From Gemmatimonas sp. (lineage in GTDB: Bacteria; Gemmatimonadota; Gemmatimonadetes; Gemmatimonadales; Gemmatimonadaceae), in assembly GCF_021298855.1 (NCBI RefSeq), contig NZ_JAJTHI010000020.1:1-64000 (forward strand): a stretch of 64,000 nt of DNA. Reading direction: 5' to 3'. Below are positions 1 through 64,000 of the stretch, piece after piece. Made by a program: the position numbers and the translations under genes. Position 1 is the stretch's first letter. Each line of letters starts with the position of its first letter. Under the pieces are notes generated by a model. The model saw nothing but the letters and a program-made list of their open reading frames with translations, was not told the origin of the DNA and made no database searches.

Positions 1-1026
<1,026 letters not shown>

Positions 1027-1038
1027 TTAGGGTGCGGT

Positions 1039-1326
1039 TCAGTTGATCACGGCGAGAATATCGGACTCGCGCAGGATGAGGAGCTGCTCGCCCTCGATCG
1101 TCACTTCGGTGCCGCTGTACTTGCCGTACAGCACCTTGTCACCGACCTTGACGTCCATCGGCACACGGGCGTCCTTCTCGAAACGGCCCGGGCCAACGGC
1201 AACGATGTTGCCCTGCTGGGGCTTTTCCTTCGCGGTATCGGGGATGTACAGCCCACCGCGCATCTGCTCCGCCTCTTCGAGCGGCTTCACGACAACGCGA
1301 TCCGCGAGCGGCGCGACCTTGGACAT
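1039..1326 (-). CDS. groES: 10 kDa co-chaperonin GroES
   Basis: Lid of the GroEL chamber, 95 residues, the normal family length. It begins [20 protein letters not shown], has the mobile-loop region [16 protein letters not shown], and ends with the conserved [31 protein letters not shown]. The frame is open further upstream, but the ATG at 1326 is chosen because the family starts here and AGGAG lies at 1337-1341. The gene is first in the groES-groEL operon and sits directly behind a perfect CIRCE operator, so heat-shock control by HrcA is expected. Confidence 0.98.
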
Positions 1327-1378
1327 ACGGATTGATCTCCTGCGAACAGGGTCAGGGGAACGAACAGGACGAATTGCA

Positions 1379-1405
1379 TTAGCACTCATTCGAGACGAGT
1401 GCTAA
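1379..1405. promoter_or_regulatory. CIRCE operator (HrcA binding site)
   Basis: The sequence is TTAGCACTC, nine bases, then GAGTGCTAA, a perfect match to the CIRCE consensus. It starts about 9 nt downstream of the groES -10 hexamer, so it covers the likely transcription start and 5' UTR. Known role: HrcA binds it and represses groESL in the absence of stress. hrcA itself is not in this window. Confidence 0.97.
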
Positions 1406-1413
1406 CGGAAGGA

Positions 1414-1442
1414 AACCTAGGCGACGCCGAGTCGCGCGTCAA
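1414..1442 (-). promoter_or_regulatory. groES-groEL promoter, sigma-70 type
   Basis: On the minus strand the -35 is TTGACG (1437-1442) and the -10 is TAGGTT (1414-1419), with a 17-bp spacer. The predicted start near 1407 abuts the CIRCE element. The TTGAC/17/TA pattern recurs at several other genes in the window. Confidence 0.85.
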
Positions 1443-1566
1443 GGGGGGCGATGGCCACCTAAACCCATGAATTGCAAGCGCTTAGCAACTTGCCAGTTAG
1501 GCAGGCTGACCGCCAAGGTGGCAAGCGCCGGCCCGTACGGTTGGCCACAATGGCAGGTCTTTTGGT

Positions 1567-2292
1567 TCAGTCGGCGAAGATCAGGGAGCCGCTCTGACAC
1601 CGTTGGTCGGAGCCATCGTCGCCACGGATGCAGAGGCCCCCGGTCGCGGCAATCCCCGTGACCGTGCCCGCCGCGGGGGCCGTCACGCGGCGCCCCACCG
1701 CCGCATCGCGCGCCTTCCATGCCGCCAATTCGGCCGCCGAGAGGGGACCGATAGCGGACGCGGCGCGGCGCAGCGCCGGCGCCACCGCCTCCAGCAACGC
1801 CTCGCGCGACACATCCGGACGCACGGCGATCGTCGCGGGAAGATCCGCCGGCACCCGCCGATTGATGCCGACGCCGATCGCGACCCAATCGGGGCGCGCT
1901 CCGCGCCAGCGCGCTTCAATGAGCACCCCGGCCAGCTTCCGGCGCTCGACCAGCAGGTCATTGGGCCACTTGAGCGAGATGCGACCGTCCACGCACGACG
2001 CGAGCGCCGTGGCCAGTTCGAGTCCGACACGCAACGCCAGCACCTCCACCGCGCCACTGTCGGTGGGCCGCTCGATGAGGGTGCACCACAACCCCGCATC
2101 GGGTTCGGATATCCACGACTTGCCACCCCGACCACGACCCGCCGCCTGCGACGCCGCCACCACGAGCGTCCCCGCGGGCGCGCCCTCCGCGGCGAGGGCG
2201 TGCGCCACGTCCATCGTGGAGGTGACCTGCCCGTGGAACTCGAGGCGCGCCAGGCCAAGGCGCGCCGCCAGCGAGGGCGCGGGAGCGGTCAC
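1567..2292 (-). CDS. birA: Biotin--[acetyl-CoA-carboxylase] ligase, short form without DNA-binding domain
   Basis: Makes biotinyl-AMP and transfers biotin to the carrier lysine of biotin-dependent carboxylases; cytoplasmic. The 241-residue protein holds only catalytic and C-terminal domains: the biotin/ATP loop GRGRGGKSW near residue 52, KWPNDLLV near 107, KLAGVLIE near 118, and a C-terminal SH3-like part. The N-terminal winged helix of E. coli BirA is missing, so it should not act as a repressor. It starts with GTG at 2292, 7 nt after uppP, and is the last gene of the long run that begins at moxR. The 124 nt between it and the groES promoter hold a weak inverted repeat (1489-1495 with 1519-1525) but no clear terminator. 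Confidence 0.93.
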   Translation of the reverse strand: MTAPAPSLAARLGLARLEFHGQVTSTMDVAHALAAEGAPAGTLVVAASQAAGRGRGGKSWISEPDAGLWCTLIERPTDSGAVEVLALRVGLELATALASCVDGRISLKWPNDLLVERRKLAGVLIEARWRGARPDWVAIGVGINRRVPADLPATIAVRPDVSREALLEAVAPALRRAASAIGPLSAAELAAWKARDAAVGRRVTAPAAGTVTGIAATGGLCIRGDDGSDQRCQSGSLIFAD

Positions 2293-2299
2293 GCGCGCA

Positions 2300-3106
2300 T
2301 CAGGCGCCGCGCGTCGCCAGCGTGTAGAACACCACGCCCGCCAGCAGCACGCGATAGAGGGCGAAGATGCCGAAGCTGTGCTTGCTCACGTATCGCAGCA
2401 GTACCGTGATGGCGAGCCAGCTGCTCACGGCCGCCGCGATCACACCGTAGAAAAGCGGCACCGACACCCCATCGGTTCTGAACGCCTCGGGGGCCTCCTT
2501 CACGACGGCGGCCAGGGTGATGGGCATGCTCATGAGGAAGCTGAAGCGCGCCGCACTCGGCCGGTCGAGATGCAGCAGGCGTCCGGCGGTGATGGTTGAC
2601 CCCGAGCGCGAGACACCCGGTACCAGCGCCAACACCTGCGCGCATCCCACGATGATGGCATCACGCATGGTGATCTCCTCGATGTTGCGCGCGCGGACAC
2701 TCCACTTGTCGATGGCCCAGAGCAGGATGCCCAGCACGATGAGCGTCGTGCCAATGATGTACGGCGAGCGGAAGGTGGTCTTGGCGAGATCGTTGAGCAA
2801 CAGCCCGCCGATCCCGGCAGGGATGGTGGCGACGATGAGATACAGCAGGCGGCGCTCGTGCGCGGTCTCGATGCGCCGCGTGCGCGCGATGCGGAACGCG
2901 CTGCGGGTCATGTCGATCCACTCGACCCGGAAGTACCACATGAGCGCCATGAGCGTACCAAGGTGCAAGGCCACATCGAATGACAGCCCGGGATCCTTCC
3001 AGCCAAGCAGATAGGGGGTCAGCGCAAGATGTGCCGAACTGGACACGGGGAGCAGTTCGGTCACGCCCTGCACGAGACCGAGCACGATGGCCTGAAAGAT
3101 CGTCAC
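2300..3106 (-). CDS. uppP: Undecaprenyl-diphosphatase UppP/BacA
   Basis: Integral membrane phosphatase that turns undecaprenyl-PP into undecaprenyl-P, recycling the lipid carrier for peptidoglycan and other envelope polymers. At 268 residues it has the normal length and both signature regions: GVTELLPVSSSAHL near residue 14 and PGVSRSGSTIT near 163, plus about seven hydrophobic segments. Its ATG overlaps the bshA stop by four bases (ATGA at 3103-3106), which implies translational coupling. It is followed by birA after 7 nt. Confidence 0.96.
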   Translation of the reverse strand: MTIFQAIVLGLVQGVTELLPVSSSAHLALTPYLLGWKDPGLSFDVALHLGTLMALMWYFRVEWIDMTRSAFRIARTRRIETAHERRLLYLIVATIPAGIGGLLLNDLAKTTFRSPYIIGTTLIVLGILLWAIDKWSVRARNIEEITMRDAIIVGCAQVLALVPGVSRSGSTITAGRLLHLDRPSAARFSFLMSMPITLAAVVKEAPEAFRTDGVSVPLFYGVIAAAVSSWLAITVLLRYVSKHSFGIFALYRVLLAGVVFYTLATRGA

Positions 3107-4302
3107 GAGGGAACGGAAAGGGTGGGAAGCGGCGCCACGCCGCCATCGGTGTCCGGACCGGCAGTCGCCGGTGCCGTCCCGACAGTGCGTTCGTAGAGCG
3201 CTTCGTACTGCGCCACGATCGCCGCCTCACTGAAGCGCGTCCGCGCGTCAGCAGCAGCGGCGGAACTCATGGCCTGCCATCGCACGGGATCGGCAAGCAA
3301 CTGGATGCCCGCCTGCGCCATGCTCTCGACGTCCCCCACGGGGAAGAGAAACCCGGTTTCCCCGTGTCGGACGACCTCGGGGAGGCCGCCGGCGTGCGCA
3401 CCGATCACCGGCACGCCGGTGGCCAGGGCCTCGAGGGCACTGAGGCCGAACGACTCCTTGTCGCTGGTGAGGAGAAACAGATGCGCCCCGGCGAGCAACG
3501 GAGCGATCGTGTCGATCTTGCCGAGGAAGTGGACGTGCTCGCTCACCCCCAGCTCCCGGGCCTCGGCCTCGGCCTCCACGCGCTCGGGACCGTCGCCGAC
3601 CATGATGAGCACCGACGGGACGTCCCGGTCGATCCGCGCGAAGGTGCGCACGATGTCGCGCACGCGCTTGACGGGCCGGAAGTTGGAGATGTGCATGATG
3701 ACCTTCCGCCCCCGCGTGACATCCGCGGGGATGGGAAACACGTGGCGCGAACGGTCGTACAGCGAAGGATCGATGAAATTGGGAATGACCTCGACCTGAC
3801 AGCCGACGCAACCGAACGCCCGATACGTCTCATCGCGCAGGTACTCGGACACGGCCGTGACCGCGTGCGACTTCTCGATCGAGAACTTCGTGATGGAGAA
3901 GAACGACCGTTCCTGTCCCACGATGGTGATGTCGGTCCCGTGCAGCGTGGTCACCACCTTCACGTCTCGCCCTTCCTCTCGCAGCATGGACCGGGCAATC
4001 CACGCGCTGGTGGCGTGCGGAATGGCGTAATGGCAATGCAACACATCGAGCTGATGATCGCGCACCACTTCGTGCATGCGCACGGCCAGGGCGAGGTCGT
4101 ACGGCGGATACTCGAACAACGGGTACCGCCCCACGTCCACCTCGTGGAAGTAGACGCGGGGCAGGAAGCTGGGGAGACGGAACGGCTGCGCGTACGTGAT
4201 GAAGTGCACCTCGTGCCCGCGAGCGGCGAGGGCAATCCCGAGTTCGGTGGCCAGCGCCCCCGATCCGCCATACGTGGGATAGCAGGTAATGCCGATCTTC
4301 AT
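3103..4302 (-). CDS. bshA: GT4 glycosyltransferase, N-acetyl-alpha-D-glucosaminyl L-malate synthase type (BshA)
   Basis: Probably joins GlcNAc from UDP-GlcNAc to L-malate, the first step of bacillithiol synthesis. The 399-residue protein starts at the ATG at 4302: MKIGITCYPTYGGSGALATE, the BshA-type start with ELGIALAARGHEVHFIT and HCHYAIPHATSAW. It continues with FRPVKRV and the GT-B donor site DKESFGLSALEALATGVPVIG. The frame is open upstream, but that part overlaps miaA. It overlaps miaA by four bases (ATGA). No bshB (PIG-L deacetylase) or bshC lies in the window, so the thiol pathway is inferred from this gene alone. Another GT4 substrate is possible but less likely given the N-terminal match. 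Confidence 0.85.
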   Translation of the reverse strand: MKIGITCYPTYGGSGALATELGIALAARGHEVHFITYAQPFRLPSFLPRVYFHEVDVGRYPLFEYPPYDLALAVRMHEVVRDHQLDVLHCHYAIPHATSAWIARSMLREEGRDVKVVTTLHGTDITIVGQERSFFSITKFSIEKSHAVTAVSEYLRDETYRAFGCVGCQVEVIPNFIDPSLYDRSRHVFPIPADVTRGRKVIMHISNFRPVKRVRDIVRTFARIDRDVPSVLIMVGDGPERVEAEAEARELGVSEHVHFLGKIDTIAPLLAGAHLFLLTSDKESFGLSALEALATGVPVIGAHAGGLPEVVRHGETGFLFPVGDVESMAQAGIQLLADPVRWQAMSSAAAADARTRFSEAAIVAQYEALYERTVGTAPATAGPDTDGGVAPLPTLSVPS

Positions 4303-5261
4303 GCGTTCACTCCCGAGAGCGGAGGAATCCCATCCCACCACGCCAGCACCTGATCGAGGGCTTCGTGGTGTGTGGGGTTCACGTGGGTCACGGAGGCGGC
4401 GGGCAACTGATGCCGGAACCAGGTACGCTGCCGCTTGGCATACTGCCGCGTCTCGATGACCACCCGGGCCACGGCGGCGTCGAGCGTGCATCGTCCTTCC
4501 ACGGCATCCCGCACCGCCCCGTAGCCACTGGCCTTCCAGGCCGGTGCGTCAGGGGGGATCTGCTCCCGCAAGTGGACGATTTCCTCGACGAAGCCGTTGG
4601 CGATCATGTCGTGTACCCGACGCGTGATGCGGTCCGCGAGCACGGGCCCGGGATCCACGACAAGGTAACGGGCGGGTCGCGCCGCGGGCTCACTCCGCCC
4701 GAGGTGCGCACTCAGGCGGGTGCCCTCGAGGAGGGCCGTCTCGATGGCGCGCAGCCACTGCGTACGCCCCAGATGCGCCCGGGAGGGATCGAGCCGCGTG
4801 CACCATCGCTGCAGCTCCGGGGCCGGCAGCGCCGCCAGAAACGGCTCGAGCTGCGCCCGGCGCGCGGCATCGAGCGCCGGCACGGCGTCGAGCGGGTGCA
4901 CGAGCGCGCGCACGTAGAGCCCCGTGCCGCCAACGATCACCGGCCGCCTGCCGGCGTCGAGGCTGGCGCGACACCACTGGGCGGCCTGCGCCGCCCACTG
5001 TCGGGCGGAGTACCGCTCGGCGGGCTCGGCGATGTCGATGCCGAAGTGCGGCACACGCCGCCGTTCGTCGGCCGACGGTTTGGCCGTCCCGATGTCGAAG
5101 CCGCGATACAGCTGCCGGGAGTCGGCGCTCACGATGGTCAGGCCACGGGCCTCGGCGAGTTGCATGGCCAGCGCGCTCTTCCCCGCCGCCGTGGGCCCCA
5201 CGATACACGCCACCGGAGACGCGAGTGCCGGCTCCGCCGTGTCGGGCGGCGCGGTGGTCAC
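4299..5261 (-). CDS. miaA: tRNA dimethylallyltransferase MiaA
   Basis: Adds the dimethylallyl group to N6 of A37 in tRNAs that read UNN codons. Family motifs are present: P-loop GPTAAGKSALAMQLAE, SADSRQLYRGFDIGTAKPS, IVGGTGLYVRAL and the C-terminal RQYAKRQRTWFRHQ. I chose the GTG at 5261, which lies 8 nt after the mutL stop and behind GAGG, giving 320 residues, near the family norm. An ATG at 5300 in the same frame would overlap mutL by 32 nt and add 13 residues. The gene overlaps bshA by four bases. Confidence 0.92.
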   Translation of the reverse strand: MTTAPPDTAEPALASPVACIVGPTAAGKSALAMQLAEARGLTIVSADSRQLYRGFDIGTAKPSADERRRVPHFGIDIAEPAERYSARQWAAQAAQWCRASLDAGRRPVIVGGTGLYVRALVHPLDAVPALDAARRAQLEPFLAALPAPELQRWCTRLDPSRAHLGRTQWLRAIETALLEGTRLSAHLGRSEPAARPARYLVVDPGPVLADRITRRVHDMIANGFVEEIVHLREQIPPDAPAWKASGYGAVRDAVEGRCTLDAAVARVVIETRQYAKRQRTWFRHQLPAASVTHVNPTHHEALDQVLAWWDGIPPLSGVNA

Positions 5262-5268
5262 CGTTGCC

Positions 5269-7095
5269 TCACTTGCGGCCGAAGCGGCGATCGAGTTCAT
5301 CCCACGACAGACGGACGATGGTACTCCGGCCGTGCACATCGTGCGCGGCCAACCGGGTTTCCGCGAGCGCGATGTAGAGCGCCCGCATTTCGCCGGGAGA
5401 CAGCGTGTCGCCGGCCTTGACGGCCGCCTTGCACGCGAACGTGGCCGCCAGCCGTTCGTGACGCGCCTGCGTGCTGGGGGCCCGATCCCCGGTCATCGCC
5501 GCGAGGGTGTCACGGAGGCAGCGCTCGGCATCGAAGCGCGGATGCGGCATGGGCACGGCGTTCACGAGCAGGGTATGGCCGCCGAAGTGCTCGATCTCGA
5601 AGCCGAGCTTCACGAACAGGTCGCGGCTGCTCTCGAACGCCTCCGACTCGGCGGGGGCAAGGTGCAGCGTCATTGGGAAGAGCAGACGCTGCGACGGTGC
5701 CTCGCCGCGTTCGAGCACCCCCAGGAACTGCTCGTAGAGCACGCGCTCGTGCGCCGAATGCTGGTCGATGAGAATGACGCCATCGTCGTGTTCGAACATG
5801 AGATACGTCCGCCGCAGCTGCAGCAACGGCGGCACGACCATGGGCTCGTGGGGCGTGGCCACGTGGGCGTCGCCCTCGAGCGGTGCCGGCGCGGGCGCGC
5901 CCACGCCGCCCACTTCCTCCGCGAGCGATTCCCAGGGCGGTGTGTCGAAGGCGGGGGCCGCCGCCGCGTCGTGTGGTGCGAAGAGGCCATCCAGCGCCTT
6001 CGGCGTGCGCAAGGTGGCCGGCTCAATTGCCACGGGGGCGCTGCGCCATGCCGTCGACGTTGCCCCGGTCGGCGACCAGGTGCGCCAGCCACCGATATCG
6101 GCCGAGGCCTCGAACACGCCGAGCGCGCGCCGCACGGCCTGTTCGACCGCCCGTTCGATGGGCCAGCGATCGCGGAACCGGACCTCGGCCTTGGCCGGGT
6201 GCACGTTCACGTCCACATCGGCCCCCGGCACATGCACCATCAGGACCAGTGACGGCCGCACGCCCGCCGGCAGTGTGGACTTGTAGGCCGCTTCCGCCGC
6301 CCGTACCAGGCCGAAATCGCGCACCAATCGGCCGTTCACGATCAGCAGCACGCGCCGGGAGGCCGTGCCCACATCTGCCGGTCGTTCCACGAGGCCGGTC
6401 ACGTGCACCGGGCCCTGCACGTCGTCGACATCGACGAAGCGTTCCAGCTCGCGCGCGCCCCAGAGCGCGGCCAGCCGGGCACGCAGGGTGGGCACCGCCG
6501 GCAGATCGAGCGCCACCTTGCCGTCGTGGCGCAGCACGAAGTGCACATCGCGACGCAGTGTGGCAATGGCGTGCATGGCGTCGAGAATCGCACGCCATTC
6601 ACTGCGCGCGCTGCGCAGGAATTTCTGCCGAGCCGGCGTATTGAAGAACAGGCGGTGCACCGACACCGTAGTGCCACGGCGTCGCGCGGCGGCACGCGTT
6701 TCCTGCAATGCACCACCGGCCACGCGCACGAGGGTGCCGGCGCCATCCTCAGGGGCGGTCTCGATCTGCAACTCGGAAACCGACGCAATCGCCGGCAGCG
6801 CCTCGCCACGAAAACCGAAACTGCGCACCCCGACCAGTTGCTCGGCAGAGGAGATCTTGGACGTGGCATGACGCGAAAGGGCGAGCACCGCGTCGGTGGT
6901 GTCCATGCCGGAGCCATCGTCGGCAATGCGGATGAGCGCACGACCGCCGTCCTCGACGGTCACATCGACCGTGGTGGCGCCGGCGTCGAGCGCGTTCTCC
7001 ACCAACTCCTTGACCACCGATGCCGGACGTTCGACCACCTCGCCAGCGGCGATCTGGTCGGCAACAGCACTTGGCAGAACGGCGATTCGCGACAT
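5269..7095 (-). CDS. mutL: DNA mismatch repair protein MutL
   Basis: GHKL ATPase that couples MutS recognition to strand removal. It has 608 residues from the ATG at 7095. The N-terminal ATPase motifs are clear: VVKELVENALDAGA (27-40), DDGSGM (59-64), TSKI and GFRGEALPAI (94-103). A proline/alanine-rich linker spans about 330-420. The C-terminal domain has DQHSAHERVLYE (444-455) and ACKAAVKAGD (554-563), like the nicking-type MutL of bacteria without MutH. Two details differ: the DQHA motif reads DQHS, and the usual CPHGRP is DVHGRS (586-591). Its mutS partner is outside the window. It begins 8 nt after batDE and runs into miaA. Confidence 0.95.
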   Translation of the reverse strand: MSRIAVLPSAVADQIAAGEVVERPASVVKELVENALDAGATTVDVTVEDGGRALIRIADDGSGMDTTDAVLALSRHATSKISSAEQLVGVRSFGFRGEALPAIASVSELQIETAPEDGAGTLVRVAGGALQETRAAARRRGTTVSVHRLFFNTPARQKFLRSARSEWRAILDAMHAIATLRRDVHFVLRHDGKVALDLPAVPTLRARLAALWGARELERFVDVDDVQGPVHVTGLVERPADVGTASRRVLLIVNGRLVRDFGLVRAAEAAYKSTLPAGVRPSLVLMVHVPGADVDVNVHPAKAEVRFRDRWPIERAVEQAVRRALGVFEASADIGGWRTWSPTGATSTAWRSAPVAIEPATLRTPKALDGLFAPHDAAAAPAFDTPPWESLAEEVGGVGAPAPAPLEGDAHVATPHEPMVVPPLLQLRRTYLMFEHDDGVILIDQHSAHERVLYEQFLGVLERGEAPSQRLLFPMTLHLAPAESEAFESSRDLFVKLGFEIEHFGGHTLLVNAVPMPHPRFDAERCLRDTLAAMTGDRAPSTQARHERLAATFACKAAVKAGDTLSPGEMRALYIALAETRLAAHDVHGRSTIVRLSWDELDRRFGRK

Positions 7096-7103
7096 CCCGA
7101 AGT

Positions 7104-9374
7104 CTATCGGGTGGCGGAACGGTCCACGAGCGGGGCGAGACGGGCCGCGGGGATCCACCCGGTGCGGTCGTCGGCAAGCGCCACGCTGGACCAGCCCTCC
7201 TGACTGGTCAGCAGGCGAACGACATCGCCCGTGGAGACGCCACCCATCGTTGCCGCCTCGAAACCGGGGGCCGTACGCAGCGTCTCGGGACGACGCACCA
7301 CGGCCAGCGCCGAGGCGTCGAGGGCCCGGTGCCCCCACCACGCGGTTGCTCCCGCCGCCAGCGCTGCAGCCACCAGCACGGTGGCGAGTGACGACTGCCA
7401 GGTGCCGCCACGGTCCGTGCGCCATACCCATGCCAACAGCAACCAGCCGGCGCACCATGACACCAGCGCCATGAGAGCCAACGGTACCACCGGGATCATG
7501 GGAATGTCGGCGAGGCCGTTGCGTGCGCCGCTCGGCAATAACGACAACGCGCCCTGGATATCGGCGGCAAGCGGATCGAGCCGGGCCGCACGCTGCCAGG
7601 CGATGACGGCCGACACGGTATCGCTGGCCGCCCATGCTGCTGCGCCCCAATTGACCAGCAGGTCGACATCACCCGGGCACGTGGCTACGGCACCGGCGAA
7701 CCGTTCGGCGGCGCTGCTGAAGCGTCGCGCCTGGTACGCGGCGGTTCCCTCGCCCACCAGGAGATCGAGTACCGAAGGGGCCGCCCCGCGCGCCGCGTCG
7801 CCCGCGGGGCGCTCACACGCGGCCGAGGGCGGTGATGACGCCGGCACCGGCTCCTGTGCCCCGGCCGGGAGCGGTTTCCAGAGTGCCGCCGGCGCGAGGA
7901 TGAGGGCGACGCCCACGAGACGTCGCCCGCGACGGGCCAGGAGGCGCGTGCGGCCATGTGTCACGGCTTCCTCGTGGACGCGTTCGAGCAATCGGGCGGC
8001 GCGTGATTCGAGCGATGACGGCGCGGCATCGGTGTGCCCGTGAGGCGCGAAGCCCGCCACCGCCAGGTCGTCGAGCAGCTGCAGCAGCTCGCGCGTCGTG
8101 GCGCGCGTCACGCCACGGCGGCGCACGATGCGTTCGACATCAGCCGGCGTGACGAGATCGGCCACGGGTGCCTGCAGGCGTGCGGCGAGCTGCCCCAGCA
8201 CCGTGCGACGGGTGCGGCGGGCCACGCCGGCCGCACTGTGGTCGTCCGGTTGTGCCTCGCGCTTGCGGGCAGTGCCGGGTGCTGGCGCCAACGCGGCCCG
8301 TCGCCGGCGCGCCCGCTGCCAGCGCATCACGAAGGCCGGCAGCGGCGCCAGCACGAACAACGCCAGCAGCACCATGCGCCACCCGGCGGTCACGGTGTCA
8401 AGGGTGACGGGGGTGCGATGCCGCCAGGGACGCAACGCCGTCTGTTCACCGTCCTCGACCGTGGCGTTCTCGGCCAGATCTCCCGCGGCGACGCGCACGT
8501 CGGCGGGGCGCGTCTCCGCCACGAGATACGCTTCGCGATAGGGATCGAAGTACGGATAGCGCACCACGGGCAGCGTGACCGGCCCATCGCGCGTGGGGGT
8601 GAGCAGGTAGTCGAACTCCTTCACGCCGCGCACGAGCGTCCCCGTCGTATCGACCCGCACACGTTCACTGCCCCGCACCACCGTGGCCCAGGAGAGTTCG
8701 AGGGCCGGCGCGGGCAGCAGGCGCACGTTCCCCACGCCTTCGAGCCGCACCGTAAAGAGAAGCGGGTCACCCACCCGCACGGCGCTGCTGTCGAATCGCG
8801 CCGTGGCACTCAGCACACCGACGGCGCCGGTGAAGTCGGTGGGGCGGCCCTCGGTGGGCAGCGGCCGCACCACGACGTGCGCACTCTCGGCGCGCACCAC
8901 GTAGCGGTCTTCCCGGCTGAAATAGCTCGGCGATTGCGGCAGGCTGTACGTGAGCTGCGGCGCGGGGACCTGCAGCAGCCCTGCGGTCACGGCGAAGAGC
9001 GCGCGCTGAAAGACATGCGCCTCGTACGCGAGCCCGCCGCCGTAGCTGCGGGCGGCGACCCGCCTCGGCGTGCCGAGCTCAAAGGCCAGCATCCCGCGCA
9101 GCTCCGGCGGCAGAAACTCCGGATTGCGGCGCAAGCGGCTGCGCGCATCGTCGCTGAGCAGCACGGCCACCTGGTAGGTGACCTGTTGCCCCACGTAGAC
9201 GGAATCGGGGAAAACGGCCGCGTGAAAGTCGATGGGGCGATTGCCGGTGCTCCGAATGCGATTCACGATGGCCGTGGGCGAGGGCGCGGGCTGCGCCGCG
9301 CTCACCGCGGGCCACATGGTACACGTCAGCAGCGCGAGCACCCGCCGCGCCCGCTGCCAGAATACGGGGCTCAC
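7104..9374 (-). CDS. BatD-BatE fusion: BatD-like membrane protein with C-terminal TPR and SH3 parts
   Basis: A 756-residue envelope protein. It begins with a signal peptide (LLTCTMWPAVSAAQ). The periplasmic BatD-like beta-domains include DFHAAVFPDSVYVGQQVTYQ and DPLLFTVRLEGVGNVRLLP. A membrane segment follows near residue 330 (MVLLALFVLAPLPAFVM). The second half resembles BatE: a TPR-like stretch (AYQARRFSSAAERFAGAV...LLVNWGAAAWAASD), two more membrane segments, and a C-terminal bacterial SH3 domain (GVSTGDVVRLL...GWIPAARLAPL). BatD and BatE are usually separate genes in Bat (Bacteroides aerotolerance) loci. The GTG start overlaps batBC as GTGA at 9371-9374. A role with MoxR-type chaperones in envelope stress is inferred from family context. 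Confidence 0.85.
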   Translation of the reverse strand: MSPVFWQRARRVLALLTCTMWPAVSAAQPAPSPTAIVNRIRSTGNRPIDFHAAVFPDSVYVGQQVTYQVAVLLSDDARSRLRRNPEFLPPELRGMLAFELGTPRRVAARSYGGGLAYEAHVFQRALFAVTAGLLQVPAPQLTYSLPQSPSYFSREDRYVVRAESAHVVVRPLPTEGRPTDFTGAVGVLSATARFDSSAVRVGDPLLFTVRLEGVGNVRLLPAPALELSWATVVRGSERVRVDTTGTLVRGVKEFDYLLTPTRDGPVTLPVVRYPYFDPYREAYLVAETRPADVRVAAGDLAENATVEDGEQTALRPWRHRTPVTLDTVTAGWRMVLLALFVLAPLPAFVMRWQRARRRRAALAPAPGTARKREAQPDDHSAAGVARRTRRTVLGQLAARLQAPVADLVTPADVERIVRRRGVTRATTRELLQLLDDLAVAGFAPHGHTDAAPSSLESRAARLLERVHEEAVTHGRTRLLARRGRRLVGVALILAPAALWKPLPAGAQEPVPASSPPSAACERPAGDAARGAAPSVLDLLVGEGTAAYQARRFSSAAERFAGAVATCPGDVDLLVNWGAAAWAASDTVSAVIAWQRAARLDPLAADIQGALSLLPSGARNGLADIPMIPVVPLALMALVSWCAGWLLLAWVWRTDRGGTWQSSLATVLVAAALAAGATAWWGHRALDASALAVVRRPETLRTAPGFEAATMGGVSTGDVVRLLTSQEGWSSVALADDRTGWIPAARLAPLVDRSATR

Positions 9375-11080
9375 CAGTCCTTCCCACCGGGAGGGACGCG
9401 TCCCTGCCGTTGCTTGCGTCCCTGCACGTCCTTCTCTTCCCGTGCCGCGCTGTTGAGCAACGCATCAGCCTGCCGCTGGTCGAGCCCGCCGTCGGACTGT
9501 GGCTCCTGCTGCTGGTCGTTGTTCTGGTTGTTGCCACCGCCGCCCCCGCCCCCACCGCCTCCGCTCTGCGGCGGCTGCTTGCGAAGCGCCAACTCGTAAT
9601 TCCACTTCGCGTCGGCGTACCCGGGCCGTTCGGTGAGGAACGCGCGATAGGCGGCGCGCGCGGCAGCCAATTGCTGGTCCGCGTCGGGATTGTCCGGCAG
9701 GCGTCCCTGCTTGAGTGCGGCCAGCCCGGCGTTGAATCGCGCGCGGGCGCGCACGTCGCCCTCGCTGTTCTTGCGCACCGCGTCCAGAAGCGCCTGCGCT
9801 TCCGCCAGCGAGTCGGCGCCGAGCACGGCCGAACCCAGGTTGTACAAGGTACGCGCGGAGCTGTCACCTTGGGCGACCAGGGCACGATAGGCCGCCACGG
9901 CTTCCGCGACGCGCCCCTCGGCGAACAGGGCGGCAGGATCCGGTTCGCGGCTGCAGGCCACGCCGACAGAGGGGATGAGGGCGAGGAGCATGAGGGTGCT
10001 TACCGGCGCCCCCGCTGGCTGCCGCGCCGGGTGACGGCGGGGCATGACGAGCCGCCACGTGTCCCAGCACAGCAGCAGCAACGCCGGTACCAGCAGCCAC
10101 AGGAAACGCGGGACGTGATCTTCGCGCGTATCGATCGACCGGCGGGCCGTGCGCAGCGTGCGCAGCGTGGCCCGAATGCGCGAGGCTTTGTCGGACGCTT
10201 CCGCGGGAATGAAGGTGCCGTTGGCTGCCGTGGCCGCCTGTTCGAGCAGCGTGGGGGAATAGCGGGTGACGACCACGTTGCCCTCGTCATCCACCTTGTT
10301 CTTCACCACCGAACCGTCGCGCACGGGAATGGTGCTGCCCGCCGTGGTCCCGAAGCCCACCGTGACCACGCTGATGCCCTTGGCGCCGGCTTCGCGCGCC
10401 GCCGTCTCCACGTCCTCGGCGGTGTCGAACGACTCGCCATCGGTCATGAGCACCAGGGCCCGATCGGCGCTGCCGTCGCTGGCGAGCAGCAGTTCCGTGC
10501 CCTGGCGCAGTGCCCTGGCCAACGAGCTGCCGGCCTGCCCCACCACACTCGGATCGAGGTTCTCCAGGAACAGTTCGATCGCGCCGTCGTCGGAGGTGAG
10601 CGGCGTGAGGATGTAGCTGCGACCGGCGAAGGCCATGAGGGCCACGCGATCTGCCTGCGACATGGCCCGCAGCCGCCGTACTTCCTGCTTCATGCGCTCG
10701 AGGCGATTGGGCTTCTCGTCGGGCGCCATCATGGAGAGCGACGCATCGAGCGCAATGGCCATGTCGATGCCCCGCGCACTGACCGGTCCGCTGGCGAGCC
10801 CCCAGCGCGGGCCGGCCATGGCAAGACCGATGCACACCGCAGCCAGGACCAGGCGCCAGGTGCGCCGGCGGTCGCCTGCCGCCTGCGGCACCAGCCGCTG
10901 CAACGCCTCCGGCTCGGCAAAGCGGGCCAGCCGCTGGGTGCGCTGGACGCGGCGCTGCCGCCGCAGCCACCACACGGCCCACGGCAGCATCACGGCGAGC
11001 ACCAGCAGCCACGGGGCGTCCAAGACCAGCGGCGGCACATTGTCGCCGAGCGGGACGGTGAGCGGCGCGAGCAGATTCAT
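9371..11080 (-). CDS. BatB-BatC fusion: membrane-anchored vWA protein with TPR tail
   Basis: A 569-residue protein from the ATG at 11080. The first part is BatB: two N-terminal membrane helices, then a von Willebrand A domain with an intact MIDAS motif (D112-A-S114-L-S116, then LMTDGESFD), and a further helix near residue 325. The second part is BatC-like: a short lipoprotein-like hydrophobic stretch (LMLLALIPSVGVAC), TPR repeats (TLYNLGSAVLGADSLAEA, YRAFLTERPGYADAKWNYELAL), a run of ten glycines, then an Asn/Gln-rich tail. Fusion of BatB and BatC in one frame is unusual next to the textbook layout. It is 7 nt after batA and overlaps batDE. Confidence 0.88.
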   Translation of the reverse strand: MNLLAPLTVPLGDNVPPLVLDAPWLLVLAVMLPWAVWWLRRQRRVQRTQRLARFAEPEALQRLVPQAAGDRRRTWRLVLAAVCIGLAMAGPRWGLASGPVSARGIDMAIALDASLSMMAPDEKPNRLERMKQEVRRLRAMSQADRVALMAFAGRSYILTPLTSDDGAIELFLENLDPSVVGQAGSSLARALRQGTELLLASDGSADRALVLMTDGESFDTAEDVETAAREAGAKGISVVTVGFGTTAGSTIPVRDGSVVKNKVDDEGNVVVTRYSPTLLEQAATAANGTFIPAEASDKASRIRATLRTLRTARRSIDTREDHVPRFLWLLVPALLLLCWDTWRLVMPRRHPARQPAGAPVSTLMLLALIPSVGVACSREPDPAALFAEGRVAEAVAAYRALVAQGDSSARTLYNLGSAVLGADSLAEAQALLDAVRKNSEGDVRARARFNAGLAALKQGRLPDNPDADQQLAAARAAYRAFLTERPGYADAKWNYELALRKQPPQSGGGGGGGGGGNNQNNDQQQEPQSDGGLDQRQADALLNSAAREEKDVQGRKQRQGRVPPGGKDW

Positions 11081-11087
11081 GCGGTTC

Positions 11088-12134
11088 TCACGGCAGCACC
11101 CCGCGCCGCGCGCGAAGCCAGAGCTCCCCCAGCAGCGCGACCACGCCGAGCAGCAACGGCCAACGGAACTGCTCGGTATAGCGGATGAACGACTTCGCCT
11201 CCACGGCAGAGCGCTCCAGCTGATCGATCTGGTCGTAGATGGCCTGCAACGCGGCCGCATCCTTGGCGCGGAAGTAGCGGCCTCCCGTGGTGGAGGCGAT
11301 TTCGGTGAGCAGCGGTTCGTCGATCTTGACCGGCCGGTTTTCGTAGCGCAGACCAAAGAGTCCACGCCCCACGGGCACCGGGGCCATGCCTTCGCTGCCA
11401 ACGCCGATGGTGTAGATGCGAATGCCGAACGCGCCCGCGGCTTGCGCTGCCGTGCGCGGGTCGATGGCGCCGCGGTTGTTCTCGCCGTCGGTGAGCAACA
11501 CCATGACCCGCGACCGGCCCGGCGAATTGCGCAGCCGGTTGGCCGCCGTGGCAATGGCCGTACCAATGGCCGTGCCGTCTTCGAGCTGGCCCACCTGCAG
11601 ATTGTCGATGGCGGCGAGCACGACGGGATAGTCGGTCGTGAGCGGCACCTGCGTGAGCGCTTCGCCGGAGAAGGCCACGAGCCCCACGCGATCGGTCGTG
11701 CGGGCCATGACGAAGCGCTTGAGCTTCTCGCGCGCCACCTCCATGCGGTTCTGCGGCTGGAAGTCTTCGGCGAGCATCGAGCTCGAAATGTCCACCGTGA
11801 GGGCGATGTCGATCCCCTCGCTGTTGACCGTGGACGCCCGAGCCCCGGAGCGGGGCTGCGCCACGGCGACGATGACGCCGGCAAGCGCCAGCGCGCGCAG
11901 CCAGGGGATCCACTTCACGAAGCGCAACGCGGGACGCGGGCCAAGCGCGAGCATGTCGGCGCGCGAGAACGGAATGGTACGCCGTGAGGCTTCGTGGCGC
12001 CGCAACCACCAGAGCCAGAGCGGCAGGAGGAGCAGCAACAGCAGCGCCCACGGCCGAGCGAACGAGAGACCGAAGAGCGAAAGGCCGGCGAGCTGCTCGA
12101 GCCAGTAGGCTCCGAGCGAATCGGCGGTGTTCAT
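11088..12134 (-). CDS. batA: BatA: membrane-anchored von Willebrand factor A protein
   Basis: A 348-residue protein with two N-terminal helices (PWALLLLLLLPLWLWWL, near 29-45, and LRALALAGVIVAVAQ) and a vWA domain. The MIDAS motif D115-I-S117-S-S119 and VMVLLTDGENNRGAIDP are intact. A C-terminal helix (WPLLLGVVALLGELWLRARR) follows. The layout matches BatA, which faces the periplasm and is assumed to work with MoxR ATPases in metal-dependent protein assembly. Its start overlaps the preceding gene by four bases (ATGA at 12131-12134). Confidence 0.92.
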   Translation of the reverse strand: MNTADSLGAYWLEQLAGLSLFGLSFARPWALLLLLLLPLWLWWLRRHEASRRTIPFSRADMLALGPRPALRFVKWIPWLRALALAGVIVAVAQPRSGARASTVNSEGIDIALTVDISSSMLAEDFQPQNRMEVAREKLKRFVMARTTDRVGLVAFSGEALTQVPLTTDYPVVLAAIDNLQVGQLEDGTAIGTAIATAANRLRNSPGRSRVMVLLTDGENNRGAIDPRTAAQAAGAFGIRIYTIGVGSEGMAPVPVGRGLFGLRYENRPVKIDEPLLTEIASTTGGRYFRAKDAAALQAIYDQIDQLERSAVEAKSFIRYTEQFRWPLLLGVVALLGELWLRARRGVLP

Positions 12135-13249
12135 ACGCCCGCTCCGGCCTTGGGCCCGCGTGGCCCTGTGGACGCGCGGCGCGCCGCGTCCTCGCTGTCC
12201 CGACGCTCACGTGCGGCGGCTTCGAGCGCGGCCCGACGTGCCGCCTCGGCCGCCGCCTGCCGCGCCTGCTCGACCGCCTCGATCTCATCGACGATCACGC
12301 GCGCCGTGCCGGCAAGTTCCCGCGCACGCGCCGGCGACACGAGGCGTGCCGCGAACTTGATGCCGTCGACATCGGTGAGCAGTGACCGCAGGCGATCGCG
12401 CGGTACGCGTTCGTCGTCACCGATGGCGGCGACCAGCTCGCCGGAGGTCAGCGACAGCGCCGCCGATGGCAGACGTTCAGCGAGGTACAGACGCAGCACG
12501 TCGAGCGCGAGGGCCACGTATCGTCCGGCCTCGCCGGCATCGGCGAGGCCCAGGCGCTCCAGTCGCTCGAACTCATGCCGGGCTCTGGCGAACGGATCGA
12601 GGGTGTCACGCGCCACGCTGACGGCCGGCGCCCGGCGCCGACGGCGGCGATACCACCAGAGCGCGCCCAACGCCGCCAGCACCAGCAACGCCGGCCACCA
12701 CTGCTGCCACCACGGCACCACACGCGGGAAGAGCTCACGCGCCGGCTTGGGAATGTGCTGCGTGCTGTCGCCGGGGAGCACACTGCGCACGAACACACGG
12801 GCGTTCGTGAGCGGCACGCGCACCACCGCCGTATCGATGCGCACCACGACGTCGGGCATGTCGATGGGGAGTGCCCCGACATCCCATGCACTGAGCGTGT
12901 ACACGGCGCGCTCGCGGCGTTGCCCGTTGACCATCCCCTGATCGGTGATGCGCACCGGTTCGCGCATGGCCACGGTGGCCGCCGAGTCGGCAATGCTGGG
13001 CCACTCGACCCGTGCGCCCTCCGGCACGGCCACCGTCACGACGAACGTGATGGGGTCGCCGACTTCGACCGTGTCGGGTTGCACGAGTGAGCCGGCCTGC
13101 ACGCGGCCTCCGCTGCGCGCGGTGAGGAAGGCGGTATCGGCAGCCGCGGGCGGCTTCGCCTGCGCCGCGAGCCCGGCCGGCCGCATCGCCGTGGCCGGGC
13201 CGCAGGCGAGCGCGACGCCAACCGAGCGGCACAGGCGGCGCCACGTCAT
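12131..13249 (-). CDS. Membrane protein of the Bat locus (DUF4381-like layout)
   Basis: A 372-residue protein between DUF58 and batA. It has an N-terminal signal peptide, an Ig-like periplasmic domain (QPDTVEVGDPITFVVTVAVP), one membrane segment near residue 180 (WWPALLVLAALGALWWYRRRR) and a cytoplasmic Ala/Arg/Glu-rich helical tail. This is the arrangement of the small membrane proteins found between DUF58 and batA in moxR-bat loci. The function is unknown; scaffolding for the vWA proteins is inferred. It overlaps both neighbours by four bases, so it is part of the same translational unit. Confidence 0.75.
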   Translation of the reverse strand: MTWRRLCRSVGVALACGPATAMRPAGLAAQAKPPAAADTAFLTARSGGRVQAGSLVQPDTVEVGDPITFVVTVAVPEGARVEWPSIADSAATVAMREPVRITDQGMVNGQRRERAVYTLSAWDVGALPIDMPDVVVRIDTAVVRVPLTNARVFVRSVLPGDSTQHIPKPARELFPRVVPWWQQWWPALLVLAALGALWWYRRRRRRAPAVSVARDTLDPFARARHEFERLERLGLADAGEAGRYVALALDVLRLYLAERLPSAALSLTSGELVAAIGDDERVPRDRLRSLLTDVDGIKFAARLVSPARARELAGTARVIVDEIEAVEQARQAAAEAARRAALEAAARERRDSEDAARRASTGPRGPKAGAGV

Positions 13250-14217
13250 CGGCGCGTGACCGTGCGCGTTTCCACGGCCAGCGCCGCGTCACCGAGTGCC
13301 CCACGGGGACCGGTGCGTACGGCGCCGTGCGGTCGTCGAGAGCGGGCCCGGAAGAAGGCCAGCAACGCATCGACGTAGCCGTGCTCGGTGTGCACGATGA
13401 TCTCGTCGAGTCCCAGGCGGCCGAAGAGCGTGCGCCGCGCCTCGTCCTCGGCGGCCACGCGCTGCGCGAAGGCACTGCGCACGGCCGGGTGGGACGTGTC
13501 GACTTCCACCACGGTTCCGCTCTCGGGGTCCTCGAGTCGTGCGGGGCCCACGTCGGGCAGCACCCGCTCGGCCGGATCCTCGAGCGTCACGGCAATGACA
13601 TCGTGCCGCTGGGCGAGTCGTGCCAGGGGCTTCTCGACATCGGCCGCAATGAAATCGGAGGCGAGGAAGACCACGCTGCGGTGCGGCAGGAGGCGCATGA
13701 GCCGGTCGATCGCCACCGTCATGGAGGTGCCCCGCCCCTTCGGCTGCACCGTGAGCAGATCACGAATGAGGCGCAACGCGTGCTTGCGACCCTTGCGCGC
13801 GGGGAGCGCATGCTCGACCTGGTCGCTGAAAAGCATGAGCCCCACGCGATCGTTGTTGCGCACCGCGGCGAGGGCGAGCACCCCGGCCAGTTCGATGGCC
13901 AGGTCGTGCTTGAAGCGCGCCCGCGTGCCGAAGCGCGACGAGCCTGACAGGTCGAGGGCGAGCATGATGGTGAGCTCACGCTCCTCCACGTAGCGCTTCA
14001 CGAAGGGGCGCCCCATGCGCGCGGACACGTTCCAGTCGATCGAGCGCACCTCGTCGCCGGGCTGGTACTCGCGCACTTCCGCGAACTCCATGCCCTGCCC
14101 CTTGAAGAGCGACCGATACTCGCCGGCGAAGCGTGAATCGACCAGGCGGCGCGTACGCACCTCGATGCGACGCACCTGCCGCAGCACGGCTGCCGGTGCG
14201 ATGGACAGGACGCTCAC
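13246..14217 (-). CDS. DUF58 domain protein of the moxR-bat locus
   Basis: A 323-residue soluble protein. The DUF58 signature is visible: FKGQGMEFAEVREYQPGDEV followed by RSIDWNVSARMGRPFVKRY. A vWA-like fold follows, with LDLSGSSRFG in the MIDAS position and FLASDF further on. DUF58 proteins sit beside MoxR ATPases in most bat loci and are assumed to be part of the same chaperone-like machine. It has a GTG start at 14217, 30 nt after moxR, and GTGA-type overlap with the next gene. Confidence 0.9.
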   Translation of the reverse strand: MSVLSIAPAAVLRQVRRIEVRTRRLVDSRFAGEYRSLFKGQGMEFAEVREYQPGDEVRSIDWNVSARMGRPFVKRYVEERELTIMLALDLSGSSRFGTRARFKHDLAIELAGVLALAAVRNNDRVGLMLFSDQVEHALPARKGRKHALRLIRDLLTVQPKGRGTSMTVAIDRLMRLLPHRSVVFLASDFIAADVEKPLARLAQRHDVIAVTLEDPAERVLPDVGPARLEDPESGTVVEVDTSHPAVRSAFAQRVAAEDEARRTLFGRLGLDEIIVHTEHGYVDALLAFFRARSRRPHGAVRTGPRGALGDAALAVETRTVTRR

Positions 14218-14247
14218 GGGACCGTCCGGCTTCTCAGCGACCGCGAT

Positions 14248-15222
14248 TCACGGCGCGTCCACCACGGCGAGCAGGCGCGCCACGATGGTATCGCTGGTGA
14301 CCCCCTCGGCGTCGGCCTCGAACGACGTGAGCACGCGATGGCGCAGCACATCCGGGGCAATGCTCTTCACGTCATCGGGGGTGACGAAGGCCCGGCCACG
14401 CAGGAAGGCATGCGCGCGCGCCGCCTGCCCGAGGGCGATGGTGGCGCGCGGCGAGGCGCCGAACTCGATGAGCGGCTTGAGATCGGGGGCGCCGATTTCC
14501 GCGGGATGGCGGGTGGCGTGCACCAGGTCGACGATGTAGTCGACGATGCGCTCGTCCATGTACAGCTCGGCGATGCGCCGGCGCGCGTCGAGCAGTTCTT
14601 CGGGGGAGGCCACGGGCACGATGGTGGTCTGGTCGCCGCCGGCCATGCGCCGCAGGATCTCCTTCTCCTCCGCCCGGGTGGGGTATCCCACGCGCAGCTT
14701 CATCATGAAGCGGTCGACCTGCGCCTCCGGCAGGGGATACGTGCCCTCCTGCTCGATGGGATTCTGCGTGGCGAGCACGAGGAACGGCTCGGCGAGCTTG
14801 TACGTCGTGCCGCCGATCGTGACCTGCTTTTCCTGCATGGCTTCGAGCAGTGCCGCCTGCACCTTGGCCGGCGCGCGATTGATTTCGTCGGCGAGGATGA
14901 TGTTGGCGAAGATGGGGCCGTGCTTGACGCGAAACTCCCCCGTAGGCTGATCGAAGATCTGCGTGCCGATGACGTCGGCGGGGAGCAGGTCGGGGGTGAA
15001 CTGAATGCGCTGGAACGAGGTGCGCACCGTTTCGGCCAGGGTGCGCACCGTGAGCGTCTTGGCCAGGCCTGGAACGCCCTCGAGCAGGACGTGGCCCCCG
15101 GTGAGCAGGCTGATGAGCAGGCGCTCGACCATGTACTCCTGACCGACGATGCGACGCGCGACTTCGCGCACCACCCCCTGCACCAGAGCCGCGTCATGCG
15201 ACGTGGCGACACTCGTGGTCAC
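14248..15222 (-). CDS. MoxR family AAA+ ATPase
   Basis: A 324-residue ATPase that heads the bat run. It has Walker A (LLEGVPGLAKTLTVRT), Walker B (IILADEINRAPAKVQAALLEAM), the sensor FLVLATQNPIEQEGTYPLPEAQVDRF and the C-terminal lid. MoxR proteins act with DUF58/vWA partners as chaperone-like machines for metal or cofactor insertion and envelope stress; the client here is unknown. The GTG at 15222 is chosen because AGAGGAG lies about 9 nt upstream; the frame stays open beyond. The 92 nt up to rluB contain no promoter I can call, so cotranscription with the scpA-rluB run is possible. Confidence 0.95.
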   Translation of the reverse strand: MTTSVATSHDAALVQGVVREVARRIVGQEYMVERLLISLLTGGHVLLEGVPGLAKTLTVRTLAETVRTSFQRIQFTPDLLPADVIGTQIFDQPTGEFRVKHGPIFANIILADEINRAPAKVQAALLEAMQEKQVTIGGTTYKLAEPFLVLATQNPIEQEGTYPLPEAQVDRFMMKLRVGYPTRAEEKEILRRMAGGDQTTIVPVASPEELLDARRRIAELYMDERIVDYIVDLVHATRHPAEIGAPDLKPLIEFGASPRATIALGQAARAHAFLRGRAFVTPDDVKSIAPDVLRHRVLTSFEADAEGVTSDTIVARLLAVVDAP

Positions 15223-15314
15223 GGATCCCTGCTCCTCTGACTGAAGAAGTTGTGCATGCCTGCGCCTCCATACCCGGCAACGTTCGGTCTGCTCCGCGTG
15301 CCGCCGCGGTACGG

Positions 15315-16337
15315 CTAGCGCTGGGCGATGAGCGCGTCGAGCACCGTGCGTTCGGCATTGGTGAGGGCCCGGGCCTCTCCCGCCGCCAGGGTGCCGAGCT
15401 TTACCGGGCCAAAGCTGACGCGCACGAGTCGCTCCACCTCGAGCCCCAGCGCGTCGCAGATGCGCCGCACCTCGTGGGTCTTGCCTTCGGTGATGGTGAT
15501 CTCGAACGCCCACCGCCGAGAACCCAGCGGATAAGCCTGAACGTCACGCGGCACGACCAGACCGTCCTCCAGCTGTACGCCGTCGCGCGCTTCGCGGGCG
15601 GCCGTGGAGGCGTCGCCGCGGACGGTGGCGACGTAGGTGCGCTCCACCTCGCGGCTCGGATGCGTGAGGGCGTGGGCGGCGGTGCCGTCGGTGGTGAGGA
15701 GCAGCACGCCCTCGGTCATGAAGTCGAGCCGTCCGACGTACACGAGCCCCGGGACGTCCTCGACGAGGTCGAAGACGGTGGTGCGGGCCTGCGGATCGCG
15801 GCGGGTGGTCATGACCGCGGCGGGCTTGTTGAGCACGATCCAGCGGTGCTCGGTCACGTGCGTCTCGACCCGCACGCCATCGAGGGTGATGACGTCGCGC
15901 CGAGGATCGACGACCTGCCCAATCTGCGCCACCGTGCCGTTGACCTGTACCCGCCCGTCGGCGACGGCCTGATCGGCGCCGCGGCGCGAAACGACCCCGA
16001 CCCGCGCCAGGGCACGCTGCACGCGCATGGGGCCTTCGTCGCGTGCCTTGGTGGTGCTGCCGGCCTTGCCGGCGGCCGCTGGGGCAGACGTGCCGGTCTT
16101 CTTCGCGCCGGTCCGCGCCGCGCCGCGCCGCGCTTCCACGCGGGCGGCGGCGAAGTCGCGGTTGGTGGGTGACGCGCCGGTCGGAGCACCGCGCCCCCGG
16201 GCGGGCGCTACCGTCCCGGGACGCCCATCGCCCGGCTTCCCGCGCGTCTTGCCGCCCGTGGACTTGCCGCCGGGGGCCTTGCCGCCGGGGGCCTTGCGGC
16301 CACCGCCGTCACCGCCGGACCGACGTGGCGGCGTCAC
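15315..16337 (-). CDS. rluB: 23S rRNA pseudouridine synthase, RluB/RsuA family, with long basic N-terminal extension
   Basis: Isomerises uridine to pseudouridine in rRNA. After about 100 residues of Gly/Lys/Arg/Ala-rich, probably disordered sequence with repeated KAPGGK units, an S4 RNA-binding domain starts (MRVQRALARVGVVSRRGADQ, 104-123). The catalytic core follows: NKPAAVMTTRRDP, GRLDFMTEGVLLLT with catalytic Asp205, and GKTHEVRRICDALG. The RluB choice over RsuA or RluE rests on the scpA-scpB-rluB order, which is common in bacteria; the exact uridine cannot be told from sequence. It starts with GTG overlapping scpB as GTGA. Confidence 0.9.
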   Translation of the reverse strand: MTPPRRSGGDGGGRKAPGGKAPGGKSTGGKTRGKPGDGRPGTVAPARGRGAPTGASPTNRDFAAARVEARRGAARTGAKKTGTSAPAAAGKAGSTTKARDEGPMRVQRALARVGVVSRRGADQAVADGRVQVNGTVAQIGQVVDPRRDVITLDGVRVETHVTEHRWIVLNKPAAVMTTRRDPQARTTVFDLVEDVPGLVYVGRLDFMTEGVLLLTTDGTAAHALTHPSREVERTYVATVRGDASTAAREARDGVQLEDGLVVPRDVQAYPLGSRRWAFEITITEGKTHEVRRICDALGLEVERLVRVSFGPVKLGTLAAGEARALTNAERTVLDALIAQR

Positions 16338-16888
16338 TCGGGCACGACCGCGGCGTTCCCCGCGCCGCGCAAGGCGATGGCCAGTTCATCGGCGCGCGGA
16401 AGCTCTTCGAGGTGACGCAGGGCAAACTGCTCGAGGAACTGCGGTGTGGTGCCGTAGAGCAGTGGGCGACCGATGCCTTCGCTGCGCCCCACGATATCGA
16501 TGAGGTTGCGTTCGTGCAGCGACTTGAGCACCGACCCCACGGCGACGCCGCGAATCTCCTCGATCTCCGCGCGTCCGATGGGCTGCCGGTAGGCCACGAT
16601 GGCGAGCGTCTCCAGCGCCGCAGCGGAGAGCTTCTGCGGGCGCACGGCCACCTGAGCGCGTTCGATGGCTTCGGCGTATTCGGCCCGTGTCAGGATTTGC
16701 CAGCCCACACCCTGCTCCACCAGCTCCACGCCGTGGCCATCCACGTCGTAGTGCTCGCGGAGTTCATCCAAGGCGGCGGCCACGGCGGCGGGGCTCGACT
16801 CGGGATCGAGGGCCTCCAGCGCCGTCAGCGGAATGGGCCGCGGGGCGGCGAACAGCGCCGCTTCAAGCAGCTTCGCTAATGGCGTCAC
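16334..16888 (-). CDS. scpB: Segregation and condensation protein ScpB
   Basis: Kleisin-associated winged-helix protein of the SMC-ScpAB condensin. It has 184 residues from the GTG at 16888, which has GGAG 8 nt upstream and overlaps scpA by 26 nt. Family features are LEAALFAAPRPIPL at the start, GWQILTRAEYAE, then the well conserved LSAAALETLAIVAYRQPIGR followed by AEIEEIRGVAVGSVL and GRPLLYGTTPQFLEQFAL. A more upstream start in the same frame is unlikely because those residues look like a shadow of scpA. Confidence 0.95.
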   Translation of the reverse strand: MTPLAKLLEAALFAAPRPIPLTALEALDPESSPAAVAAALDELREHYDVDGHGVELVEQGVGWQILTRAEYAEAIERAQVAVRPQKLSAAALETLAIVAYRQPIGRAEIEEIRGVAVGSVLKSLHERNLIDIVGRSEGIGRPLLYGTTPQFLEQFALRHLEELPRADELAIALRGAGNAAVVPE

Positions 16889-17609
16889 GGGTAATCTCCA
16901 CGGAGGCGAACGGACGGTGCTGCGCGATACGCAGCTCACCGAGCTTCGCCATTTCGAGCAGGGCCAGCAGCACGGACAGGATTTGCCACGGCTCCGCATC
17001 ACGGCCGATCAGATCGGTCCAGCGCGCGTGCTGCCGCGTGGCGATGATCTTGCGGATGGTGGTCATGGCCCCCGCCACATCGAGTGCCCGCGGCACGACG
17101 TCGTGGAACTTGGGTTCCTTGGTCGTGCGCAGGACGCGATCGACCGCAGCGAGCAGTTCGCCGAGCGACAGGGCCAGTGGGGCATTGAGCGGCGTGATAT
17201 CGGCCGCGACATGCACGTAGCGCCTGGCGAACTGGTGCCGGCGCTCTTCACCGCGTCGCTCGAGGAGGTCGACGACCTCCCGCATCTGCTGGTACTCGAG
17301 CAGGCGGCGCACCAGTTCGGCACGAGGATCCTCCCACGAGTCCTCCCCGTCGGCACGTGGCAACAGCATCTGTGCCTTGATGCGCAGCAGTCGGGCGGCC
17401 ATTTCGAGATAATCGGCCGCCTCGTCGAGCCCGAGGGTGCTGATGCGCGCGAGAAACTGCTCGGCGATGCGGGCAATGGGAATGTCGTAGATGTCCACCT
17501 GCTCGTCGCGGATGAGCGACAACAGCAGGTCGAGTGGGCCGGTGAACTGGCTCAGCTCGATGACGAACGACGACGATTCGGACTCGACGGGGCGAAAGTT
17601 GGGAGCCAT
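16863..17609 (-). CDS. scpA: Segregation and condensation protein ScpA
   Basis: Kleisin subunit that bridges SMC heads and binds ScpB for chromosome condensation. It has 248 residues, starting MAPNFRPVES. The ScpA hallmark FTGPLDLLLSLIRDEQVDIYD with IPIARIAEQFL lies near residue 22, then LEMAARLLRIKAQMLLP, and a C-terminal winged-helix region ending VLLALLEMAKLGELRIAQ. A GTG sits directly before the ATG and could be used instead. The M50 protease stop is only about 10 nt upstream. Confidence 0.95.
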   Translation of the reverse strand: MAPNFRPVESESSSFVIELSQFTGPLDLLLSLIRDEQVDIYDIPIARIAEQFLARISTLGLDEAADYLEMAARLLRIKAQMLLPRADGEDSWEDPRAELVRRLLEYQQMREVVDLLERRGEERRHQFARRYVHVAADITPLNAPLALSLGELLAAVDRVLRTTKEPKFHDVVPRALDVAGAMTTIRKIIATRQHARWTDLIGRDAEPWQILSVLLALLEMAKLGELRIAQHRPFASVEITRDAISEAA

Positions 17610-17619
17610 CACGCAGCGT

Positions 17620-18303
17620 TCACGCGTCGAAAGGGTTGGGGAGCAGATACGGAATGTACACCTGCTGGGCGAGTCGGGCGGTGGCGAACGCGGGACTCAT
17701 CCAGGCATTCACGAGCGGCCGCCCAAAGGAGAGCAGCGCGAAGAGGAGCAGGAACCCGACGGCGCCGATGCGCTGGTACTGCAGCGACCACTGCGGCGGC
17801 AGCAGGTACTTGAAGACGTGCGACCCGTCGAGCGGCGGGATGGGAATGAGATTGAACGCCGCCAGCACCAGGTTGAGCACGATGCCCTGCATGAACATGA
17901 GCTGCAGCACGAAGAGCGGCCGCAGCAGTTGCGGGAACTGCTGCCCCAGCAGCCCGACGCCCATGATGAGGGGGACGCAGGCGAGGGCAATGAGCACGTT
18001 GACCGCCACGCCGGCGAGCGACACGATGATGTCGCCGCGGCGGTACTGGCGATAGTTGCGCGGGTTGACGGGAACCGGCTTGGCCCCGCCGAAAATGGGA
18101 CCGCCCAGGAACGCCAGCATGACCGGGAGGATGATGGTCATGAAGGGGTCGATGTGCCTGATGGGATTCCAGGTCAGGCGCCCGAGCTGGTAGGCGGTCA
18201 TGTCACCCTGCCGCATCGCCGCATAGCCGTGCGCATACTCGTGGGCGACCATCGAGAAGAGCAGGACCGGGAAGACGAGGGCAAGTTGCTGGGCGAAATC
18301 CAC
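17620..18303 (-). CDS. Site-2-protease-like M50 metallopeptidase, short membrane form
   Basis: A 227-residue integral membrane zinc protease of the minimal S2P type (YdiL/Rv-like rhomboid-free group without PDZ). The zinc motif HEYAH is at residues 21-25 inside the first helix, and the third ligand region NLIPIPPLDGSHV is near 165. About five to six hydrophobic segments are visible. The substrate is unknown; such enzymes usually cleave transmembrane anti-sigma or signalling proteins. It has a GTG start at 18303 with a poor ribosome site, an 80-nt leader behind a good promoter, and heads the M50-scpA-scpB-rluB run, an order seen in several phyla. Confidence 0.9.
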   Translation of the reverse strand: MDFAQQLALVFPVLLFSMVAHEYAHGYAAMRQGDMTAYQLGRLTWNPIRHIDPFMTIILPVMLAFLGGPIFGGAKPVPVNPRNYRQYRRGDIIVSLAGVAVNVLIALACVPLIMGVGLLGQQFPQLLRPLFVLQLMFMQGIVLNLVLAAFNLIPIPPLDGSHVFKYLLPPQWSLQYQRIGAVGFLLLFALLSFGRPLVNAWMSPAFATARLAQQVYIPYLLPNPFDA

Positions 18304-18389
18304 CGCGGCAGCCGGGAAGGAAAGGAGGCGTTGACGGGGGAAGCAGCGGCTTCGACCCGGAACGCGAATGCAAGCAAATCGAGCATGGA

Positions 18390-18418
18390 AGTCTAGCCGC
18401 CGGGAGACGGCAAGTCAA
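18390..18418 (-). promoter_or_regulatory. Promoter of the M50 protease-scpA-scpB-rluB run
   Basis: Minus-strand -35 TTGACT (18413-18418) and -10 TAGACT (18390-18395), spaced 17 bp. The predicted start near 18383 leaves a leader of about 80 nt before the GTG at 18303. Confidence 0.75.
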
Positions 18419-18468
18419 AAGTATTCCACACGGAAAGTTATCCACATGGCGTGGGAGGCCCGCTCTCG

Positions 18469-18564
18469 GCTTCCCGCTTCCTGCCACCTGCCCCCCGCTT
18501 CCTCCCCGTGCCCCCCACGAGGGAGCAGGCAGCGGGAGGCGGGAAGCAGGAAACAGGCGTGCGA
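18469..18564. repeat. Dispersed intergenic GGAAGC-rich repeat, arranged as an inverted pair
   Basis: The right half (18521-18564) matches 43196-43239 at 36 of 44 positions without gaps. The left half (18469-18505) is a degenerate inverted copy, so the whole stretch can fold into a long imperfect hairpin. It lies in the 406-nt gap between the divergent M50 protease and rpsT genes, outside both promoters. Composition is strongly purine-skewed on one arm, and no reading frame fits it. Confidence 0.7.
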
Positions 18565-18594
18565 AACGGCTCTTCGCGCAGCAGTAGCAACGGC

Positions 18595-18623
18595 TTGACC
18601 CCCGCCTCGGGTTCGCCTAAGTT
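18595..18623 (+). promoter_or_regulatory. rpsT promoter, sigma-70 type
   Basis: TTGACC at 18595-18600 and TAAGTT at 18618-18623 with a 17-bp spacer, about 90 nt before the rpsT start. AGGAG at 18698-18702 is the ribosome site. Confidence 0.8.
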
Positions 18624-18709
18624 CACCAGTCTGTTCCGCCGTGGCCGGATTCCATCCGTCTGCCGGGTGGTGTTCTGTCACTGTCAAACAAGTTCCCAGG
18701 AGTTTTTTC

Positions 18710-18961
18710 GTGCCGAATATCAAGTCCGCGAAGAAGGATTTGCGGAAGTCGCGTGCGGCAGCGGTGCGCAACCGCGCCCAGCGCTCGGCGCTGCGGACTG
18801 CCGTGAAGAAGGCGAAGGCGGCGGCGGCGGCGGCGGATGACCGTCTCAACGCCGTGTCGTTGCTCGATCGCGCGGCGCGCAAGGGACTCATTCACAAGAA
18901 CGCGGCGGCCCGTCAGAAGAGCAAGATCGCCAAGCAGGCCAACAAGGCCGCTGCCGCGTAA
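18710..18961 (+). CDS. rpsT: 30S ribosomal protein S20
   Basis: Small basic primary 16S-binding protein, 83 residues. It starts with GTG at 18710, reads (M)PNIKSAKKDLRKSRAAAVRN, and is rich in Lys, Arg and Ala throughout, ending KSKIAKQANKAAAA. AGGAG is placed 7 nt upstream. The frame is open another 23 codons, but the family start and ribosome site fix the GTG. It is monocistronic: own promoter upstream and a strong hairpin 23 nt downstream. Confidence 0.97.
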   Translation: MPNIKSAKKDLRKSRAAAVRNRAQRSALRTAVKKAKAAAAAADDRLNAVSLLDRAARKGLIHKNAAARQKSKIAKQANKAAAA

Positions 18962-18984
18962 CGCGCGGTCGCCGGTTGGCTCAA

Positions 18985-19022
18985 CGCAGAAGGCCGGTCT
19001 CTCGCGAGACCGGCCTTCTGCG
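18985..19022. terminator. Strong hairpin after rpsT, bidirectional terminator candidate
   Basis: Perfect 17-bp stem (18985-19001 with 19006-19022) closed by a TCGC tetraloop. No U tract follows on either strand. It lies between convergent rpsT and the 413-residue gene, so it can serve both. Confidence 0.75.
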
Positions 19023-19055
19023 TTCCGGCTGAAAGCAACCGCCAGCGCACTCGTA

Positions 19056-20297
19056 TCAGAACGCCGCCAACTCTCCCCCGCACCGCTCGCAGTACCACTC
19101 GGTGGGCAGGTTCATCGTGCTGCACTCGGTGCAGCGCAACGTCTTCTGTGGCTCGGCCGAGGCAGCGGTGGTGGGGGCAGCGCTGCCGAACGGACCGGCC
19201 CCTGGCGGCGCCGATTCGGGGGCCCCATTGGGATCGATGACCGATCGCAGAAACGCCAGATCGTCGAACGGATCGGCGGCCTTGGGGGCGGGCTTGGGGG
19301 TCACGGTTGCGGTGGAGCGCTCCCGGCGGGTGTCGTGTTCGGGCTCGATGCCCTGCAGCGACTGCACGAACTGCGCGTCGGCCGGCCCCGTGGCGCTGCC
19401 GAACATGGCCAACGCCTGGTCCACCTCGGCCTGCTGGGCCACCGCCTCCGCCGACAGCGCCGGCGTGGCGATGGGCGCTGCCGAGGGAGCGGCGGGTGAC
19501 GACCGCTCCGGCTCCGGGACGGCCGCAAGGCTCGAGGTGTTGAAGAGCGCCACCACGTCGGCGAGCACGCCTTCGTGGCGCGCCGCCGCAGGCACGGGGG
19601 TATCGGCCATCCCCGGCCCATCGATATCGAGCAGGGGCGGCTCTGGTTCCGTGGCGGCACGCTCTTCTTCCGCGGGGGAACGAACGAGGGATGTGGGCTC
19701 GAGGGAGAGCGTGACGACCGGTGTGGGGACCGACGCCTCGAGCGGAGGCTGCGCCTCGGCAACGGGTGCCGGCGCGGCTGCCGGATTGCTCGGCTGCTTG
19801 TCGGAGAGGGGGGGCGATCCTTCAGGCAGCGGCGCCAGTGTCGCCACGGTCGCCCCGACCGCCGGCTCGGCCTTGGGCTCGACGCGGGCGCTCGCCAGCA
19901 ATGCGCGCACATCCTCCACTTCTGCCAACAGCGTGCCGCGTTCCTCACCGAGCGTACCGATGCGGGCCTCGATGTCCTGCCGCACCGCGTCCCAGCGCTC
20001 GTGGTCGTACTCGCCCACCAGATTGCGCAGCATCCCTTCGGCGAGTTCTTCTTCCAGCGCCGACAGTCGTCCTTCGAGGTCACCGAGTCGCTGCTCGATT
20101 TCACCGCCGAACGCGGCGAGGGCGCCCACGTGCGCCCGGAGCTGCGTCAACACCCCCGTGCGACGGGCCACGTAGTCCCCGTGGACCCGTTCGAATACGC
20201 GAGCGGGGGTCTCGGCGCGCTTGGCCTCGAGGGCAGCAAGCCACTCGTCATAGCGCTGGCGCTCCGCGACCAGCGCGCGCACTTCTTCGATGGACAC
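19056..20297 (-). CDS. Coiled-coil protein with disordered middle and C-terminal zinc ribbon, function unknown
   Basis: A 413-residue protein I cannot assign to a family. Residues 1 to about 140 are charged and predicted helical/coiled coil (LEGRLSALEEELAEGMLRNL, DIEARIGTLGEERGTLLAEV). About 145-380 is Pro/Ala/Glu-rich and probably disordered. The last 27 residues form a zinc-ribbon-like C-x2-C-x10-C-x2-C (CTEC to CERC). The GTG start at 20297 has GGAG about 9 nt upstream. It is a single gene facing rpsT. The 249 nt behind it, up to pyrC, contain nothing I can name. A scaffold or regulatory role is only a guess. Confidence 0.8.
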   Translation of the reverse strand: MSIEEVRALVAERQRYDEWLAALEAKRAETPARVFERVHGDYVARRTGVLTQLRAHVGALAAFGGEIEQRLGDLEGRLSALEEELAEGMLRNLVGEYDHERWDAVRQDIEARIGTLGEERGTLLAEVEDVRALLASARVEPKAEPAVGATVATLAPLPEGSPPLSDKQPSNPAAAPAPVAEAQPPLEASVPTPVVTLSLEPTSLVRSPAEEERAATEPEPPLLDIDGPGMADTPVPAAARHEGVLADVVALFNTSSLAAVPEPERSSPAAPSAAPIATPALSAEAVAQQAEVDQALAMFGSATGPADAQFVQSLQGIEPEHDTRRERSTATVTPKPAPKAADPFDDLAFLRSVIDPNGAPESAPPGAGPFGSAAPTTAASAEPQKTLRCTECSTMNLPTEWYCERCGGELAAF

Positions 20298-20546
20298 GAC
20301 GGCTACTCCGCGAGGATGGACAAGGGGTGAACTCCGGAAAGCTCACGGGGACGAACGGATGACGCTAGCACCACCTGCCTGACTGCCGACGATGAGCGGC
20401 ACCCGCTGTCACGCCGAGGAGAGTGACGGACGTTACCGCTTCGCTCGCGGCGCCATGGAATGTGACACCATGAACCGGGAGCGCACGCCCCGCCAGCCGC
20501 GCAGCGTGACCGGCGTCACCCCGCGCGTCCCCTCCCGCAGGACCGG

Positions 20547-21845
20547 TCAGGCGCTGTAGACGAGGCGGCCGCCGACCACAGTATGTACCGCCTGTCCGGT
20601 AAACGCATGACCGGCGTACGGCGTGTTCCGCCCTTTGGACTTGAAGCGCGTGGGATCACAGCTCCAGCTGCGCGACGGATCGAAGATGGTGACGTCGGCG
20701 AGGGCGCCCCGGGCGAGCGAGCCCCCCGGCAAGCGGAAGATCTTCGCCTGCTTGCAGCTCATGGCATCGACCAGTTGCGACAGCGAAATGATGCCGCGGT
20801 GCAGCAGGTACGTGGTGTTGACCGCCAGCGCCGTCTCGAGCCCCACGATGCCATTGGGGGCATCGGCGAACTCACGTTCCTTCTCATCGTAGTGGTGCGG
20901 CGCGTGGTCGGTGACGAGCAGGTCGATGGTGCCATCGGCCACGCCCTGCTGCAGTGCCTCCACATCCTCGGCGGTGCGGAGCGGCGGGTTCATCTTGGCG
21001 TTGGTGTTGTAGCCGTCCACCGCCTCTTCCGTGAGGGAGATGTGGTGCGAGCACACCTCGGCGGTCACGTTGATGCCACGCTCCTTGCCCCACCGCACCA
21101 GCTCGACCGAGCCCTTGGTGCTGAGGTGGCACAGGTGAATGTGCCCGCCGGTGCGCTTGGCCAGCAGGATGTCCCGAATGACGTAGATCTCCTCGGCCTC
21201 GGCCGGGATGCCCTTGAGCCCGAGCTTGGCGCTCATGATGCCCTCGTTCATGCTGCCACCGCGCGCGAGCGTCATGTCTTCGCAGTGCTCGGCAATGGGC
21301 ACATTGAAGGCGCGCGCGTACTCGAGGGCCGTGCGCATGAGCTGCGCACTTTCCACCGGCTTGCCGTCGTCGCTGAAGGCCACCGCGCCCGCGCTCACCA
21401 TTTCGGCAATCTCGGCGAGTGTTTCCCCCTTCTGGCCCACCGAGATGGCGCCGTACGGGTACACGCGCGCGAGCCCGGCGTTCTCCCCCTGGCGCTTCAC
21501 GAAACCCACCACCGCCTGATTGTCGGTGACCGGCTTGGTGTTGGGCATGGCGCACACGGCGGTGATGCCCCCGGCCACGGCGCTGTGCGCCCCCGACGCC
21601 ACGGTCTCCACGTCTTCGCGTCCCGGTTCGCGCAGGTGCACATGCACATCGATGAAACCCGGTGCGACCACGAGGCCGGAGGCGTCGAGCACCTCTGCCC
21701 CATCGGGCGTGCCGAGTGAACCGCCGCAGGCCTCCACCACGCCATGGCGCAGCAGCACATCGCCCACGGCATCGAGCCCCTGCGAGGGATCGATGATGCG
21801 TCCGCCCTTGATGAGCAGGTCGCGCGTTCCGATCGGGTGCGCCAT
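20547..21845 (-). CDS. pyrC: Dihydroorotase
   Basis: Third step of pyrimidine synthesis, carbamoyl-aspartate to dihydroorotate; a cytosolic zinc amidohydrolase. At 432 residues it is the class I (long) type. Metal ligands and motifs are GFIDVHVHLREPG near 64, SDDGKP, EHCED, HLCHLSTKGSVELV and the catalytic TDHAPHHYDEK. The start ATG follows the pyrB stop directly (TAAATG). It is last in pyrR-pyrB-pyrC. The common partner for ATCase in other bacteria, an inactive PyrC, is not the case here: all ligands are present. Confidence 0.96.
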   Translation of the reverse strand: MAHPIGTRDLLIKGGRIIDPSQGLDAVGDVLLRHGVVEACGGSLGTPDGAEVLDASGLVVAPGFIDVHVHLREPGREDVETVASGAHSAVAGGITAVCAMPNTKPVTDNQAVVGFVKRQGENAGLARVYPYGAISVGQKGETLAEIAEMVSAGAVAFSDDGKPVESAQLMRTALEYARAFNVPIAEHCEDMTLARGGSMNEGIMSAKLGLKGIPAEAEEIYVIRDILLAKRTGGHIHLCHLSTKGSVELVRWGKERGINVTAEVCSHHISLTEEAVDGYNTNAKMNPPLRTAEDVEALQQGVADGTIDLLVTDHAPHHYDEKEREFADAPNGIVGLETALAVNTTYLLHRGIISLSQLVDAMSCKQAKIFRLPGGSLARGALADVTIFDPSRSWSCDPTRFKSKGRNTPYAGHAFTGQAVHTVVGGRLVYSA

Positions 21846-22805
21846 TTATGCGTTTCCTTTCTTGGCTGCTTCAGCCAGTTCAGGCTTGCCACCGGCAAGC
21901 AGGTAGAGCACCGCCATGCGAACGGCCACCCCATTGGTGACCTGGTCGAGAATCACCGAATGCGGACCATCGGCGACATCACTGTCGATCTCGACGCCGC
22001 GATTCATGGGACCGGGGTGCAGGATGAGCAGATCGCGCGACGCCTTCTCGAGGCGCGCGCTGGTGACGCCGAAGACGCGATTGTATTCGCGCAGCGACGG
22101 GATGTAGCCGGCCTGCATGCGTTCGAGCTGCAGGCGCAGCACGTTGAGCGCATCGGCCCACTCGATGGCTTCCTCGATGCGGTTGAACACCGAGACCCCC
22201 ATGGCCTCGATGGCATTGGGGAGCAGCGACCGCGGGCCGCACACCGCCACCTCGGCGCCGAGCTTGGTGAGCCCCCAGATGTTCGAGCGCGCCACCCGCG
22301 AGTGGAGCACGTCGCCCACGATGCAGATGCGCTTGCCCGCGAGGTCGCCGAACCGATCGCGCAAGGTGAGCAGGTCGAGCAGTGCCTGCGTGGGGTGCTC
22401 GTTGGTCCCGTCGCCCGCATTGATCACATTCGACTCGATGCGCTCGGCGAGGAACTGCGCCGCACCGGAGGCCCCGTGGCGGATGACGACCATGTCGATC
22501 TTCATGGCCTCGAGATTGCGCGCGGTATCGACGAGCGTCTCACCCTTGCTCACACTGGAGCCGGCCGACGCCACGTTCACGGTGTCGGCGCTGAGCCGCT
22601 TCTCGGCGAACTCGAAGGAGATGCGCGTGCGCGTGGAGGCTTCGAAGAACAGGTTGACGATGGTGGCGCCGCGCAGCGTGGGCACCTTCTTGATGGCGCG
22701 CTCGGAGATCTCGCGAAACGGCACGGCGGTGTCGAGCACCAGCCGGATCTGCTCGGCGGAGAGCGGCGCGAGTCCCAGCAGATCCTTGCCGAGGGGGCCA
22801 GGCAC
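21846..22805 (-). CDS. pyrB: Aspartate carbamoyltransferase catalytic subunit
   Basis: Joins carbamoyl phosphate and aspartate, the committed pyrimidine step. The 319-residue protein has the carbamoyl-phosphate site [13 protein letters not shown] near 54, [25 protein letters not shown] and [14 protein letters not shown]. No pyrI regulatory subunit is found, so control is likely at expression level through PyrR and by enzyme association with PyrC as in other class A-type systems (inference). The start lies 3 nt after pyrR. Confidence 0.97.
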
Positions 22806-22808
22806 GGG

Positions 22809-23360
22809 TCAGCTCTCCTCGTCGCGGGAGACGATGAGCACTTCGTCGCGGCCATCGAGTTCCTCGATGCACACATCCACGCGCTGACCGGCGGCGACAT
22901 CGATGCGGCGCCCCACGATGTCGGCGTGGATGGGGAGCTCGCGCCCCCCGCGATCCACGAGGACCGCGAGCGCAATGCGCGCCGGCCGACCAAAGTCGGC
23001 CAATTCGTCGAGCGCGGCGCGCACGGTGCGTCCGGTGTACAACACGTCGTCCACGATGACCACACGCTGATCATCGAGTGCCCAGGGCAGCGAGGTCGCC
23101 CCGACGACGGGGCGCGGCCCCACCGTTTGCAGGTCGTCGCGGTAGAGCGTGATGTCGAGCGCCCCGGAGGCCACCGTGACCCCTTCCTGTGCCGCGATGA
23201 TGCGGACGATGCGCTCGGCGAGTTGCACGCCGCGGCGTTGAATGCCGACGATGACGAGGTTGTCGCAGCCGGCGTTGAGCTCGATGATCTGGTCGGCCAT
23301 GCGACGCAACGTGCGGTCGAGCGCACGTGCGTCCAGCACGGTGGTTGGCTTCCTTGGCAT
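22809..23360 (-). CDS. pyrR: Bifunctional pyr operon regulator / uracil phosphoribosyltransferase PyrR
   Basis: A 183-residue PRTase-fold protein from the ATG at 23360. The PRPP loop VVIVDDVLYTGRTVRAALDE lies near 99-118, and VIVGIQRRGVQLAERI is the PyrR-type N-terminal loop. In Firmicutes it binds pyr mRNA and attenuates transcription; in other phyla it can act at translation or only as an enzyme. I found no PyrR-binding consensus in its leader, only a GC-rich hairpin at 23391-23420. It heads pyrR-pyrB-pyrC. Confidence 0.95.
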   Translation of the reverse strand: MPRKPTTVLDARALDRTLRRMADQIIELNAGCDNLVIVGIQRRGVQLAERIVRIIAAQEGVTVASGALDITLYRDDLQTVGPRPVVGATSLPWALDDQRVVIVDDVLYTGRTVRAALDELADFGRPARIALAVLVDRGGRELPIHADIVGRRIDVAAGQRVDVCIEELDGRDEVLIVSRDEES

Positions 23361-23390
23361 GGCGGACAAGTTAACAGCGCCACGCACGAA

Positions 23391-23420
23391 GCGGCGGGCG
23401 CCCCCCCGGACGCCCGCCGC
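23391..23420. terminator. GC-rich hairpin between the 158-residue gene and pyrR
   Basis: Perfect 10-bp stem (23391-23400 with 23411-23420) and a 10-nt loop. No U run follows. It could terminate the upstream gene or belong to a pyr leader; no alternative antiterminator pairing is evident. Confidence 0.5.
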
Positions 23421-23460
23421 TCCCCTACCCTTACGTCCTACGTGGAGATCCGGCCATTGC

Positions 23461-23937
23461 CTACCATTCGTGGTGCGATCGCGGCTGCTCGTTGGGCTTG
23501 GGCTTGGGCGACCAGAGACCATGCAGCGGCGACAGATGCCGGGCGGCGGTACGCGCGGCCCGGAGCCGTGCCTTGTCGATGGGCGGCACGTACGAGGTGG
23601 CTGCGTACATGGCGATGTCGGCGGCCGCCTCCATGGTGGCCTGCGCGAAGCCGAGCGACCAGTCCGGGCCGTACGGGTGCGAATCGGCACGTTCCTCGAC
23701 GCCACGTCCGAAGGCCACGCACTTGTCGGCCGCTTCCTTGAGCGAGCGGCTCGAGGCCAGGTGCGCCACCACCACATGCAGTCCGTCCCGTCGTCCCATG
23801 TGATACGTGGGCGACTGGAGCGCATCGCTGGCCGGCGCCTCGACCACCCCCGTGGCAATCCCCGTCAGCAGCACGCAGTGTTGCGAGAAGTAGCTGCGAA
23901 TGGGATCGACCGGTGGTTCTTCGAGGATCGGGGACAT
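23461..23937 (-). CDS. Conserved-looking 158-residue protein of unknown function
   Basis: I do not recognise it. The frame shows the strong third-position G/C preference of neighbouring genes, which supports it being real. The protein starts MSPILEEPPVDPIRSYF, has no signal peptide or membrane helix, and includes an amphipathic middle (AHLASSRSLKEAADKCVAFG) and a basic tail ending SHHEW. It contains two Cys and several His. It lies on the same strand as the ATP-grasp pair, 246 nt downstream, and 100 nt before pyrR. The 246-nt spacer has several GC hairpins but no RNA family I could recognise. Confidence 0.6.
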   Translation of the reverse strand: MSPILEEPPVDPIRSYFSQHCVLLTGIATGVVEAPASDALQSPTYHMGRRDGLHVVVAHLASSRSLKEAADKCVAFGRGVEERADSHPYGPDWSLGFAQATMEAAADIAMYAATSYVPPIDKARLRAARTAARHLSPLHGLWSPKPKPNEQPRSHHEW

Positions 23938-24183
23938 GGCTGGTTCCGGCAGAATGGTGTCCTACGGTCGCGGCAATTGCCGCCTTCACCACGCCGGTAG
24001 GGCAAGCGGTGTGCCGCCGTCGGGGCCTTCGGCCCAGCGCCTGTTTCCCTCTGAACACGCCAGTTTTCGGTGCCGGCGCGGCCGGCCGGGACCGCCGGAC
24101 GTTGCAACAACACGACCGGCAGTGCGGCGTGTGCGCCACACCCACCGGCGGCGCTGCGGTCTCTGCAGGCGCCCGACGGCAGG

Positions 24184-25410
24184 TCAGCTCGCGTACAGGT
24201 GCAGGTCGGTCCCCACGAAGTCGGCGAGCGCCTTGCACGTGTCCCAATCGGGGTGCCGAAGGGTCACGTAACCGTCCGACAGCAGCGTGCTCTTCCAGTC
24301 GCGACGGGGCGTGCCAACCGGCAGGAGATCGATGGCGCAGAGGGCATCGCCCAGCCGGCTCTTGATGCGATCCAGCCCTTCGATGCGCTGGATGCGCCCC
24401 TGACCGTGCGCCCGCTTCGTGATGCAGGCGCAGTTGTACTTTCGCTCGACGACCGGGGAGAAGGTGCCGTGCAGTTCGGCCTCGGCCCATCCGGCGAACA
24501 GGTCGATGTCACTGGCGAAGTTCATCAGGTCCACGGTGCGGGCGCCGGGCGGGCGGGCACCGATTTCCCCGAAGACCACTTCGCCGTCGGACTTGCGGTA
24601 CCATTCCATATGCGTGAACCCGGTGTCGTAGCCGAGCACCCGAATGACCTGCTCCCCAAGGGCGATGCCGTCGGTCACCCAGGGGTTGTCGACATGGCGG
24701 TACGAAAGCGTCTGGGGCGAGATCCACTCATTGGTGCGGGCAATGAGCGGCCGCGGGCGGTAGTGTCCCACGTGGAAATACTTGATCTCACCGCCGGCGC
24801 AGATCGTGTCGTAGGTGAACTCCTCGCCGTCGATGAACTCTTCCACGTCGACGGTTTCAATGTGGCCGAGCTGACGGATGGCCGCCGCCACCTCCGTGGC
24901 GTCGTCGCAGCGGAAGGTGTCCATGGACCCGGCGCCGGCGATGGGCTTGATGATGAGGGGATAGCCGACCACTTCGGCGGCCGCCCACACCTCGGCCGCG
25001 CTGCTGGCCACGGCGTGATGGGGGACCCGTACCCCGCCCTCGGCCAGCGCCTGCTTCATGAGGTCCTTGTTGCGGAACTTGACCGCCTGCGCGAAGCGCT
25101 GGCCGGGCACGTCGAACGCCTCCCGCAGGTGGGCCGCCAGCTCGACGCCCGGCTCCCAGAGGCAGCAGACGCGATCGAGCGTGCGGCTGCCCAGCCACCG
25201 ACGGATCTGCAGGATGGCGCTGGCCGTATCGCTGAAGAGGTCGGGCACCTGCAGATAGTCGCTGAGATGCCGGCGTGCCATTTCCGGCAGGTCCTGGGCC
25301 GGTCCATTCGCCACCCCCAGCACCTGCGCCCCCTGCAGGGACAGCCCGCGCGTGAAGAGCGGCATTTCCCCGGGGAACCCCGGGGTGATCATGAGAACGG
25401 TCTGCGACAT
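24184..25410 (-). CDS. ATP-grasp domain carboxylate-amine ligase-like protein (first of tandem pair)
   Basis: A 408-residue protein with an N-terminal Rossmann-like part (VLMITPGFPGEMPLFTRGL) and a central ATP-grasp fold. The fold shows KFRNKDLMKQALAEGGVRVPHH, the ATP-lysine strand YPLIIKPIAGAGSMDTF, EEFIDGEEFTYDTICAGGEI, and the metal-binding strand GEVVFGEIGARPPGA. ATP-grasp ligases join a carboxylate to an amine or thiol through an acyl phosphate; the substrates here are unknown. It resembles the next gene in domain order and in the EIxARPPGA motif, so the two look like ancient duplicates. It ends 246 nt before the 158-residue gene. Confidence 0.85.
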   Translation of the reverse strand: MSQTVLMITPGFPGEMPLFTRGLSLQGAQVLGVANGPAQDLPEMARRHLSDYLQVPDLFSDTASAILQIRRWLGSRTLDRVCCLWEPGVELAAHLREAFDVPGQRFAQAVKFRNKDLMKQALAEGGVRVPHHAVASSAAEVWAAAEVVGYPLIIKPIAGAGSMDTFRCDDATEVAAAIRQLGHIETVDVEEFIDGEEFTYDTICAGGEIKYFHVGHYRPRPLIARTNEWISPQTLSYRHVDNPWVTDGIALGEQVIRVLGYDTGFTHMEWYRKSDGEVVFGEIGARPPGARTVDLMNFASDIDLFAGWAEAELHGTFSPVVERKYNCACITKRAHGQGRIQRIEGLDRIKSRLGDALCAIDLLPVGTPRRDWKSTLLSDGYVTLRHPDWDTCKALADFVGTDLHLYAS

Positions 25411-25462
25411 GGAATCCCGATGAACGGTCGGAGGAGGGTGAGGCGGGAGCGGGAGGACGCCC

Positions 25463-26680
25463 CTACCTCAGCACCACGCGGATAGTGGAGATGATACGCG
25501 CGAGCGCGGCCTGCACCACCCCGGTGTCGGGATGTCGCACGATCATGAACCCCTCACCCTCGTAGCTCCCGGTGGGTGACTGGCCCAGGTGCGGCAGGCG
25601 GTAGTCGCAGATGAGGTGCCCCCACTCACGCTGCACCTGGTCGAGTCCCTCGACGGCGGCCACAGTGCCCTGCCCCTGGCCCCGCAGGTAGGCCGTCCCC
25701 ACGGCGTAGCGGCGCTCGGGAGGCGTGAACGTGCCGTCCACCATGAGGCGTACCCAGGCGCCGACAAAGTCCATGTCGTTGGCCCGCGAAATCATCGTGG
25801 TCATGTTGGCCCCCGGCGGGCGGGCGGCGATCTCGCTCACCGCGACGGAGCCGTCGGGACGCCGGAACCACTCGCAATGCGAGACCCCCGTGGTCATGCC
25901 CAGTGCACGCAGCGCCCGATCCCCCACGGCGCGGATATCGGCGTAGGCGGGATCATCCACCTCCCGGGGCAACAGCACCGTCCACTGTATCCACGGCGTC
26001 TCCAATACCTCGAGCGGCGTGGGCGCGTAGCGGGTGAGCGAGTGCCAGACGGCGTGTCCGTTGATGCTCACCGTTTCCAGGGAGTGCTCGGTACCGCGCA
26101 GGAACTCCTCGGCGAGCATGGGATCGTGCGCCGACGGGGCGTAGCGCTGCAGCACCTGCTCGAGTTCAGCCACGGTGCGCACCCGTTCCGTGGCCTTGGC
26201 CCCAGCACCGGCGGGCGGCTTGACCACAATGGGGAAGCCCACCTCGTGCACGAAGCGCCGCGCGTCGGCCGCTTCGTGCACGAGCTGGTGCCGCGCCACC
26301 GGCACGCCGGCGGCGCGCAGGACGTCCTTCATGCGGGCCTTGTCGCGGAAGTTGTGCGCCGCGGCGGCCGGCAGCCCGGGGATGCCCAGGCGCTCGCGCA
26401 CCTGCGCCAGCGGGAGCTGGCACTGCTCATAGGCCGCGAAGCAGCGGGCCACGGCACCGTGGGCGGCGGCAATGGCGCTCACGGCCCCCGCCAACTGATC
26501 GGCGTTCGTGACATCGGCCACCTGCCAGTGTGCCACCAGTCGCGAGCCCACGGCGGGGGCAAGCTCCGCCAGCGGCTGCTGCGCGACAACGGCGAGGCGG
26601 ACATGTGTCAGGTTCAGGGCCGCCTCGATCATCTGGGTGGCGGCCGGCGAGAAGAACGGACAGACAAAGATGACGAGCAT
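25463..26680 (-). CDS. ATP-grasp domain carboxylate-amine ligase-like protein (second of tandem pair)
   Basis: A 405-residue protein from the ATG at 26680. It begins MLVIFVCPFFSPAATQMIEA. The ATP-grasp part has NFRDKARMKDVLRAAGVPVARH, FPIVVKPPAGAGAKATERV, EEFLRGTEHSLETVSINGH and the catalytic strand GSVAVSEIAARPPGANMTTM. The order and motifs parallel the neighbouring ATP-grasp gene, but sequence divergence is large. The start overlaps the M28 peptidase stop by one base (TGATG), which implies coupled translation with the peptidase. Peptide or amino-acid ligation is inferred from the family; no carrier protein or precursor peptide is visible nearby. Confidence 0.85.
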   Translation of the reverse strand: MLVIFVCPFFSPAATQMIEAALNLTHVRLAVVAQQPLAELAPAVGSRLVAHWQVADVTNADQLAGAVSAIAAAHGAVARCFAAYEQCQLPLAQVRERLGIPGLPAAAAHNFRDKARMKDVLRAAGVPVARHQLVHEAADARRFVHEVGFPIVVKPPAGAGAKATERVRTVAELEQVLQRYAPSAHDPMLAEEFLRGTEHSLETVSINGHAVWHSLTRYAPTPLEVLETPWIQWTVLLPREVDDPAYADIRAVGDRALRALGMTTGVSHCEWFRRPDGSVAVSEIAARPPGANMTTMISRANDMDFVGAWVRLMVDGTFTPPERRYAVGTAYLRGQGQGTVAAVEGLDQVQREWGHLICDYRLPHLGQSPTGSYEGEGFMIVRHPDTGVVQAALARIISTIRVVLR

Positions 26681-28275
26681 CAACGCTCCAACTTGAACCC
26701 CGGATCGATGCCCGGGCGCTTGGGGGCATTCGCCACGAACCATCCGGTGAGATACATCCACTGGGTCATGCGCGTGAGCTTGGGATAGTCGATCCGATCC
26801 GGCTTGTCACGCGGCGTATGGTAGTCATCGTGCAGATTGGTGGTATACATGACCGCCGGGACGTTGAGCCGTGCATACGGGACGTGGTCGCTGCGGAAGT
26901 ACCACCCTTCGGGGTGCATGGGACGGTCCCAGAGCGAGTCGAGCGAGAACTTGCCGGTCAGGGCGTTGGCCCGAAGCGCCATGTCCACCAGCTCCGTCGA
27001 ATTGCGATGCGGCGGCTGCACGCCGAGCAGGCTGGCGGAGTCCGGGTGGTTGCGGCCCATCATTTCGCCGTTGAGCACGGCCACGATGCTGGCGAGCGGC
27101 ACCACGGGGTGCGCGGCGTGCCACCGGGATCCCAGCAGACCACGCTCCTCGGCGCCGTGATACACGAAGAGCACCGAGCGCTTGCCGGGCTGTCTGGCGA
27201 ACGCGCGCGCCGCGGCCAGCAGCGCCACACTGCCCGTACCGTTGTCATCGGCCCCCGCCCACACGGAATCGCCGTCGATCAGGTACCGCACCCCATCGTG
27301 ATCCTGGTGGGAGCTGTACAGGACGTATTCGTTGCGCAGGACCGGATCGGTGCCGCGGATGACGCCCACGATGTTGGTGCTGGGGGTCTCGAAACGTTCG
27401 AGTCGCACCTGCAGCGTGAGCGTGGGGGCCTGCTGGAGGCGAGCCGCCATATCGCCACGCACGAGGAATGCGGGAGTCCCGGCCTGGCGTGCGGGCACCG
27501 GCAGCTCGGCCCGGTTCGATTGATTGGCGAAGCGGCGTGCGGCGCCATCCACGTCGTAGGTTCCCCGCGCCCGCAGCATGGCCAGGGGATCGAAGGCGCG
27601 ATCGGCCACCGTATCTGCCACGATGAGCAGCGCGAGCGCCCCCCGTCGAGCGAAGCGCTGCTGCATGGCCGCCACGGCGGCCTGGGTGTAGCGCACTTCC
27701 GGACTGTTGGTCGTGGTCCGGATGCTGGCCGAAAAGGGGCGAAGCATGGGCGTGGCGACGACCTTGCCGCGCACGTCAACGGTAGAATCGGCACTGTTGG
27801 CAATCCACACCACGGGCCCCTGCACGTCGGCGCCCGCACTCCCCAGGGGAATGAAATCCTTCCACACCTGCAGCGGCTGCTCACCGAGGGTGCCCATGGA
27901 CGAAACCGTGGACACGCGCGTGCGGTACATGGTGAACCACTGAAAGTACGACCCGTCATCGCCCAACGGCTTGACGCCGATGGTGCGCAGCTGCTCCGCC
28001 ACCCACACGGAGGCGCGCATTTCATCGGGGGTGCCGGCTTCGCGGCCGCGCATGGCATCGCTGGCCATGGCGTACAGATCGCGCCGGATGTCCGCCTCAC
28101 GGATGAGGGCGTAGGCGGCGGGGAGCTGGCCTGCACGTGCCGAGCGCGGCGGACCTGCCTGTGCGCCGAGCGGGCTGAACGTCCACGCGGGCAACGCCAT
28201 CGCGACAGAGAGGAGTGCTGCGGCACACGTGCGCGTGGTCACGGTCGCGTGCTTGGGGCGCAGGGATCTGGGCAT
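26680..28275 (-). CDS. Secreted M28 family zinc aminopeptidase
   Basis: A 531-residue exported peptidase. After a signal peptide (AALLSVAMALPAWTFSPLGAQA) comes an N-terminal part and an inserted PA-like region. The di-zinc M28 core has SSHQDHDG (His and Asp), GADDNGTG (bridging Asp), EERGLLGS (catalytic Glu pair), NGEMMGR and HDDYHTPRDKP (last His). All zinc ligands of the family seem present. I use the ATG at 28275; a TTG at 28293 is possible. A TAGCGT hexamer lies 5 nt before this ATG, so the message may be leaderless. It is coupled to two ATP-grasp ligases, which suggests paired breakdown and joining of small peptides (inference). Confidence 0.9.
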   Translation of the reverse strand: MPRSLRPKHATVTTRTCAAALLSVAMALPAWTFSPLGAQAGPPRSARAGQLPAAYALIREADIRRDLYAMASDAMRGREAGTPDEMRASVWVAEQLRTIGVKPLGDDGSYFQWFTMYRTRVSTVSSMGTLGEQPLQVWKDFIPLGSAGADVQGPVVWIANSADSTVDVRGKVVATPMLRPFSASIRTTTNSPEVRYTQAAVAAMQQRFARRGALALLIVADTVADRAFDPLAMLRARGTYDVDGAARRFANQSNRAELPVPARQAGTPAFLVRGDMAARLQQAPTLTLQVRLERFETPSTNIVGVIRGTDPVLRNEYVLYSSHQDHDGVRYLIDGDSVWAGADDNGTGSVALLAAARAFARQPGKRSVLFVYHGAEERGLLGSRWHAAHPVVPLASIVAVLNGEMMGRNHPDSASLLGVQPPHRNSTELVDMALRANALTGKFSLDSLWDRPMHPEGWYFRSDHVPYARLNVPAVMYTTNLHDDYHTPRDKPDRIDYPKLTRMTQWMYLTGWFVANAPKRPGIDPGFKLER

Positions 28276-28383
28276 ACCCAACGCTACGGCCAAAGTCGCT
28301 TTGGCGCTGGGGGGGTGGCGCCGGCGCAGGATACGGCGTCAGGCCGGACTCGTGATGGCCGCGGCCGACGGTAGATTTCCCGC

Positions 28384-29181
28384 ATGACCGAGTCCCCGTA
28401 CATCCAGGACATCACCACGGCGTCGTTCCTCGAGGCCGTCGTCACGCGATCGCACAGCACGCCGGTGCTGGTGGATTTCTGGGCCACCTGGTGCGGCCCG
28501 TGCCGCGCGCTCGGGCCGGTACTGGAGAAGCTGGCCGTGGAGTACGACGGCGCCTTCGTGCTGGCCAAGGTGGACACCGACCGGGAGCAGGCGCTGGCGA
28601 TGCAGTTCCAGATCCGCTCGATTCCCACTGTCATGCTGTTCAAGGATGGCAAGGCGGTCGCCGGGTTTCCGGGAGCGCTGCCGGAGGGCCAGATTCGCGC
28701 CTTTCTCTCACAGCAGGGTGTGCACAGGGGCGACCGGGCGGAGGTGTGGGCCGACGATCCCGTGGCGCGGGTGGCGCAATTGCAGGCGGCCGTGTCAGCG
28801 GACGGCGCACGCGACGACCTTCGGCTCGAGCTAGCGCTGTCGCTCCTGCAGGCTGGCGAGTGGGCCACGGCCGGGAAGGCCCTGGAGGCGCTGCCGGCGG
28901 CGCTGTACGGCGACGCGCGGGCCGTGCGAGCGCGCGCGACGCTGGCCCTGCGCGAACAGGTGGCGCATCTGCCCGAGGTCGATCCCGTACGGCGCGGCCT
29001 CGAGGCGGTGCTGGCCGGTGCGGCGCCGGAGGGTCTCGCCCAGCTACTCGAGGCGCTCCGTGACCAAAAAGGCGACGACGCTGCGCCCGCCAAGGAGGCG
29101 CTGGTGGCAGCACTGCAGTACCTGGACGATGAGGCGCTGGTGCGCGAGACGCGGCGGAAGATGGCGGCGGTGCTGTTCTAG
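28384..29181 (+). CDS. CnoX/YbbN-like chaperedoxin: thioredoxin domain plus TPR-like C-terminus
   Basis: A 265-residue cytosolic protein. Residues 1-110 form a thioredoxin domain with an intact WCGPC active site (Cys37, Cys40) and cis-Pro in RSIPTVMLFKDG. Residues 115-265 are helical and TPR-like (DLRLELALSLLQAGEWATAG). This is the YbbN/CnoX layout. E. coli CnoX passes clients to GroEL/ES, and forms with WCGPC are also redox active; by family logic it may work with the groESL of this window. It is divergent from the M28 gene. TAGATT sits 6 nt before the ATG and no ribosome site is seen, so it may be leaderless. Confidence 0.88.
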   Translation: MTESPYIQDITTASFLEAVVTRSHSTPVLVDFWATWCGPCRALGPVLEKLAVEYDGAFVLAKVDTDREQALAMQFQIRSIPTVMLFKDGKAVAGFPGALPEGQIRAFLSQQGVHRGDRAEVWADDPVARVAQLQAAVSADGARDDLRLELALSLLQAGEWATAGKALEALPAALYGDARAVRARATLALREQVAHLPEVDPVRRGLEAVLAGAAPEGLAQLLEALRDQKGDDAAPAKEALVAALQYLDDEALVRETRRKMAAVLF

Positions 29182-29230
29182 CGGGGGGCTGGCCGCAGTC
29201 GATGGAGAGGGGAGCGGCCCGCGCGTGGCC

Positions 29231-29255
29231 CCCGGGAGCGGTCCGTGCTCCCGGG
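29231..29255. terminator. Hairpin between convergent thioredoxin and outer-membrane genes
   Basis: Stem of 9 bp, CCCGGGAGC (29231-29239) with GCTCCCGGG (29247-29255), loop of 7. There is no U tract. It sits in the 90-nt gap between two convergent genes. Confidence 0.6.
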
Positions 29256-29271
29256 CCGTGCGACGAGCCCT

Positions 29272-29907
29272 TCAGAACCTCCCGAACCGAAACACCAGGG
29301 TGCCGCTGGCGCCGCTCAGCCGCTTGTCGGCAAGCCGGTCGGACTCGCTGCCGAACGCCGCGCGATAGCCGCCGGCTGCGCCCACACGAAACCACTGCGT
29401 CACGTTCAGCTCCAAGGCGACCTGGGGCTCGACGACGCCGAAGGTGTCATCGGCGTCGTTCCGGTCGCGCGGACGCATGGCGTCGGGGTAGACCGACACG
29501 GTGCCGCCGCCGAGCAGCGCGCCGATCGTGGCATGCACGAGTCGTGAGGGGCGGGTGATGATCTCGAAGGTCACCCCGCCGTAGCCGATGTCCATTTCGC
29601 CGCGCCGACGAGTACCGTCGAACACCGCGTCCACCGCTCGCGTGCCCGCGAACCCGGCACCGCCGATGGCGAATCGCCGGTCGATGAGGAACGCACCACC
29701 GGCGCCACCCATGACCATGGTCTCACCGGCGACGGTGGTGACGCGGGCCATCGGGCCACCGAAACCACCGAATTGCCTGGTCCCCGACCGGATGAGCGTC
29801 TGGTCCTGCGCCAGCAGTGTCGACGGTGAGATACCGAGAACGAACAGGAACCCCATTGCCGCGACCCTTCGGCGGGGACCACGAATGGATGCAATCGATG
29901 CCATCAT
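29272..29907 (-). CDS. Small exported protein, outer-membrane beta-barrel candidate
   Basis: A 211-residue protein with a signal peptide (MGFLFVLGISPSTLLAQ) and alternating, glycine-rich strands (GGAGGAFLIDRRFAIGGAGFA, MDIGYGGVTFEIITR, VEPQVALELNVTQWFRVGAAGGYR). It ends LVFRFGRF with a C-terminal aromatic residue, as in outer membrane barrels. I do not recognise a named family. I chose the first of two adjacent ATGs (29907), which has GGAG 9 nt upstream; an inner ATG at 29856 would still give a good signal peptide. It has a single-gene setting downstream of the tRNA pair. Confidence 0.7.
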   Translation of the reverse strand: MMASIASIRGPRRRVAAMGFLFVLGISPSTLLAQDQTLIRSGTRQFGGFGGPMARVTTVAGETMVMGGAGGAFLIDRRFAIGGAGFAGTRAVDAVFDGTRRRGEMDIGYGGVTFEIITRPSRLVHATIGALLGGGTVSVYPDAMRPRDRNDADDTFGVVEPQVALELNVTQWFRVGAAGGYRAAFGSESDRLADKRLSGASGTLVFRFGRF

Positions 29908-30022
29908 GCCAAACTGCTCCGTCTGAGGGAATAGCTCCACCTGAGGCCAACCGCCCCCGGTATCTCAGCGTACGGAGAGCCTGAGAGACAGGTTTCGCCG
30001 GTTCCTCTTCCCCCAAATGAGA

Positions 30023-30056
30023 GGCCCCGCCACAGCGGGAACGCTGCGGCGGGGCC
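30023..30056 (-). terminator. Terminator after tRNA-Ser(GGA)
   Basis: Hairpin with 9-bp outer stem (30023-30031 with 30048-30056), one A-C mismatch, a 5-bp inner stem and a 4-nt loop. It begins 3 nt after the tRNA 3' end and ends the tRNA transcript. Only a short U-poor tail follows. Confidence 0.75.
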
Positions 30057-30058
30057 AG

Positions 30059-30145
30059 CGGATGAGGGGGGATTCGAACCCCCGAGACGCTTTCGCGCCA
30101 ACACGCTTTCCAGGCGTGCGCCTTAAGCCACTCGGCCACCCATCC
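30059..30145 (-). tRNA. tRNA-Ser (anticodon GGA)
   Basis: An 87-nt cloverleaf. The acceptor arms are GGATGGG and CTCATCC with discriminator G. The D arm is GGCCGAGTGG, the anticodon loop CTGGAAA gives GGA (reads UCC/UCU), and there is a long class II variable arm (GTTGGCGCGAAAGCGTCTC) and T arm GGGGGTTCGAATCCCCC. The 3' CCA is not encoded. It is the second of two tandem serine tRNAs. Confidence 0.97.
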
Positions 30146-30155
30146 GGGGAAGCAG

Positions 30156-30191
30156 GAACGCGCCACCGCGGCAGGCCGTGGCGGCGCGTTC
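30156..30191 (-). other. Hairpin between the two tRNA-Ser genes
   Basis: Arms GAACGCGCC (30156-30164) and GGCGCGTTC (30183-30191), with further partial pairing inside. It lies within the 66-nt spacer of the presumed dicistronic tRNA transcript. It may be a processing site or a partial terminator. Confidence 0.5.
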
Positions 30192-30211
30192 GAGCTGGAT
30201 ACTGCCAACAG

Positions 30212-30298
30212 CGGACAGGGTGAGATTCGAACTCACGATACCGTTGCCGGTATGCCGGTTTTCGAGACCGGTGCCTTCAACCACTCGGCCACCTGTCC
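30212..30298 (-). tRNA. tRNA-Ser (anticodon CGA)
   Basis: An 87-nt class II tRNA. The acceptor arms are GGACAGG and CCTGTCC with discriminator G, D arm GGCCGAGTGG, anticodon loop CTCGAAA giving CGA (reads UCG), a long variable arm and T arm GTGAGTTCGAATCTCAC. CCA is not encoded. It is first behind the promoter at 30345-30373. Confidence 0.97.
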
Positions 30299-30344
30299 TC
30301 GGACCCACCCCCGCGTGAACACGGCGGCACTCCAAGAGCCGCGA

Positions 30345-30373
30345 TAGTTAACCGGCGGGAGGGTCCGGATCAA
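30345..30373 (-). promoter_or_regulatory. Promoter of the tRNA-Ser pair
   Basis: Minus-strand -35 TTGATC (30368-30373) and -10 TAACTA (30345-30350), spacer 17 bp. The start near 30338 leaves about 40 nt of 5' leader before tRNA-Ser(CGA). Confidence 0.75.
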
Positions 30374-30621
30374 GCCCCTCGAGCCCTGCGAGGGCGCCCC
30401 ACGGGACCTTGCCGGCGGTCGGCGTCGCGCGCCGCACAGGTGCACCGGCTCCATTGCCGAACCGCCGCCCAGTCGGCACGTTACCCCGCCGCGCCCGGAC
30501 GCCACCCGAGGGTCCGCCACGCCATGTTCGGCGAGTACACGGGTACGGCACATCCACCGGCATCGCCCCTTCTGGGCTCCCGGCAGCAGCACCTGCCGGA
30601 CGACTTTTCGCGGGGCACGCA
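30374..30621. other. Intergenic region, no gene supported
   Basis: Together with the tRNA promoter this makes a gap of 323 nt between tRNA-Ser(CGA) and the oxidoreductase gene. Frames of about 60 codons exist on both strands, but none has family likeness or a ribosome site. No promoter for the plus-strand run could be called with confidence. Confidence 0.5.
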
Positions 30622-31761
30622 GTGACCGTCAGGGATTCGGTAGTTCACGTGGGGCTGCTGGGGGCCGGGGCCTGGGCGCAGGGGGCGCACCTGCCGGGGT
30701 ACGCCCGTGACCCGCGCTGCAAGGTGGTCGCCATTGCGGACCCCGTGCGGGAGAAGGCCGAGGCCTTCGCGCGCGAGTTCGGCATCCCGCATGTGTACGA
30801 CTCGCACGAGGCGCTGCTGGCCCATCACGGCCTCGATGCCGTGGACGTGTGCACGCCGAGCGCCACGCACTTCGCCTTGAGTTGGGCGGCGCTCGAGGCC
30901 GGCAAGCATGTGCTGTGCGAAAAGCCGGTGGCGTATGACTATGCCGAGACGCGGCGCGCCGCGGCGCTCGCGGCGGCAAAGGGGCTCAAGACGAAGCTGG
31001 GGTTCACGTTCCGCTACAGCCCCGGCATGCGGTACATGAAGGCCCTGATCGACGAGGGGTTCATTGGCGAACCGTTCATCTTCAACGGCTTCGAGCAGAA
31101 CTCGCAGTGGCTCGATCCGCAGAACCCGCTGCGACAGGTGGATCATACCGCCGACCAGTCCCGCCTCCAGGTGTCGTCGCTCGAAGGCTATGGGGCGCCG
31201 ATCATGGACATCGGCCACCTGTGCATGGGGAGCCGCTTCGCGCAGGTGGTGGGCACAATGAAGAACTTCATCCCCGAACGCATGGTGCGCGCGACGGGCA
31301 CCATGATGCGCATGAACATCGATGACGGCGACATCTTCATTGGGGAGTTCGCCAACGGCGCCATTGGCTCCATCCAGACCAGCTTCGTGACGGTGGGCAA
31401 TTACCCGGGAATCGAAGCGCGGGTCTATGGCAGCAAGGGGGCGCTCATCTGCCGCATGGTAGAGGAAAACGGCGTGGCCGAAACCCTCAAGGCAGCGAGC
31501 GCCGACGCGGTGGAGTTCCGGGAGCTCGAGATTCCACAGCGCTTCTACCCCACCGGCGGCAGCCCGCGGGAGTCGTGGCGCTCACTCTTCTATGCGAACC
31601 TCACGCATTCGTTCATTTCCGAGATTCGTGGTGACGTGGCGGGGAACGAAGGGAACTTCGAGGACGGCGCCCACGTGCAGGAGTTGATCAATGCGGTGGA
31701 GCGCTCCTATCGCCAACGGCGCTGGGTCTCCATTCCGCTCGAGCGGGACGGGGTGGCATGA
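30622..31761 (+). CDS. Gfo/Idh/MocA family NAD(P)-dependent oxidoreductase
   Basis: A 379-residue protein with an N-terminal Rossmann fold (VGLLGAGAWAQGAHLPGYAR), the family EKP motif (HVLCEKPVAYDYAETRRAAA) and a C-terminal alpha/beta domain (APIMDIGHLCMGSRFAQ, with His as candidate catalytic residue). The substrate, usually a sugar, inositol or related polyol, cannot be told. The start is a GTG at 30622 without a strong ribosome site; the frame is open upstream but that stretch does not look coding. It heads the only long plus-strand run, and its stop overlaps the next start (ATGA at 31758-31761). Confidence 0.88.
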   Translation: MTVRDSVVHVGLLGAGAWAQGAHLPGYARDPRCKVVAIADPVREKAEAFAREFGIPHVYDSHEALLAHHGLDAVDVCTPSATHFALSWAALEAGKHVLCEKPVAYDYAETRRAAALAAAKGLKTKLGFTFRYSPGMRYMKALIDEGFIGEPFIFNGFEQNSQWLDPQNPLRQVDHTADQSRLQVSSLEGYGAPIMDIGHLCMGSRFAQVVGTMKNFIPERMVRATGTMMRMNIDDGDIFIGEFANGAIGSIQTSFVTVGNYPGIEARVYGSKGALICRMVEENGVAETLKAASADAVEFRELEIPQRFYPTGGSPRESWRSLFYANLTHSFISEIRGDVAGNEGNFEDGAHVQELINAVERSYRQRRWVSIPLERDGVA

Positions 31762-33437
31762 ACTCCCCCATCGAGCAGTTCCTCGAGCAGTACTTCTTCC
31801 GGCATCCGGTGAACGCGACGTTCACCGGCGTCCGCCTCTACGACCACGAGTTGCCCGATTGGACGCGCGAGGTCCGCGACGATGAGCAGGACGAATTCGA
31901 AGCGCTGACGATCGCGCTCGATGATGCCTACCCGCCATCGGAGGCGTGGGGCGAACTGGCGCGCAACCCGGCGCACCTCGACGCGGAGCTGGCTCGTGCG
32001 AGCATGGACGTGCGGCAGCTGGAGTTCGAGAGCCGGTTCTTCCACGACAAGAACCCCGCCCTGTGGACCGGCGAAGCGCTGTTTGGTGTGATCGGGCTCA
32101 TGCTGCGCCCACCGGCCACGGTCGAAGAGGCGTTTGCCTCCATCGCCATGCGCCTGCACGACCTGCCACGCTTTCTGGCGGACATGCCGCATACCCTCAC
32201 GGAGCCGATGCCACCGCAGTGGGTGGCGCGCGCCGTGCGCGAGTGCGCCGTGGGCGCCGATCTCTTTCGTTCCAAGCTGGCGATGTGGCTGGATGCCCAC
32301 GGTGCCGACGAGGCCTCCCGGATGTGGGTGCTGGAGGCGGGCGAGGTGGCGGCCGCGGCACTCGACACCACGGCCGCGTGGCTCGCGGCACAGCCCGTTC
32401 AGCATGAGGCGTCGATGAGCCTTGGTGCCGAGGCGTACCACGTGCTGCTGCGTCGCGGGCATTTCTGCGAGGTGAGCGCCGACGCCCTGCTGGAGCGGGC
32501 GCAGCAGGCGCTCCCCGACGCACGCGAGCGGTTCGAGTCGCTGGCCATTGAGGTCGCCGGGAGCGTGGAGGCGCTGGCCGAGGCGCTCGCCGATGACCAC
32601 CCTGCCCCCGCCGGCTACCTCTCCGCCTTTGCCGAGAAGTGGGAGCAATGCCGCGAGTTCGCGGCCGATCATGATCTCGTGACGTGGGGCGCCTGGCCAC
32701 TGCGCTACGTGCCCATTCCGGCGTGGGCCGCCGATGCCGCTCCGCAGCTGTACTTCCTGTTCTACCGGTCTCCTGCCCCGCTCGAATCGCGCGACGACCA
32801 CGTGTACCTCGTCTCGCCCATCGACCCGCCGGTGGGCGAGGCGGAGCGTGAACGTCGGCTCCGGCAGTGGAACCACAGCGCCATCACGCTCAATCACGTG
32901 GTGCACCACGGTGCACTGGGGCACCATGTGCAGAACTGGCACGCCACGCACCGGTCCACGTCCCGCATTGGCAGCGTGGCGGCCGTGGACTGTGCCAGCC
33001 GTATCGGTCTCTTCCAGGGCGGGGCCATGGCGGAGGGATGGGCCTGCTACGCCACCGAGCTCGCCGACGAGCTCGGCTTCCTCACGCCACTCGAGCAGGC
33101 GTCGGAGCAGCAGAGCCGCCTGCGCATGCTGGCGCGGGCCATCGTGGACATCTCGCTGCATACGGAGCGTATGACCTTCGACGACGCCGTGGAGTTTTAC
33201 GAAGCCGAAGTCGGGATGCCGCACGGCGCCGCCACGGCAGAGGCGGTGAAGAACTCCATGTTTCCCGGCACCGCGGTGATGTACTGGCTGGGCACCCAGG
33301 GCATTCTCGACCTGCGTGAGGCCGTGCGCGCGCGCGACGGCGCCGCGTTCTCGTACCGCGCCTTTCACGACGCGCTACTGAGCCGTGGCTCGATTCCCGT
33401 CCTGCTGGCGGCGCGGCTGCTGCTGGCGGAGGACTGA
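31758..33437 (+). CDS. DUF885-like protein, metallopeptidase-type fold with altered HE motif
   Basis: A 559-residue cytosolic, mostly helical protein without signal peptide. The C-terminal half carries signs of the DUF885 family: ALGHHVQNWHA (family HEAIPGHHLQ) and GGAMAEGWACYATELADELG (family EGWA-Y). The first zinc-site residues read VVHHGALGHH, so the Glu of the usual HE pair is His here. Catalysis is therefore uncertain. It overlaps the oxidoreductase start-to-stop and is followed 4 nt later by the peptide-binding lipoprotein, which hints at a role in small peptide or amino-acid derivative use. Confidence 0.8.
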   Translation: MNSPIEQFLEQYFFRHPVNATFTGVRLYDHELPDWTREVRDDEQDEFEALTIALDDAYPPSEAWGELARNPAHLDAELARASMDVRQLEFESRFFHDKNPALWTGEALFGVIGLMLRPPATVEEAFASIAMRLHDLPRFLADMPHTLTEPMPPQWVARAVRECAVGADLFRSKLAMWLDAHGADEASRMWVLEAGEVAAAALDTTAAWLAAQPVQHEASMSLGAEAYHVLLRRGHFCEVSADALLERAQQALPDARERFESLAIEVAGSVEALAEALADDHPAPAGYLSAFAEKWEQCREFAADHDLVTWGAWPLRYVPIPAWAADAAPQLYFLFYRSPAPLESRDDHVYLVSPIDPPVGEAERERRLRQWNHSAITLNHVVHHGALGHHVQNWHATHRSTSRIGSVAAVDCASRIGLFQGGAMAEGWACYATELADELGFLTPLEQASEQQSRLRMLARAIVDISLHTERMTFDDAVEFYEAEVGMPHGAATAEAVKNSMFPGTAVMYWLGTQGILDLREAVRARDGAAFSYRAFHDALLSRGSIPVLLAARLLLAED

Positions 33438-33441
33438 CCCC

Positions 33442-35058
33442 ATGCCCATGCCCATGCGCCGGTGGTTGTGGTCTGCGTGCACCGCGCTGACGGTGACGGC
33501 CTGCGGCGGCAGCGACGCCCCTCGCGGGACCGGCGCCAGCAACGACCTGCTCGTGATCGGCTACGACCGCGAGCCGGATACGATGAACCGCTATGCCACC
33601 CACATCCTCGAGGACATCGAGTCGTGCGTGGTGGAAGGACTGGTCACCAACGACGAGCAGATGCGCATCGTGCCGCTGCTCGCCGCCGGGATTCCGACCG
33701 TGGAGAATGGCGGTGTGACGCTCCGTCCCGACGGCGGCATGGACGTGACCTGGAAGCTGCGGCCGGGCGTGACGTGGCACGACGGCGTGCCGCATACCTC
33801 GGCCGACGTGCAGTTCACGGTGGACGCCATCAACAAGGGAGACTGGAAGCCGGAGAGCGTAGACGGCTTCGATCGCATCACCGGCGTGGACACTCCCGAT
33901 TCCCTCACGGCCGTGGTGCACTACCGCGAGCGGTACGCCCCCTACCAGCTGCAGTTCGTGCGCGGGACGCTGCCCCGCCATGTGCTGGCCGGGCGTGATC
34001 TCAACACCGCCAACGACTACAACCGGGCACCGTTGGGGACCGGACCCTACCGCGTGAAGGAATGGAAGACCGGCGAATACGTGCTGCTCGAGGCGGTGCC
34101 GCGCTACTGGCGCACCGGCCGCGCACCGAAGATTCGCCAACTGCTGTTCCGGTTTCTCACCAACACCACCACGCGCATCAACCTGCTCAAGTCCGGCGAG
34201 GTGCACATGGTGGCGCTGGTGCCGTGGGATCAGGTGCGGGGCCTGCGCACCGTGCCGGGGCTCCGGCTCAACACCGTGGTGGGGAACGGCTATGAACACG
34301 TGACGCTCAACCAGCGGCAGGTTCCGGCCTTTGCGGATGTGCGAGTGCGACGGGCGCTGGCGCACGCCGTGGACCGGCCGCTGCTGGTGAAGACGATTCT
34401 CGATGGGCAGGTGGAGATCGTGAACGGTCCCATTCAGCCGCTCAATCCCGCCTACGAACCAAACGTGGCGCGGTACGACTACGATACGGCAACCGCCAAC
34501 CGCTTGCTCGACGAGGCGGGGTGGCGTCGCGGCGCCAGCGGCCTTCGTGCGAAGGCGGGCACCCCGCTCGCCTTCACGCTCATTACGCAGTCGGGGTTCG
34601 CGATTCGCGAGAATGTGTCGCAGTCGCTGCAGCAGGCCTTCCGTGCCATCGGGGTGGACATGCAGATCCGGCTCATCGACGGTACCGCGATCAGCAGCCT
34701 GTGGTTCAAGGGCGAGTTCGACGCCATGCTGCACTGGTGGCAGATGGGCGCCGACCCGGAGCTGACGCTGTTCTTTGCGCATGATCGAACACCGCCGGCA
34801 GGGCGCAACATCAACTTCGTGAACGACACGGCGTTGTCCGGGCTGCTCTACGCCAGTGATCGTGCCATCGAGACGACGACGCGGCATGACCTGCTGCGCC
34901 GCGCGCAGCGTCGCATTGCCGAACTGGCCCCCGAGATCGTGCTCTACAACACCGCCAAGGTGGACGCCGTCCCAGTCACGCTGAACGGCTTTACGGGAAA
35001 CCCCACCAACGCGGGCCCCTTCTGGAACGTTCACGCGTGGGAGATCGTCGCCCGGTGA
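33442..35058 (+). CDS. Dipeptide/oligopeptide-type ABC transporter substrate-binding lipoprotein
   Basis: A 538-residue SBP of the bacterial extracellular solute-binding family 5. The lipoprotein signal ends at Cys21 (LTVTAC). Family landmarks are DREPDTMNRYATHILEDIES, TWKLRPGVTWHDGVPHTSADVQFT, the central APLGTGPYRVKEWKTGEY and FADVRVRRALAHAVDRPLLV. The start at 33442 is set by GGAGG 9 nt upstream. It binds peptides, nickel or glycoside-like ligands in relatives; the ligand here is unknown. It lies 4 nt after the DUF885-like gene and 46 nt before the first permease. Confidence 0.93.
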   Translation: MPMPMRRWLWSACTALTVTACGGSDAPRGTGASNDLLVIGYDREPDTMNRYATHILEDIESCVVEGLVTNDEQMRIVPLLAAGIPTVENGGVTLRPDGGMDVTWKLRPGVTWHDGVPHTSADVQFTVDAINKGDWKPESVDGFDRITGVDTPDSLTAVVHYRERYAPYQLQFVRGTLPRHVLAGRDLNTANDYNRAPLGTGPYRVKEWKTGEYVLLEAVPRYWRTGRAPKIRQLLFRFLTNTTTRINLLKSGEVHMVALVPWDQVRGLRTVPGLRLNTVVGNGYEHVTLNQRQVPAFADVRVRRALAHAVDRPLLVKTILDGQVEIVNGPIQPLNPAYEPNVARYDYDTATANRLLDEAGWRRGASGLRAKAGTPLAFTLITQSGFAIRENVSQSLQQAFRAIGVDMQIRLIDGTAISSLWFKGEFDAMLHWWQMGADPELTLFFAHDRTPPAGRNINFVNDTALSGLLYASDRAIETTTRHDLLRRAQRRIAELAPEIVLYNTAKVDAVPVTLNGFTGNPTNAGPFWNVHAWEIVAR

Positions 35059-35104
35059 GGATACGGGCCACGGTGCCGGTGCCAGTGGCGGAGCGCTGCC
35101 GGTG

Positions 35105-36061
35105 ATGCGCCTCGTGTGGCGGCGCCTGATACAGAGCGTGCCGTTGCTGCTGGTGATTTCGGCGCTCGTGTTCTTTCTCATGCGGGCCGTGCCCGGTGGG
35201 CCACTCGCGGCCTATCTCGAAAACCCGAACGTCCGCCCCGAGGACCTCGAGCGTCTGCGCGTGGCGATGGGGCTCGACGCGCCACTGGGTGTGCAGTATC
35301 TGCGCTGGCTTGCCGCCTTCGTGCGCGGCGACTGGGGGTACAGCTTCGCCGACGGCCGACCCGTGCTGGATCGTATTGTCGAGCGCGTCCCGGCGACGCT
35401 GGAGCTGGTGTTGAGCTCCACGGTGCTGGCGCTGTGCCTGGCGCTTCCCGCCGGCATGCTGGCCGCCACGCGCGGGCGTGCCGACCGGTTCACGCGCTTG
35501 CTCACCACCGCCGGCGTCTCGCTGCCCGTGTTCTGGTTGGGGCTGGTGCTGCAGCTGGTGCTGTCCATCCAGCTGGGGTGGTTGCCCTCGTCGGGGCGGC
35601 AGTCGTTCGGGAGCAACAGCGTGGGAGACCGTGTGACGCACCTGGTCCTGCCGGCGCTGGTGCTGGCCGCCGTACAGGGCGCAGCGTGGACGCGGTATCT
35701 GCGCCGCGCCCTGCGCGACACGCTGGCCCTGCCCTTCCTGCGCGCGGCCCGACTGCGCGGCCTGTCGGAGTCCCGTGTGATGTGGCGCCATGCGCTGCCG
35801 AACGCGGTCGGTCCCTTCGTGACCGTGGTGCTCCTCGATGCGGCCATGCTGGCGTCGGGGGCCGTGGTCACGGAAAGCGTCTTCGCCTGGCCGGGCGTGG
35901 GCAGCCTCTTCACCGAGGCACTCGTGAAGCGTGACTACCCCGTGCTCATGGCCTTTCTCATGCTGGCCGCGGCCGCCGTGGTGGTGCTCAACCTGCTGGC
36001 CGACATGCTCGTGCAGCGCCTCGACCCGCGTACGCGAGAGCGCACGTGGGAGCGCACGTGA
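35105..36061 (+). CDS. ABC transporter permease, DppB/OppB type
   Basis: A 318-residue inner membrane protein with the DppB layout: N-terminal helix (IQSVPLLLVISALVFFLMRAVPGGP), periplasmic segment, then five more helices. The EAA loop FLRAARLRGLSESRVMWRHALPN contacts the ATPase. A GTG directly before the ATG could also be the start. It overlaps the second permease by four bases. No ATP-binding gene of the DppD/DppF type lies in this run. Confidence 0.93.
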   Translation: MRLVWRRLIQSVPLLLVISALVFFLMRAVPGGPLAAYLENPNVRPEDLERLRVAMGLDAPLGVQYLRWLAAFVRGDWGYSFADGRPVLDRIVERVPATLELVLSSTVLALCLALPAGMLAATRGRADRFTRLLTTAGVSLPVFWLGLVLQLVLSIQLGWLPSSGRQSFGSNSVGDRVTHLVLPALVLAAVQGAAWTRYLRRALRDTLALPFLRAARLRGLSESRVMWRHALPNAVGPFVTVVLLDAAMLASGAVVTESVFAWPGVGSLFTEALVKRDYPVLMAFLMLAAAAVVVLNLLADMLVQRLDPRTRERTWERT

Positions 36062-36882
36062 CCGTGCACGCCCCGGCAGTCTGGCCCGGGCGGTGGTCGC
36101 CTGCGCTGCTCGTGCTGGCGGCGCTCGTGCTGTGTGCCGTCGCCGCGCCGCTCATTGCCCCGTACGCCCCCGACGCGCTGGATCTGGCCAACCGTCGGGC
36201 CGCGCCGTCGGCCGCGCACTGGTTCGGCACGGACGAACTGGGGCGCGACGTGCTCACCCGCGTATTGAGCGGGGCACGCGTGTCGCTGGCCATTGGCCTG
36301 CTCTCGGCGCTCGTGAGCGCCGGGCTGGGGACGGTGATTGGCAGCGCGGCGGGCATGCTGGGGCATTGGGCTGACGACGTGCTGATGCGCGTCACCGACG
36401 CCATGCTCTCCATGCCGCGGCTGCCGTTGCTCATGCTCGCCGCGGCGATCGTACAACCCACGGTGCCGATGCTCATCGGGCTGGTGGCCCTCAGCGGCTG
36501 GATGGAAACGGCGCGCGTGGTGCGGGCGGATGTGCGGTCACTGGCAACGCGCGACTTCGTGCAGGCGGCACGAGCGGTCGGTGCCGCCCCGTTTCGTGTG
36601 TGGCGCCGCCATCTGCTGCCGGCCGTCGTGCCCACCCTGTCCGTGGCGACCACACTGGCCATCGGACGCGCGATCCTGCTCGAAAGCACGCTGAGCTTCT
36701 TCGGCGTGGGCGTACAGCCCCCGACCGCCAGCTGGGGCAACATGCTCTATCAGGCGCAGAGTACGATGAGCTCCGAGCCCTGGCTCGCCATCTTCCCCGG
36801 GCTTTTCATCTTCATCACCGTGCTGGCGTGCAATACCGTAGGCGATGCCCTCGGCGAGACGCCACGTCGCTCCAGCCCCTGA
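36058..36882 (+). CDS. ABC transporter permease, DppC/OppC type
   Basis: A 274-residue permease. It shows the DppC N-terminal signature APSAAHWFGTDELGRDVLTR, six hydrophobic helices and the EAA loop FVQAARAVGAAPFRVWRRHLLP. The end of the family motif, ESTLSFFGVGVQPPTASWG, is intact. I use the GTG at 36058, which forms GTGA with the preceding stop and has GGGAG upstream; a GTG at 36046 is possible. It is followed 6 nt later by the dehydrogenase gene. Confidence 0.93.
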   Translation: MTVHAPAVWPGRWSPALLVLAALVLCAVAAPLIAPYAPDALDLANRRAAPSAAHWFGTDELGRDVLTRVLSGARVSLAIGLLSALVSAGLGTVIGSAAGMLGHWADDVLMRVTDAMLSMPRLPLLMLAAAIVQPTVPMLIGLVALSGWMETARVVRADVRSLATRDFVQAARAVGAAPFRVWRRHLLPAVVPTLSVATTLAIGRAILLESTLSFFGVGVQPPTASWGNMLYQAQSTMSSEPWLAIFPGLFIFITVLACNTVGDALGETPRRSSP

Positions 36883-36888
36883 GACACC

Positions 36889-37869
36889 ATGACTGCCACG
36901 CCAGCACCCGCCGGCCTCTCGCTCTCGCTTCCATTCGTACCTCGGCGCGTGGTCATTGGCGCCAGTGCACACGCCGACATCGCGGCAATGATTCGCGCGG
37001 CGCGCCCGGAGCTCGAGGTGCGCGGTGCGCCGTTCACGGAGATCACGGCCGCCGATCTCGCCTGGGCCGACACGTACATCGGCTTTCGCCGGCCACCGGC
37101 TGCCCACGACATGGGGGCGGTCCAGTGGGTCCACAGCACCGGCGCGGGGGTCGACGGCTGGTTGGGTCAGGGGCTCGATACGGGCATCCTGCTCACACGC
37201 TCGCCGGAATCGTTCGGGCCAATGATTGCCGAGTGGGCCGTCGCGCGCGTGTTTGCGGTGCAGCAGCAGCTGGTATCGCTCATGGACGCACAGCGTGAGC
37301 AGCGGTGGGCGCCGCGGGACATCGCCCGTGTGGCGGGTACCCGCGCGGTGCTGGTGGGCACTGGTGACATCGGCACGCACATCGCGGCAGCGTTTGCCGC
37401 CCTCGGCATCACGGTGACCGGTGTCTCGCGCACCGGGCAGGCCTCACACCCGGCATTCAGGGCCGTGCACACGGTGGACAGGCTGGCTGACCTCGTGGCC
37501 GACGCGGATTGGCTTGTGCTGTCGGTGCCGGACACTCCGGCGTCGCGCGGGCTGGTGTCGCGCGCGGTGCTCGAGCGCTGCCGTGGTGCGGTGCTGCTGA
37601 ATGCCGGACGTGGCGCGGTCGTGGACGAAGCCGCGCTTCCCGACGCCCTCGACAACGGCTGGCTGCGGGCGGCGGCCCTCGATGTGTTCGTGACCGAGCC
37701 CCTGCCGTCCACGTCGCCGCTCTGGGGACATCCACGCGTTCTGGTTTCGCCGCACATTTCGGGACTCACCACGGTGGCCGGCGCCGCCGAGGGGTTTCTG
37801 GCATGCGCAGAGAGCCTCGGGCGCGGCGTGTGGCCCACCTGGGTGGTGGACCGCGCCCGAGGCTACTGA
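36889..37869 (+). CDS. D-isomer specific 2-hydroxyacid dehydrogenase family protein
   Basis: A 326-residue NAD-dependent oxidoreductase. The Rossmann motif is AVLVGTGDIGTHIAAAFAALG. Catalytic residues fit the family: Arg in LLNAGRGAVVDEAAL, Glu in FVTEPLPSTSPLWGHP and His in VLVSPHISG. The substrate-binding loop VHSTGAGVDGW is present. It likely interconverts a 2-keto acid and a D-2-hydroxy acid such as glyoxylate/hydroxypyruvate; the exact substrate is not readable. It ends the plus-strand run; the convergent TPR gene begins only 10 nt away with no clear terminator between. Confidence 0.9.
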   Translation: MTATPAPAGLSLSLPFVPRRVVIGASAHADIAAMIRAARPELEVRGAPFTEITAADLAWADTYIGFRRPPAAHDMGAVQWVHSTGAGVDGWLGQGLDTGILLTRSPESFGPMIAEWAVARVFAVQQQLVSLMDAQREQRWAPRDIARVAGTRAVLVGTGDIGTHIAAAFAALGITVTGVSRTGQASHPAFRAVHTVDRLADLVADADWLVLSVPDTPASRGLVSRAVLERCRGAVLLNAGRGAVVDEAALPDALDNGWLRAAALDVFVTEPLPSTSPLWGHPRVLVSPHISGLTTVAGAAEGFLACAESLGRGVWPTWVVDRARGY

Positions 37870-37879
37870 CCGCCGGGGC

Positions 37880-38929
37880 TCAGCGCCTGAGCGTGGCGCC
37901 GCCGGGAAGTCGGGCCAGCTCGACTTCGGCGGCAATGGTGCCGAACGCGCCCCACTGCCCTCCCGCCACGATGCGCCGCCAGAGGGCTTCGGCCTCGACG
38001 CGCCGTCCGTTGTACCAGTGCCAGTTGGCCACGCCGTAAGCTGCCGAGGCATCCTGCACCGACAGTTCGCCGGTGGGCGACGCCGTGAGTACGGAGTCGG
38101 GGGGGAGCAGCCCCTTGTAGAGCAGCATGAGCTTGTGATACGCCTGATTCTCGATGATGCGCATGTCACGGCGCATGGGCTGCAGCACCCGGGCCGCTTC
38201 CGCGTTCCGCCCCGCGCGCCGCAATGACATGTAGAGCCAATGCGCCATGGACACCCGACGATCGTCGTTGGTGGCCGCGTTCACTTCACGCTGCGCCACC
38301 GTGGCGGCTTCTCCCCAGCTGCCGTTGAGGTAGTAGGCGAGCGCCAGATGGTAGCCGATGTTGGACTTGAGCGTGCCGATGGGCGTATTGGCCGCATTCG
38401 GCTGTCCATCGGGTTCGACTTCGTCGGGCTTGTCACGCGTGAGGTCGTCGGCCCGCTTGAGGTCCCGAATGGCGGCGTCGAAATCCCGTACGGAAATCCA
38501 GCGGTGTCCGCGATGACGCAGCAGCCACGGATTGTCGGGATAGCGCGCGAGCCCGCGCGTGTAGATCTCGATCGACTGCCGCAGCTGGCCAAGGTAACCG
38601 AGGCGTCGTGCGTACCAGATGATGGAGTCGAGGTTGGTGGGCGCTGCCACGTACGCGCGCCGTGCCTCCGCCAGCTGGCGCTCGTAACGCGCCCGCACGT
38701 TTGGGGCGAGCGGAAAGTCGCGCAGCGTATCGCCGAGTTGGGAGATGGCCTGAAACCGTGGAGAGGCGGGAGGGCGGCTGTCGGCGGTTGCGGGTGCCGG
38801 CCGGCCTCCCGGGCCAGCCTGAGCGCAGAGTGTCCCCGCGGGAATCACCACCAACGAGGTTCCCACCAGCGCGCCGGCAACCACCACGGCACGGCGCGCG
38901 CTCCGACCTACAGAGAATGAGGTTGTCAT
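37880..38929 (-). CDS. Exported TPR-repeat protein, function unknown
   Basis: A 349-residue protein with a signal peptide (AVVVAGALVGTSLVVIPAGTLCAQA), a Pro/Ala linker and then TPR-like repeats: DSIIWYARRLGYLGQLRQSIEIYTRGLARYPDN, WISVRDFDAAIRDLKRADDL, NIGYHLALAYYLNGSWGEAA and VANWHWYNGRRVEAEALWRR. It is likely a periplasmic scaffold. There is no other domain. A 14-nt perfect palindrome (38987-39000) lies upstream at the end of tadA; its meaning is unclear. Confidence 0.8.
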   Translation of the reverse strand: MTTSFSVGRSARRAVVVAGALVGTSLVVIPAGTLCAQAGPGGRPAPATADSRPPASPRFQAISQLGDTLRDFPLAPNVRARYERQLAEARRAYVAAPTNLDSIIWYARRLGYLGQLRQSIEIYTRGLARYPDNPWLLRHRGHRWISVRDFDAAIRDLKRADDLTRDKPDEVEPDGQPNAANTPIGTLKSNIGYHLALAYYLNGSWGEAATVAQREVNAATNDDRRVSMAHWLYMSLRRAGRNAEAARVLQPMRRDMRIIENQAYHKLMLLYKGLLPPDSVLTASPTGELSVQDASAAYGVANWHWYNGRRVEAEALWRRIVAGGQWGAFGTIAAEVELARLPGGATLRR

Positions 38930-38996
38930 GCGCTGAAAGTGCCGCCTGACCCGTCATCCGGCAAAGGTTACGTCGTGCCGTCGGACCTGAGGCGCC

Positions 38997-39488
38997 TCAG
39001 CGGCGCCGAGCGAAGAACTCCTGCAGCAAGGCGGCGCTTTCCTGCTCCAGCACGCCGCCTCGGACCTGGGGCCGATGATTGAGGCGCGGGTGGCGGACCA
39101 GATCACCCACGCTTCCGCACATCCCCGCCTTCTCGTCCCAGGCGCCAAAGACCAGCGCGCCCACACGCGCCAGTACGATCGCCCCCGCACACATGGCGCA
39201 GGGTTCCAGCGTCACCACCAGGGTACAGTCTCCAAGCGCGCGATCGCCCAGCGCACGGGCCGCATCGCGCAAGGCGAGCAGTTCGGCGTGCGACGTGGCA
39301 TCGGCGTCGCGGCGCATGCGATTCTGGGCGCGGCTGAGGACGTTGCCGGTGGCCGTGTCCAGCACCACCGCTCCGACCGGCACCTCATCGGCCGCGGCCG
39401 CGGCGCGCGCTTCCTGCAGCGCCTCGTGCATGGCCGCCTGCAGCACCGGGGAGACGGGGACCGACGGATTCACCGTCGCGGCACCCAT
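38997..39488 (-). CDS. tadA: tRNA-specific adenosine deaminase
   Basis: Converts A34 to inosine in tRNA-Arg(ACG). Zinc-deaminase motifs are in place: HAE at residues 67-69 (SHAELLALRDAARAL) and PCAMC at 96-100 (LEPCAMCAGAIVLARV). It has 163 residues from the ATG at 39488. A GTG at 39473 would instead make a 4-nt GTGA overlap with the upstream stop and drop five residues; both are plausible. It lies downstream of the amidohydrolase-like lipoprotein. Confidence 0.93.
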   Translation of the reverse strand: MGAATVNPSVPVSPVLQAAMHEALQEARAAAAADEVPVGAVVLDTATGNVLSRAQNRMRRDADATSHAELLALRDAARALGDRALGDCTLVVTLEPCAMCAGAIVLARVGALVFGAWDEKAGMCGSVGDLVRHPRLNHRPQVRGGVLEQESAALLQEFFARRR

Positions 39489-40513
39489 CCGTAGTGCCGT
39501 TCCAGATAGACGAGCAGCGCATCGACGAGCGATCGGGCAAAGGCCCCGCGACTGGCGGCGGTGTCGCGAATACCGGGGAAATGACATTCGATCTGAATGG
39601 CGTCCACGGCGGAGCCGTTGCGGGACCCGTGGCGTCCGGTATTGTAGCCGCCGTCGAAGAACTCCTGCCCAACCAGCGGCGCGGGATCGTTTGGAGAGGG
39701 CACCGAAGGGACACCGCGCGTGCCCAGCAGTCCGCCCAGACTGAACGGCCCGCGCAGCAAGGCCACCCCGCGATCTGACAGGCTTCGGGTACCGGACGCG
39801 GCGCGCGCGATGCTGCTGGTGTTCATGGTACCGGCCGCCTGCAGCGCGGCATCACTCTGTCGCAAGGTGGCGGCGGAGAGCAGGTACCCCAGTTCCAGTC
39901 TCGGTACGGTATGGCCATGGCCGTGCAGGTCGATGAGCAGGCCGTGGCCGCCGTTCGCGGCGACCCGCTGCCGCGCGGAGTCGATGGCCGAATGCAACCA
40001 CAGCCAGGTAGTATCGAGGGCGCGTGTGCCACCCGTGGCCTCATCGCGATCACGATTGGCGTCGAACTTCCGCCGATGCAGTCGATTGACCACCAAATGC
40101 AGCCGGGCACCGGTACGCACCTGAAACGTGTCGGCGATCGCGCGCGCGAGTTCCTGGGTGTTGGCATCGGTGACGGTGACGCACCCGCTGCAGCTGCGAT
40201 CGGGAATGCCGGCGGGCTGCAGGGCCCCACCGTGCGGCGCCACCAGCACGAGCGGCGCATCTCCCGGGGTGTACTCCACGAACTCCGACCGGTCGGTGTA
40301 TGTCTGCCCGACCACCAGCGGCCCCACCGGCCCCGTGGGCTGCGCCGGGGTCAGCGGTGGCGTGGGGCCGGGACCCGTGGGTGTGGGCGCGCCTGCCGGC
40401 GATGGCGCCGACTCGCCGCCGCACGCGGCCAGCAGGAGGCACAGCGCCGCCGCAAGGCGGCGCCGGCCAGTCCGTGCCACGGAACGCCAGCACACATCAT
40501 GGGCACTCGTCAT
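39470..40513 (-). CDS. N-formylglutamate amidohydrolase-like lipoprotein
   Basis: A 347-residue protein. A lipoprotein signal ends at Cys31 (LCLLLAAC), followed by a Pro/Thr/Gly-rich linker and a catalytic domain related to N-formylglutamate amidohydrolase/zinc carboxypeptidase-like folds: VLVAPHGGALQPAGIP, VVNRLHRRKFDANRDRD, GHGLLIDLHGHGH and IQIECHFPGIRD. The His, Glu and Asp residues that could hold zinc are kept. The usual enzyme is cytosolic, so an exported form probably cuts a different amide, perhaps from the envelope or medium (inference). It starts at the ATG at 40513, 10 nt after clpB. Confidence 0.8.
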   Translation of the reverse strand: MTSAHDVCWRSVARTGRRRLAAALCLLLAACGGESAPSPAGAPTPTGPGPTPPLTPAQPTGPVGPLVVGQTYTDRSEFVEYTPGDAPLVLVAPHGGALQPAGIPDRSCSGCVTVTDANTQELARAIADTFQVRTGARLHLVVNRLHRRKFDANRDRDEATGGTRALDTTWLWLHSAIDSARQRVAANGGHGLLIDLHGHGHTVPRLELGYLLSAATLRQSDAALQAAGTMNTSSIARAASGTRSLSDRGVALLRGPFSLGGLLGTRGVPSVPSPNDPAPLVGQEFFDGGYNTGRHGSRNGSAVDAIQIECHFPGIRDTAASRGAFARSLVDALLVYLERHYGWVPRR

Positions 40514-40523
40514 GCCCTGCAAA

Positions 40524-43145
<2,622 letters not shown>

Positions 43146-43195
43146 GCCGTCACTAGAGGCAATGAGGATGCCGGTTGCGGACTGCCTTATCTGCA

Positions 43196-43239
43196 GGGAG
43201 CAGGAGGCAGGAAGCCGGAAGCAGGGAACCGGCGTGTGA
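43196..43239. repeat. Second copy of the dispersed GGAAGC-rich repeat
   Basis: It matches 18521-18564 at 36 of 44 positions, including the non-repetitive right end GGCGTG. It lies in the clpB leader, between the clpB start and the terminator of the upstream gene. No reading frame or pairing partner is seen here. Confidence 0.7.
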
Positions 43240-43290
43240 CAATACTGCAGCCTGATGGCAATGTGGCGGAATCGCACCGCGAACGGCGAC

Positions 43291-43327
43291 AAAAAAGAGC
43301 GCCCCGGGTCCGCTCACCCGGGGCGCT
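43291..43327 (-). terminator. Intrinsic terminator of the secreted NPNF protein gene
   Basis: On the minus strand a 12-bp perfect stem (43316-43327 with 43298-43309, loop of 6) is followed by a T run (43291-43296). It is the only textbook rho-independent terminator with a full U tract in the window. It separates the 151-residue gene from clpB. Confidence 0.93.
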
Positions 43328-43373
43328 TCTTCACCTGGTACATCGGGTCTCGTGGTGCTCGACCAGCAACTGC

Positions 43374-43829
43374 TTACTTCACCACGATCATCTTCTTCAC
43401 CAGCGGCACGCCATCCACCTCGAGGCGATACAGATACACGCCTGAGGCGGCCTCCCGCCCGGTTGCTTGGACTTTGCCATCCCAGTAGGCGACGTAATCA
43501 CCGCATGGGACCGCGATTTTTTCCAGCGGTTGACCACCGGCCACTCCGCTTGTTCCGCCCTGCAACACCGGGGTTGCCACCACGTCCGACAGGACGTTGT
43601 AAATCTTGAGGCTGACCCGGTACTGCCTTCCAGGCTGCGAACAGGTGGGCGCATCGCCCACGCTGAACGGAATGCGAGTTTCCGGATTGAAGGGATTCGG
43701 GTAGTTCTGCCCGAGGCTCGCTCCGGCGCGGCGCTCTCTCCCGTCTTGCGACGGTTGAGCCTCCGCGACTCGTGGCATGAACACGCTGAGAGCGAGCACC
43801 AGACCCAGTGCTCCCCACAAACGTTTCAT
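43374..43829 (-). CDS. Small secreted protein with NYPNPFNP motif (FlgD-like/C-terminal sorting-type domain)
   Basis: A 151-residue exported protein with signal peptide LVLALSVFMPRVAEAQ. The rest looks like one immunoglobulin-like FlgD/Por-tail domain: LGQNYPNPFNPETRIPFSVG, YRVSLKIYNVLSDVVATPV, YVAYWDGKVQATGREAASGV and YLYRLEVDGVPLVKKMIVVK. This domain is normally the C-terminal end of much larger secreted proteins in Bacteroidota and relatives; here it stands alone. The gene is monocistronic with its own promoter, an 80-nt leader and a strong terminator, which suggests high and separate expression. Its role is unknown. Confidence 0.85.
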   Translation of the reverse strand: MKRLWGALGLVLALSVFMPRVAEAQPSQDGRERRAGASLGQNYPNPFNPETRIPFSVGDAPTCSQPGRQYRVSLKIYNVLSDVVATPVLQGGTSGVAGGQPLEKIAVPCGDYVAYWDGKVQATGREAASGVYLYRLEVDGVPLVKKMIVVK

Positions 43830-43892
43830 GGTGCTTCTCCGACTGACGAATCAGGTTCTGAGTCGACGTCTCCTTTAAGGGTGAGAAACATG

Positions 43893-43904
43893 GATTCGCG
43901 AATC
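43893..43904. promoter_or_regulatory. 12-nt palindrome just downstream of a transcription start
   Basis: Perfect palindrome GATTCGCGAATC, about 10 to 18 nt downstream of the start predicted from the promoter at 43918-43946. The position would suit a repressor operator; no matching regulator is known. Confidence 0.35.
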
Positions 43905-43917
43905 GAATCCACTGTGA

Positions 43918-43946
43918 AGCTTAGGACGCACACCCCTGCCCGTCAA
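43918..43946 (-). promoter_or_regulatory. Promoter of the secreted NPNF protein gene
   Basis: Minus-strand -35 TTGACG (43941-43946) and -10 TAAGCT (43918-43923) with a 17-bp spacer. The -35 lies within a 7-bp inverted repeat (43936-43942 with 43956-43962). A rather AT-rich tract follows upstream to the recO end. Confidence 0.8.
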
Positions 43947-44046
43947 GCAACATTCCGGGCAGCGCGTCGCTCGCAAACCGCCCCAATCACGGCGAAAAAC
44001 CTACAAGAAATACGACATCAAGCAGTTAGCAAACGGACCTCATGTA

Positions 44047-44811
44047 CTACTTGAGGTTGGTCTCCCATTGTCCCTGTTCCCAGACCTGATAGGCCTTGAG
44101 CGGCCGCCGCTCCGGCAGATGCTCCAGGAGAAACTCCCGCAGCAGGCGCTGGTGCGCCCGTGCGGCACTGGCGTCGAGGGGCACCGGGTGCCCGCCGAGC
44201 CACGCCTCGAGCGCCGCCCGGGCGTCGGGGGGAAGCAACCGTCCCCCCGGTGTGCGCCGCGCGCAGGCGGCACACACCGTGCCCCCGGCCATTACCGAAA
44301 ACCGCGCCGTCAGCTGGGCCTCTACCGGAGCGTGGCATTCCGCGCAGTGCCCCACGCTGGGGCGAAAGCCCACTTCGGCCACGAGCCGCCAGAGCACACC
44401 CACGGTGACGGTGACGGTATCGTGAGGGGCAGCCGTTGCGAGCTGATCGAGCCCCTCCACGAGCGTTCCGTACGCAACCGGCGCCGCCTCGTCATGCACC
44501 AGCCGCAGGGCGCACTCGGCGATGGCGCTGGCCGCCGTGAAGCGACCGAGGTCGAGCGCCAGCGCCGGTCGCGCCGTCGTCACGTCGAAGCCCTGAAGGG
44601 CGTGCAGGTCGCGCCCCGGCTTCGTCTGGATCTGCGCCTGCCCTTCGGCGAACAGGTCGACGGCGCTCCCGAACCGTTTCCGCGAGGAGCGCGCCCCGCG
44701 CGCCACCACCGACTGCACCCCGGCCTCCCGGGTTACCAGCCTCAGGATGCGGCTGGACTCCAGGTAATCGGCCACGTGCAGCACGATGGCGTCGGTTTGC
44801 AGCAGGGACAT
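44047..44811 (-). CDS. recO: DNA repair protein RecO
   Basis: Mediator that loads RecA on SSB-coated DNA with RecR. It has 254 residues. The N-terminal OB-fold starts MSLLQTDAIVLHVADYLESS and continues VVARGARSSRKRFGSAVDLF. The C-terminal helical domain carries a C-x2-C...C-x2-C zinc site (HCAECHAP and VCAACARR). It is the last gene of the run that includes B12 uptake, 50 nt after the propeller lipoprotein; a separate promoter could not be defined. Confidence 0.94.
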   Translation of the reverse strand: MSLLQTDAIVLHVADYLESSRILRLVTREAGVQSVVARGARSSRKRFGSAVDLFAEGQAQIQTKPGRDLHALQGFDVTTARPALALDLGRFTAASAIAECALRLVHDEAAPVAYGTLVEGLDQLATAAPHDTVTVTVGVLWRLVAEVGFRPSVGHCAECHAPVEAQLTARFSVMAGGTVCAACARRTPGGRLLPPDARAALEAWLGGHPVPLDASAARAHQRLLREFLLEHLPERRPLKAYQVWEQGQWETNLK

Positions 44812-44861
44812 GCAGCAACGTTAGCCACACGGTGGAGCAATGGGCAGAACGACGTGCCGGT

Positions 44862-45977
44862 TCAGCGCAGGGCGAGATCCACGCCGCCCTGCCCGGCCGG
44901 TACGCGCCGGGTCTCCACCAGCGCGGGAGAAAAGACGATGAGCGAGGTGGCGGAGCCGGCGCCATTGACGATGCAGTGCAATCTGCCGAGTGCGTCTGCC
45001 TGTCCGCTGCCACAGGTCACCGGGGCGCCCGCGGCGGTACGCAGGTCCAGCCATGGGGTGGTGCCCGTGGTCACGACGGAGAGGTCGTCAGCGCGCAGCT
45101 TGAGGATGCGGCTGGTGAAGGTGGAGAGGTTCTCCGAGAGACTCACGTACAGGAAGCCGTCGAGTCCGCGCCTGGTGCCGGCGCCGAAGGTCCCGGCCGG
45201 CATGGGGCGAATCGTCTGCACGCGGCGCGCGGCCAAATCCACCTTGGCCACGGCGCCCGAAGCGATGAGCGAGAACGGGAAGCTGGCAAAGTTGGCTTCC
45301 CCGCCGGCGCTCACATACGCCACCTGCCCGACAATGACCGCCGACGCCCCCGACCCACGTACTCCTGGAAGCCTGATGGTATCCCGGGTGCCGCCGCTCG
45401 CGGGTATACGAATGAGCCGCACGTCGCCCTGCACCGCGTAATTCGTGCGACAGTTGCTGTTCGCATCCACCACCCACGTGGCATTGTCGTACTGGAACAT
45501 GTCGGTGGGACAGAGCCCCGCATTGGCGATGCGCGCAATGGTGGGAGCGGCCGTACCGGCCACCGACACCAGGGCGATGGCACTGGAGTCACGCAGCGCC
45601 GCGGCAATGAGGGCCTGCCCGTTGCTGCCGCGGAAGAGGCGCGCCCGCGAGGGATTGCTGCGCGGCGGCAGCTGGACGCGTCGGGCACTCAGGGCGCCGA
45701 TATCGACGATGTACAGCAGGTCGCCAGCGCCGCGGCTCGAGACCGTGAGGACCGTATCGCGTTCGAGCGTGAAGCCACCAGCGTCGAGTTCCGTTGGTGG
45801 GGCGAGCGGCAGCCGCGACGTGACCTGTCCGGTGTCACCGAGGAAGGTGAGACCGGGCTGAATGAAGCCGTCGAGCACGACGATACCGCGCGGGGGCTGC
45901 GGCGGAACGGCGATGGGCGTGGACTCCCCGCAGGCGGCTACGCCGAGCAGGGCGCTCAGGAGCGCGAGTTCACGCAC
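44862..45977 (-). CDS. Beta-propeller-like lipoprotein of the B12 uptake operon (BtuG-like candidate)
   Basis: A 371-residue lipoprotein. From the GTG at 45977 the signal ends at Cys16 (LLSALLGVAAC); a GTG at 46064 would add 29 residues. The rest has repeated YncE-like blades: DTVLTVSSRGAGDLLYIVDI, QALIAAALRDSSAIALVSVA, GDVRLIRIPASGGTRDTIRL, VAKVDLAARRVQTIRPMP and LYVSLSENLSTFTSRILKLR. It directly follows the TonB receptor behind btuF-C-D. In Bacteroides, BtuG, a surface seven-bladed propeller lipoprotein, binds B12 very tightly and docks on BtuB. The position and fold suggest the same job here, but sequence identity to BtuG is not claimed. Confidence 0.75.
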   Translation of the reverse strand: MRELALLSALLGVAACGESTPIAVPPQPPRGIVVLDGFIQPGLTFLGDTGQVTSRLPLAPPTELDAGGFTLERDTVLTVSSRGAGDLLYIVDIGALSARRVQLPPRSNPSRARLFRGSNGQALIAAALRDSSAIALVSVAGTAAPTIARIANAGLCPTDMFQYDNATWVVDANSNCRTNYAVQGDVRLIRIPASGGTRDTIRLPGVRGSGASAVIVGQVAYVSAGGEANFASFPFSLIASGAVAKVDLAARRVQTIRPMPAGTFGAGTRRGLDGFLYVSLSENLSTFTSRILKLRADDLSVVTTGTTPWLDLRTAAGAPVTCGSGQADALGRLHCIVNGAGSATSLIVFSPALVETRRVPAGQGGVDLALR

Positions 45978-46147
45978 GTGACGGGAAAGAGATGGGGCTT
46001 GAGGCCTGCGTGGCGGATGGACCGGGCGCGCATTACGCGGAGCGACAGAGAATTGGGTAGGCACAAGAGTGGCTCGGGGGGAGTGAACGGATCGGTCCTA
46101 CTGGCCAGTCGCGGTGTGCGTAACCACCCCGCGAACGTCGCCGCGCG

Positions 46148-48316
46148 TTACGTTCGCGGCTGCAGCGTGAGCGCGGCGGACCAGCCGCGTCCTGGCATGG
46201 GGAACCCACGTACCGACTGCCACCGCACCCCGGTGACGTTGTCGATGGTGAGGGAGACGAGCGCCTCGACCTGCGCCACGCGCTGTCGCCGAGCCCAGGC
46301 GACATCGGTGAGCGTGACCGATGGCAATTCGAAGCGTGGATCACGAGGGCCGGCCGTGAAGGGCCGACGCCCCTGATGCCGCACATTGGCACTGAGCGTG
46401 TGGGCACCGAAGCGCCAGAGCGCCTGGACCGCGCCGCTGTGCAGCGGCACGTAGGGCGTGGGAATGGTGAGGAGCCCGCTGCGCAGCGTGGACGCGTACC
46501 GCGTATGCCAGGCCGACAGGGTGATGGCGGGCGTGGTGAGCTCGACGCGCGACTCGGTCCCGCGCAGCCGCTCACGCCCCACGTTGGCCGGACTCCAGCC
46601 GAAGTTGCCGGGGAACCACACGATGGCGTCGCGCGTGTCGCGCGCCACGAGCAGCAGCTCGCCGGTGAGCCGACGATCTCCACGCTGCCACGCGCCCTGC
46701 GCCCCAGCATTGGCGTCGAGGGTGACCCGTTCGGCGCGCAAGGCGCGCACGAAGAGTCGTTGCGGCGAGGAGAAGTACAGATCGTAGAGGGTGGGCACGC
46801 GCACGGCCTGTGCCCCACGCGCCAGCAGCACCACGGAGGACCCACCCTGTGCGCCCCGCGCACGCCAAGCGAGGCCGGCGTTGGCCGTGGGCTGCACCCC
46901 GTTGCGTTCCACCGCATCGGCCCGCACGCCGATATCAAGATCGAGTCGCGGGACCCGCCCCGCGGTGCCGCTGGTGGCACGCTGCCACCCCCACGCGGCA
47001 AAGCCACGAGCGCGGCGCTGCGACAGGGCGCCCGTTCCGGTCAGCCCGTCGGCGCCGGTACCCACGCGCCACATGCCGTGCCAGGCCGCACCGCGCCACT
47101 CCACATCGCCCGCCCACGCGCGGGCCTGGGCATCGAGGGCGGGGCGCGCGGGATCGCGGTAGCGCAGGGCAAAGTGCCGCACGCCGGAGGTCAGCACGGT
47201 CGTGCCCCATGTGGTCTGTCCACGCAGCATCGTGCGTGTCGTCATCGACCGATCGTTGTCGAATGCCCGCACGTTGGCCGGTCCCACCATGCCGCGCTCA
47301 CCGGTGGAGACCAGCAGGTTCCACTGCGTGCGTGCGGCAATCAGCCCGCCACTGATGACCGCGCGGCGCTCGTCGTTGTTGATCCGCTGCTCCCGCACGG
47401 GTGCGGCGCCGGCCTCGTTCGTGAACGCGAAGTCGTTGGCCGCCTGCTGGAATGCCGCCGTGGCGTTCCACCGCACGCCCATGGCGCTGGCGGCCCACGC
47501 GGCTTCGGTGGCCACGTGACCGAAGGCACCGGTGCGCACGCTGACGGCCCGCTGCGAGGCGCTGGAGAGCGCCAACACGCCGCCCGCCGCGCCGCTGCCC
47601 GTCCCGACCGGGTCGGCGCCAGGACGCACGGTAGCCGACTGCACGGCCACCAATGGCAAGTCGGCCACGTCTGCCAATCCGGTGGCCGGGTCGTTGAGTG
47701 GCAAACCATCGAGCGTGATCACGACCTGTTCGCGCCGTGCACCGCGCAGCGACAGTCCCGACTCACCGCGCGCCGACCGGATGCTGGTATACGGCAGCAA
47801 CGTCACCACGCCGTTCATGCTCACCACACCGCGCTCGCGCGCCGACGTGGCGGTGATGGTGGCGGTGGTGGCTCCGGCGGGCGCCGTGGGCGCGCGCGCG
47901 ATGATGCGTTGCGTCTCGAGCACCGCCACGGTGTCGGCGGCCGCTCCCGCGTCGAGGCGGCCGCGGGAGGGCTGCAGATACAGCCGCAGCGTGTCGATGG
48001 TGGCGCCGGCCCGCCCGGTGTTACGTGCTGCGGTCGCGGACGGTGGCACGACGACACGCTGCGGCTCGTAGCCAATGCGCGCCACCCGCACCACGCCGGC
48101 GATGGATACCCGCCCGCAGCTGCTGGTGAGAACGCGGGAGGCCGCGCGTTCTTCGCGCACCGTGACTCCCACCACCGGGGCTTGCGTGACGGCATCGCGG
48201 AAACAGAGCGCCACACTGTCCGAAACCGCCAACGCCGGTGTCATGGGCGCCTGCAGCAGCCACCATGCGGCGGCGCTCGTGGGGCTCATCATGACGCTCA
48301 TCATGACGCCCATCAT
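46148..48316 (-). CDS. btuB: TonB-dependent outer membrane receptor, likely vitamin B12 (BtuB-like)
   Basis: A 722-residue outer membrane receptor. After an odd Met-rich N-terminus (MMGVMMSVMMS) and hydrophobic stretch comes a short carboxypeptidase-like domain (ALCFRDAVTQAPVVGVTVRE). A plug domain follows: VVTLLPYTSIRSARGESGLS, REQVVITLDGLPLNDPATG and SATVRPGADPVGTGSGAAGG. The rest is a beta-barrel ending in WSAALTLQPRT. The start at 48316 makes a 4-nt ATGA overlap with btuD. The ligand is inferred from the operon: riboswitch, BtuF, BtuC and BtuD precede it. No TonB/ExbBD genes are in the window. Confidence 0.88.
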   Translation of the reverse strand: MMGVMMSVMMSPTSAAAWWLLQAPMTPALAVSDSVALCFRDAVTQAPVVGVTVREERAASRVLTSSCGRVSIAGVVRVARIGYEPQRVVVPPSATAARNTGRAGATIDTLRLYLQPSRGRLDAGAAADTVAVLETQRIIARAPTAPAGATTATITATSARERGVVSMNGVVTLLPYTSIRSARGESGLSLRGARREQVVITLDGLPLNDPATGLADVADLPLVAVQSATVRPGADPVGTGSGAAGGVLALSSASQRAVSVRTGAFGHVATEAAWAASAMGVRWNATAAFQQAANDFAFTNEAGAAPVREQRINNDERRAVISGGLIAARTQWNLLVSTGERGMVGPANVRAFDNDRSMTTRTMLRGQTTWGTTVLTSGVRHFALRYRDPARPALDAQARAWAGDVEWRGAAWHGMWRVGTGADGLTGTGALSQRRARGFAAWGWQRATSGTAGRVPRLDLDIGVRADAVERNGVQPTANAGLAWRARGAQGGSSVVLLARGAQAVRVPTLYDLYFSSPQRLFVRALRAERVTLDANAGAQGAWQRGDRRLTGELLLVARDTRDAIVWFPGNFGWSPANVGRERLRGTESRVELTTPAITLSAWHTRYASTLRSGLLTIPTPYVPLHSGAVQALWRFGAHTLSANVRHQGRRPFTAGPRDPRFELPSVTLTDVAWARRQRVAQVEALVSLTIDNVTGVRWQSVRGFPMPGRGWSAALTLQPRT

Positions 48317-49134
48317 CGCGTGCGCCCCCGCCCCCGCAGCGGCAACAGCGCGGGCGCCCCCACCGCGGGGTCGCGTGTCACGACGAGTGGCCAGTCGTAC
48401 ACCGCCTCGAGAATCTCCCCGCGCATGACCGCGTCGGCATCGCCGGCGGCGGCCACGCGGCCCCGATGGAGCAGCACGATGGCGTCGGCGAAGCGCGCCA
48501 CGAGGTTGAGCTGGTGACTCACCAGCAGCACCGTGCGCCCCTCGCGCGCGAGGGCGTCCACGAGTTCGAAGACCGCCATTTCGTGCGCGATGTCGAGGAA
48601 CGTGGTGGGTTCGTCGAGCACCAGCACCGGCGTGTCCTGGGCGAGGGCCCGGGCAATGCGGACACGCTGCCATTCGCCGCCGGAGAGCGAGTCGGTGGTG
48701 CGGTCGATGGCATCGGCAATGCCGGCCCGCTCGACCGCCTGCTCCACCTGACTTCGGTCCTCGCGGGACGCGCCGCCGAAGGCACCTCGATGCGGGTGCC
48801 TGCCCAGCATGACGAACTCGCGCACCGAAAGCGGCATGCCTGGCTCCTCGCGCTGCGGCACCACGGCCACCTGCTGCGCCATGGCGCGTGACTCCATGGC
48901 CGCGATGGGTTCGCCTGCCAGCAAGATGCGCCCCGATGCCAGGGGCACGCGCCGCAGCAGCGCCCGCACCAGGCTGCTCTTGCCGCTGCCATTGGGCCCC
49001 ACCACCGCCGTCACCAGCCCCGGCTGCGCAACAAAGGACACATCCTGCAGCGCCGGCTGCGGGCGCCCCGGGTAGTGCACGCCCAGCGACTCGAAGGCCA
49101 GCGTGGCCCCCTGCCCCGACATCGTGGCGGTCAC
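48313..49134 (-). CDS. btuD: Cobalamin ABC transporter ATP-binding protein BtuD
   Basis: A 273-residue ATPase of the FecCD/BtuCD importer class. Walker A is GPNGSGKSS (46-54), the signature LSGGEWQRVRIARAL (150-164), Walker B LVLDEPTTFLD (171-181), and the switch His is in LLVSHQLNL. I use the GTG at 49134, which gives a GTGA overlap with btuC; an ATG at 49122 is the alternative. It powers the BtuC dimer. The sequence alone does not separate heme, siderophore and B12 types; the upstream riboswitch decides. Confidence 0.92.
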   Translation of the reverse strand: MTATMSGQGATLAFESLGVHYPGRPQPALQDVSFVAQPGLVTAVVGPNGSGKSSLVRALLRRVPLASGRILLAGEPIAAMESRAMAQQVAVVPQREEPGMPLSVREFVMLGRHPHRGAFGGASREDRSQVEQAVERAGIADAIDRTTDSLSGGEWQRVRIARALAQDTPVLVLDEPTTFLDIAHEMAVFELVDALAREGRTVLLVSHQLNLVARFADAIVLLHRGRVAAAGDADAVMRGEILEAVYDWPLVVTRDPAVGAPALLPLRGRGRTR

Positions 49135-50147
49135 GGGGTCACCTTGCGCAACTGCGACAGGAAGAACGGCACCCCGACGAGCGCGGTCACGGCCCCCAGC
49201 GGCAGTTCGGCCGGTGCGCGCAGCGTGCGCGCCAGCAGGTCGGCGGCCACGAGCAGCACCGCACCATACAGGGCCGACAAGAGCAGCATGGGGCGATGCC
49301 GGCGTGCGCCCAGCGCTCGCGCGAGATTGGGCACCACCAGACCCACGAACCCAACCAGCCCGGCAGCGGCAACGGTGGCCGCCGCGAGCCAACTGGCCAC
49401 CAGAAACAGCGTGCGCGATGCGCGCTCCACATTCACCCCCAGTGCAGCGGCCGGTTCGCCCCCAAGCGCGAGCACGTCGAGATCGCGCGCGCGCCAGACG
49501 AGCACGCTGCCCAGCAGCGCCAGTGCCACGGCACTGCGCCCCACGGCGCTCCACGATGCATCGGCCGCGCTGCCCATCATCCACCAGAGCGCCCCGCGCA
49601 ACCGTTCCGGCGGCGCATCGGCGAGCGCCACGAGGATGGCGGCATTGGCAAAGGCCCCCACGACCACTCCGGCCATGAGCAGCAGGCGGGTATCACCGCT
49701 CCCTCCCACCACGCGGGCGAGCGCCGTCACGAGCAGCGTCGCCGCCGCGGCGCCGGCAAAAGCGCACCCGGTGATGAGCGCCGGTGCGTCGACGCCCAGC
49801 GCCATGGCGGTCACCGCCCCCACGGCGGCCCCGCCGGATACCCCCAGCAGATACGGCTCAGCCAGCGGATTGCGCATGGTCCCCTGCAGCGCGCCGCCAC
49901 TCATGGCGAGCCCGGCGCCCACCAGCGCGGCCAGGAGCACCCGCGGCAACCGCAGCTCCCGCACGATGGACACACTGGCCGCATCACCCGATCCACGCAG
50001 GGCATTGATCACGGTGTCGAACGGCAGCGACACAGCACCCAGGGCGATCGCCAACAGCGACACGATCACGAGCAACACGACCCCAAGCACCCACGGCCAG
50101 GCCCCGCGGCCGGCCGCTGTGTGGGGGCTCACCTCGGTCCGTGTCAT
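49131..50147 (-). CDS. btuC: Cobalamin ABC transporter permease BtuC
   Basis: A 338-residue FecCD-family permease with about ten membrane helices. Family marks are RELRLPRVLLAALVGAGLAMSGGALQGTMRNPLAEPYLLGVSGGA near residue 63-107 and LVGFVGLVVPNLAR near 265, followed by the end LPLGAVTALVGVPFFLSQL. It overlaps btuF by four bases (ATGA at 50144-50147) and btuD by four (GTGA). It forms the inner-membrane channel with BtuD and receives ligand from BtuF. Confidence 0.94.
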   Translation of the reverse strand: MTRTEVSPHTAAGRGAWPWVLGVVLLVIVSLLAIALGAVSLPFDTVINALRGSGDAASVSIVRELRLPRVLLAALVGAGLAMSGGALQGTMRNPLAEPYLLGVSGGAAVGAVTAMALGVDAPALITGCAFAGAAAATLLVTALARVVGGSGDTRLLLMAGVVVGAFANAAILVALADAPPERLRGALWWMMGSAADASWSAVGRSAVALALLGSVLVWRARDLDVLALGGEPAAALGVNVERASRTLFLVASWLAAATVAAAGLVGFVGLVVPNLARALGARRHRPMLLLSALYGAVLLVAADLLARTLRAPAELPLGAVTALVGVPFFLSQLRKVTP

Positions 50148-51130
50148 GGGAGCGAATCGGCGAGCGTGGGGTGCAGCGCACGGGCGAGCTGCACGGCGGC
50201 CATGCCGAGCACCACCGAGGGGCGTCCGGTCACGGCCGGATCATGACGCACGAACTGCTGCGCCCGCACGGCGGGGAGCGCCCGCCACGTATCGTCACGG
50301 CCCAGCGACGCCATTTGCGTGTCGCTCGCCATCACGTACTGCGGCGCCCGCGCGATGATCTCTTCCATGCTCACGCTTGGCGATGGCTGGGGGGCGTCGT
50401 GGAAGACGTTGCGCGCTCCGGCGATTTCGAGCAGCTCGTCCATGTAGCTGCCGCCACCGATCACCATGGGGGGCGTGCTCCACACCGGCCATACCACGGC
50501 CGGCCGGCCGGCCAGTCTCGCTGTCTGCGCACGCACGCGATCGAGGGTGCGCTGCACGGAGTCACTCACCACTGCAGCCCGCGACGACGCCCCGAGCGCC
50601 ACGCCCAGTACGCGCAGCTGCCGGTGGAAGTGCGCGATGCGATCCACGCGCAGCGCGATGGTGCGCACACCGGCCCGCGTGAGCGCGTCGGCCACGGCAC
50701 GGTTCTCGGCCGTGGCGTAGAGCACCACCAGCGTGGGGCGTGCGGCCAGCACCGCCTCCAGCGACGGGCGGAGGCCATCGGCAATGGCCGGCACGCGCGC
50801 CACCGCGGCGGGATAGCGATCCCATCGGGAGCGACCAACGAGTACGGAGTCGGCACCGATCGCAAACACCGCCTCGGTGGCCGCCGGATTGAGCGACACG
50901 ACCCGCCGCGCGTAGCGCGCGTCGATGGGCAGCGCCACACCGAAATCGTCGGTATCGGCCGGTGCGATGGCACGTACGCCATGCGCCACCGCGGACGGCA
51001 CGCGCGAGGCTTCGGCAGCGCCGGCCGCGGACGACGAACGGCTGGAATCGCCGCACGCCGCAACGACGATGCCCGGAACGAGCACCAGCCATCGACGTGC
51101 GCGGCGTACCAATCGTGGGTGAGGAAACAC
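50144..51130 (-). CDS. btuF: Cobalamin-binding periplasmic lipoprotein BtuF-like, riboswitch controlled
   Basis: A 328-residue class III solute-binding protein. I place the start at the GTG at 51130 because GAGAGGA sits 9 nt upstream and the resulting signal (MFPHPRLVRRARRWLVLV...) leads straight to the lipobox Cys26. An ATG at 51172 and a GTG at 51184 in the same frame are less likely. Folds and motifs fit BtuF: RRVVSLNPAATEAVFAIGA, DSVLVGRSRWDRYP, PAIADGLRPSLEAVLAARPT and VWPVWSTPPMVIGGGSYMDE. It is first in the transport operon, directly behind the cobalamin aptamer; its ribosome site is buried in a hairpin. Confidence 0.92.
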   Translation of the reverse strand: MFPHPRLVRRARRWLVLVPGIVVAACGDSSRSSSAAGAAEASRVPSAVAHGVRAIAPADTDDFGVALPIDARYARRVVSLNPAATEAVFAIGADSVLVGRSRWDRYPAAVARVPAIADGLRPSLEAVLAARPTLVVLYATAENRAVADALTRAGVRTIALRVDRIAHFHRQLRVLGVALGASSRAAVVSDSVQRTLDRVRAQTARLAGRPAVVWPVWSTPPMVIGGGSYMDELLEIAGARNVFHDAPQPSPSVSMEEIIARAPQYVMASDTQMASLGRDDTWRALPAVRAQQFVRHDPAVTGRPSVVLGMAAVQLARALHPTLADSLP

Positions 51131-51133
51131 GAA

Positions 51134-51163
51134 CGGGCATCCTCTCCCACGAGAAGACGCCCG
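51134..51163 (-). promoter_or_regulatory. Hairpin sequestering the btuF ribosome-binding site
   Basis: On the minus-strand RNA, 51151-51163 pairs with 51134-51146 over 13 bp (two G-U pairs), with loop GUGG (51147-51150). The 3' arm contains the Shine-Dalgarno GAGAGGA, and the helix ends 3 nt before the GTG at 51130. It is the likely OFF structure of a translational cobalamin riboswitch. Confidence 0.75.
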
Positions 51164-51239
51164 AGCACCCATGACCCACGCCACGCCAACGACGTTGTCA
51201 CGTTTGCACGAGCCCCCCCTCGAGGGTCTTCGTCAAAGA

Positions 51240-51436
51240 ATGAGCGCGGGTCGTCTCCTGGCTCCGGGCCACGACACTCACCTTCCCGATCGAACCGATC
51301 AGTGGTGTATGGAGTGCCGCTGCTGCAGCGCCTATCGCGATGCAGAGCCCGTTACAGTGGCGGGGCCGCGCCGGTGTTGCACCGGCTTCCGTGTCCCGCG
51401 CTCGAAATCAGTTGTGCGTCACGCCCTGTGCGTGAC
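51240..51436 (-). ncRNA. Cobalamin (B12) riboswitch aptamer
   Basis: Conserved core elements appear in order on the minus strand: GGAAGCCGGTG (complement of 51380-51390), the paired CACCGG, then CGCCACTG of the B12 box (complement of 51355-51362), and at the 3' side GGAGCCAGGAGAC (complement of 51253-51265). A 7-bp hairpin (51418-51424 with 51430-51436) opens the RNA at the predicted start. Length and order match the adenosyl/methylcobalamin riboswitch class. It precedes btuF; outer limits are approximate. Confidence 0.92.
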
Positions 51437-51442
51437 AGTCCG

Positions 51443-51471
51443 AACCTACCGTCCAGCCGGCGCTTCGGCAA
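51443..51471 (-). promoter_or_regulatory. Promoter of the cobalamin riboswitch-btu operon
   Basis: Minus-strand -35 TTGCCG (51466-51471) and -10 TAGGTT (51443-51448), 17-bp spacer, inside the last codons of the preceding gene. The predicted start near 51436 coincides with the first hairpin of the riboswitch. Confidence 0.75.
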
Positions 51472-52726
51472 GCGCCTGCGCCAGCGCCGCCTTGAGCTCG
51501 GCACGCCGAGCTTCGTAGGCGGCGGTGACCGCGTCACTTGGTGATTCCTGCCGCGCGTAGATGGCATCGAGTGCCGCGATTTCCTGCGCCAACCGATCAG
51601 CAAGCGGCACGGTGGGCTCCGCGGGGCGCAGGGAGGGCGCTACGACACCGCGCTTCGCCGCCGCGCGCTGCATGCTGCGCGTGAGCGCCAGCATCATGAG
51701 CAATCCCACCGCGACGAGCAGCCCGGCGATATAGAGATTGCGCCCGGGGGTCGCGCCGGCGGGGACCTCCACCACGAGCTCCGCATCGGCCTTGAGATCC
51801 TGGGCGAGGAAGCGGCGGAAGTTGCGTCCTTCGAGCGCGACCGGATCGACCGCCGTGAAGCCCTGCCCCCGCACGAACGACTGGGGTTCCTCCACGAGCA
51901 CCTCGAACACCACCACGGGTGACTCGGAGCGGACGCGCAGCGGGAAGCTGCTGGCGGGCAGCTTGTACGAAAACGCCACCTGCTTGACCCCGGGGGCGAT
52001 AGGCGCAAACACCGACACGCGCCCGTTCTGGGCCGCGAAGGCGTCGGGTGATATCTCGCCTTCATTGGCACGCACATCGACCGCGGCTGCAGGGATCGCC
52101 ACGCTCCATGTGGGCGCCGCCCCCGTGGCTTCGCTGGCCACGAGCGTACGCACGCTGTCGTTCGACAGTTCGAATACCTCCACGACCGTACGCATCTCGT
52201 TGCTGTCGGCCTTGCTGACAATGAAGTGCCGTCCCTTCACCGACAGGGGAAAGGTCCGGGACGTGGTGTCGAACACGGTGATTTCCGTATCGGCGCCGCT
52301 GGCCGCCGCCACGCGCAGCGGGGCCGTGAAGTACGCAATCCCGCTGTAGGTGGTGGATGCGAAGTACACCGCCTCACCGGCACCGAACGGCGTGTAGCGA
52401 AACCGGTACCGTCCGCCGGCATCGCTGCGCACCGAGTCTATTGGCCCGGCCGAATCCTTTCCCACGCGATGCAGCGTGACCCACACGTTGGCCGCGGCCC
52501 CCATGCCCGTGGAGTCGCCACCCCTCGACACCGGGATGCGCACCCGACCATCCACAGTGCGGGCTGGGCTCCCCGCGCCACCTGCTGACGTGGCGGCGGC
52601 GCTCTGGGCGCTGGCGTCGGCGGCGACCAGGAGCGTGGCACCGGCCAGGAGGGCCAGCGGCCGCCGAATGAACTCGAACCAACGGGCGCGATGCATGGAG
52701 GGGGAGAGAGAGGGGCGTGGACTCAC
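51446..52726 (-). CDS. Exported membrane-anchored protein with beta-sandwich domains, unknown function
   Basis: A 426-residue protein. The N-terminus is a signal peptide (FIRRPLALLAGATLLVAADASAQ). A carboxypeptidase-regulatory-like domain follows (VDGRVRIPVSRGG, NVWVTLHRVGKDSAG, SDAGGRYRFRYTP), then a second beta-rich part with APIAPGVKQVAFSYKLPASS. A single membrane helix near residue 340 (LYIAGLLVAVGLLMMLAL) leads into a charged cytoplasmic helix (LAQEIAALDAIYARQ). The GTG at 52726 forms GTGA with the preceding stop; an ATG at 52696 lacks a ribosome site. I do not recognise the family. The btu promoter lies at its 3' end. Confidence 0.8.
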   Translation of the reverse strand: MSPRPSLSPSMHRARWFEFIRRPLALLAGATLLVAADASAQSAAATSAGGAGSPARTVDGRVRIPVSRGGDSTGMGAAANVWVTLHRVGKDSAGPIDSVRSDAGGRYRFRYTPFGAGEAVYFASTTYSGIAYFTAPLRVAAASGADTEITVFDTTSRTFPLSVKGRHFIVSKADSNEMRTVVEVFELSNDSVRTLVASEATGAAPTWSVAIPAAAVDVRANEGEISPDAFAAQNGRVSVFAPIAPGVKQVAFSYKLPASSFPLRVRSESPVVVFEVLVEEPQSFVRGQGFTAVDPVALEGRNFRRFLAQDLKADAELVVEVPAGATPGRNLYIAGLLVAVGLLMMLALTRSMQRAAAKRGVVAPSLRPAEPTVPLADRLAQEIAALDAIYARQESPSDAVTAAYEARRAELKAALAQALAEAPAGR

Positions 52727-53241
52727 GGATTGAACTTACCGAAGTCTTCCGGGCGAAGGGTCTCGAGATAGGCCTGCAGCTGTTCGGGGGTCAGTTCCTG
52801 CCCCGAGGTCGAATCGGCGGCGAGCGCACGGTCACTGCCTTCTTCGTCTTCCAGGTCCATCGCGGTAAGCAGTGCCTCGGGGGCAAAGATGGGAGACGCC
52901 AGCCGCAGGGCAATGGCAATGCTGTCGGACGGTCGGGCGTCGAGCGTCACGAGGCCATTGGCCCCATCGAGAAGCAGCTCGGCGAAGTAGGTGTTCTTCT
53001 CCACGCGCGCAATGGTGACGCGACGCAGCGCTCCGCCAAGGGCGGTGATGAGTGACTTGCACAGGTCGTGCGTCAGTGGCCGCTCACGCTTGAGCTGGTT
53101 CATCTGCATGAGAATGGACTCGGCCTCGGGCTTGCCGATCCAGATGGGCAGCACGCGGGTTCCGGCCTTCTCGCGCAGGATGACCACGTACGAGTTCGTC
53201 GCACTGTCGAGGCCGAGGCGGGATACCGAGAGTTCCACCAT
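52723..53241 (-). CDS. Bifunctional nuclease family protein (DUF151)
   Basis: A 172-residue protein. The DUF151 core is clear: MVELSVSRLGLDSATNSYVV, REKAGTRVLPIWIGKPEAESI, RPLTHDLCKSLITALGG and LDARPSDSIAIALRLASPIF. Plant members have nuclease activity; the bacterial role is uncertain. An acidic C-terminal tail (DLEDEEGSD) leads to a UvrB/UvrC-motif-like or helical end (LTPEQLQAYLETLRPEDFG). GGAGG lies 7 nt before the ATG. It overlaps the next gene by GTGA. Confidence 0.88.
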   Translation of the reverse strand: MVELSVSRLGLDSATNSYVVILREKAGTRVLPIWIGKPEAESILMQMNQLKRERPLTHDLCKSLITALGGALRRVTIARVEKNTYFAELLLDGANGLVTLDARPSDSIAIALRLASPIFAPEALLTAMDLEDEEGSDRALAADSTSGQELTPEQLQAYLETLRPEDFGKFNP

Positions 53242-53313
53242 GTGTTTCCTCCGGGTGGGGGCGACGATCGGATATGCCTCCCGAATCGTGAAGACTCGGG
53301 TTCATATACACCA

Positions 53314-53372
53314 AACCGACCGCCGGTGGGCCATGCTGCACGGACGATGCAGCGCCACGCCGGCGGTCGGTT
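53314..53372 (-). terminator. metK terminator hairpin
   Basis: Outer stem of 13 bp (53314-53326 with 53360-53372) enclosing an inner hairpin (CTGCA with TGCAG). On the minus strand it begins 18 nt after the metK stop and is followed by TTGG, a poor U tract. Confidence 0.7.
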
Positions 53373-53389
53373 GGCCCCACATGGTTCCC

Positions 53390-54562
53390 TTACTTGACGG
53401 CCTTGCGCAGGGCGGCCACGCGGTCGGTCCGCTCCCACGTGAACGTGGTGCGCGCCGAGGCGCCGCGTCCGTGGGTTTCCGGGGTGCGGCCAAAGTGCCC
53501 GTAGGCCGCGGTCGCCTGATAGATGGGCTTGCGGAGATCGAGCGCCTTGGAGATGCCGCGCGGGGTGAGGTCGAACACCTCGTTCACCGCCGCCTCGATG
53601 GCCCGGTCGGACACGGCACCGGTTCCGAAGGTCTGTACGTACACCGACACCGGCTCGGCCACGCCGATGGCGTAGGCCACCTGCACTTCGCAGCGACGCG
53701 CGAGCTTTGCGGCTACGATGTTCTTGGCCACCCAGCGCGCGGCATAGCACGCCGAGCGGTCCACCTTGGACGGATCCTTGCCGCTGAACGCGCCGCCACC
53801 ATGTCGGCCCATGCCACCATAGGTGTCGACGATGATCTTGCGCCCCGTGAGTCCGGCATCACCCTGGGGGCCGCCAATGACGAAGCGTCCCGTGGGGTTG
53901 ATGTGTGTCTTCATGCGGCGGCCAATGAACTCTTCCGGGATGACCGCGTGGATGACGTCGTCGAGGATGGCCCGACGCAGTTTGGTGTTGGAGATCTTCT
54001 CGTCGTGCTGCGTGGAGATGACGACGGTGTCCACCGCCACGGGGCGGTCGTCCTCGTACACCACGCTCACCTGGGCCTTGCCATCGGGGCGCAACCAGGG
54101 ATAGGTGCCGTCCTTGCGCAGCACGGCCAGCTGGTGCGTGAGCGCGTGCGCCAGCTGGATGGGCATGGGCATGAGCTCGGGCGTTTCGTCGGTGGCAAAG
54201 CCGAACATCATGCCCTGATCCCCGGCGCCGCCGGTGTCCACCCCCTGCGCGATGTCGGGGGACTGGCGGTCAATGGTGCTCATGACGGCGCAGGTCTTGG
54301 CATCGAAGCCGAAGTTGGCGTCGGTGTAGCCGATTCCCTCGATCGTCTGTCGCACGATATCGGGAAGATGCACATACGCCGACGTGGTGATCTCGCCGGC
54401 GATGACGGCGAGTCCCGTGGTCACCAGCGTCTCGCAGGCCACACGCGCCGCCGCGTCCTCCCGCAGGATGGCATCGAGCACGGCGTCGGAGATCTGGTCG
54501 GCGATCTTGTCCGGGTGCCCCTCGGTGACGGATTCCGAAGTGAAGAGATGACGATCGGCCAC
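53390..54562 (-). CDS. metK: S-adenosylmethionine synthetase
   Basis: Makes SAM from methionine and ATP. It has 390 residues with all family signatures: [20 protein letters not shown] at the start, [41 protein letters not shown] and the P-loop [16 protein letters not shown]. The GTG start at 54562 reads [11 protein letters not shown]. It has its own promoter and a terminator. No SAM riboswitch fits in the 46-nt leader, so control by SAM-RNA binding is not expected here. Confidence 0.97.
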
Positions 54563-54607
54563 GGTGCGCAGCGCTCGCGTTGATTGAGGGAGAAAAACAG
54601 TCAGCGT

Positions 54608-54636
54608 ACACTAGTCCGGCGAAGCAGCCGGGACAA
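54608..54636 (-). promoter_or_regulatory. metK promoter
   Basis: Minus-strand -35 TTGTCC (54631-54636) and -10 TAGTGT (54608-54613), 17-bp spacer; start near 54601. It lies 71 nt before the metK GTG codon, in the gap after ptsI. Confidence 0.7.
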
Positions 54637-54683
54637 CTGGACGCCCCCCGCCCCGCCGCCGACCCGCTGTGGCGGCGCCCTGT

Positions 54684-56417
54684 TCAGCCCAATTCGGCGC
54701 GGAGACGGCGTCGCAGCAGCACCTCGGCCTCGCGGGCGGTGCTGCAGGCCATCGCCGCCATGGCCGCGTCGGCGGCAACGTCGGCGCGTACGCCACGAAT
54801 GATGCGTTTCACGTCGGCCACGGCCCGCGGGGCGACGCTGAGTTGACGCAGCCCGAGCCCCAGCAGGGCAAAGACGGCGAGCGGCTGTGACGCCATCTCC
54901 CCACACACACAGACGTCGATGCCATGAGCCGCCCCGGTAGCCTGGACCTGCGCCATGAGGCGCAGCACCGCCGGGTGAAAGGGCGTGTAGCGGGGCGCCA
55001 GGTTGGCGTTCCCCCGGTCGACGGCGAGCATGTACTGCACCAGGTCATTCGACCCGATGCTGAAGAAGTCCACGTCGCGGACCAGGGTGTCGCAGGCCAC
55101 GGCGGCGGCCGGCGTCTCGATCATTACCCCCAGCGGCACATCATCGCGAAACGGGACGCGGCGCGCCGCCAGCTCCTCGACGCATTCGCTGATGAGCTGC
55201 CGTGTTTCCCGCACTTCGTCCACGGTGACGACCAGCGGCAGCATGATGCGCAGGTCGCCGTGCACGGCGGCTCGCAGGAGTGCCCGCAGCTGCACCTTGA
55301 ACAGCTCACTCTCGTCGAGGCACATCCGGATGGCGCGCCAGCCAAGAAACGGATTGGCCTCATGCGGAAAGCCACCCACCGGCAACTTGTCGCCGCCCAC
55401 GTCGTAGGTGCGAATGACGGTGGTGCCTCCGCCGAACGCGAGCACGACCTTCCGGTAGGCGCGGTACTGTTCCTCCTCGTCGGGCATGCTGGCACGCCCC
55501 ACCACCAGGAACTCGGTGCGCATGAGTCCCACCCCCTCGGCACCGCTGTCGGCTCCGGCCTCGGCCTCCTCGGGGATATCGACATTGGCGCGCACGACGA
55601 GGCGCACGCCGTCACGCGTGACCGGCTCGCTCATGGCGAGTTCGCGCAGGACGTCGGCGCGCCCCTCCTCTTCGGCCACGCGCTGCCGCGCCTCCTCCAC
55701 TTCATGGTCGGTGGGGGCGATGACCAGCGTCCCCTCCGTGCCATCGAGGATGGCCACCTCACCGCCCTGGAGGACGGACAGCGCCTGTCGCAACCCGACC
55801 ACGGCGGGCAGGCCGAGCGACCGCGCGAGGATGGCCACGTGCGCGGTGGCGGTACCGGCCTCGGTGGCAATGGCCACGATGCACTCCCGATCGAGCTGCA
55901 TCGTGAGGGATGGCGTGAGGTCGTGCGTGACGAGGATGGTGTTGCTGCCGCGCGGCACATCGACCGGGTCGTGGTCGGGCAGATCGAGCAGCAGCGACAG
56001 CACCCGGATGTGCACGTCGGTCAAGTCGCCCACCTTCTCGCGCAGCATGGGCGCGCTCGAGCGCGCGAAATGCTGCCGCCATTCGAGGAGGACGATATCG
56101 AACGCCTTCTCCGCGCCGAGATTCTGACGGATGAGCGCGATCGTGCTCCTGATCAGCTCCCCATCGTCGAGAATGGAGAGTTGCACATCGAAGATGGCGG
56201 CCTCCTCCGGCCCCGCCTGGGCTTCGGTGCGGGCGCGCAGGTGACGCAGGCGCTCACGCGCCCGCTCGACGGCCGCGTGGAAGCGGGCGATCTCCTGGTC
56301 GATATCGCCGTCCTCGATGACCCGATGACGAACCTCCGGGACCTCCCAGCGCAGCAGGTGCACCGGACCCACGACGATCCCCGGCGACGCGGGGATGCCG
56401 CGGAGGACCGAGAGCAT
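54684..56417 (-). CDS. ptsI: Phosphoenolpyruvate-protein phosphotransferase (PTS enzyme I)
   Basis: Takes phosphate from PEP and passes it to HPr. It has 577 residues. The N-terminal domain holds the active His193 (GTATAHVAILARSLGLPAVVG), and the C-terminal PEP-binding barrel has GVGLMRTEFLVVGRASMPDE, MLPLVVTVDEVRE, IETPAAAV and FFSIGSNDLVQYMLAVDRGN with CVCGEMAS. All catalytic residues expected for EI are present. The start follows the ptsH stop directly (TGAATG). It ends the hpf-hprK-PTS run. Confidence 0.96.
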   Translation of the reverse strand: MLSVLRGIPASPGIVVGPVHLLRWEVPEVRHRVIEDGDIDQEIARFHAAVERARERLRHLRARTEAQAGPEEAAIFDVQLSILDDGELIRSTIALIRQNLGAEKAFDIVLLEWRQHFARSSAPMLREKVGDLTDVHIRVLSLLLDLPDHDPVDVPRGSNTILVTHDLTPSLTMQLDRECIVAIATEAGTATAHVAILARSLGLPAVVGLRQALSVLQGGEVAILDGTEGTLVIAPTDHEVEEARQRVAEEEGRADVLRELAMSEPVTRDGVRLVVRANVDIPEEAEAGADSGAEGVGLMRTEFLVVGRASMPDEEEQYRAYRKVVLAFGGGTTVIRTYDVGGDKLPVGGFPHEANPFLGWRAIRMCLDESELFKVQLRALLRAAVHGDLRIMLPLVVTVDEVRETRQLISECVEELAARRVPFRDDVPLGVMIETPAAAVACDTLVRDVDFFSIGSNDLVQYMLAVDRGNANLAPRYTPFHPAVLRLMAQVQATGAAHGIDVCVCGEMASQPLAVFALLGLGLRQLSVAPRAVADVKRIIRGVRADVAADAAMAAMACSTAREAEVLLRRRLRAELG

Positions 56418-56684
56418 TCAGCTCTCTCCGAACCGGGCGGCGACCAGCGCCGACAGGGCGTCGAGGGCGTCGTCGGCGTCGGGGCCGGTCGCCTTGAGCG
56501 TAATGGTGGCACCATACTCGGCGGCCAGCATCATGACCCCCATGATACTCTTGCCGTTCACCTCGAGGTCATCACGCGAAATGGTGATGTCGCACTTGAA
56601 CTTCGAGGCCGCCTTCACCATTTCGGCCGCGGGGCGCGCGTGCAACCCATGCTTGTTCACGATTTGGACAGATCGTTCAGCCAT
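56418..56684 (-). CDS. ptsH: Phosphocarrier protein HPr
   Basis: An 88-residue carrier between EI and the EIIs. Active His15 lies in KHGLHARPAAEM, and the regulatory Ser46 lies in VNGKSIMGVMML, the site for HPr kinase. Both residues are conserved, and hprK is in the same run, so dual phosphorylation is expected. The start overlaps the EIID stop by one base (TGATG). The frame is open further upstream but that part is within the EIID gene. Confidence 0.97.
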   Translation of the reverse strand: MAERSVQIVNKHGLHARPAAEMVKAASKFKCDITISRDDLEVNGKSIMGVMMLAAEYGATITLKATGPDADDALDALSALVAARFGES

Positions 56685-57517
56685 CAACGGACCACCGAGT
56701 AAAGGACGAAGGCCGCGAGCAGGAGCAGGACAACGCGCCACCCCTCGGCACGGCCCTGCAGTCGCACGAGGAGTACGGCCAGCACGGGAGTGGCCACCGC
56801 CACCCCCATTGGAATGGGCGACAGTGGTTCCTGACCACCGATGGCCCGATGCACCGCCAGGGGCAGCGCCATACCGCCGAGCACTGCGGATACCCGTCCA
56901 ATGTAGCGTGGTCCGTGCTGGAGCACCGGGTGCCCCATGGCGGTAGCCACGCGCAGGCCGTGTTTCCAGCCTGCACGCAGCCCCCAATCACGTAGTCCCA
57001 GGTGCCCGACGTTGTACAGCACAAGGAAACCGAGGATGACGGCCGGCGGGGACCAACCGAACCCGAAGAGCAGGAGCGCCACGAGGGAACAGGCGGGCAG
57101 CCATGCCGCCCACACGAGGCGGTCACCGAGGCTGCCCAGCGGGCCGCACAGCGCGGTACGGAAACGTTCGATGCGGGCGGGCGGTACCTGCTCGAGTTCG
57201 GCACGCGCCAGTGCGCCCACGGCCAGGGAGGCGAGGTACGGATGCGCGTTGAAGTACACGGCTTGGCGAGCGAGCGCCTCGCGGTAGGGCCGCCCGTCGA
57301 TCCCGCCGGGCAGCCGGCGCAGCGCCGGCTCCACGCAGAATCCCATGCCGTTCCCCACGAGGATTTCGTAGTTCCACGACCCCTGGATGGCCAGGCAGCG
57401 CAGCAGCATGGAGGCCCGGAGCGATGCCGGCAACTCCGCGAGCGGCTGCGTGGCAGGGACGGGCATGCTCACCGTGTCGGTACGCAGCGCGGGGTTGTCG
57501 AGTCCTGTCTCAGGCAC
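56684..57517 (-). CDS. PTS mannose/sorbose-family EIID component
   Basis: A 277-residue membrane protein. It has the EIID start region LRASMLLRCLAIQGSWNYEI, followed by GFCVEPALRRLPGG, FNAHPYLASLAVGALARAEL, RTALCGPLGSLGDRLVWAAW and several C-terminal helices. With EIIC it forms the sugar channel of mannose-class permeases. I use the GTG at 57517, which overlaps EIIC by 8 nt; an ATG at 57466 would give a start closer to typical EIID. The sugar specificity cannot be read. Confidence 0.9.
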   Translation of the reverse strand: MPETGLDNPALRTDTVSMPVPATQPLAELPASLRASMLLRCLAIQGSWNYEILVGNGMGFCVEPALRRLPGGIDGRPYREALARQAVYFNAHPYLASLAVGALARAELEQVPPARIERFRTALCGPLGSLGDRLVWAAWLPACSLVALLLFGFGWSPPAVILGFLVLYNVGHLGLRDWGLRAGWKHGLRVATAMGHPVLQHGPRYIGRVSAVLGGMALPLAVHRAIGGQEPLSPIPMGVAVATPVLAVLLVRLQGRAEGWRVVLLLLAAFVLYSVVR

Positions 57518-58220
57518 GGGCCACCACCAGGAGCGTGCCCACCGCCAGCGAGGCCACGAAGAGACGCCGAGTGCCGGAAATGGCGTGGAAGTCCTTCCAT
57601 ACCGCGGCCGCGGCCACCGCAGCCACGGCGGTGACCACGATGGCGCGGGACACGTCCTCACCGACCGTCCAGCGGGCGTTCACCAGCACGGCCAGTGGCC
57701 GCGCGGCGAGGAACATGAGCGCCCCCAGCAGGGCCCCACGGGCGAGATCGACGGTCATGCCGAAGACCTGCAGCCCCACCACGGTCTTGCGGGACCCGCT
57801 GGCCAGCTGATCGAGACGGGGCCGGGCGAATGCGGCAATGAGCTGGCGCTGCTTCACCATGCTCCAGCCGCCTACCCAGCCGGCCACGATGCCCACGAGC
57901 ACGGCCACCGCGAAGGCGCCCACGTCGGGGAAGGAGGAACGCGTGGCGCCCACCGAGGCCACGGCACCGGCCACCACCGAGGCCGTGCCCCATTCGGGGT
58001 ACCGCGAGGCGCCGACCGGAAGCGACTCGAGTGCCAGGCACTCGAGCGCCGTGCCGCACACGAGTCCCGCCTCGGGCGCCCCCAGAAACGCGCCGCCCAG
58101 CGTGGCCCCCACAATGGGCCGGGAGATCATCGCCTGCGGAAAGCTGACCACGTCGAGTCCCACCACGGCGGCCAGCAGGGCGAGTGGGATGACATCGATC
58201 AGGACGGCGAACCACTCCAT
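57510..58220 (-). CDS. PTS mannose/sorbose-family EIIC component
   Basis: A 236-residue integral membrane protein with about seven helices (LIDVIPLALLAAVVGLDVVS, VVAGAVASVGATRSSFPDVG and AFAVAVLVGIVAGWVGGWSM among them). The family pattern is visible in MISRPIVGATLGGAFLGAPEAGLVCGTALECLAL, where mannose-class EIIC proteins read similarly. It lies between EIIB (1-nt overlap, TGATG) and EIID. Members of this class in non-sugar-eating bacteria may serve regulation rather than bulk uptake. Confidence 0.88.
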   Translation of the reverse strand: MEWFAVLIDVIPLALLAAVVGLDVVSFPQAMISRPIVGATLGGAFLGAPEAGLVCGTALECLALESLPVGASRYPEWGTASVVAGAVASVGATRSSFPDVGAFAVAVLVGIVAGWVGGWSMVKQRQLIAAFARPRLDQLASGSRKTVVGLQVFGMTVDLARGALLGALMFLAARPLAVLVNARWTVGEDVSRAIVVTAVAAVAAAAVWKDFHAISGTRRLFVASLAVGTLLVVARA

Positions 58221-58714
58221 CAGGCGCCGGCGGTGGAGGTCAGCAACTCGGCGAGTGGCACGGGGCGAGCCGACGGTACATCCTGGGCGGTGACGTCGAC
58301 GCCCTGCGCCTCGATGGCCCGCAGTCCCTGCTCCTCGGCCGCGGTAAGAAAAACATAGCGCAGCCGTCCGGTGCGACCGGGCGAGTGATGCACGCCCCCC
58401 ACGTTCACTGCCCGGATGGCGCCACGCGCCGCGGCGACCAGACGCTCCATGGTGCCGATATCGCCCACCAGCAGCACGCCGGGCTCGCTCCGTTGGGCAT
58501 AGGTGGCGAGCTGCGCCGCCGCCTCATCGACGCCGTGAAAGAAGACCTGCATTTCCGGTGGAACGCCCATGCGGTAGAGCTCCTGCTCCCACTCGCTCGC
58601 CGCCACATCGTCGTCCACGAGCACGATGAAGCGCAGTTCCAGCGGTTGTCCCCACCCCACGACCACCTGGCCGTGGATGAGACGATCGTCGATACGATAA
58701 AGCGCGATGGGCAT
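58220..58714 (-). CDS. PTS mannose/sorbose-family EIIB component
   Basis: A 164-residue cytosolic subunit. Active His14 lies in YRIDDRLIHGQVVVGW, the class signature. The rest fits the EIIB fold (LRFIVLVDDDVAASEWEQEL, VNVGGVHHSPGRTGRLRYVF, where the usual motif is NIGGM). It takes phosphate from EIIA and passes it to sugar on EIICD. It begins 24 nt after EIIA. Confidence 0.92.
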   Translation of the reverse strand: MPIALYRIDDRLIHGQVVVGWGQPLELRFIVLVDDDVAASEWEQELYRMGVPPEMQVFFHGVDEAAAQLATYAQRSEPGVLLVGDIGTMERLVAAARGAIRAVNVGGVHHSPGRTGRLRYVFLTAAEEQGLRAIEAQGVDVTAQDVPSARPVPLAELLTSTAGA

Positions 58715-58738
58715 GCGATGGGGAAAACGGGGGCGCCG

Positions 58739-59152
58739 TCAGGCGCCGTGCACTGGTACGCCGTGCGCGGTCATGGACGCGCGCCCGCGATCGAGCGCCC
58801 CCTGCACCGCCTGGAGCGGATCGGCCTCATCCTGCATGGCGAAATCGAGGAGCAGCGAGAGGTTGATGCCGGTGACCAGCAGCACTCCGGGGCGCTCGCG
58901 AATCATGCGGCGCACGGCCATGGTGCAGCTGCCGGCCGGCAGGTCGGTGAAGATCACGCGCGCCCCCGTCTCGTCCAGGGCACGCGCCAGCGCGCCCTGA
59001 ATGTCATCGAGGCAGAGGCCAGTGTTGGAGATCGCCAAGAACTGTCCGCCGCGCCCGGTGATCTGATCGACCGCCGAGATGATGCCGCTGGCAAAGGTGC
59101 CATGCCCGGCCACCACCCCCCGCACGGGGACGGTCCGCTGCGTATCCGTCAC
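58739..59152 (-). CDS. PTS mannose-family EIIA component
   Basis: A 137-residue cytosolic subunit. Active His17 lies in VVAGHGTFASGIISAVDQITG. Further family segments are RVIFTDLPAGSCTMAVRRMI (where sugar-type EIIA has DLFGGSP) and VTGINLSLLLDFAM. The GTG start overlaps the hprK stop by one base. It takes phosphate from HPr-His15. It is a stand-alone EIIA, as in regulatory mannose-type systems. Confidence 0.9.
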   Translation of the reverse strand: MTDTQRTVPVRGVVAGHGTFASGIISAVDQITGRGGQFLAISNTGLCLDDIQGALARALDETGARVIFTDLPAGSCTMAVRRMIRERPGVLLVTGINLSLLLDFAMQDEADPLQAVQGALDRGRASMTAHGVPVHGA

Positions 59153-60126
59153 TACTCGTCATCCTCCTGCAAGTATCGCTGCACGTCCGACTGTCGGCGC
59201 ATCTGGCCGATGAGGCGTTCGTTGAAGGCGGTCGCGGTGTCGTATCCGCGATAATAGCGCAGGAGATGGTTCATGGCGATCACCTCGGCAATCACCGTGA
59301 TGTTCTTCCCCGGGTTGAGGTGCACGGTGATCTTGGGGATCTCCACGCCGAGGATGTCGATCGTCTGCACGTCGAGCCCGGTGCGATCCACCTGGGCGTC
59401 GGCGTCCCATTCCTCGAGGACGACGACGACCTCGAGGCGCTTCTGCTGGCGAACGGCGTGAATGCCGAAGATGGCGGGAATGTCGAGCAGCCCCACGCCG
59501 CGGATTTCCATGAAGTGCCGCTGCAGCTCGTGTCCCTTGCCGATGAGCACGTCGTTGCCTCGGCGCGAGACGAACACGAGGTCGTCGGCCACGAGCCGGT
59601 GGCCCCGTTCGACGAGATCGAGCACGCACTCCGACTTGCCGATGCCACTCTTGCCGGTGAAGAAGAGCCCCACGCCGTACACGTCGGCGAGTGACCCGTG
59701 CATGGTGGTGGTGGGCGCGAACTGGTCGGCGAGGAACGGCTTGATGAGCCGATAGAACTCGGCCGTCTTGAGGCGCGAGCGCAGCATCGTCACACCGGCC
59801 TCGTCGGCCAGCCGCATGAGCGGCTCGGGCGGCTCGAGGGCCTTCGTGATGAAGGCGCACGGGATGGGGAACCCGAAGAACTGTTCGAGATTGACGGCGC
59901 GCTGGGCGGCGTCGATCGACTGCAGGTAGGTGATCTCGGTTTCGCCGAGCACCTGGATGCGCTGGTACGGAAACCGGTTGATGTATCCGGCGAGGACGAG
60001 CCCCGGGCTGGACGCCTCGGGGCTCGTGATCTCACGATCGAGACCGGTGGCCGGGCCGAGCAGCTCCAGTTCGAGCACATCCTTCATGCGCTCGTAGAGC
60101 GTGCCGACGGTCAGGCGTCGTGTCAC
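59152..60126 (-). CDS. hprK: HPr kinase/phosphorylase
   Basis: Phosphorylates and dephosphorylates Ser46 of HPr. It has 324 residues from the GTG at 60126, which overlaps hpf as GTGA. Motifs are MHGSLADVYGVGLFFTG with catalytic His143, Walker A GKSGIGKSE (158-166), DDLVF (acid residues), and the family signature EIRGVGLLDIPAIFG (207-221). The N-terminal domain (residues 1-125) is also typical. The gene lies between hpf and EIIA, an order shared with many Gram-negative hprK loci. Confidence 0.96.
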   Translation of the reverse strand: MTRRLTVGTLYERMKDVLELELLGPATGLDREITSPEASSPGLVLAGYINRFPYQRIQVLGETEITYLQSIDAAQRAVNLEQFFGFPIPCAFITKALEPPEPLMRLADEAGVTMLRSRLKTAEFYRLIKPFLADQFAPTTTMHGSLADVYGVGLFFTGKSGIGKSECVLDLVERGHRLVADDLVFVSRRGNDVLIGKGHELQRHFMEIRGVGLLDIPAIFGIHAVRQQKRLEVVVVLEEWDADAQVDRTGLDVQTIDILGVEIPKITVHLNPGKNITVIAEVIAMNHLLRYYRGYDTATAFNERLIGQMRRQSDVQRYLQEDDE

Positions 60127-60434
60127 CCGGTACGATCCCCGTCGCGGGGCACGCGGCGCGAGCGCCGGACGCGGGCCACCTGGCTCTCGAGTCGATGGAC
60201 GGCGGTGGAGAGTGCCGGTGCAAAGGCATGCGCATCGGCGACGGCGAAGAGTTCTCGATGTCGGGATCCGCGGAGCACGATTTCGACGCGACGCGTGGGC
60301 CCATCGCCCACGAATCGCACGATGGCGTTGGCGACATTGTGCAGTCGCGTCGCAATGCGGCGGATGGCCGTTTCGGCCTGGGTGCGAAGTGTCTCGGACA
60401 CTTCGGCATGGTGCGCGTGCAGGATGATCTCCAT
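60123..60434 (-). CDS. hpf: Ribosome hibernation-promoting factor, short form (HPF/YfiA family)
   Basis: A 103-residue protein that binds the 30S decoding region and stops translation in slow growth. It starts MEIILHAHHAEVSETLRTQA and continues RRVEIVLRGSRHRELFAVADAHAFAPALSTAVHRLESQVAR, close to the ribosome-associated sigma-54 modulation family; the basic C-terminus RRSRRVPRD follows. The long-form C-terminal dimerisation domain is absent, so 100S formation would need another factor. It overlaps the glycosyltransferase stop by one base (TGATG). Confidence 0.9.
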   Translation of the reverse strand: MEIILHAHHAEVSETLRTQAETAIRRIATRLHNVANAIVRFVGDGPTRRVEIVLRGSRHRELFAVADAHAFAPALSTAVHRLESQVARVRRSRRVPRDGDRTG

Positions 60435-61582
60435 CAGCGACCTTCCTCCCTTCCCACCACCTCGCGGAGGTGGGCTTCGGTCTCCTTCGCGGCGTTCGCC
60501 CAGGTGAACCCCTCGGCGAAGCGTCGTGCATTGGCCCCCAGGCGTTCGACGAGCGTCCGCTCGCCGCTGAGGCGCCGCATGCAGGCAGCCATCGCGGTCA
60601 CGTCGCCGTGGGGCACGAGAAATCCGGTCTCGTCGTGCTTCACGGACTCGCGGATGCCCGGGGAGTTCGACGCAATCACCGGGGTGCCGCTCGCAGCCGC
60701 TTCCAGGTTCGTGATTCCCCATCCCTCCTTTGGTGAAGCGAAAACGGTGGCCCACGCCCGTCGCAGCAGGGCACACTTCTCAGTCTCGTCAATCCGGCCA
60801 AGAAACCGTACCCGTGACGCCACGCCCAAGGTCCCCGCCATGCGCTCGAGTTCCGGGCGGAATTCGCCGGCGCCAGCCACTTCGAGGGTGGCATCGGGCA
60901 CGCCACACGCGGCGAAGGCCCGCAACACGAGATCTACGCCCTTATACTTCTTCAGGCGACCCAGATACGCAAATACGGGCTGAGCCGCTCGACAGGAGGG
61001 ATCGGGCGTGTAATGGACGCTATCGATCCCCGGAAAAATGACGCGAATGCGCTCGGCGGCGATACCGCGCTGCACGAGGTCATCCTTGGTGCTCTGGCTG
61101 ATGGCCTCGAAATCGCGTCCCCGGTAGAACCACGGGAGCGGCTTCTCGGAGAGCCAGACGGCGGTCGCCAACGGCGCCGACAGTTCCTGGAAGGCGGTGC
61201 CACCAAAGAGATGCGGCACGAGGGCGACCAGCCGCGGAACCCGCCAGGTGGGGGTAAACAGCGGCACCTTGTTGATGTCTTCCACCAGGACATCGAAGCC
61301 GCGGTCGGCGAGGTGCGTATGCCAGTGCCGCCGCGCCAGAAAGGGGAACGTCTGTCGCGTTCCCACGCGGTGCACCTCGATGCCATCAAGCGTGGCGCGT
61401 GGCGGACAACCGGGCCAGCCACCGCAGAGCAACACCACCTCATGGCCCCACTCGGCCAGCCGTCCGAAGATCTCGTGCAGATGAATCTCCGCCCCACCAG
61501 CGAGCGGATTGTCGCGACACTGCCAGTTCACGACGGCAATGCGCAGGCGTTCCGACCCACCGGGGTTGCTGCCAGCGCTCAC
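60434..61582 (-). CDS. GT4 family glycosyltransferase
   Basis: A 382-residue GT-B fold enzyme of CAZy family GT4 type. The N-terminal acceptor half starts LRIAVVNWQCRDNPLAGGAE. The donor half has VFAYLGRLKKYKGVDLVLRA, GAGEFRPELERMAGTLGV and the E-x7-E site SPKEGWGITNLEAAASGTPVIASNSPGIRE. Donor and acceptor are unknown. The GTG start makes a GTGA overlap with nusB. Its place between nusB and hpf does not show a pathway. Confidence 0.85.
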   Translation of the reverse strand: MSAGSNPGGSERLRIAVVNWQCRDNPLAGGAEIHLHEIFGRLAEWGHEVVLLCGGWPGCPPRATLDGIEVHRVGTRQTFPFLARRHWHTHLADRGFDVLVEDINKVPLFTPTWRVPRLVALVPHLFGGTAFQELSAPLATAVWLSEKPLPWFYRGRDFEAISQSTKDDLVQRGIAAERIRVIFPGIDSVHYTPDPSCRAAQPVFAYLGRLKKYKGVDLVLRAFAACGVPDATLEVAGAGEFRPELERMAGTLGVASRVRFLGRIDETEKCALLRRAWATVFASPKEGWGITNLEAAASGTPVIASNSPGIRESVKHDETGFLVPHGDVTAMAACMRRLSGERTLVERLGANARRFAEGFTWANAAKETEAHLREVVGREEGR

Positions 61583-62091
61583 AGCTTGCCGAGCTTGCGC
61601 GCGTACGCGTCGAGCACGCCGTTCACGAAGCGGGCGCTGCGTTCGGTGCCATAGCGTTCCGCCAGATGCACCGCTTCCTGCAGCACGACCTTCACCGGCG
61701 CCTCATCGCGCGCCAGCTCGGCGGCGGCGAGCCGCAACACCGCCCGTTCGATGGCGCCCAACCGTTCCAGCCGCCAGTTGTTGGTGACCTCACCGAGGGC
61801 GACGTCGAGTTGCTCGCCGCGGTCGGCCACCGTGGCCACCAGGCGCGAGGCAAACGCGCGTTCGTCGGGGGCCACGGCGAGGTCATCGAAGACCGTCGTG
61901 GCGATGCGCCGCAGTTGCGTCTGGTCGCGCAGGTCGGCCGCGTACAGCGCCTGCAGCGCCCGCGCCCGTCCCCGGGTCTCCACCCGTTCGGTCTTGCTGG
62001 TGGCCTTTCCGCGAGCGCGCCGCCCCTTCGCGGGGAGCAACGGTTCCTGCGTTGGTCCATCCCAGAACTCATCGTCGCGGAGCGTGCTCAT
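61579..62091 (-). CDS. nusB: Transcription antitermination factor NusB
   Basis: A 170-residue RNA-binding protein that joins NusE/S10 in rRNA antitermination. The first 35 residues are charged and family-atypical. The core starts TRGRARALQALYAADLR, then WRLERLGAIERAVLRLAAAEL and VVLQEAVHLAERYGTERSARFVNGVLD, the main NusB signature. It overlaps ribH by ATGA (62088-62091); ribH-nusB adjacency is common in bacteria. Confidence 0.96.
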   Translation of the reverse strand: MSTLRDDEFWDGPTQEPLLPAKGRRARGKATSKTERVETRGRARALQALYAADLRDQTQLRRIATTVFDDLAVAPDERAFASRLVATVADRGEQLDVALGEVTNNWRLERLGAIERAVLRLAAAELARDEAPVKVVLQEAVHLAERYGTERSARFVNGVLDAYARKLGKL

Positions 62092-62582
62092 GCGTCCTCC
62101 TCACCGAACGACTCGTCGGGGAACGCCCGGTCGAACAGGTCGAGCACTTCGAGTGCGGCCAGCGCCGCATCTTCCCCCTTGTTGCCATGGGCGCCACCGG
62201 CCCGGGCCTCGGCCTGTGCCATGGTGTCGGTGGTGAGCAGTCCGAGGGTGACCGGCACCTCGAAGTCGCGAGATGCGTCCATGAGGCCGCGCGACGCTTC
62301 CCCCGCCACGAAGTCGAAGTGCGGGGTGTCGCCGCGCACCACGGCGCCAACGACCACGGCCGCATCGTACTTTCCGGTGGCGAGTGCGCGCCGTACGGCC
62401 GTGGGCAGCTCCCACGCCCCCGGCACCCAGAGCACGTCGATATCGTCGAAGGCGACGCCACGTGCGGCAAGAGTGCTCACGGCCCCCTCGGCAAGGGGTA
62501 CCGTGATGCTTTCGTTGAAGCGACTGGCAACGACCACGATGCGCCGTCCTTCGCCGCGCGGCTCTCCGGTGAATTCAGCCAC
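62088..62582 (-). CDS. ribH: 6,7-dimethyl-8-ribityllumazine synthase
   Basis: Penultimate riboflavin step; makes lumazine from the ribityl-pyrimidinedione and dihydroxybutanone phosphate. It has 164 residues from the GTG at 62582, which lies 7 nt after ribBA. Motifs are VVVASRFNESIT, LWVPGAWELPTAVRRAL, VVGAVVRGDTPHFDFVAGEASRG and GLLTTDTMAQAEAR, with catalytic His in TPHFDF. An alternative GTG at 62651 would overlap ribBA by 62 nt and is unlikely. The acidic tail FDRAFPDESFGEEDA is normal in character. Confidence 0.94.
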   Translation of the reverse strand: MAEFTGEPRGEGRRIVVVASRFNESITVPLAEGAVSTLAARGVAFDDIDVLWVPGAWELPTAVRRALATGKYDAAVVVGAVVRGDTPHFDFVAGEASRGLMDASRDFEVPVTLGLLTTDTMAQAEARAGGAHGNKGEDAALAALEVLDLFDRAFPDESFGEEDA

Positions 62583-62589
62583 GGTGATC

Positions 62590-63834
62590 TCAGACGGCGA
62601 AGAGGTGTCCAAGCTTGGTTCGCTTGGTTTCAAGATAGGAAGCGTTCTCACTCGTGGACGGGGCCTCGATGCGCACCCGGTCCTTCAGCACGAGGCCATA
62701 GCCATCGAGCCCGACGAGCTTGCGCGGATTGTTGGTGAGGATGCGGATGGAGCGCACGCCAAGATCCAGCAGGATCTGTGCGCCAATGCCGTAGTTGCGC
62801 AGGTCGGGCGCGAAGCCGAGGCGCTCGTTGGCCTCGACCGTATCGGCGCCGGTGTCCTGCAACTCGTACGCCTTGAGCTTGTTGAGCAAGCCAATGCCTC
62901 GGCCTTCCTGGTCGAGATACACGATGACCCCGCGCCCTTCGGTCTGGATCATCTGCATGGCTGTTTCCAGCTGCCAGCCGCAATCGCAGCGCCGCGAGTG
63001 GAACACGTCGCCGGTGAGGCACTTGCTGTGCATGCGCACGAGGATGTCCTCCCCGTGGGTGACGTCACCGTAGGCAATGGCGATGTGCTCCCGGTTGTCG
63101 ACGTCGTTGCGATAGCCCACGATGCGCCAATCCCCGTAGTCGGTGGGGAGACGGGCATCGGCCATGCGATGCACGAGCCGTTCGTGGCGGAGCCGATACG
63201 CCACCAGCTGGGCGATGGTGATGAACGTGAGGCCGTGCTCCCTGGCGTACACCTCGAGCTGCGGGCGACGCGCGGTGGTGCCGTCCTTGTTCAGGATCTC
63301 GCAAATGACGCCAGCGGGACGCAGCCCGGCCAGCCGGGCGATATCCACGGCGGCCTCGGTGTGCCCCACGCGCTGCAGCACACCGCCGTTGCGCGCACGC
63401 AGCGGATGAATGTGTCCCGGCACGCGCAGGTCGGCACGGGTGGCACTGGGGTCCACCGCCACCCGGATGGTGGTTGCCCGGTCACTGGCGCTGATGCCGG
63501 TGCTCACGCCGTACTTCGCCGCGGCGTCGATGCTGACGGTGAAGGCGGTGCTCATGGCCTCGGTGTTGTGATCCACCTGCATCTCGAGGCCAAGGCGGTC
63601 GGCCCACTCATTGGTCATGGCGAGACAGATCATGCCCTTGGCTTCGAGCATGAAGTTCACCATCTCCGGCGTGACCAGCTGGGCCGCGCAGACGAGATCT
63701 CCCTCGTTTTCGCGATCCTCGTCGTCGGCCACGACCACGAACTTGCCGGCAGCAATGTCGGCCAGGGCCTGTTCGACCGTCCCGAACACCGGCTCGGCGT
63801 GGTCGGTGTTCGCTGTTTCCGTATCCTGCATCAT
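62590..63834 (-). CDS. ribBA: Bifunctional 3,4-dihydroxy-2-butanone-4-phosphate synthase / GTP cyclohydrolase II
   Basis: Starts both branches of riboflavin synthesis. It has 414 residues. The RibB half has VVVADDEDRENEGDLVCAAQ (33-52), STGISASDRATTI and HIHPLRARNGGVLQRVGHTEAAVD. The RibA half has the zinc site H269SKCLTGDVFHSRRCDCGWQ (Cys272, Cys283, Cys285) and YLDQEGRGIGLLNKLKAYEL. Both active sites appear intact. The first of two ATGs (63834) overlaps ribE by four bases (ATGA). Confidence 0.97.
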   Translation of the reverse strand: MMQDTETANTDHAEPVFGTVEQALADIAAGKFVVVADDEDRENEGDLVCAAQLVTPEMVNFMLEAKGMICLAMTNEWADRLGLEMQVDHNTEAMSTAFTVSIDAAAKYGVSTGISASDRATTIRVAVDPSATRADLRVPGHIHPLRARNGGVLQRVGHTEAAVDIARLAGLRPAGVICEILNKDGTTARRPQLEVYAREHGLTFITIAQLVAYRLRHERLVHRMADARLPTDYGDWRIVGYRNDVDNREHIAIAYGDVTHGEDILVRMHSKCLTGDVFHSRRCDCGWQLETAMQMIQTEGRGVIVYLDQEGRGIGLLNKLKAYELQDTGADTVEANERLGFAPDLRNYGIGAQILLDLGVRSIRILTNNPRKLVGLDGYGLVLKDRVRIEAPSTSENASYLETKRTKLGHLFAV

Positions 63835-64000
63835 GACTGCAACTCCGTGAGAGCGGTCGCCAGCGTGTGGGCACCAGGGGAGCGCAGCCACGGCGACAAC
63901 AGACGTTCGACGTGCTTGGCCAGCACATCGGCTTCCACATGCGCCGCCATGCCCGGCACCAGCGTGCCGAGGGTGGTGTGGCGGCGCGTGTATTCGATAA
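63831..64000 (-). CDS. ribE: Riboflavin synthase alpha subunit, C-terminal end (partial)
   Basis: The last 55 codons of a frame that enters from beyond the window: IEYTRRHTTLGTLVPGMAAH, then VEADVLAKHVERLLSP, ending ATALTELQS. The HTTLG...V-E-x-DVLAKHVERLL pattern is the end of the second lumazine-binding repeat of RibE. It dismutates two lumazines to riboflavin. The gene order ribE-ribBA-ribH-nusB suggests a rib operon with ribD further upstream, outside the window. Confidence 0.9.
   Translation of the reverse strand, partial: IEYTRRHTTLGTLVPGMAAHVEADVLAKHVERLLSPWLRSPGAHTLATALTELQS

What the first reader, a model, noticed from the sequence alone, without database searches (positions are those of the whole stretch)
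23461..28275. Tandem ATP-grasp ligases coupled to a secreted M28 peptidase, plus an orphan protein
Seen: M28 peptidase and the first ATP-grasp gene share one base (TGATG); a second, parallel ATP-grasp gene follows 52 nt later, then an unassigned 158-residue gene. Both ligases keep the EIxARPPGA metal-binding motif. Known: ATP-grasp pairs make dipeptides, RiPP modifications or amino-acid conjugates. Inference: the module may build a small peptide or conjugate inside and trim or recycle it outside.
Basis: partly seen in the sequence, partly recalled or inferred. Interest (0 to 1): 0.55.

Follow-up and report, generated by a model that had tools for sequence, protein, structure and literature searches.

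The report
Conserved pair of peptide-bond ligases
Two adjacent bacterial genes encode enzymes that probably join amino acids, and relatives in other phyla carry the same pair among further joining and cutting enzymes and, in most loci examined, glycogen genes, which points to an uncharacterised small-molecule pathway; the neighbouring peptidase does not seem to belong to it.

Summary
The genes are as described, all on the minus strand. The two ATP-grasp genes are a true pair: in 249 genomes of the window's phylum, 43 of 43 with the first gene (AGA) have the second (AGB) directly downstream, and 7 of 7 loci from a second collection (Planctomycetota, Acidimicrobiia, Gemmatimonadaceae, one unassigned) keep both. 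Both look like active L-amino-acid ligases (AGA model: Z 36 to RizA, 35 to BL00235).

The rest of the proposed module fails. M28 lies within 2 nt of AGA in 3 of 9 loci of this clade and was not found in 19 loci outside it. The 158-residue gene is clade-specific, with its own sigma-54-type element (9 of 9 loci).

Elsewhere the pair sits among further ligases (AG4, and AG3 or CPAG+GCS2), peptidases (S51 or C26), two PF00756 esterases and alpha-glucan genes. The window's genome has a match to each core part, on three contigs. The cassette markers AG3 and CPAG exclude each other (11 vs 32 of 43). GlgA is within 20 kb of AGA or AG4 in 33 of 40 pair genomes that have GlgA, and in 0 of 15 pairless ones.

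Best reading: a multi-ligase pathway that builds and recycles a small peptide or amino-acid conjugate, linked to glycogen. Product unknown.

The parts
25463..26680 (-). AGA: first ATP-grasp gene, 405 aa, L-amino-acid-ligase-like
   Evidence: Pfam PF02222; joint profile A3 finds RizA 4wd3 E 8e-38 and BL00235 3vot E 8e-31; AF2 model pLDDT 93.8, VIA Z 36.3 to RizA; own clade in tree, support 100/99
24184..25410 (-). AGB: second ATP-grasp gene, 408 aa, paralogue of AGA (about 31% identical)
   Evidence: directly downstream of AGA in 43 of 43 genomes; PDB hits 4wd3 E 6e-18, 3vot E 8e-18; identity; own clade in tree, support 100/100; 44 positions conserved at 90% or more in both AGA and AGB, incl. 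K115, K155, H267, E269, E282, R286
23461..23937 (-). ORF158: clade-restricted gene of unknown function; neighbour, perhaps a separate transcription unit
   Evidence: no Pfam/NCBIfam match; 14 of 249 genomes, only genera g1 and g21; AF2 model poor, pLDDT 62
24002..24016 (-). sigma-54-type -24/-12 element CGGCACACCGCTTGC, starting 79 nt before the ORF158 ATG
   Evidence: present in 9 of 9 clade loci (two pairs of these are close relatives) in an otherwise diverged gap; background 0.039 per 400 nt; the pattern alone is not rare in the window, 1 match against 0.70 expected; RpoN domain PF04552 in 20 of 20 genomes tested
26680..28275 (-). M28 peptidase (signal peptide by eye only); neighbour, not part of the conserved module
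   Evidence: PF04389 E 8e-37; gap to AGA varies from -1 to 2843 nt in 7 clade loci, not found in 19 loci outside the clade

Best explanation
AGA and AGB are two non-redundant ATP-dependent amino-acid ligases that act one after the other: one activates an amino-acid carboxylate as an acyl phosphate and joins it to an amine to give a dipeptide or amide, and the other extends that product or joins it to a third partner. They are part of a larger pathway whose other enzymes are a RimK/Ddl-like ligase (AG4), two PF00756 esterases (EstA, EstB), and one of two ligase-peptidase cassettes: CPAG+GCS2+C26 (suggesting a gamma-glutamyl linkage) or AG3+S51 (suggesting an aspartyl or similar linkage). The product, a small peptide or amino-acid conjugate, is made and recycled in the cell in connection with alpha-glucan (glycogen) metabolism. 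In the window's genus the pathway is split over three places in the genome. Shown: gene content, pairing, exclusivity of AG3 and CPAG, co-occurrence, fold of AGA and conserved catalytic residues. Inferred: activity, the order of the two ligases, the linkages, the product and the physiological role.
For: Pairing 43 of 43. All 7 genome-contig loci keep AGA-AGB. Of the 45 genomes matched, 45 have AG4 and 44 EstB, although AG4 is in only 72 and EstB in 70 of 249 genomes; all 70 EstB genomes have AG4. AG3 in 11 and CPAG in the other 32 of 43 AGA genomes, no overlap. The window's genome holds AG4-CPAG-C26-GCS2 on C46 with GH57-GlgA-phosphorylase about 6 kb on, and EstB and an EstA relative on C20. 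Fold and catalytic residues of L-amino-acid ligases. AGA, AGB and AG3 form separate, strongly supported clades, each with members from three phyla. A paired-ligase precedent exists: PnaC makes dipeptides and PnaB joins them to phosphonoalanine (PMC11867202, passages read).
Against: No product, substrate or expression data. The glucan link is genomic only: 16 of 72 AG4 genomes and 4 of the 45 matched genomes had no GlgA match, though one of the four, G194, has a GlgA fragment at a contig end. In the window's clade the pair itself is over 150 kb from GlgA or on another contig. Kinship inflates all P values. G218 keeps AGB without AGA, an assembly fault or a sign that AGB can work alone. The window's EstB and EstA are only 35% and 40% identical to the reference copies, so their roles in this pathway are less sure. 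S51, GCS2 and C26 were seen in loci but not surveyed genome-wide.
Confidence: 0.6

Rival explanations
1. The pair makes a short peptide natural product (antimetabolite-type di- or tripeptide) and the glucan genes are incidental neighbours.
For: L-amino-acid ligases of this type make bacilysin, rhizocticin and similar products (recalled), and paired ATP-grasp ligases make phosphonoalamides. Patchy distribution, AGA in 43 of 249 genomes.
Against: Alpha-glucan genes recur in 16 of 19 loci outside the window's clade, in three phyla. No transporter or warhead-forming enzyme is among the 20 neighbour proteins given to Pfam, but many other neighbours were not annotated.
Confidence: 0.2
2. A protein-modification or peptide-tagging system: AG4 (RimK-like) and the others add amino acids to a protein, perhaps a glycogen enzyme, and C26 or S51 removes them.
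For: AG4's best NCBIfam match is the RimK glutamate-ligase family, 43 bits, far below its 143-bit cut-off. Ligases lie beside peptidases.
Against: AGA and AGB resemble ligases of free amino acids and carry the E-I/V-x-x-R form seen in RizA and BL00235. AG4's match to RimK is weak.
Confidence: 0.12
3. The four genes form one local operon in which the secreted M28 peptidase trims or recycles the product.
For: One-base overlap of M28 and AGA here and in the nearest relative; 2-nt gap in a third.
Against: M28 is 617 to 2843 nt away in four clade members, not found in the L038 stretch, and in none of 19 loci outside the clade. ORF158 has its own sigma-54-type element.
Confidence: 0.05

Closest known systems
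L-amino-acid ligases RizA (4wd3), BL00235 (3vot), BacD/YwfE (3wnz)
   Same: Whole-length fold (Z 36, 35, 30), conserved E85, H268, E270, E283 and R287 with an E-I/V-x-x-R motif
   Different: Only about 20% identity; AGA always comes with AGB, and with AG4, esterases and peptidases; substrates untested
Phosphonoalamide ligases PnaC and PnaB (PMC11867202)
   Same: Two distinct ATP-grasp ligases acting in sequence to make a tripeptide (passages read)
YbdK-type carboxylate-amine ligase and C26 gamma-glutamyl hydrolase (PuuD-like)
   Same: GCS2 of the window's genome passes NCBIfam NF010039 (522 bits, cut-off 371); its C26 matches PRK11366 at 131 bits
   Different: C26 is below that model's cut-off (266); here both sit with AG4 and CPAG in one gene row
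Cyanophycin system (CphA and S51 cyanophycinase; recalled)
   Same: Ligases plus an S51-type peptidase for an amino-acid product; S51 matches PF03575 weakly
   Different: No CphA-type Mur-ligase domain among the 20 neighbour proteins scanned; S51 scores 21.4 and 24.6 bits around the 23.9 cut-off

Membership tests
L-amino-acid ligase (ATP-grasp) | ATP-grasp fold of the RizA/BL00235/BacD type over the whole length | tested here: met
   AGA model pLDDT 93.8; VIA Z 36.3, rmsd 3.1 over 373 residues to RizA; BL00235 Z 35.4; BacD Z 30.0, below 4dim, a purine-pathway-named entry, at Z 32.2. AGB not modelled; by sequence it hits the same ligases first
L-amino-acid ligase (ATP-grasp) | Catalytic Lys residues, Mg-binding Glu pair and Arg, and substrate-site Glu and His | tested here: met
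   K114, K154, E85, H268, E270, E283, R287 conserved in AGA, AGB and AG3 and aligned with RizA/BL00235. The roles of the individual residues are recalled
L-amino-acid ligase (ATP-grasp) | ATP-dependent dipeptide formation from free amino acids | not testable with these tools
   needs purified enzyme
Peptidase family M28 | M28 domain over the curated cut-off | tested here: met
   PF04389 127 bits, cut-off 21.3
Graspetide (RiPP) maturation | Conserved precursor peptide next to the ligase | tested here: inconclusive
   AGB-ORF158 gap (222-250 nt) poorly conserved apart from the sigma-54-type element; no systematic small-ORF search elsewhere
CP-ATP-grasp/alpha-E peptide-tagging system (recalled) | alpha-E domain and transglutaminase partners | tested here: inconclusive
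   none among 10 L045 and 10 type-II-locus proteins scanned; CPAG matches PF14403 below its cut-off and over its C-terminus only
Phosphonoalamide-type pathway | Phosphonate-forming enzymes | not tested
   not searched in the genome

The most novel reading that the evidence does not exclude
The module makes an alpha-glucan (glycogen or maltodextrin) that carries amino-acid or peptide groups: the ligases build the peptide, one of the PF00756 proteins transfers it to the glucan as an ester (as the PF00756 mycolyltransferases do with trehalose, recalled; a PS1 structure is among EstB's weak PDB matches), and the other esterase with C26 or S51 removes it, giving a combined carbon and nitrogen reserve.
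Probability: 0.15. Interest if true: 0.85.

Novelty: new variant of a known kind. Interest (0 to 1): 0.55.

Why it matters
By sequence alone these genes are just 'ATP-grasp proteins'. The comparison gives a defined set of enzymes, two alternative ligase-peptidase cassettes and a physical link to glycogen genes in three phyla, which makes the product testable by deletion and metabolomics. If the product is tied to glycogen, it would connect nitrogen-containing small molecules to carbon storage in several bacterial phyla.

Tried and rejected
M28 as partner: rejected on neighbourhoods. ORF158 as precursor or partner: no family; outside g1, g21 and g115 only one weak match (G283, 26% over 112 residues), with no module gene in its 15-kb stretch; profile search found 14 of 249. 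Its model is poor and Foldseek gave nothing at E 0.001. An Rfam RNA in 20000-30000: only three matches below gathering score. Sigma-70 promoters: none found; terminator-like sites not above shuffles. Sigma-54 elements before the other module genes: 5 of 180 upstream stretches, at background; one search lists scattered matches in 11 further loci, without a control. Plasmids: AG4 no match; AGA only matches under 60% identity, the listed ones about 26-30%.

Literature: searches. Among the papers listed (for some only 15 of 487 and 10 of 324), none describes this gene set by title and start of abstract. The library is open-access only. The 2009 amidoligase survey by Iyer and colleagues (recalled) is not held and may describe parts of it, so no claim of first description is made. 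PMC11915815 (passages) and PMC6920838 (listing only) were seen and not used.

The idea that the glucan link belongs to the AG4 core was dropped: it follows the pair instead.

Full report
What is in the window. On the minus strand lie, in order, an M28 peptidase (28275-26680), AGA (26680-25463), AGB (25410-24184) and a 158-residue ORF (23937-23461). The one-base overlap and the 52-nt gap are as described. Pfam assigns M28 to the first and ATP-grasp to the next two; ORF158 has no match in Pfam or NCBIfam. By eye, the genes after ORF158 look like pyrR, pyrB and pyrC (recalled; no family search run on them). The nearest named relative, L006, is a Gemmatimonadaceae MAG (AGA 72%, AGB 82%, ORF158 84% identical), so I call the window's phylum Gemmatimonadota.

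The pair is real and old. A search of 249 genomes of the phylum found matches to AGA (E 1e-30 or better) in 45. Of these, 43 hold AGA itself; G218 has only AGB, and G175 only AG3 on a 3.7-kb contig. In 43 of 43 AGA genomes AGB follows directly on the same strand, and in 11 of 43 a third copy, AG3, lies divergently upstream. Seven loci from the GTDB contig collection (one Gemmatimonadaceae, three Planctomycetota, two Acidimicrobiia, one unassigned) all keep AGA-AGB; that scan finds close relatives only. A maximum-likelihood tree of 63 sequences puts AGA (28), AGB (28) and AG3 (7) in three groups with support 100/99 or better, each with members from Gemmatimonadota, Planctomycetota and Actinomycetota. 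The duplications are thus older than these copies' spread; transfer between phyla is not excluded.

What the enzymes are. The joint profile of AGA, AGB and AG3 finds RizA (E 8e-38) and BL00235 (E 8e-31) first among solved structures. The AGA model (pLDDT 93.8, pTM 0.88) aligns with RizA at Z 36.3 (rmsd 3.1, 373 residues, 21% identity), BL00235 at 35.4, the purine-pathway-named 4dim at 32.2 and BacD at 30.0; other purine-pathway enzymes follow from 28.8. The metal motif E-I-x-A-R lacks the usual Asn (recalled), but so do RizA and BL00235 (EIAMR, EVGAR), so the change is normal for this group. AGA and AGB share 44 positions conserved at 90% or more, including the catalytic ones, and differ at 8 positions conserved within each: both look active and not redundant.

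Wider neighbourhood. I compared 28 loci: the window, all 7 and 20 chosen by me from the 43 AGA genomes. Nine belong to the window's clade and show only the pair with ORF158, and M28 in seven. Outside it, 8 of 19 have AG3, AGA-AGB and S51 and, where the contig reaches, EstA, AG4 and EstB; 7 of 19 have AGA-AGB, EstA, EstB, AG4, CPAG and GCS2, six of them also C26; in 3 more (L041, L044, L047) the AG4 block lies further along the same contig, and one (L007, an 8.8-kb contig) shows the pair with GlgA and GlgC. Alpha-glucan genes (GlgA, GlgC, phosphorylase or GH57) are in the fetched stretch in 16 of 19, not in L047, L048 and L049. Families. Many further neighbours grouped were not annotated.

Co-occurrence over the same 249 genomes. 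Matched to AGA 45, AG4 72, EstB 70, CPAG 59, GlgA 116. All 45 have AG4; 44 have EstB; all 70 EstB and 58 of 59 CPAG genomes have AG4. Among the 43 AGA genomes, 11 have AG3 and no CPAG, and 32 have CPAG and no AG3. So the pair goes with one of two ligases, which in the loci come with S51 or with GCS2 and C26; those three were not surveyed genome-wide. AG4 occurs without the pair in 27 genomes, and pairless loci L080-L086 hold most of the EstA-EstB-AG4-CPAG-GCS2-C26 set, so the pair is a gain on, or loss from, a wider core. These genomes are related, so the Fisher P values (down to 3e-60) only rank the associations.

Glucan link. Of 40 AGA genomes with GlgA, 33 have GlgA within 20 kb of AGA or AG4; of 15 AG4 genomes with GlgA and neither ligase of the pair, none does (0 of 16 with G218), P about 1e-8 without correction for kinship or contig length. 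A rough chance figure for one marker is 1.4%. In the window's clade the pair has moved away (0 of 13 within 20 kb), but AG4 stays near GlgA in 11 of 14. Against this, 16 of 72 AG4 genomes and 4 of the 45 gave no GlgA match; one of these four, G194, has a GlgA fragment at a contig end.

The window's own genome. AG4-CPAG-C26-GCS2 lie together on contig C46, with GH57-GlgA-phosphorylase about 6 kb further on, on the other strand; EstB (35%) and an EstA relative (40%) are about 24 kb apart on C20. So every core part has a match, in three places.

ORF158. It occurs in 14 of 249 genomes, all of genera g1 and g21 and all next to AGB; in the family sample 20 of 148 genomes have it clearly (g1, g21, g115) and one weakly. 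The gap before it is diverged except for CGGCAC-N5-TTGC, a sigma-54-type -24/-12 element (consensus recalled), found in 9 of 9 clade loci against a background of 0.039 per 400 nt. Window and L032, and L006 and L037, are close relatives, so these are about seven independent cases. In the window the pattern alone is not rare (one match, 0.70 expected); the evidence is its conservation. RpoN is present in 20 of 20 genomes tested.

M28. Found in 7 of 28 loci, all in the clade; the gap to AGA is -1, -1, 2, 617, 669, 678 and 2843 nt. L006 begins too close to AGA to tell; it was not found in the L038 stretch. It is a loose neighbour.

Mechanism and limits. By analogy with PnaC and PnaB (passages read) I propose that one ligase makes a dipeptide or amide and the other extends it; which is first is unknown. 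GCS2 with C26 suggests a gamma-glutamyl bond; S51 suggests another. The two PF00756 proteins could hydrolyse or transfer an acyl group; EstB keeps Ser138 and His243 in the 12 aligned copies (roles recalled). PMC2824669 (passages read) mentions peptide-glycan copolymers for an unrelated animal enzyme; it is context only. PMC9321006 (passages read) gives RizA's Arg-X specificity. Product, substrates and role remain to be tested.

Noticed in passing
window 24002-24016 (-): Sigma-54-type -24/-12 element conserved in 9 of 9 clade loci upstream of ORF158, itself just before genes that look like pyrR-pyrB-pyrC (by eye); whether the pyrimidine genes are co-controlled is unknown.
   Followed up: partly
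L093 (G218:C6) 2253-4201: AGB and ORF158 without AGA although 2.2 kb of upstream sequence is present; loss or assembly fault.
   Followed up: partly
L010 3880-4974 and L011 223-1320: A VWA-domain gene next to AG3 in two loci (one Planctomycetota, one unassigned), 88% identical between them.
   Followed up: no
G000:C49:51905-52618: A second glycogen-synthase-family match in the window's genome, on another contig than the module parts; several relatives also have two.
   Followed up: no
L080-L086: Pairless loci with most of the EstA, EstB, AG4, CPAG, GCS2, C26 set; in pairless AG4 genomes that have GlgA, none has it within 20 kb of AG4.
   Followed up: partly

Follow-up and report, generated by a model that had tools for sequence, protein, structure and literature searches.

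A putative BtuG-like propeller lipoprotein encoded in a cobalamin riboswitch gene cluster of Gemmatimonas

A lipoprotein encoded in a btu gene cluster of Gemmatimonas sp. is predicted to fold into a seven-bladed propeller, and its nearest structural matches by Foldseek are the BtuG proteins of Bacteroides. We consider it fairly probable, by analogy, that this protein captures vitamin B12 and works with an adjacent BtuB-like receptor in the manner of BtuG, B12 binding and surface exposure being predicted. The proposal builds on a lipoprotein signature, a btu cluster headed by a cobalamin riboswitch, linkage of lipoprotein and btu genes across the phylum, and one genome in which the lipoprotein and btuB are missing together. 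An earlier note on this DNA had suggested that the gene, part of a B12 operon outside Bacteroidota, might encode a BtuG-like propeller lipoprotein, a suggestion that the structural comparison bears out.

The window, i.e. the whole stretch of 64,000 nucleotides that was analysed, carries the cluster on its minus strand in the order riboswitch, btuF, btuC, btuD, btuB, lipoprotein gene and recO (Table 1). As the note had stated, the lipoprotein gene follows the TonB receptor gene directly and belongs to the cluster with the riboswitch. The gap to the receptor gene measures 170 nt; recO begins a further 50 nt downstream. Order and strand suggest that the lipoprotein gene is co-transcribed with the btu operon. 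An inverted repeat across the btuB stop codon may be a processing or termination mark between btuB and the lipoprotein gene; among five aligned loci, it recurs in near-identical form only in G078. The BtuF-like protein appears to be membrane-anchored, since it carries a lipobox. Behind recO, positions 43374-43829 encode a small protein that weakly resembles type IX secretion sorting domains and shows high conservation within the same family.

Table 1. Features of the cobalamin gene cluster in the window
Feature	Position	Strand	Basis
Cobalamin riboswitch aptamer, heading the operon	51231..51415	-	RF00174, 70.6 bits (gathering score 31.5), full model 1-189
btuF-like substrate-binding protein	50144..51184	-	PF01497 2.1e-27; top NCBIfam model BtuF, below cut-off; lipobox CGDSSR
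btuC-like permease	49131..50147	-	PF01032 1.7e-82; top NCBIfam model BtuC, below cut-off
btuD-like ATPase	48313..49122	-	PF00005 6.7e-32; top NCBIfam model corrinoid ABC transporter ATPase, below cut-off
BtuB-like TonB-dependent receptor	46148..48316	-	PF07715 3.2e-9; TIGR01779 5.5e-11, below cut-off; pLDDT 80.7
10-bp GC-rich inverted repeat across the btuB stop codon, without T run	46129..46159	-	Read from sequence; arms CCGCGAACGT...ACGTTCGCGG
Predicted propeller lipoprotein (main finding)	44862..45977	-	Lipobox; pLDDT 89.8; BtuG at Foldseek ranks 1-14
Signal peptide, lipobox and lipidated cysteine	45930..45977	-	Sequence; relatives align at the cysteine
recO, downstream neighbour	44047..44811	-	PF11967 4e-19, PF02565 5.3e-16

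The lipoprotein gene opens with GTG, encodes 371 amino acids and is present in a single copy in its genome. Its product begins with a short signal peptide, MRELALLSALLGVAAC followed by GES, which ends in a lipobox (LLGVAAC before GES). A longer reading frame from GTG 46064 is possible; the lipobox cysteine of the shorter reading aligns with the cysteine of the relatives, among which it is conserved. Apart from this lipidated residue, four cysteines are invariant in the window branch. The mature protein has a net charge of +7. Searches of Pfam, NCBIfam and, with the single sequence, the PDB returned no significant match, and the YncE-like blades described in the note thus escape these family models. 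Yet the predicted structure matches seven-bladed propellers along its full length.

The AlphaFold2 model, built from 27 related sequences, is all-beta, comprising 27 strands without any long helix (pLDDT 89.8, pTM 0.89). Compared by Foldseek with 350,542 PDB chains, the lipoprotein model, the one propeller of this genome examined in this way, ranked BtuG structures 1 to 14 (E 8.9e-11 to 1.1e-8, TM 0.61 to 0.66, 10 to 12% identity), ahead of NirN at 2.6e-8. The fold check proposed in the note therefore gives a propeller with BtuG first. VIA-align draws no line between BtuG and the remaining seven-bladed propellers, as the Z-scores of BtuG1 (26.1), 6-phosphogluconolactonase (25.7) and a YVTN protein (25.1) are close, and we count this tie against the BtuG-like reading. 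Trp194 could be located in BtuG2; the window branch aligns with too little certainty to place the pocket residues Trp194, Trp272 and Tyr316, and the same holds for the hydrogen-bonding residues of BtuG blades 1-4.

The receptor gives a complementary picture. By sequence it is weakly BtuB-like: TIGR01779, the BtuB model, is still its best-scoring NCBIfam model, at 41.7 bits against a curated cut-off of 599.7. It contains a PF07715 plug preceded by an additional beta-rich N-terminal segment that sets it apart from the BtuB proteins of B. theta and E. coli. The predicted structure, a plug with a barrel, finds BtuB at ranks 1 to 7 of the Foldseek search: BtuB3, BtuB1 and BtuB2 of B. theta occupy ranks 1-4 and E. 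coli BtuB ranks 5-6 (ranks 1-5, E 1.4e-27 to 5.1e-25). The modelled fold is thus nearest to the BtuB proteins that partner BtuG. Modelled separately, lipoprotein and receptor each find their half of the Bacteroides BtuB–BtuG pair, and both rankings argue for B12 capture with BtuB.

Whether the lipoprotein is homologous or analogous to BtuG had been left open in the note. Profiles were built from the window branch (A1), from f2, f5, f6 and f9 (A4) and from f7 (A5). A1 matches A5 at 3.1e-24 and A4 at 2.5e-17, and A4 matches three BtuG-like sequences of Bacteroidota, taken from plasmids, at 4.1e-10 (probability 96.7). The direct match between A1 and BtuG is weak (probability 57), so the sequence link runs through the intermediate branches. 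In the PDB, A4 matches the archaeal YVTN protein 1l0q (2.3e-17) more strongly than BtuG1 (2.6e-10). The profile chain and the BtuG1 match speak for the proposal, the weak direct match and the YVTN protein above BtuG against it. From these comparisons, homology is claimed within the YncE/YVTN superfamily as a whole and not for BtuG in particular.

Strict membership of the BtuG family is not borne out. In common with BtuG, the window protein has the predicted seven-bladed fold, a lipobox and, like the products of 18 same-family loci, a gene adjacent to btuB in a riboswitch-headed btu cluster. DUF5074 (PF16819), which the three Bacteroidota sequences match at 1e-13 to 4e-10, has no match in the window protein nor anywhere in its genome. 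BtuG2 has a net charge of -18, held to draw B12 over distance (PMC10404256), in contrast to the +7 of the window protein, which also counts against the BtuG-like reading. Because both the domain match and the negative charge are absent, we do not file the protein as a BtuG family member; the tied Z-scores point the same way. Judged by predicted fold and context, it would nevertheless work like BtuG.

Relatives are widespread in the phylum. Of the 395 Gemmatimonadota genomes sampled, a search with the window protein alone retrieves them from 32 (three of the matches are weak), a profile including the first distant relatives from 69, and the distant-branch profile A4 from 114 at E 1e-15 or better; the union of the searches, which omits two weak matches, covers 156 genomes. 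The named records with relatives belong to Gemmatimonas and other Gemmatimonadota, in agreement with the placement outside Bacteroidota that the note had given. The one record titled otherwise, Candidatus Kuenenia stuttgartiensis (L058, CALQGY020000022.1), contains a Gemmatimonas-type operon on a contig equal in length to that of the same-genus genome G218 and is probably a mislabelled bin. Viral contigs yielded no BtuG, and the plasmids searched no relative of the Gemmatimonadota type.

A survey of btuB neighbours, also proposed in the note, found the pairing of btuB and lipoprotein across the phylum. All 18 neighbourhoods retrieved from the same family, at identities as low as 35%, show the order btuF-C-D-B-lipoprotein; recO comes next in 17 of them, and each of the 17 loci searched has a cobalamin riboswitch. 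Synteny in this family begins with the gene that precedes the riboswitch and extends as far as clpB. This broad synteny, together with the 170-nt gap and its inverted repeat, could mean that the gene is a passenger held between btuB and recO with no role in B12 uptake, a reading which we judge very improbable and reject because the linkage to btu genes survives rearrangement: other families show btuB-lipoprotein-btuF-C-D (L122), btuF-C-D-B-lipoprotein without recO (L116) or btuB-lipoprotein (L120, L121), L157 and L158 likewise keep the linkage, and btu genes lie at most 1.5 kb away in 28 of the 30 best A4 loci, the other two being near contig ends. Conserved order, riboswitch and linkage in other families are counted for capture with BtuB.

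The same neighbourhoods bear on a further alternative, in which the lipoprotein is a periplasmic shuttle. In several f2 and f7 genomes it directly follows btuD with no btuB adjacent, and a BtuB-like receptor is encoded at another site beside a separate riboswitch (TIGR01779 2.8e-62 to 7.7e-74 for the three scored). This separation counts against the BtuG-like reading and leaves room for a role of the lipoprotein near btuFCD. In f5, f6 and f9, by contrast, the lipoprotein stands directly behind btuB. Moreover, the same-genus genome G067 has btuF-C-D-recO at the syntenic position. There btuFCD is present and neither btuB nor the lipoprotein gene is, which supports the view that btuB and lipoprotein form a unit. 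A second cluster of G067, beside cbiB and other cobalamin genes, holds btuF-C-D-B with a distant-branch lipoprotein. Branches of the lipoprotein can coexist, since G042 (f7) carries one beside btuB under a riboswitch (L151, contig 21) and another in front of recO without btuB (L103, contig 31). In f2 genomes (L150, 4178-7095; L153, L154) a cobalamin riboswitch, a BtuB-like receptor and a diphthine-ammonia-ligase-like ATP pyrophosphatase occur together.

Localization was further considered through the residues behind the lipidated cysteine. Among rows that are related to each other and in part hand-picked, 2 of 43 lipoproteins have a basic residue at +2 to +6 compared with 19 of 26 BtuF proteins, and 33 of 43 against 9 of 26 have an acidic one at +2 to +4. 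The tail of the lipoprotein is thus unlike that of periplasmic BtuF, which argues against the shuttle, and it resembles the acidic export signals described for Bacteroidetes (PMC5080379) without matching them. The window sequence CGESTP fits neither C-X-K-(D/E)2 nor S-D-D-D-D, a Bacteroidota consensus which may not be that of this host; the lack of an exact signal is counted against the BtuG-like reading, the acidic tail for it. Given this choice of rows, and since the window's own BtuF begins with CGDSS, the tail is only suggestive of surface export. Clear as the contrast with BtuF is, we do not take the tail for proof of such a signal. To our knowledge, no export signal for surface lipoproteins has been described in Gemmatimonadota, a circumstance that favours the shuttle. 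The closest folds, in turn, are surface lids. On balance we regard a periplasmic shuttle as unlikely, though it is the strongest competitor of surface capture with BtuB.

Alternatively, the lipoprotein could be a propeller of the YncE type that serves corrinoid metabolism or envelope assembly in some other way, e.g. as a receptor scaffold or as an enzyme with cobamide substrates, and not capture B12 itself. The Z-scores shared with lactonase-type (1ri6, 6nau) and YVTN (1l0q, an archaeal S-layer protein) propellers, all of the same fold superfamily, are compatible with such a role, as are the positive charge and four invariant cysteines of the window branch and the pocket residues that resist confident mapping. 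We know of no description of the 1l0q, 1ri6 or 6nau proteins as parts of a B12 uptake operon. With BtuG first in Foldseek and BtuG-partnered BtuB as the top matches of the receptor, we find this role rather improbable.

Among known systems, BtuG1, BtuG2 and BtuG3 of Bacteroides (PDB 8blw, 8ptf, 8bmy, 8okv, 3dsm; PMC6143338, PMC10404256) are the closest counterparts, alike in predicted fold, lipobox, BtuB-like neighbour and riboswitch-headed btu cluster. BtuG proteins themselves are marked by femtomolar to picomolar affinity for B12, exposure at the cell surface and a complex with BtuB. The window protein differs in coming from another phylum, in sharing about 11% identity and, besides the domain and charge differences given above, in its four extra invariant cysteines and in lacking the exact export signal; in some Gemmatimonadota branches, moreover, the lipoprotein is encoded apart from btuB. 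The xenosiderophore uptake system XusA–XusB of Bacteroides (PMC13142918; PDB 9gbc, 9hqk) likewise places a propeller lipoprotein as a lid on a TonB receptor. Its ligand, however, is an iron siderophore, it has no cobalamin riboswitch or btuFCD, and its fold matches are weaker than those of BtuG and BtuB, with XusB at rank 39 of the lipoprotein search and XusA at rank 16 of the receptor search.

The genome itself encodes four B12-binding domains and no detectable CobS. Complete B12 therefore probably reaches the cell by uptake alone, and we count this in favour of capture. A second cobalamin riboswitch (G000, contig 53, 19505-19704, minus strand, 115 bits) lies upstream of a ribonucleotide reductase gene (locus L149, ORF 6867-9299) whose product combines an ATP cone with weak similarity to the insertion domain known from B12-dependent reductases. 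Should this reductase depend on B12, one would not expect a B12 riboswitch to control it.

From fold and context together, we infer that the lipoprotein binds B12, sits in the outer leaflet, pairs physically with BtuB and is under riboswitch control. In the proposed mechanism, the lipid-anchored propeller would bind cobalamin or other corrinoids, cover the adjacent BtuB-like receptor and pass the captured vitamin on. The receptor would import it in a TonB-driven step, and BtuF and BtuCD would complete its passage through the inner membrane. When B12 is plentiful, the riboswitch would lower expression of the operon.

In 2018 BtuG homologues were described as confined to Bacteroidetes, following BLASTP searches of 313 human gut genomes (PMC6143338), a statement that deserves revisiting. 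Our literature search found no paper that names BtuG together with Gemmatimonadota. We see an even balance for and against the broader view that B12-capture propeller lipoproteins form a second lineage throughout the Gemmatimonadota, arisen by independent recruitment of a YncE-type protein or by an ancient split from BtuG, with a different charge design in the window branch and with some lineages uncoupled from the btuB gene. Net charges run from +7 to -7 in the window's taxonomic family and from -3 to -35 in distant members; with both strongly negative and positive proteins, the family offers a direct test of whether B12 capture needs long-range electrostatic attraction. If these lipoproteins bind B12, lid-assisted TonB-dependent vitamin uptake would reach a second, mostly environmental phylum, surface-exposed lipoproteins in Gemmatimonadota would be implied, and surface capture of B12 would be a broader strategy than gut competition.
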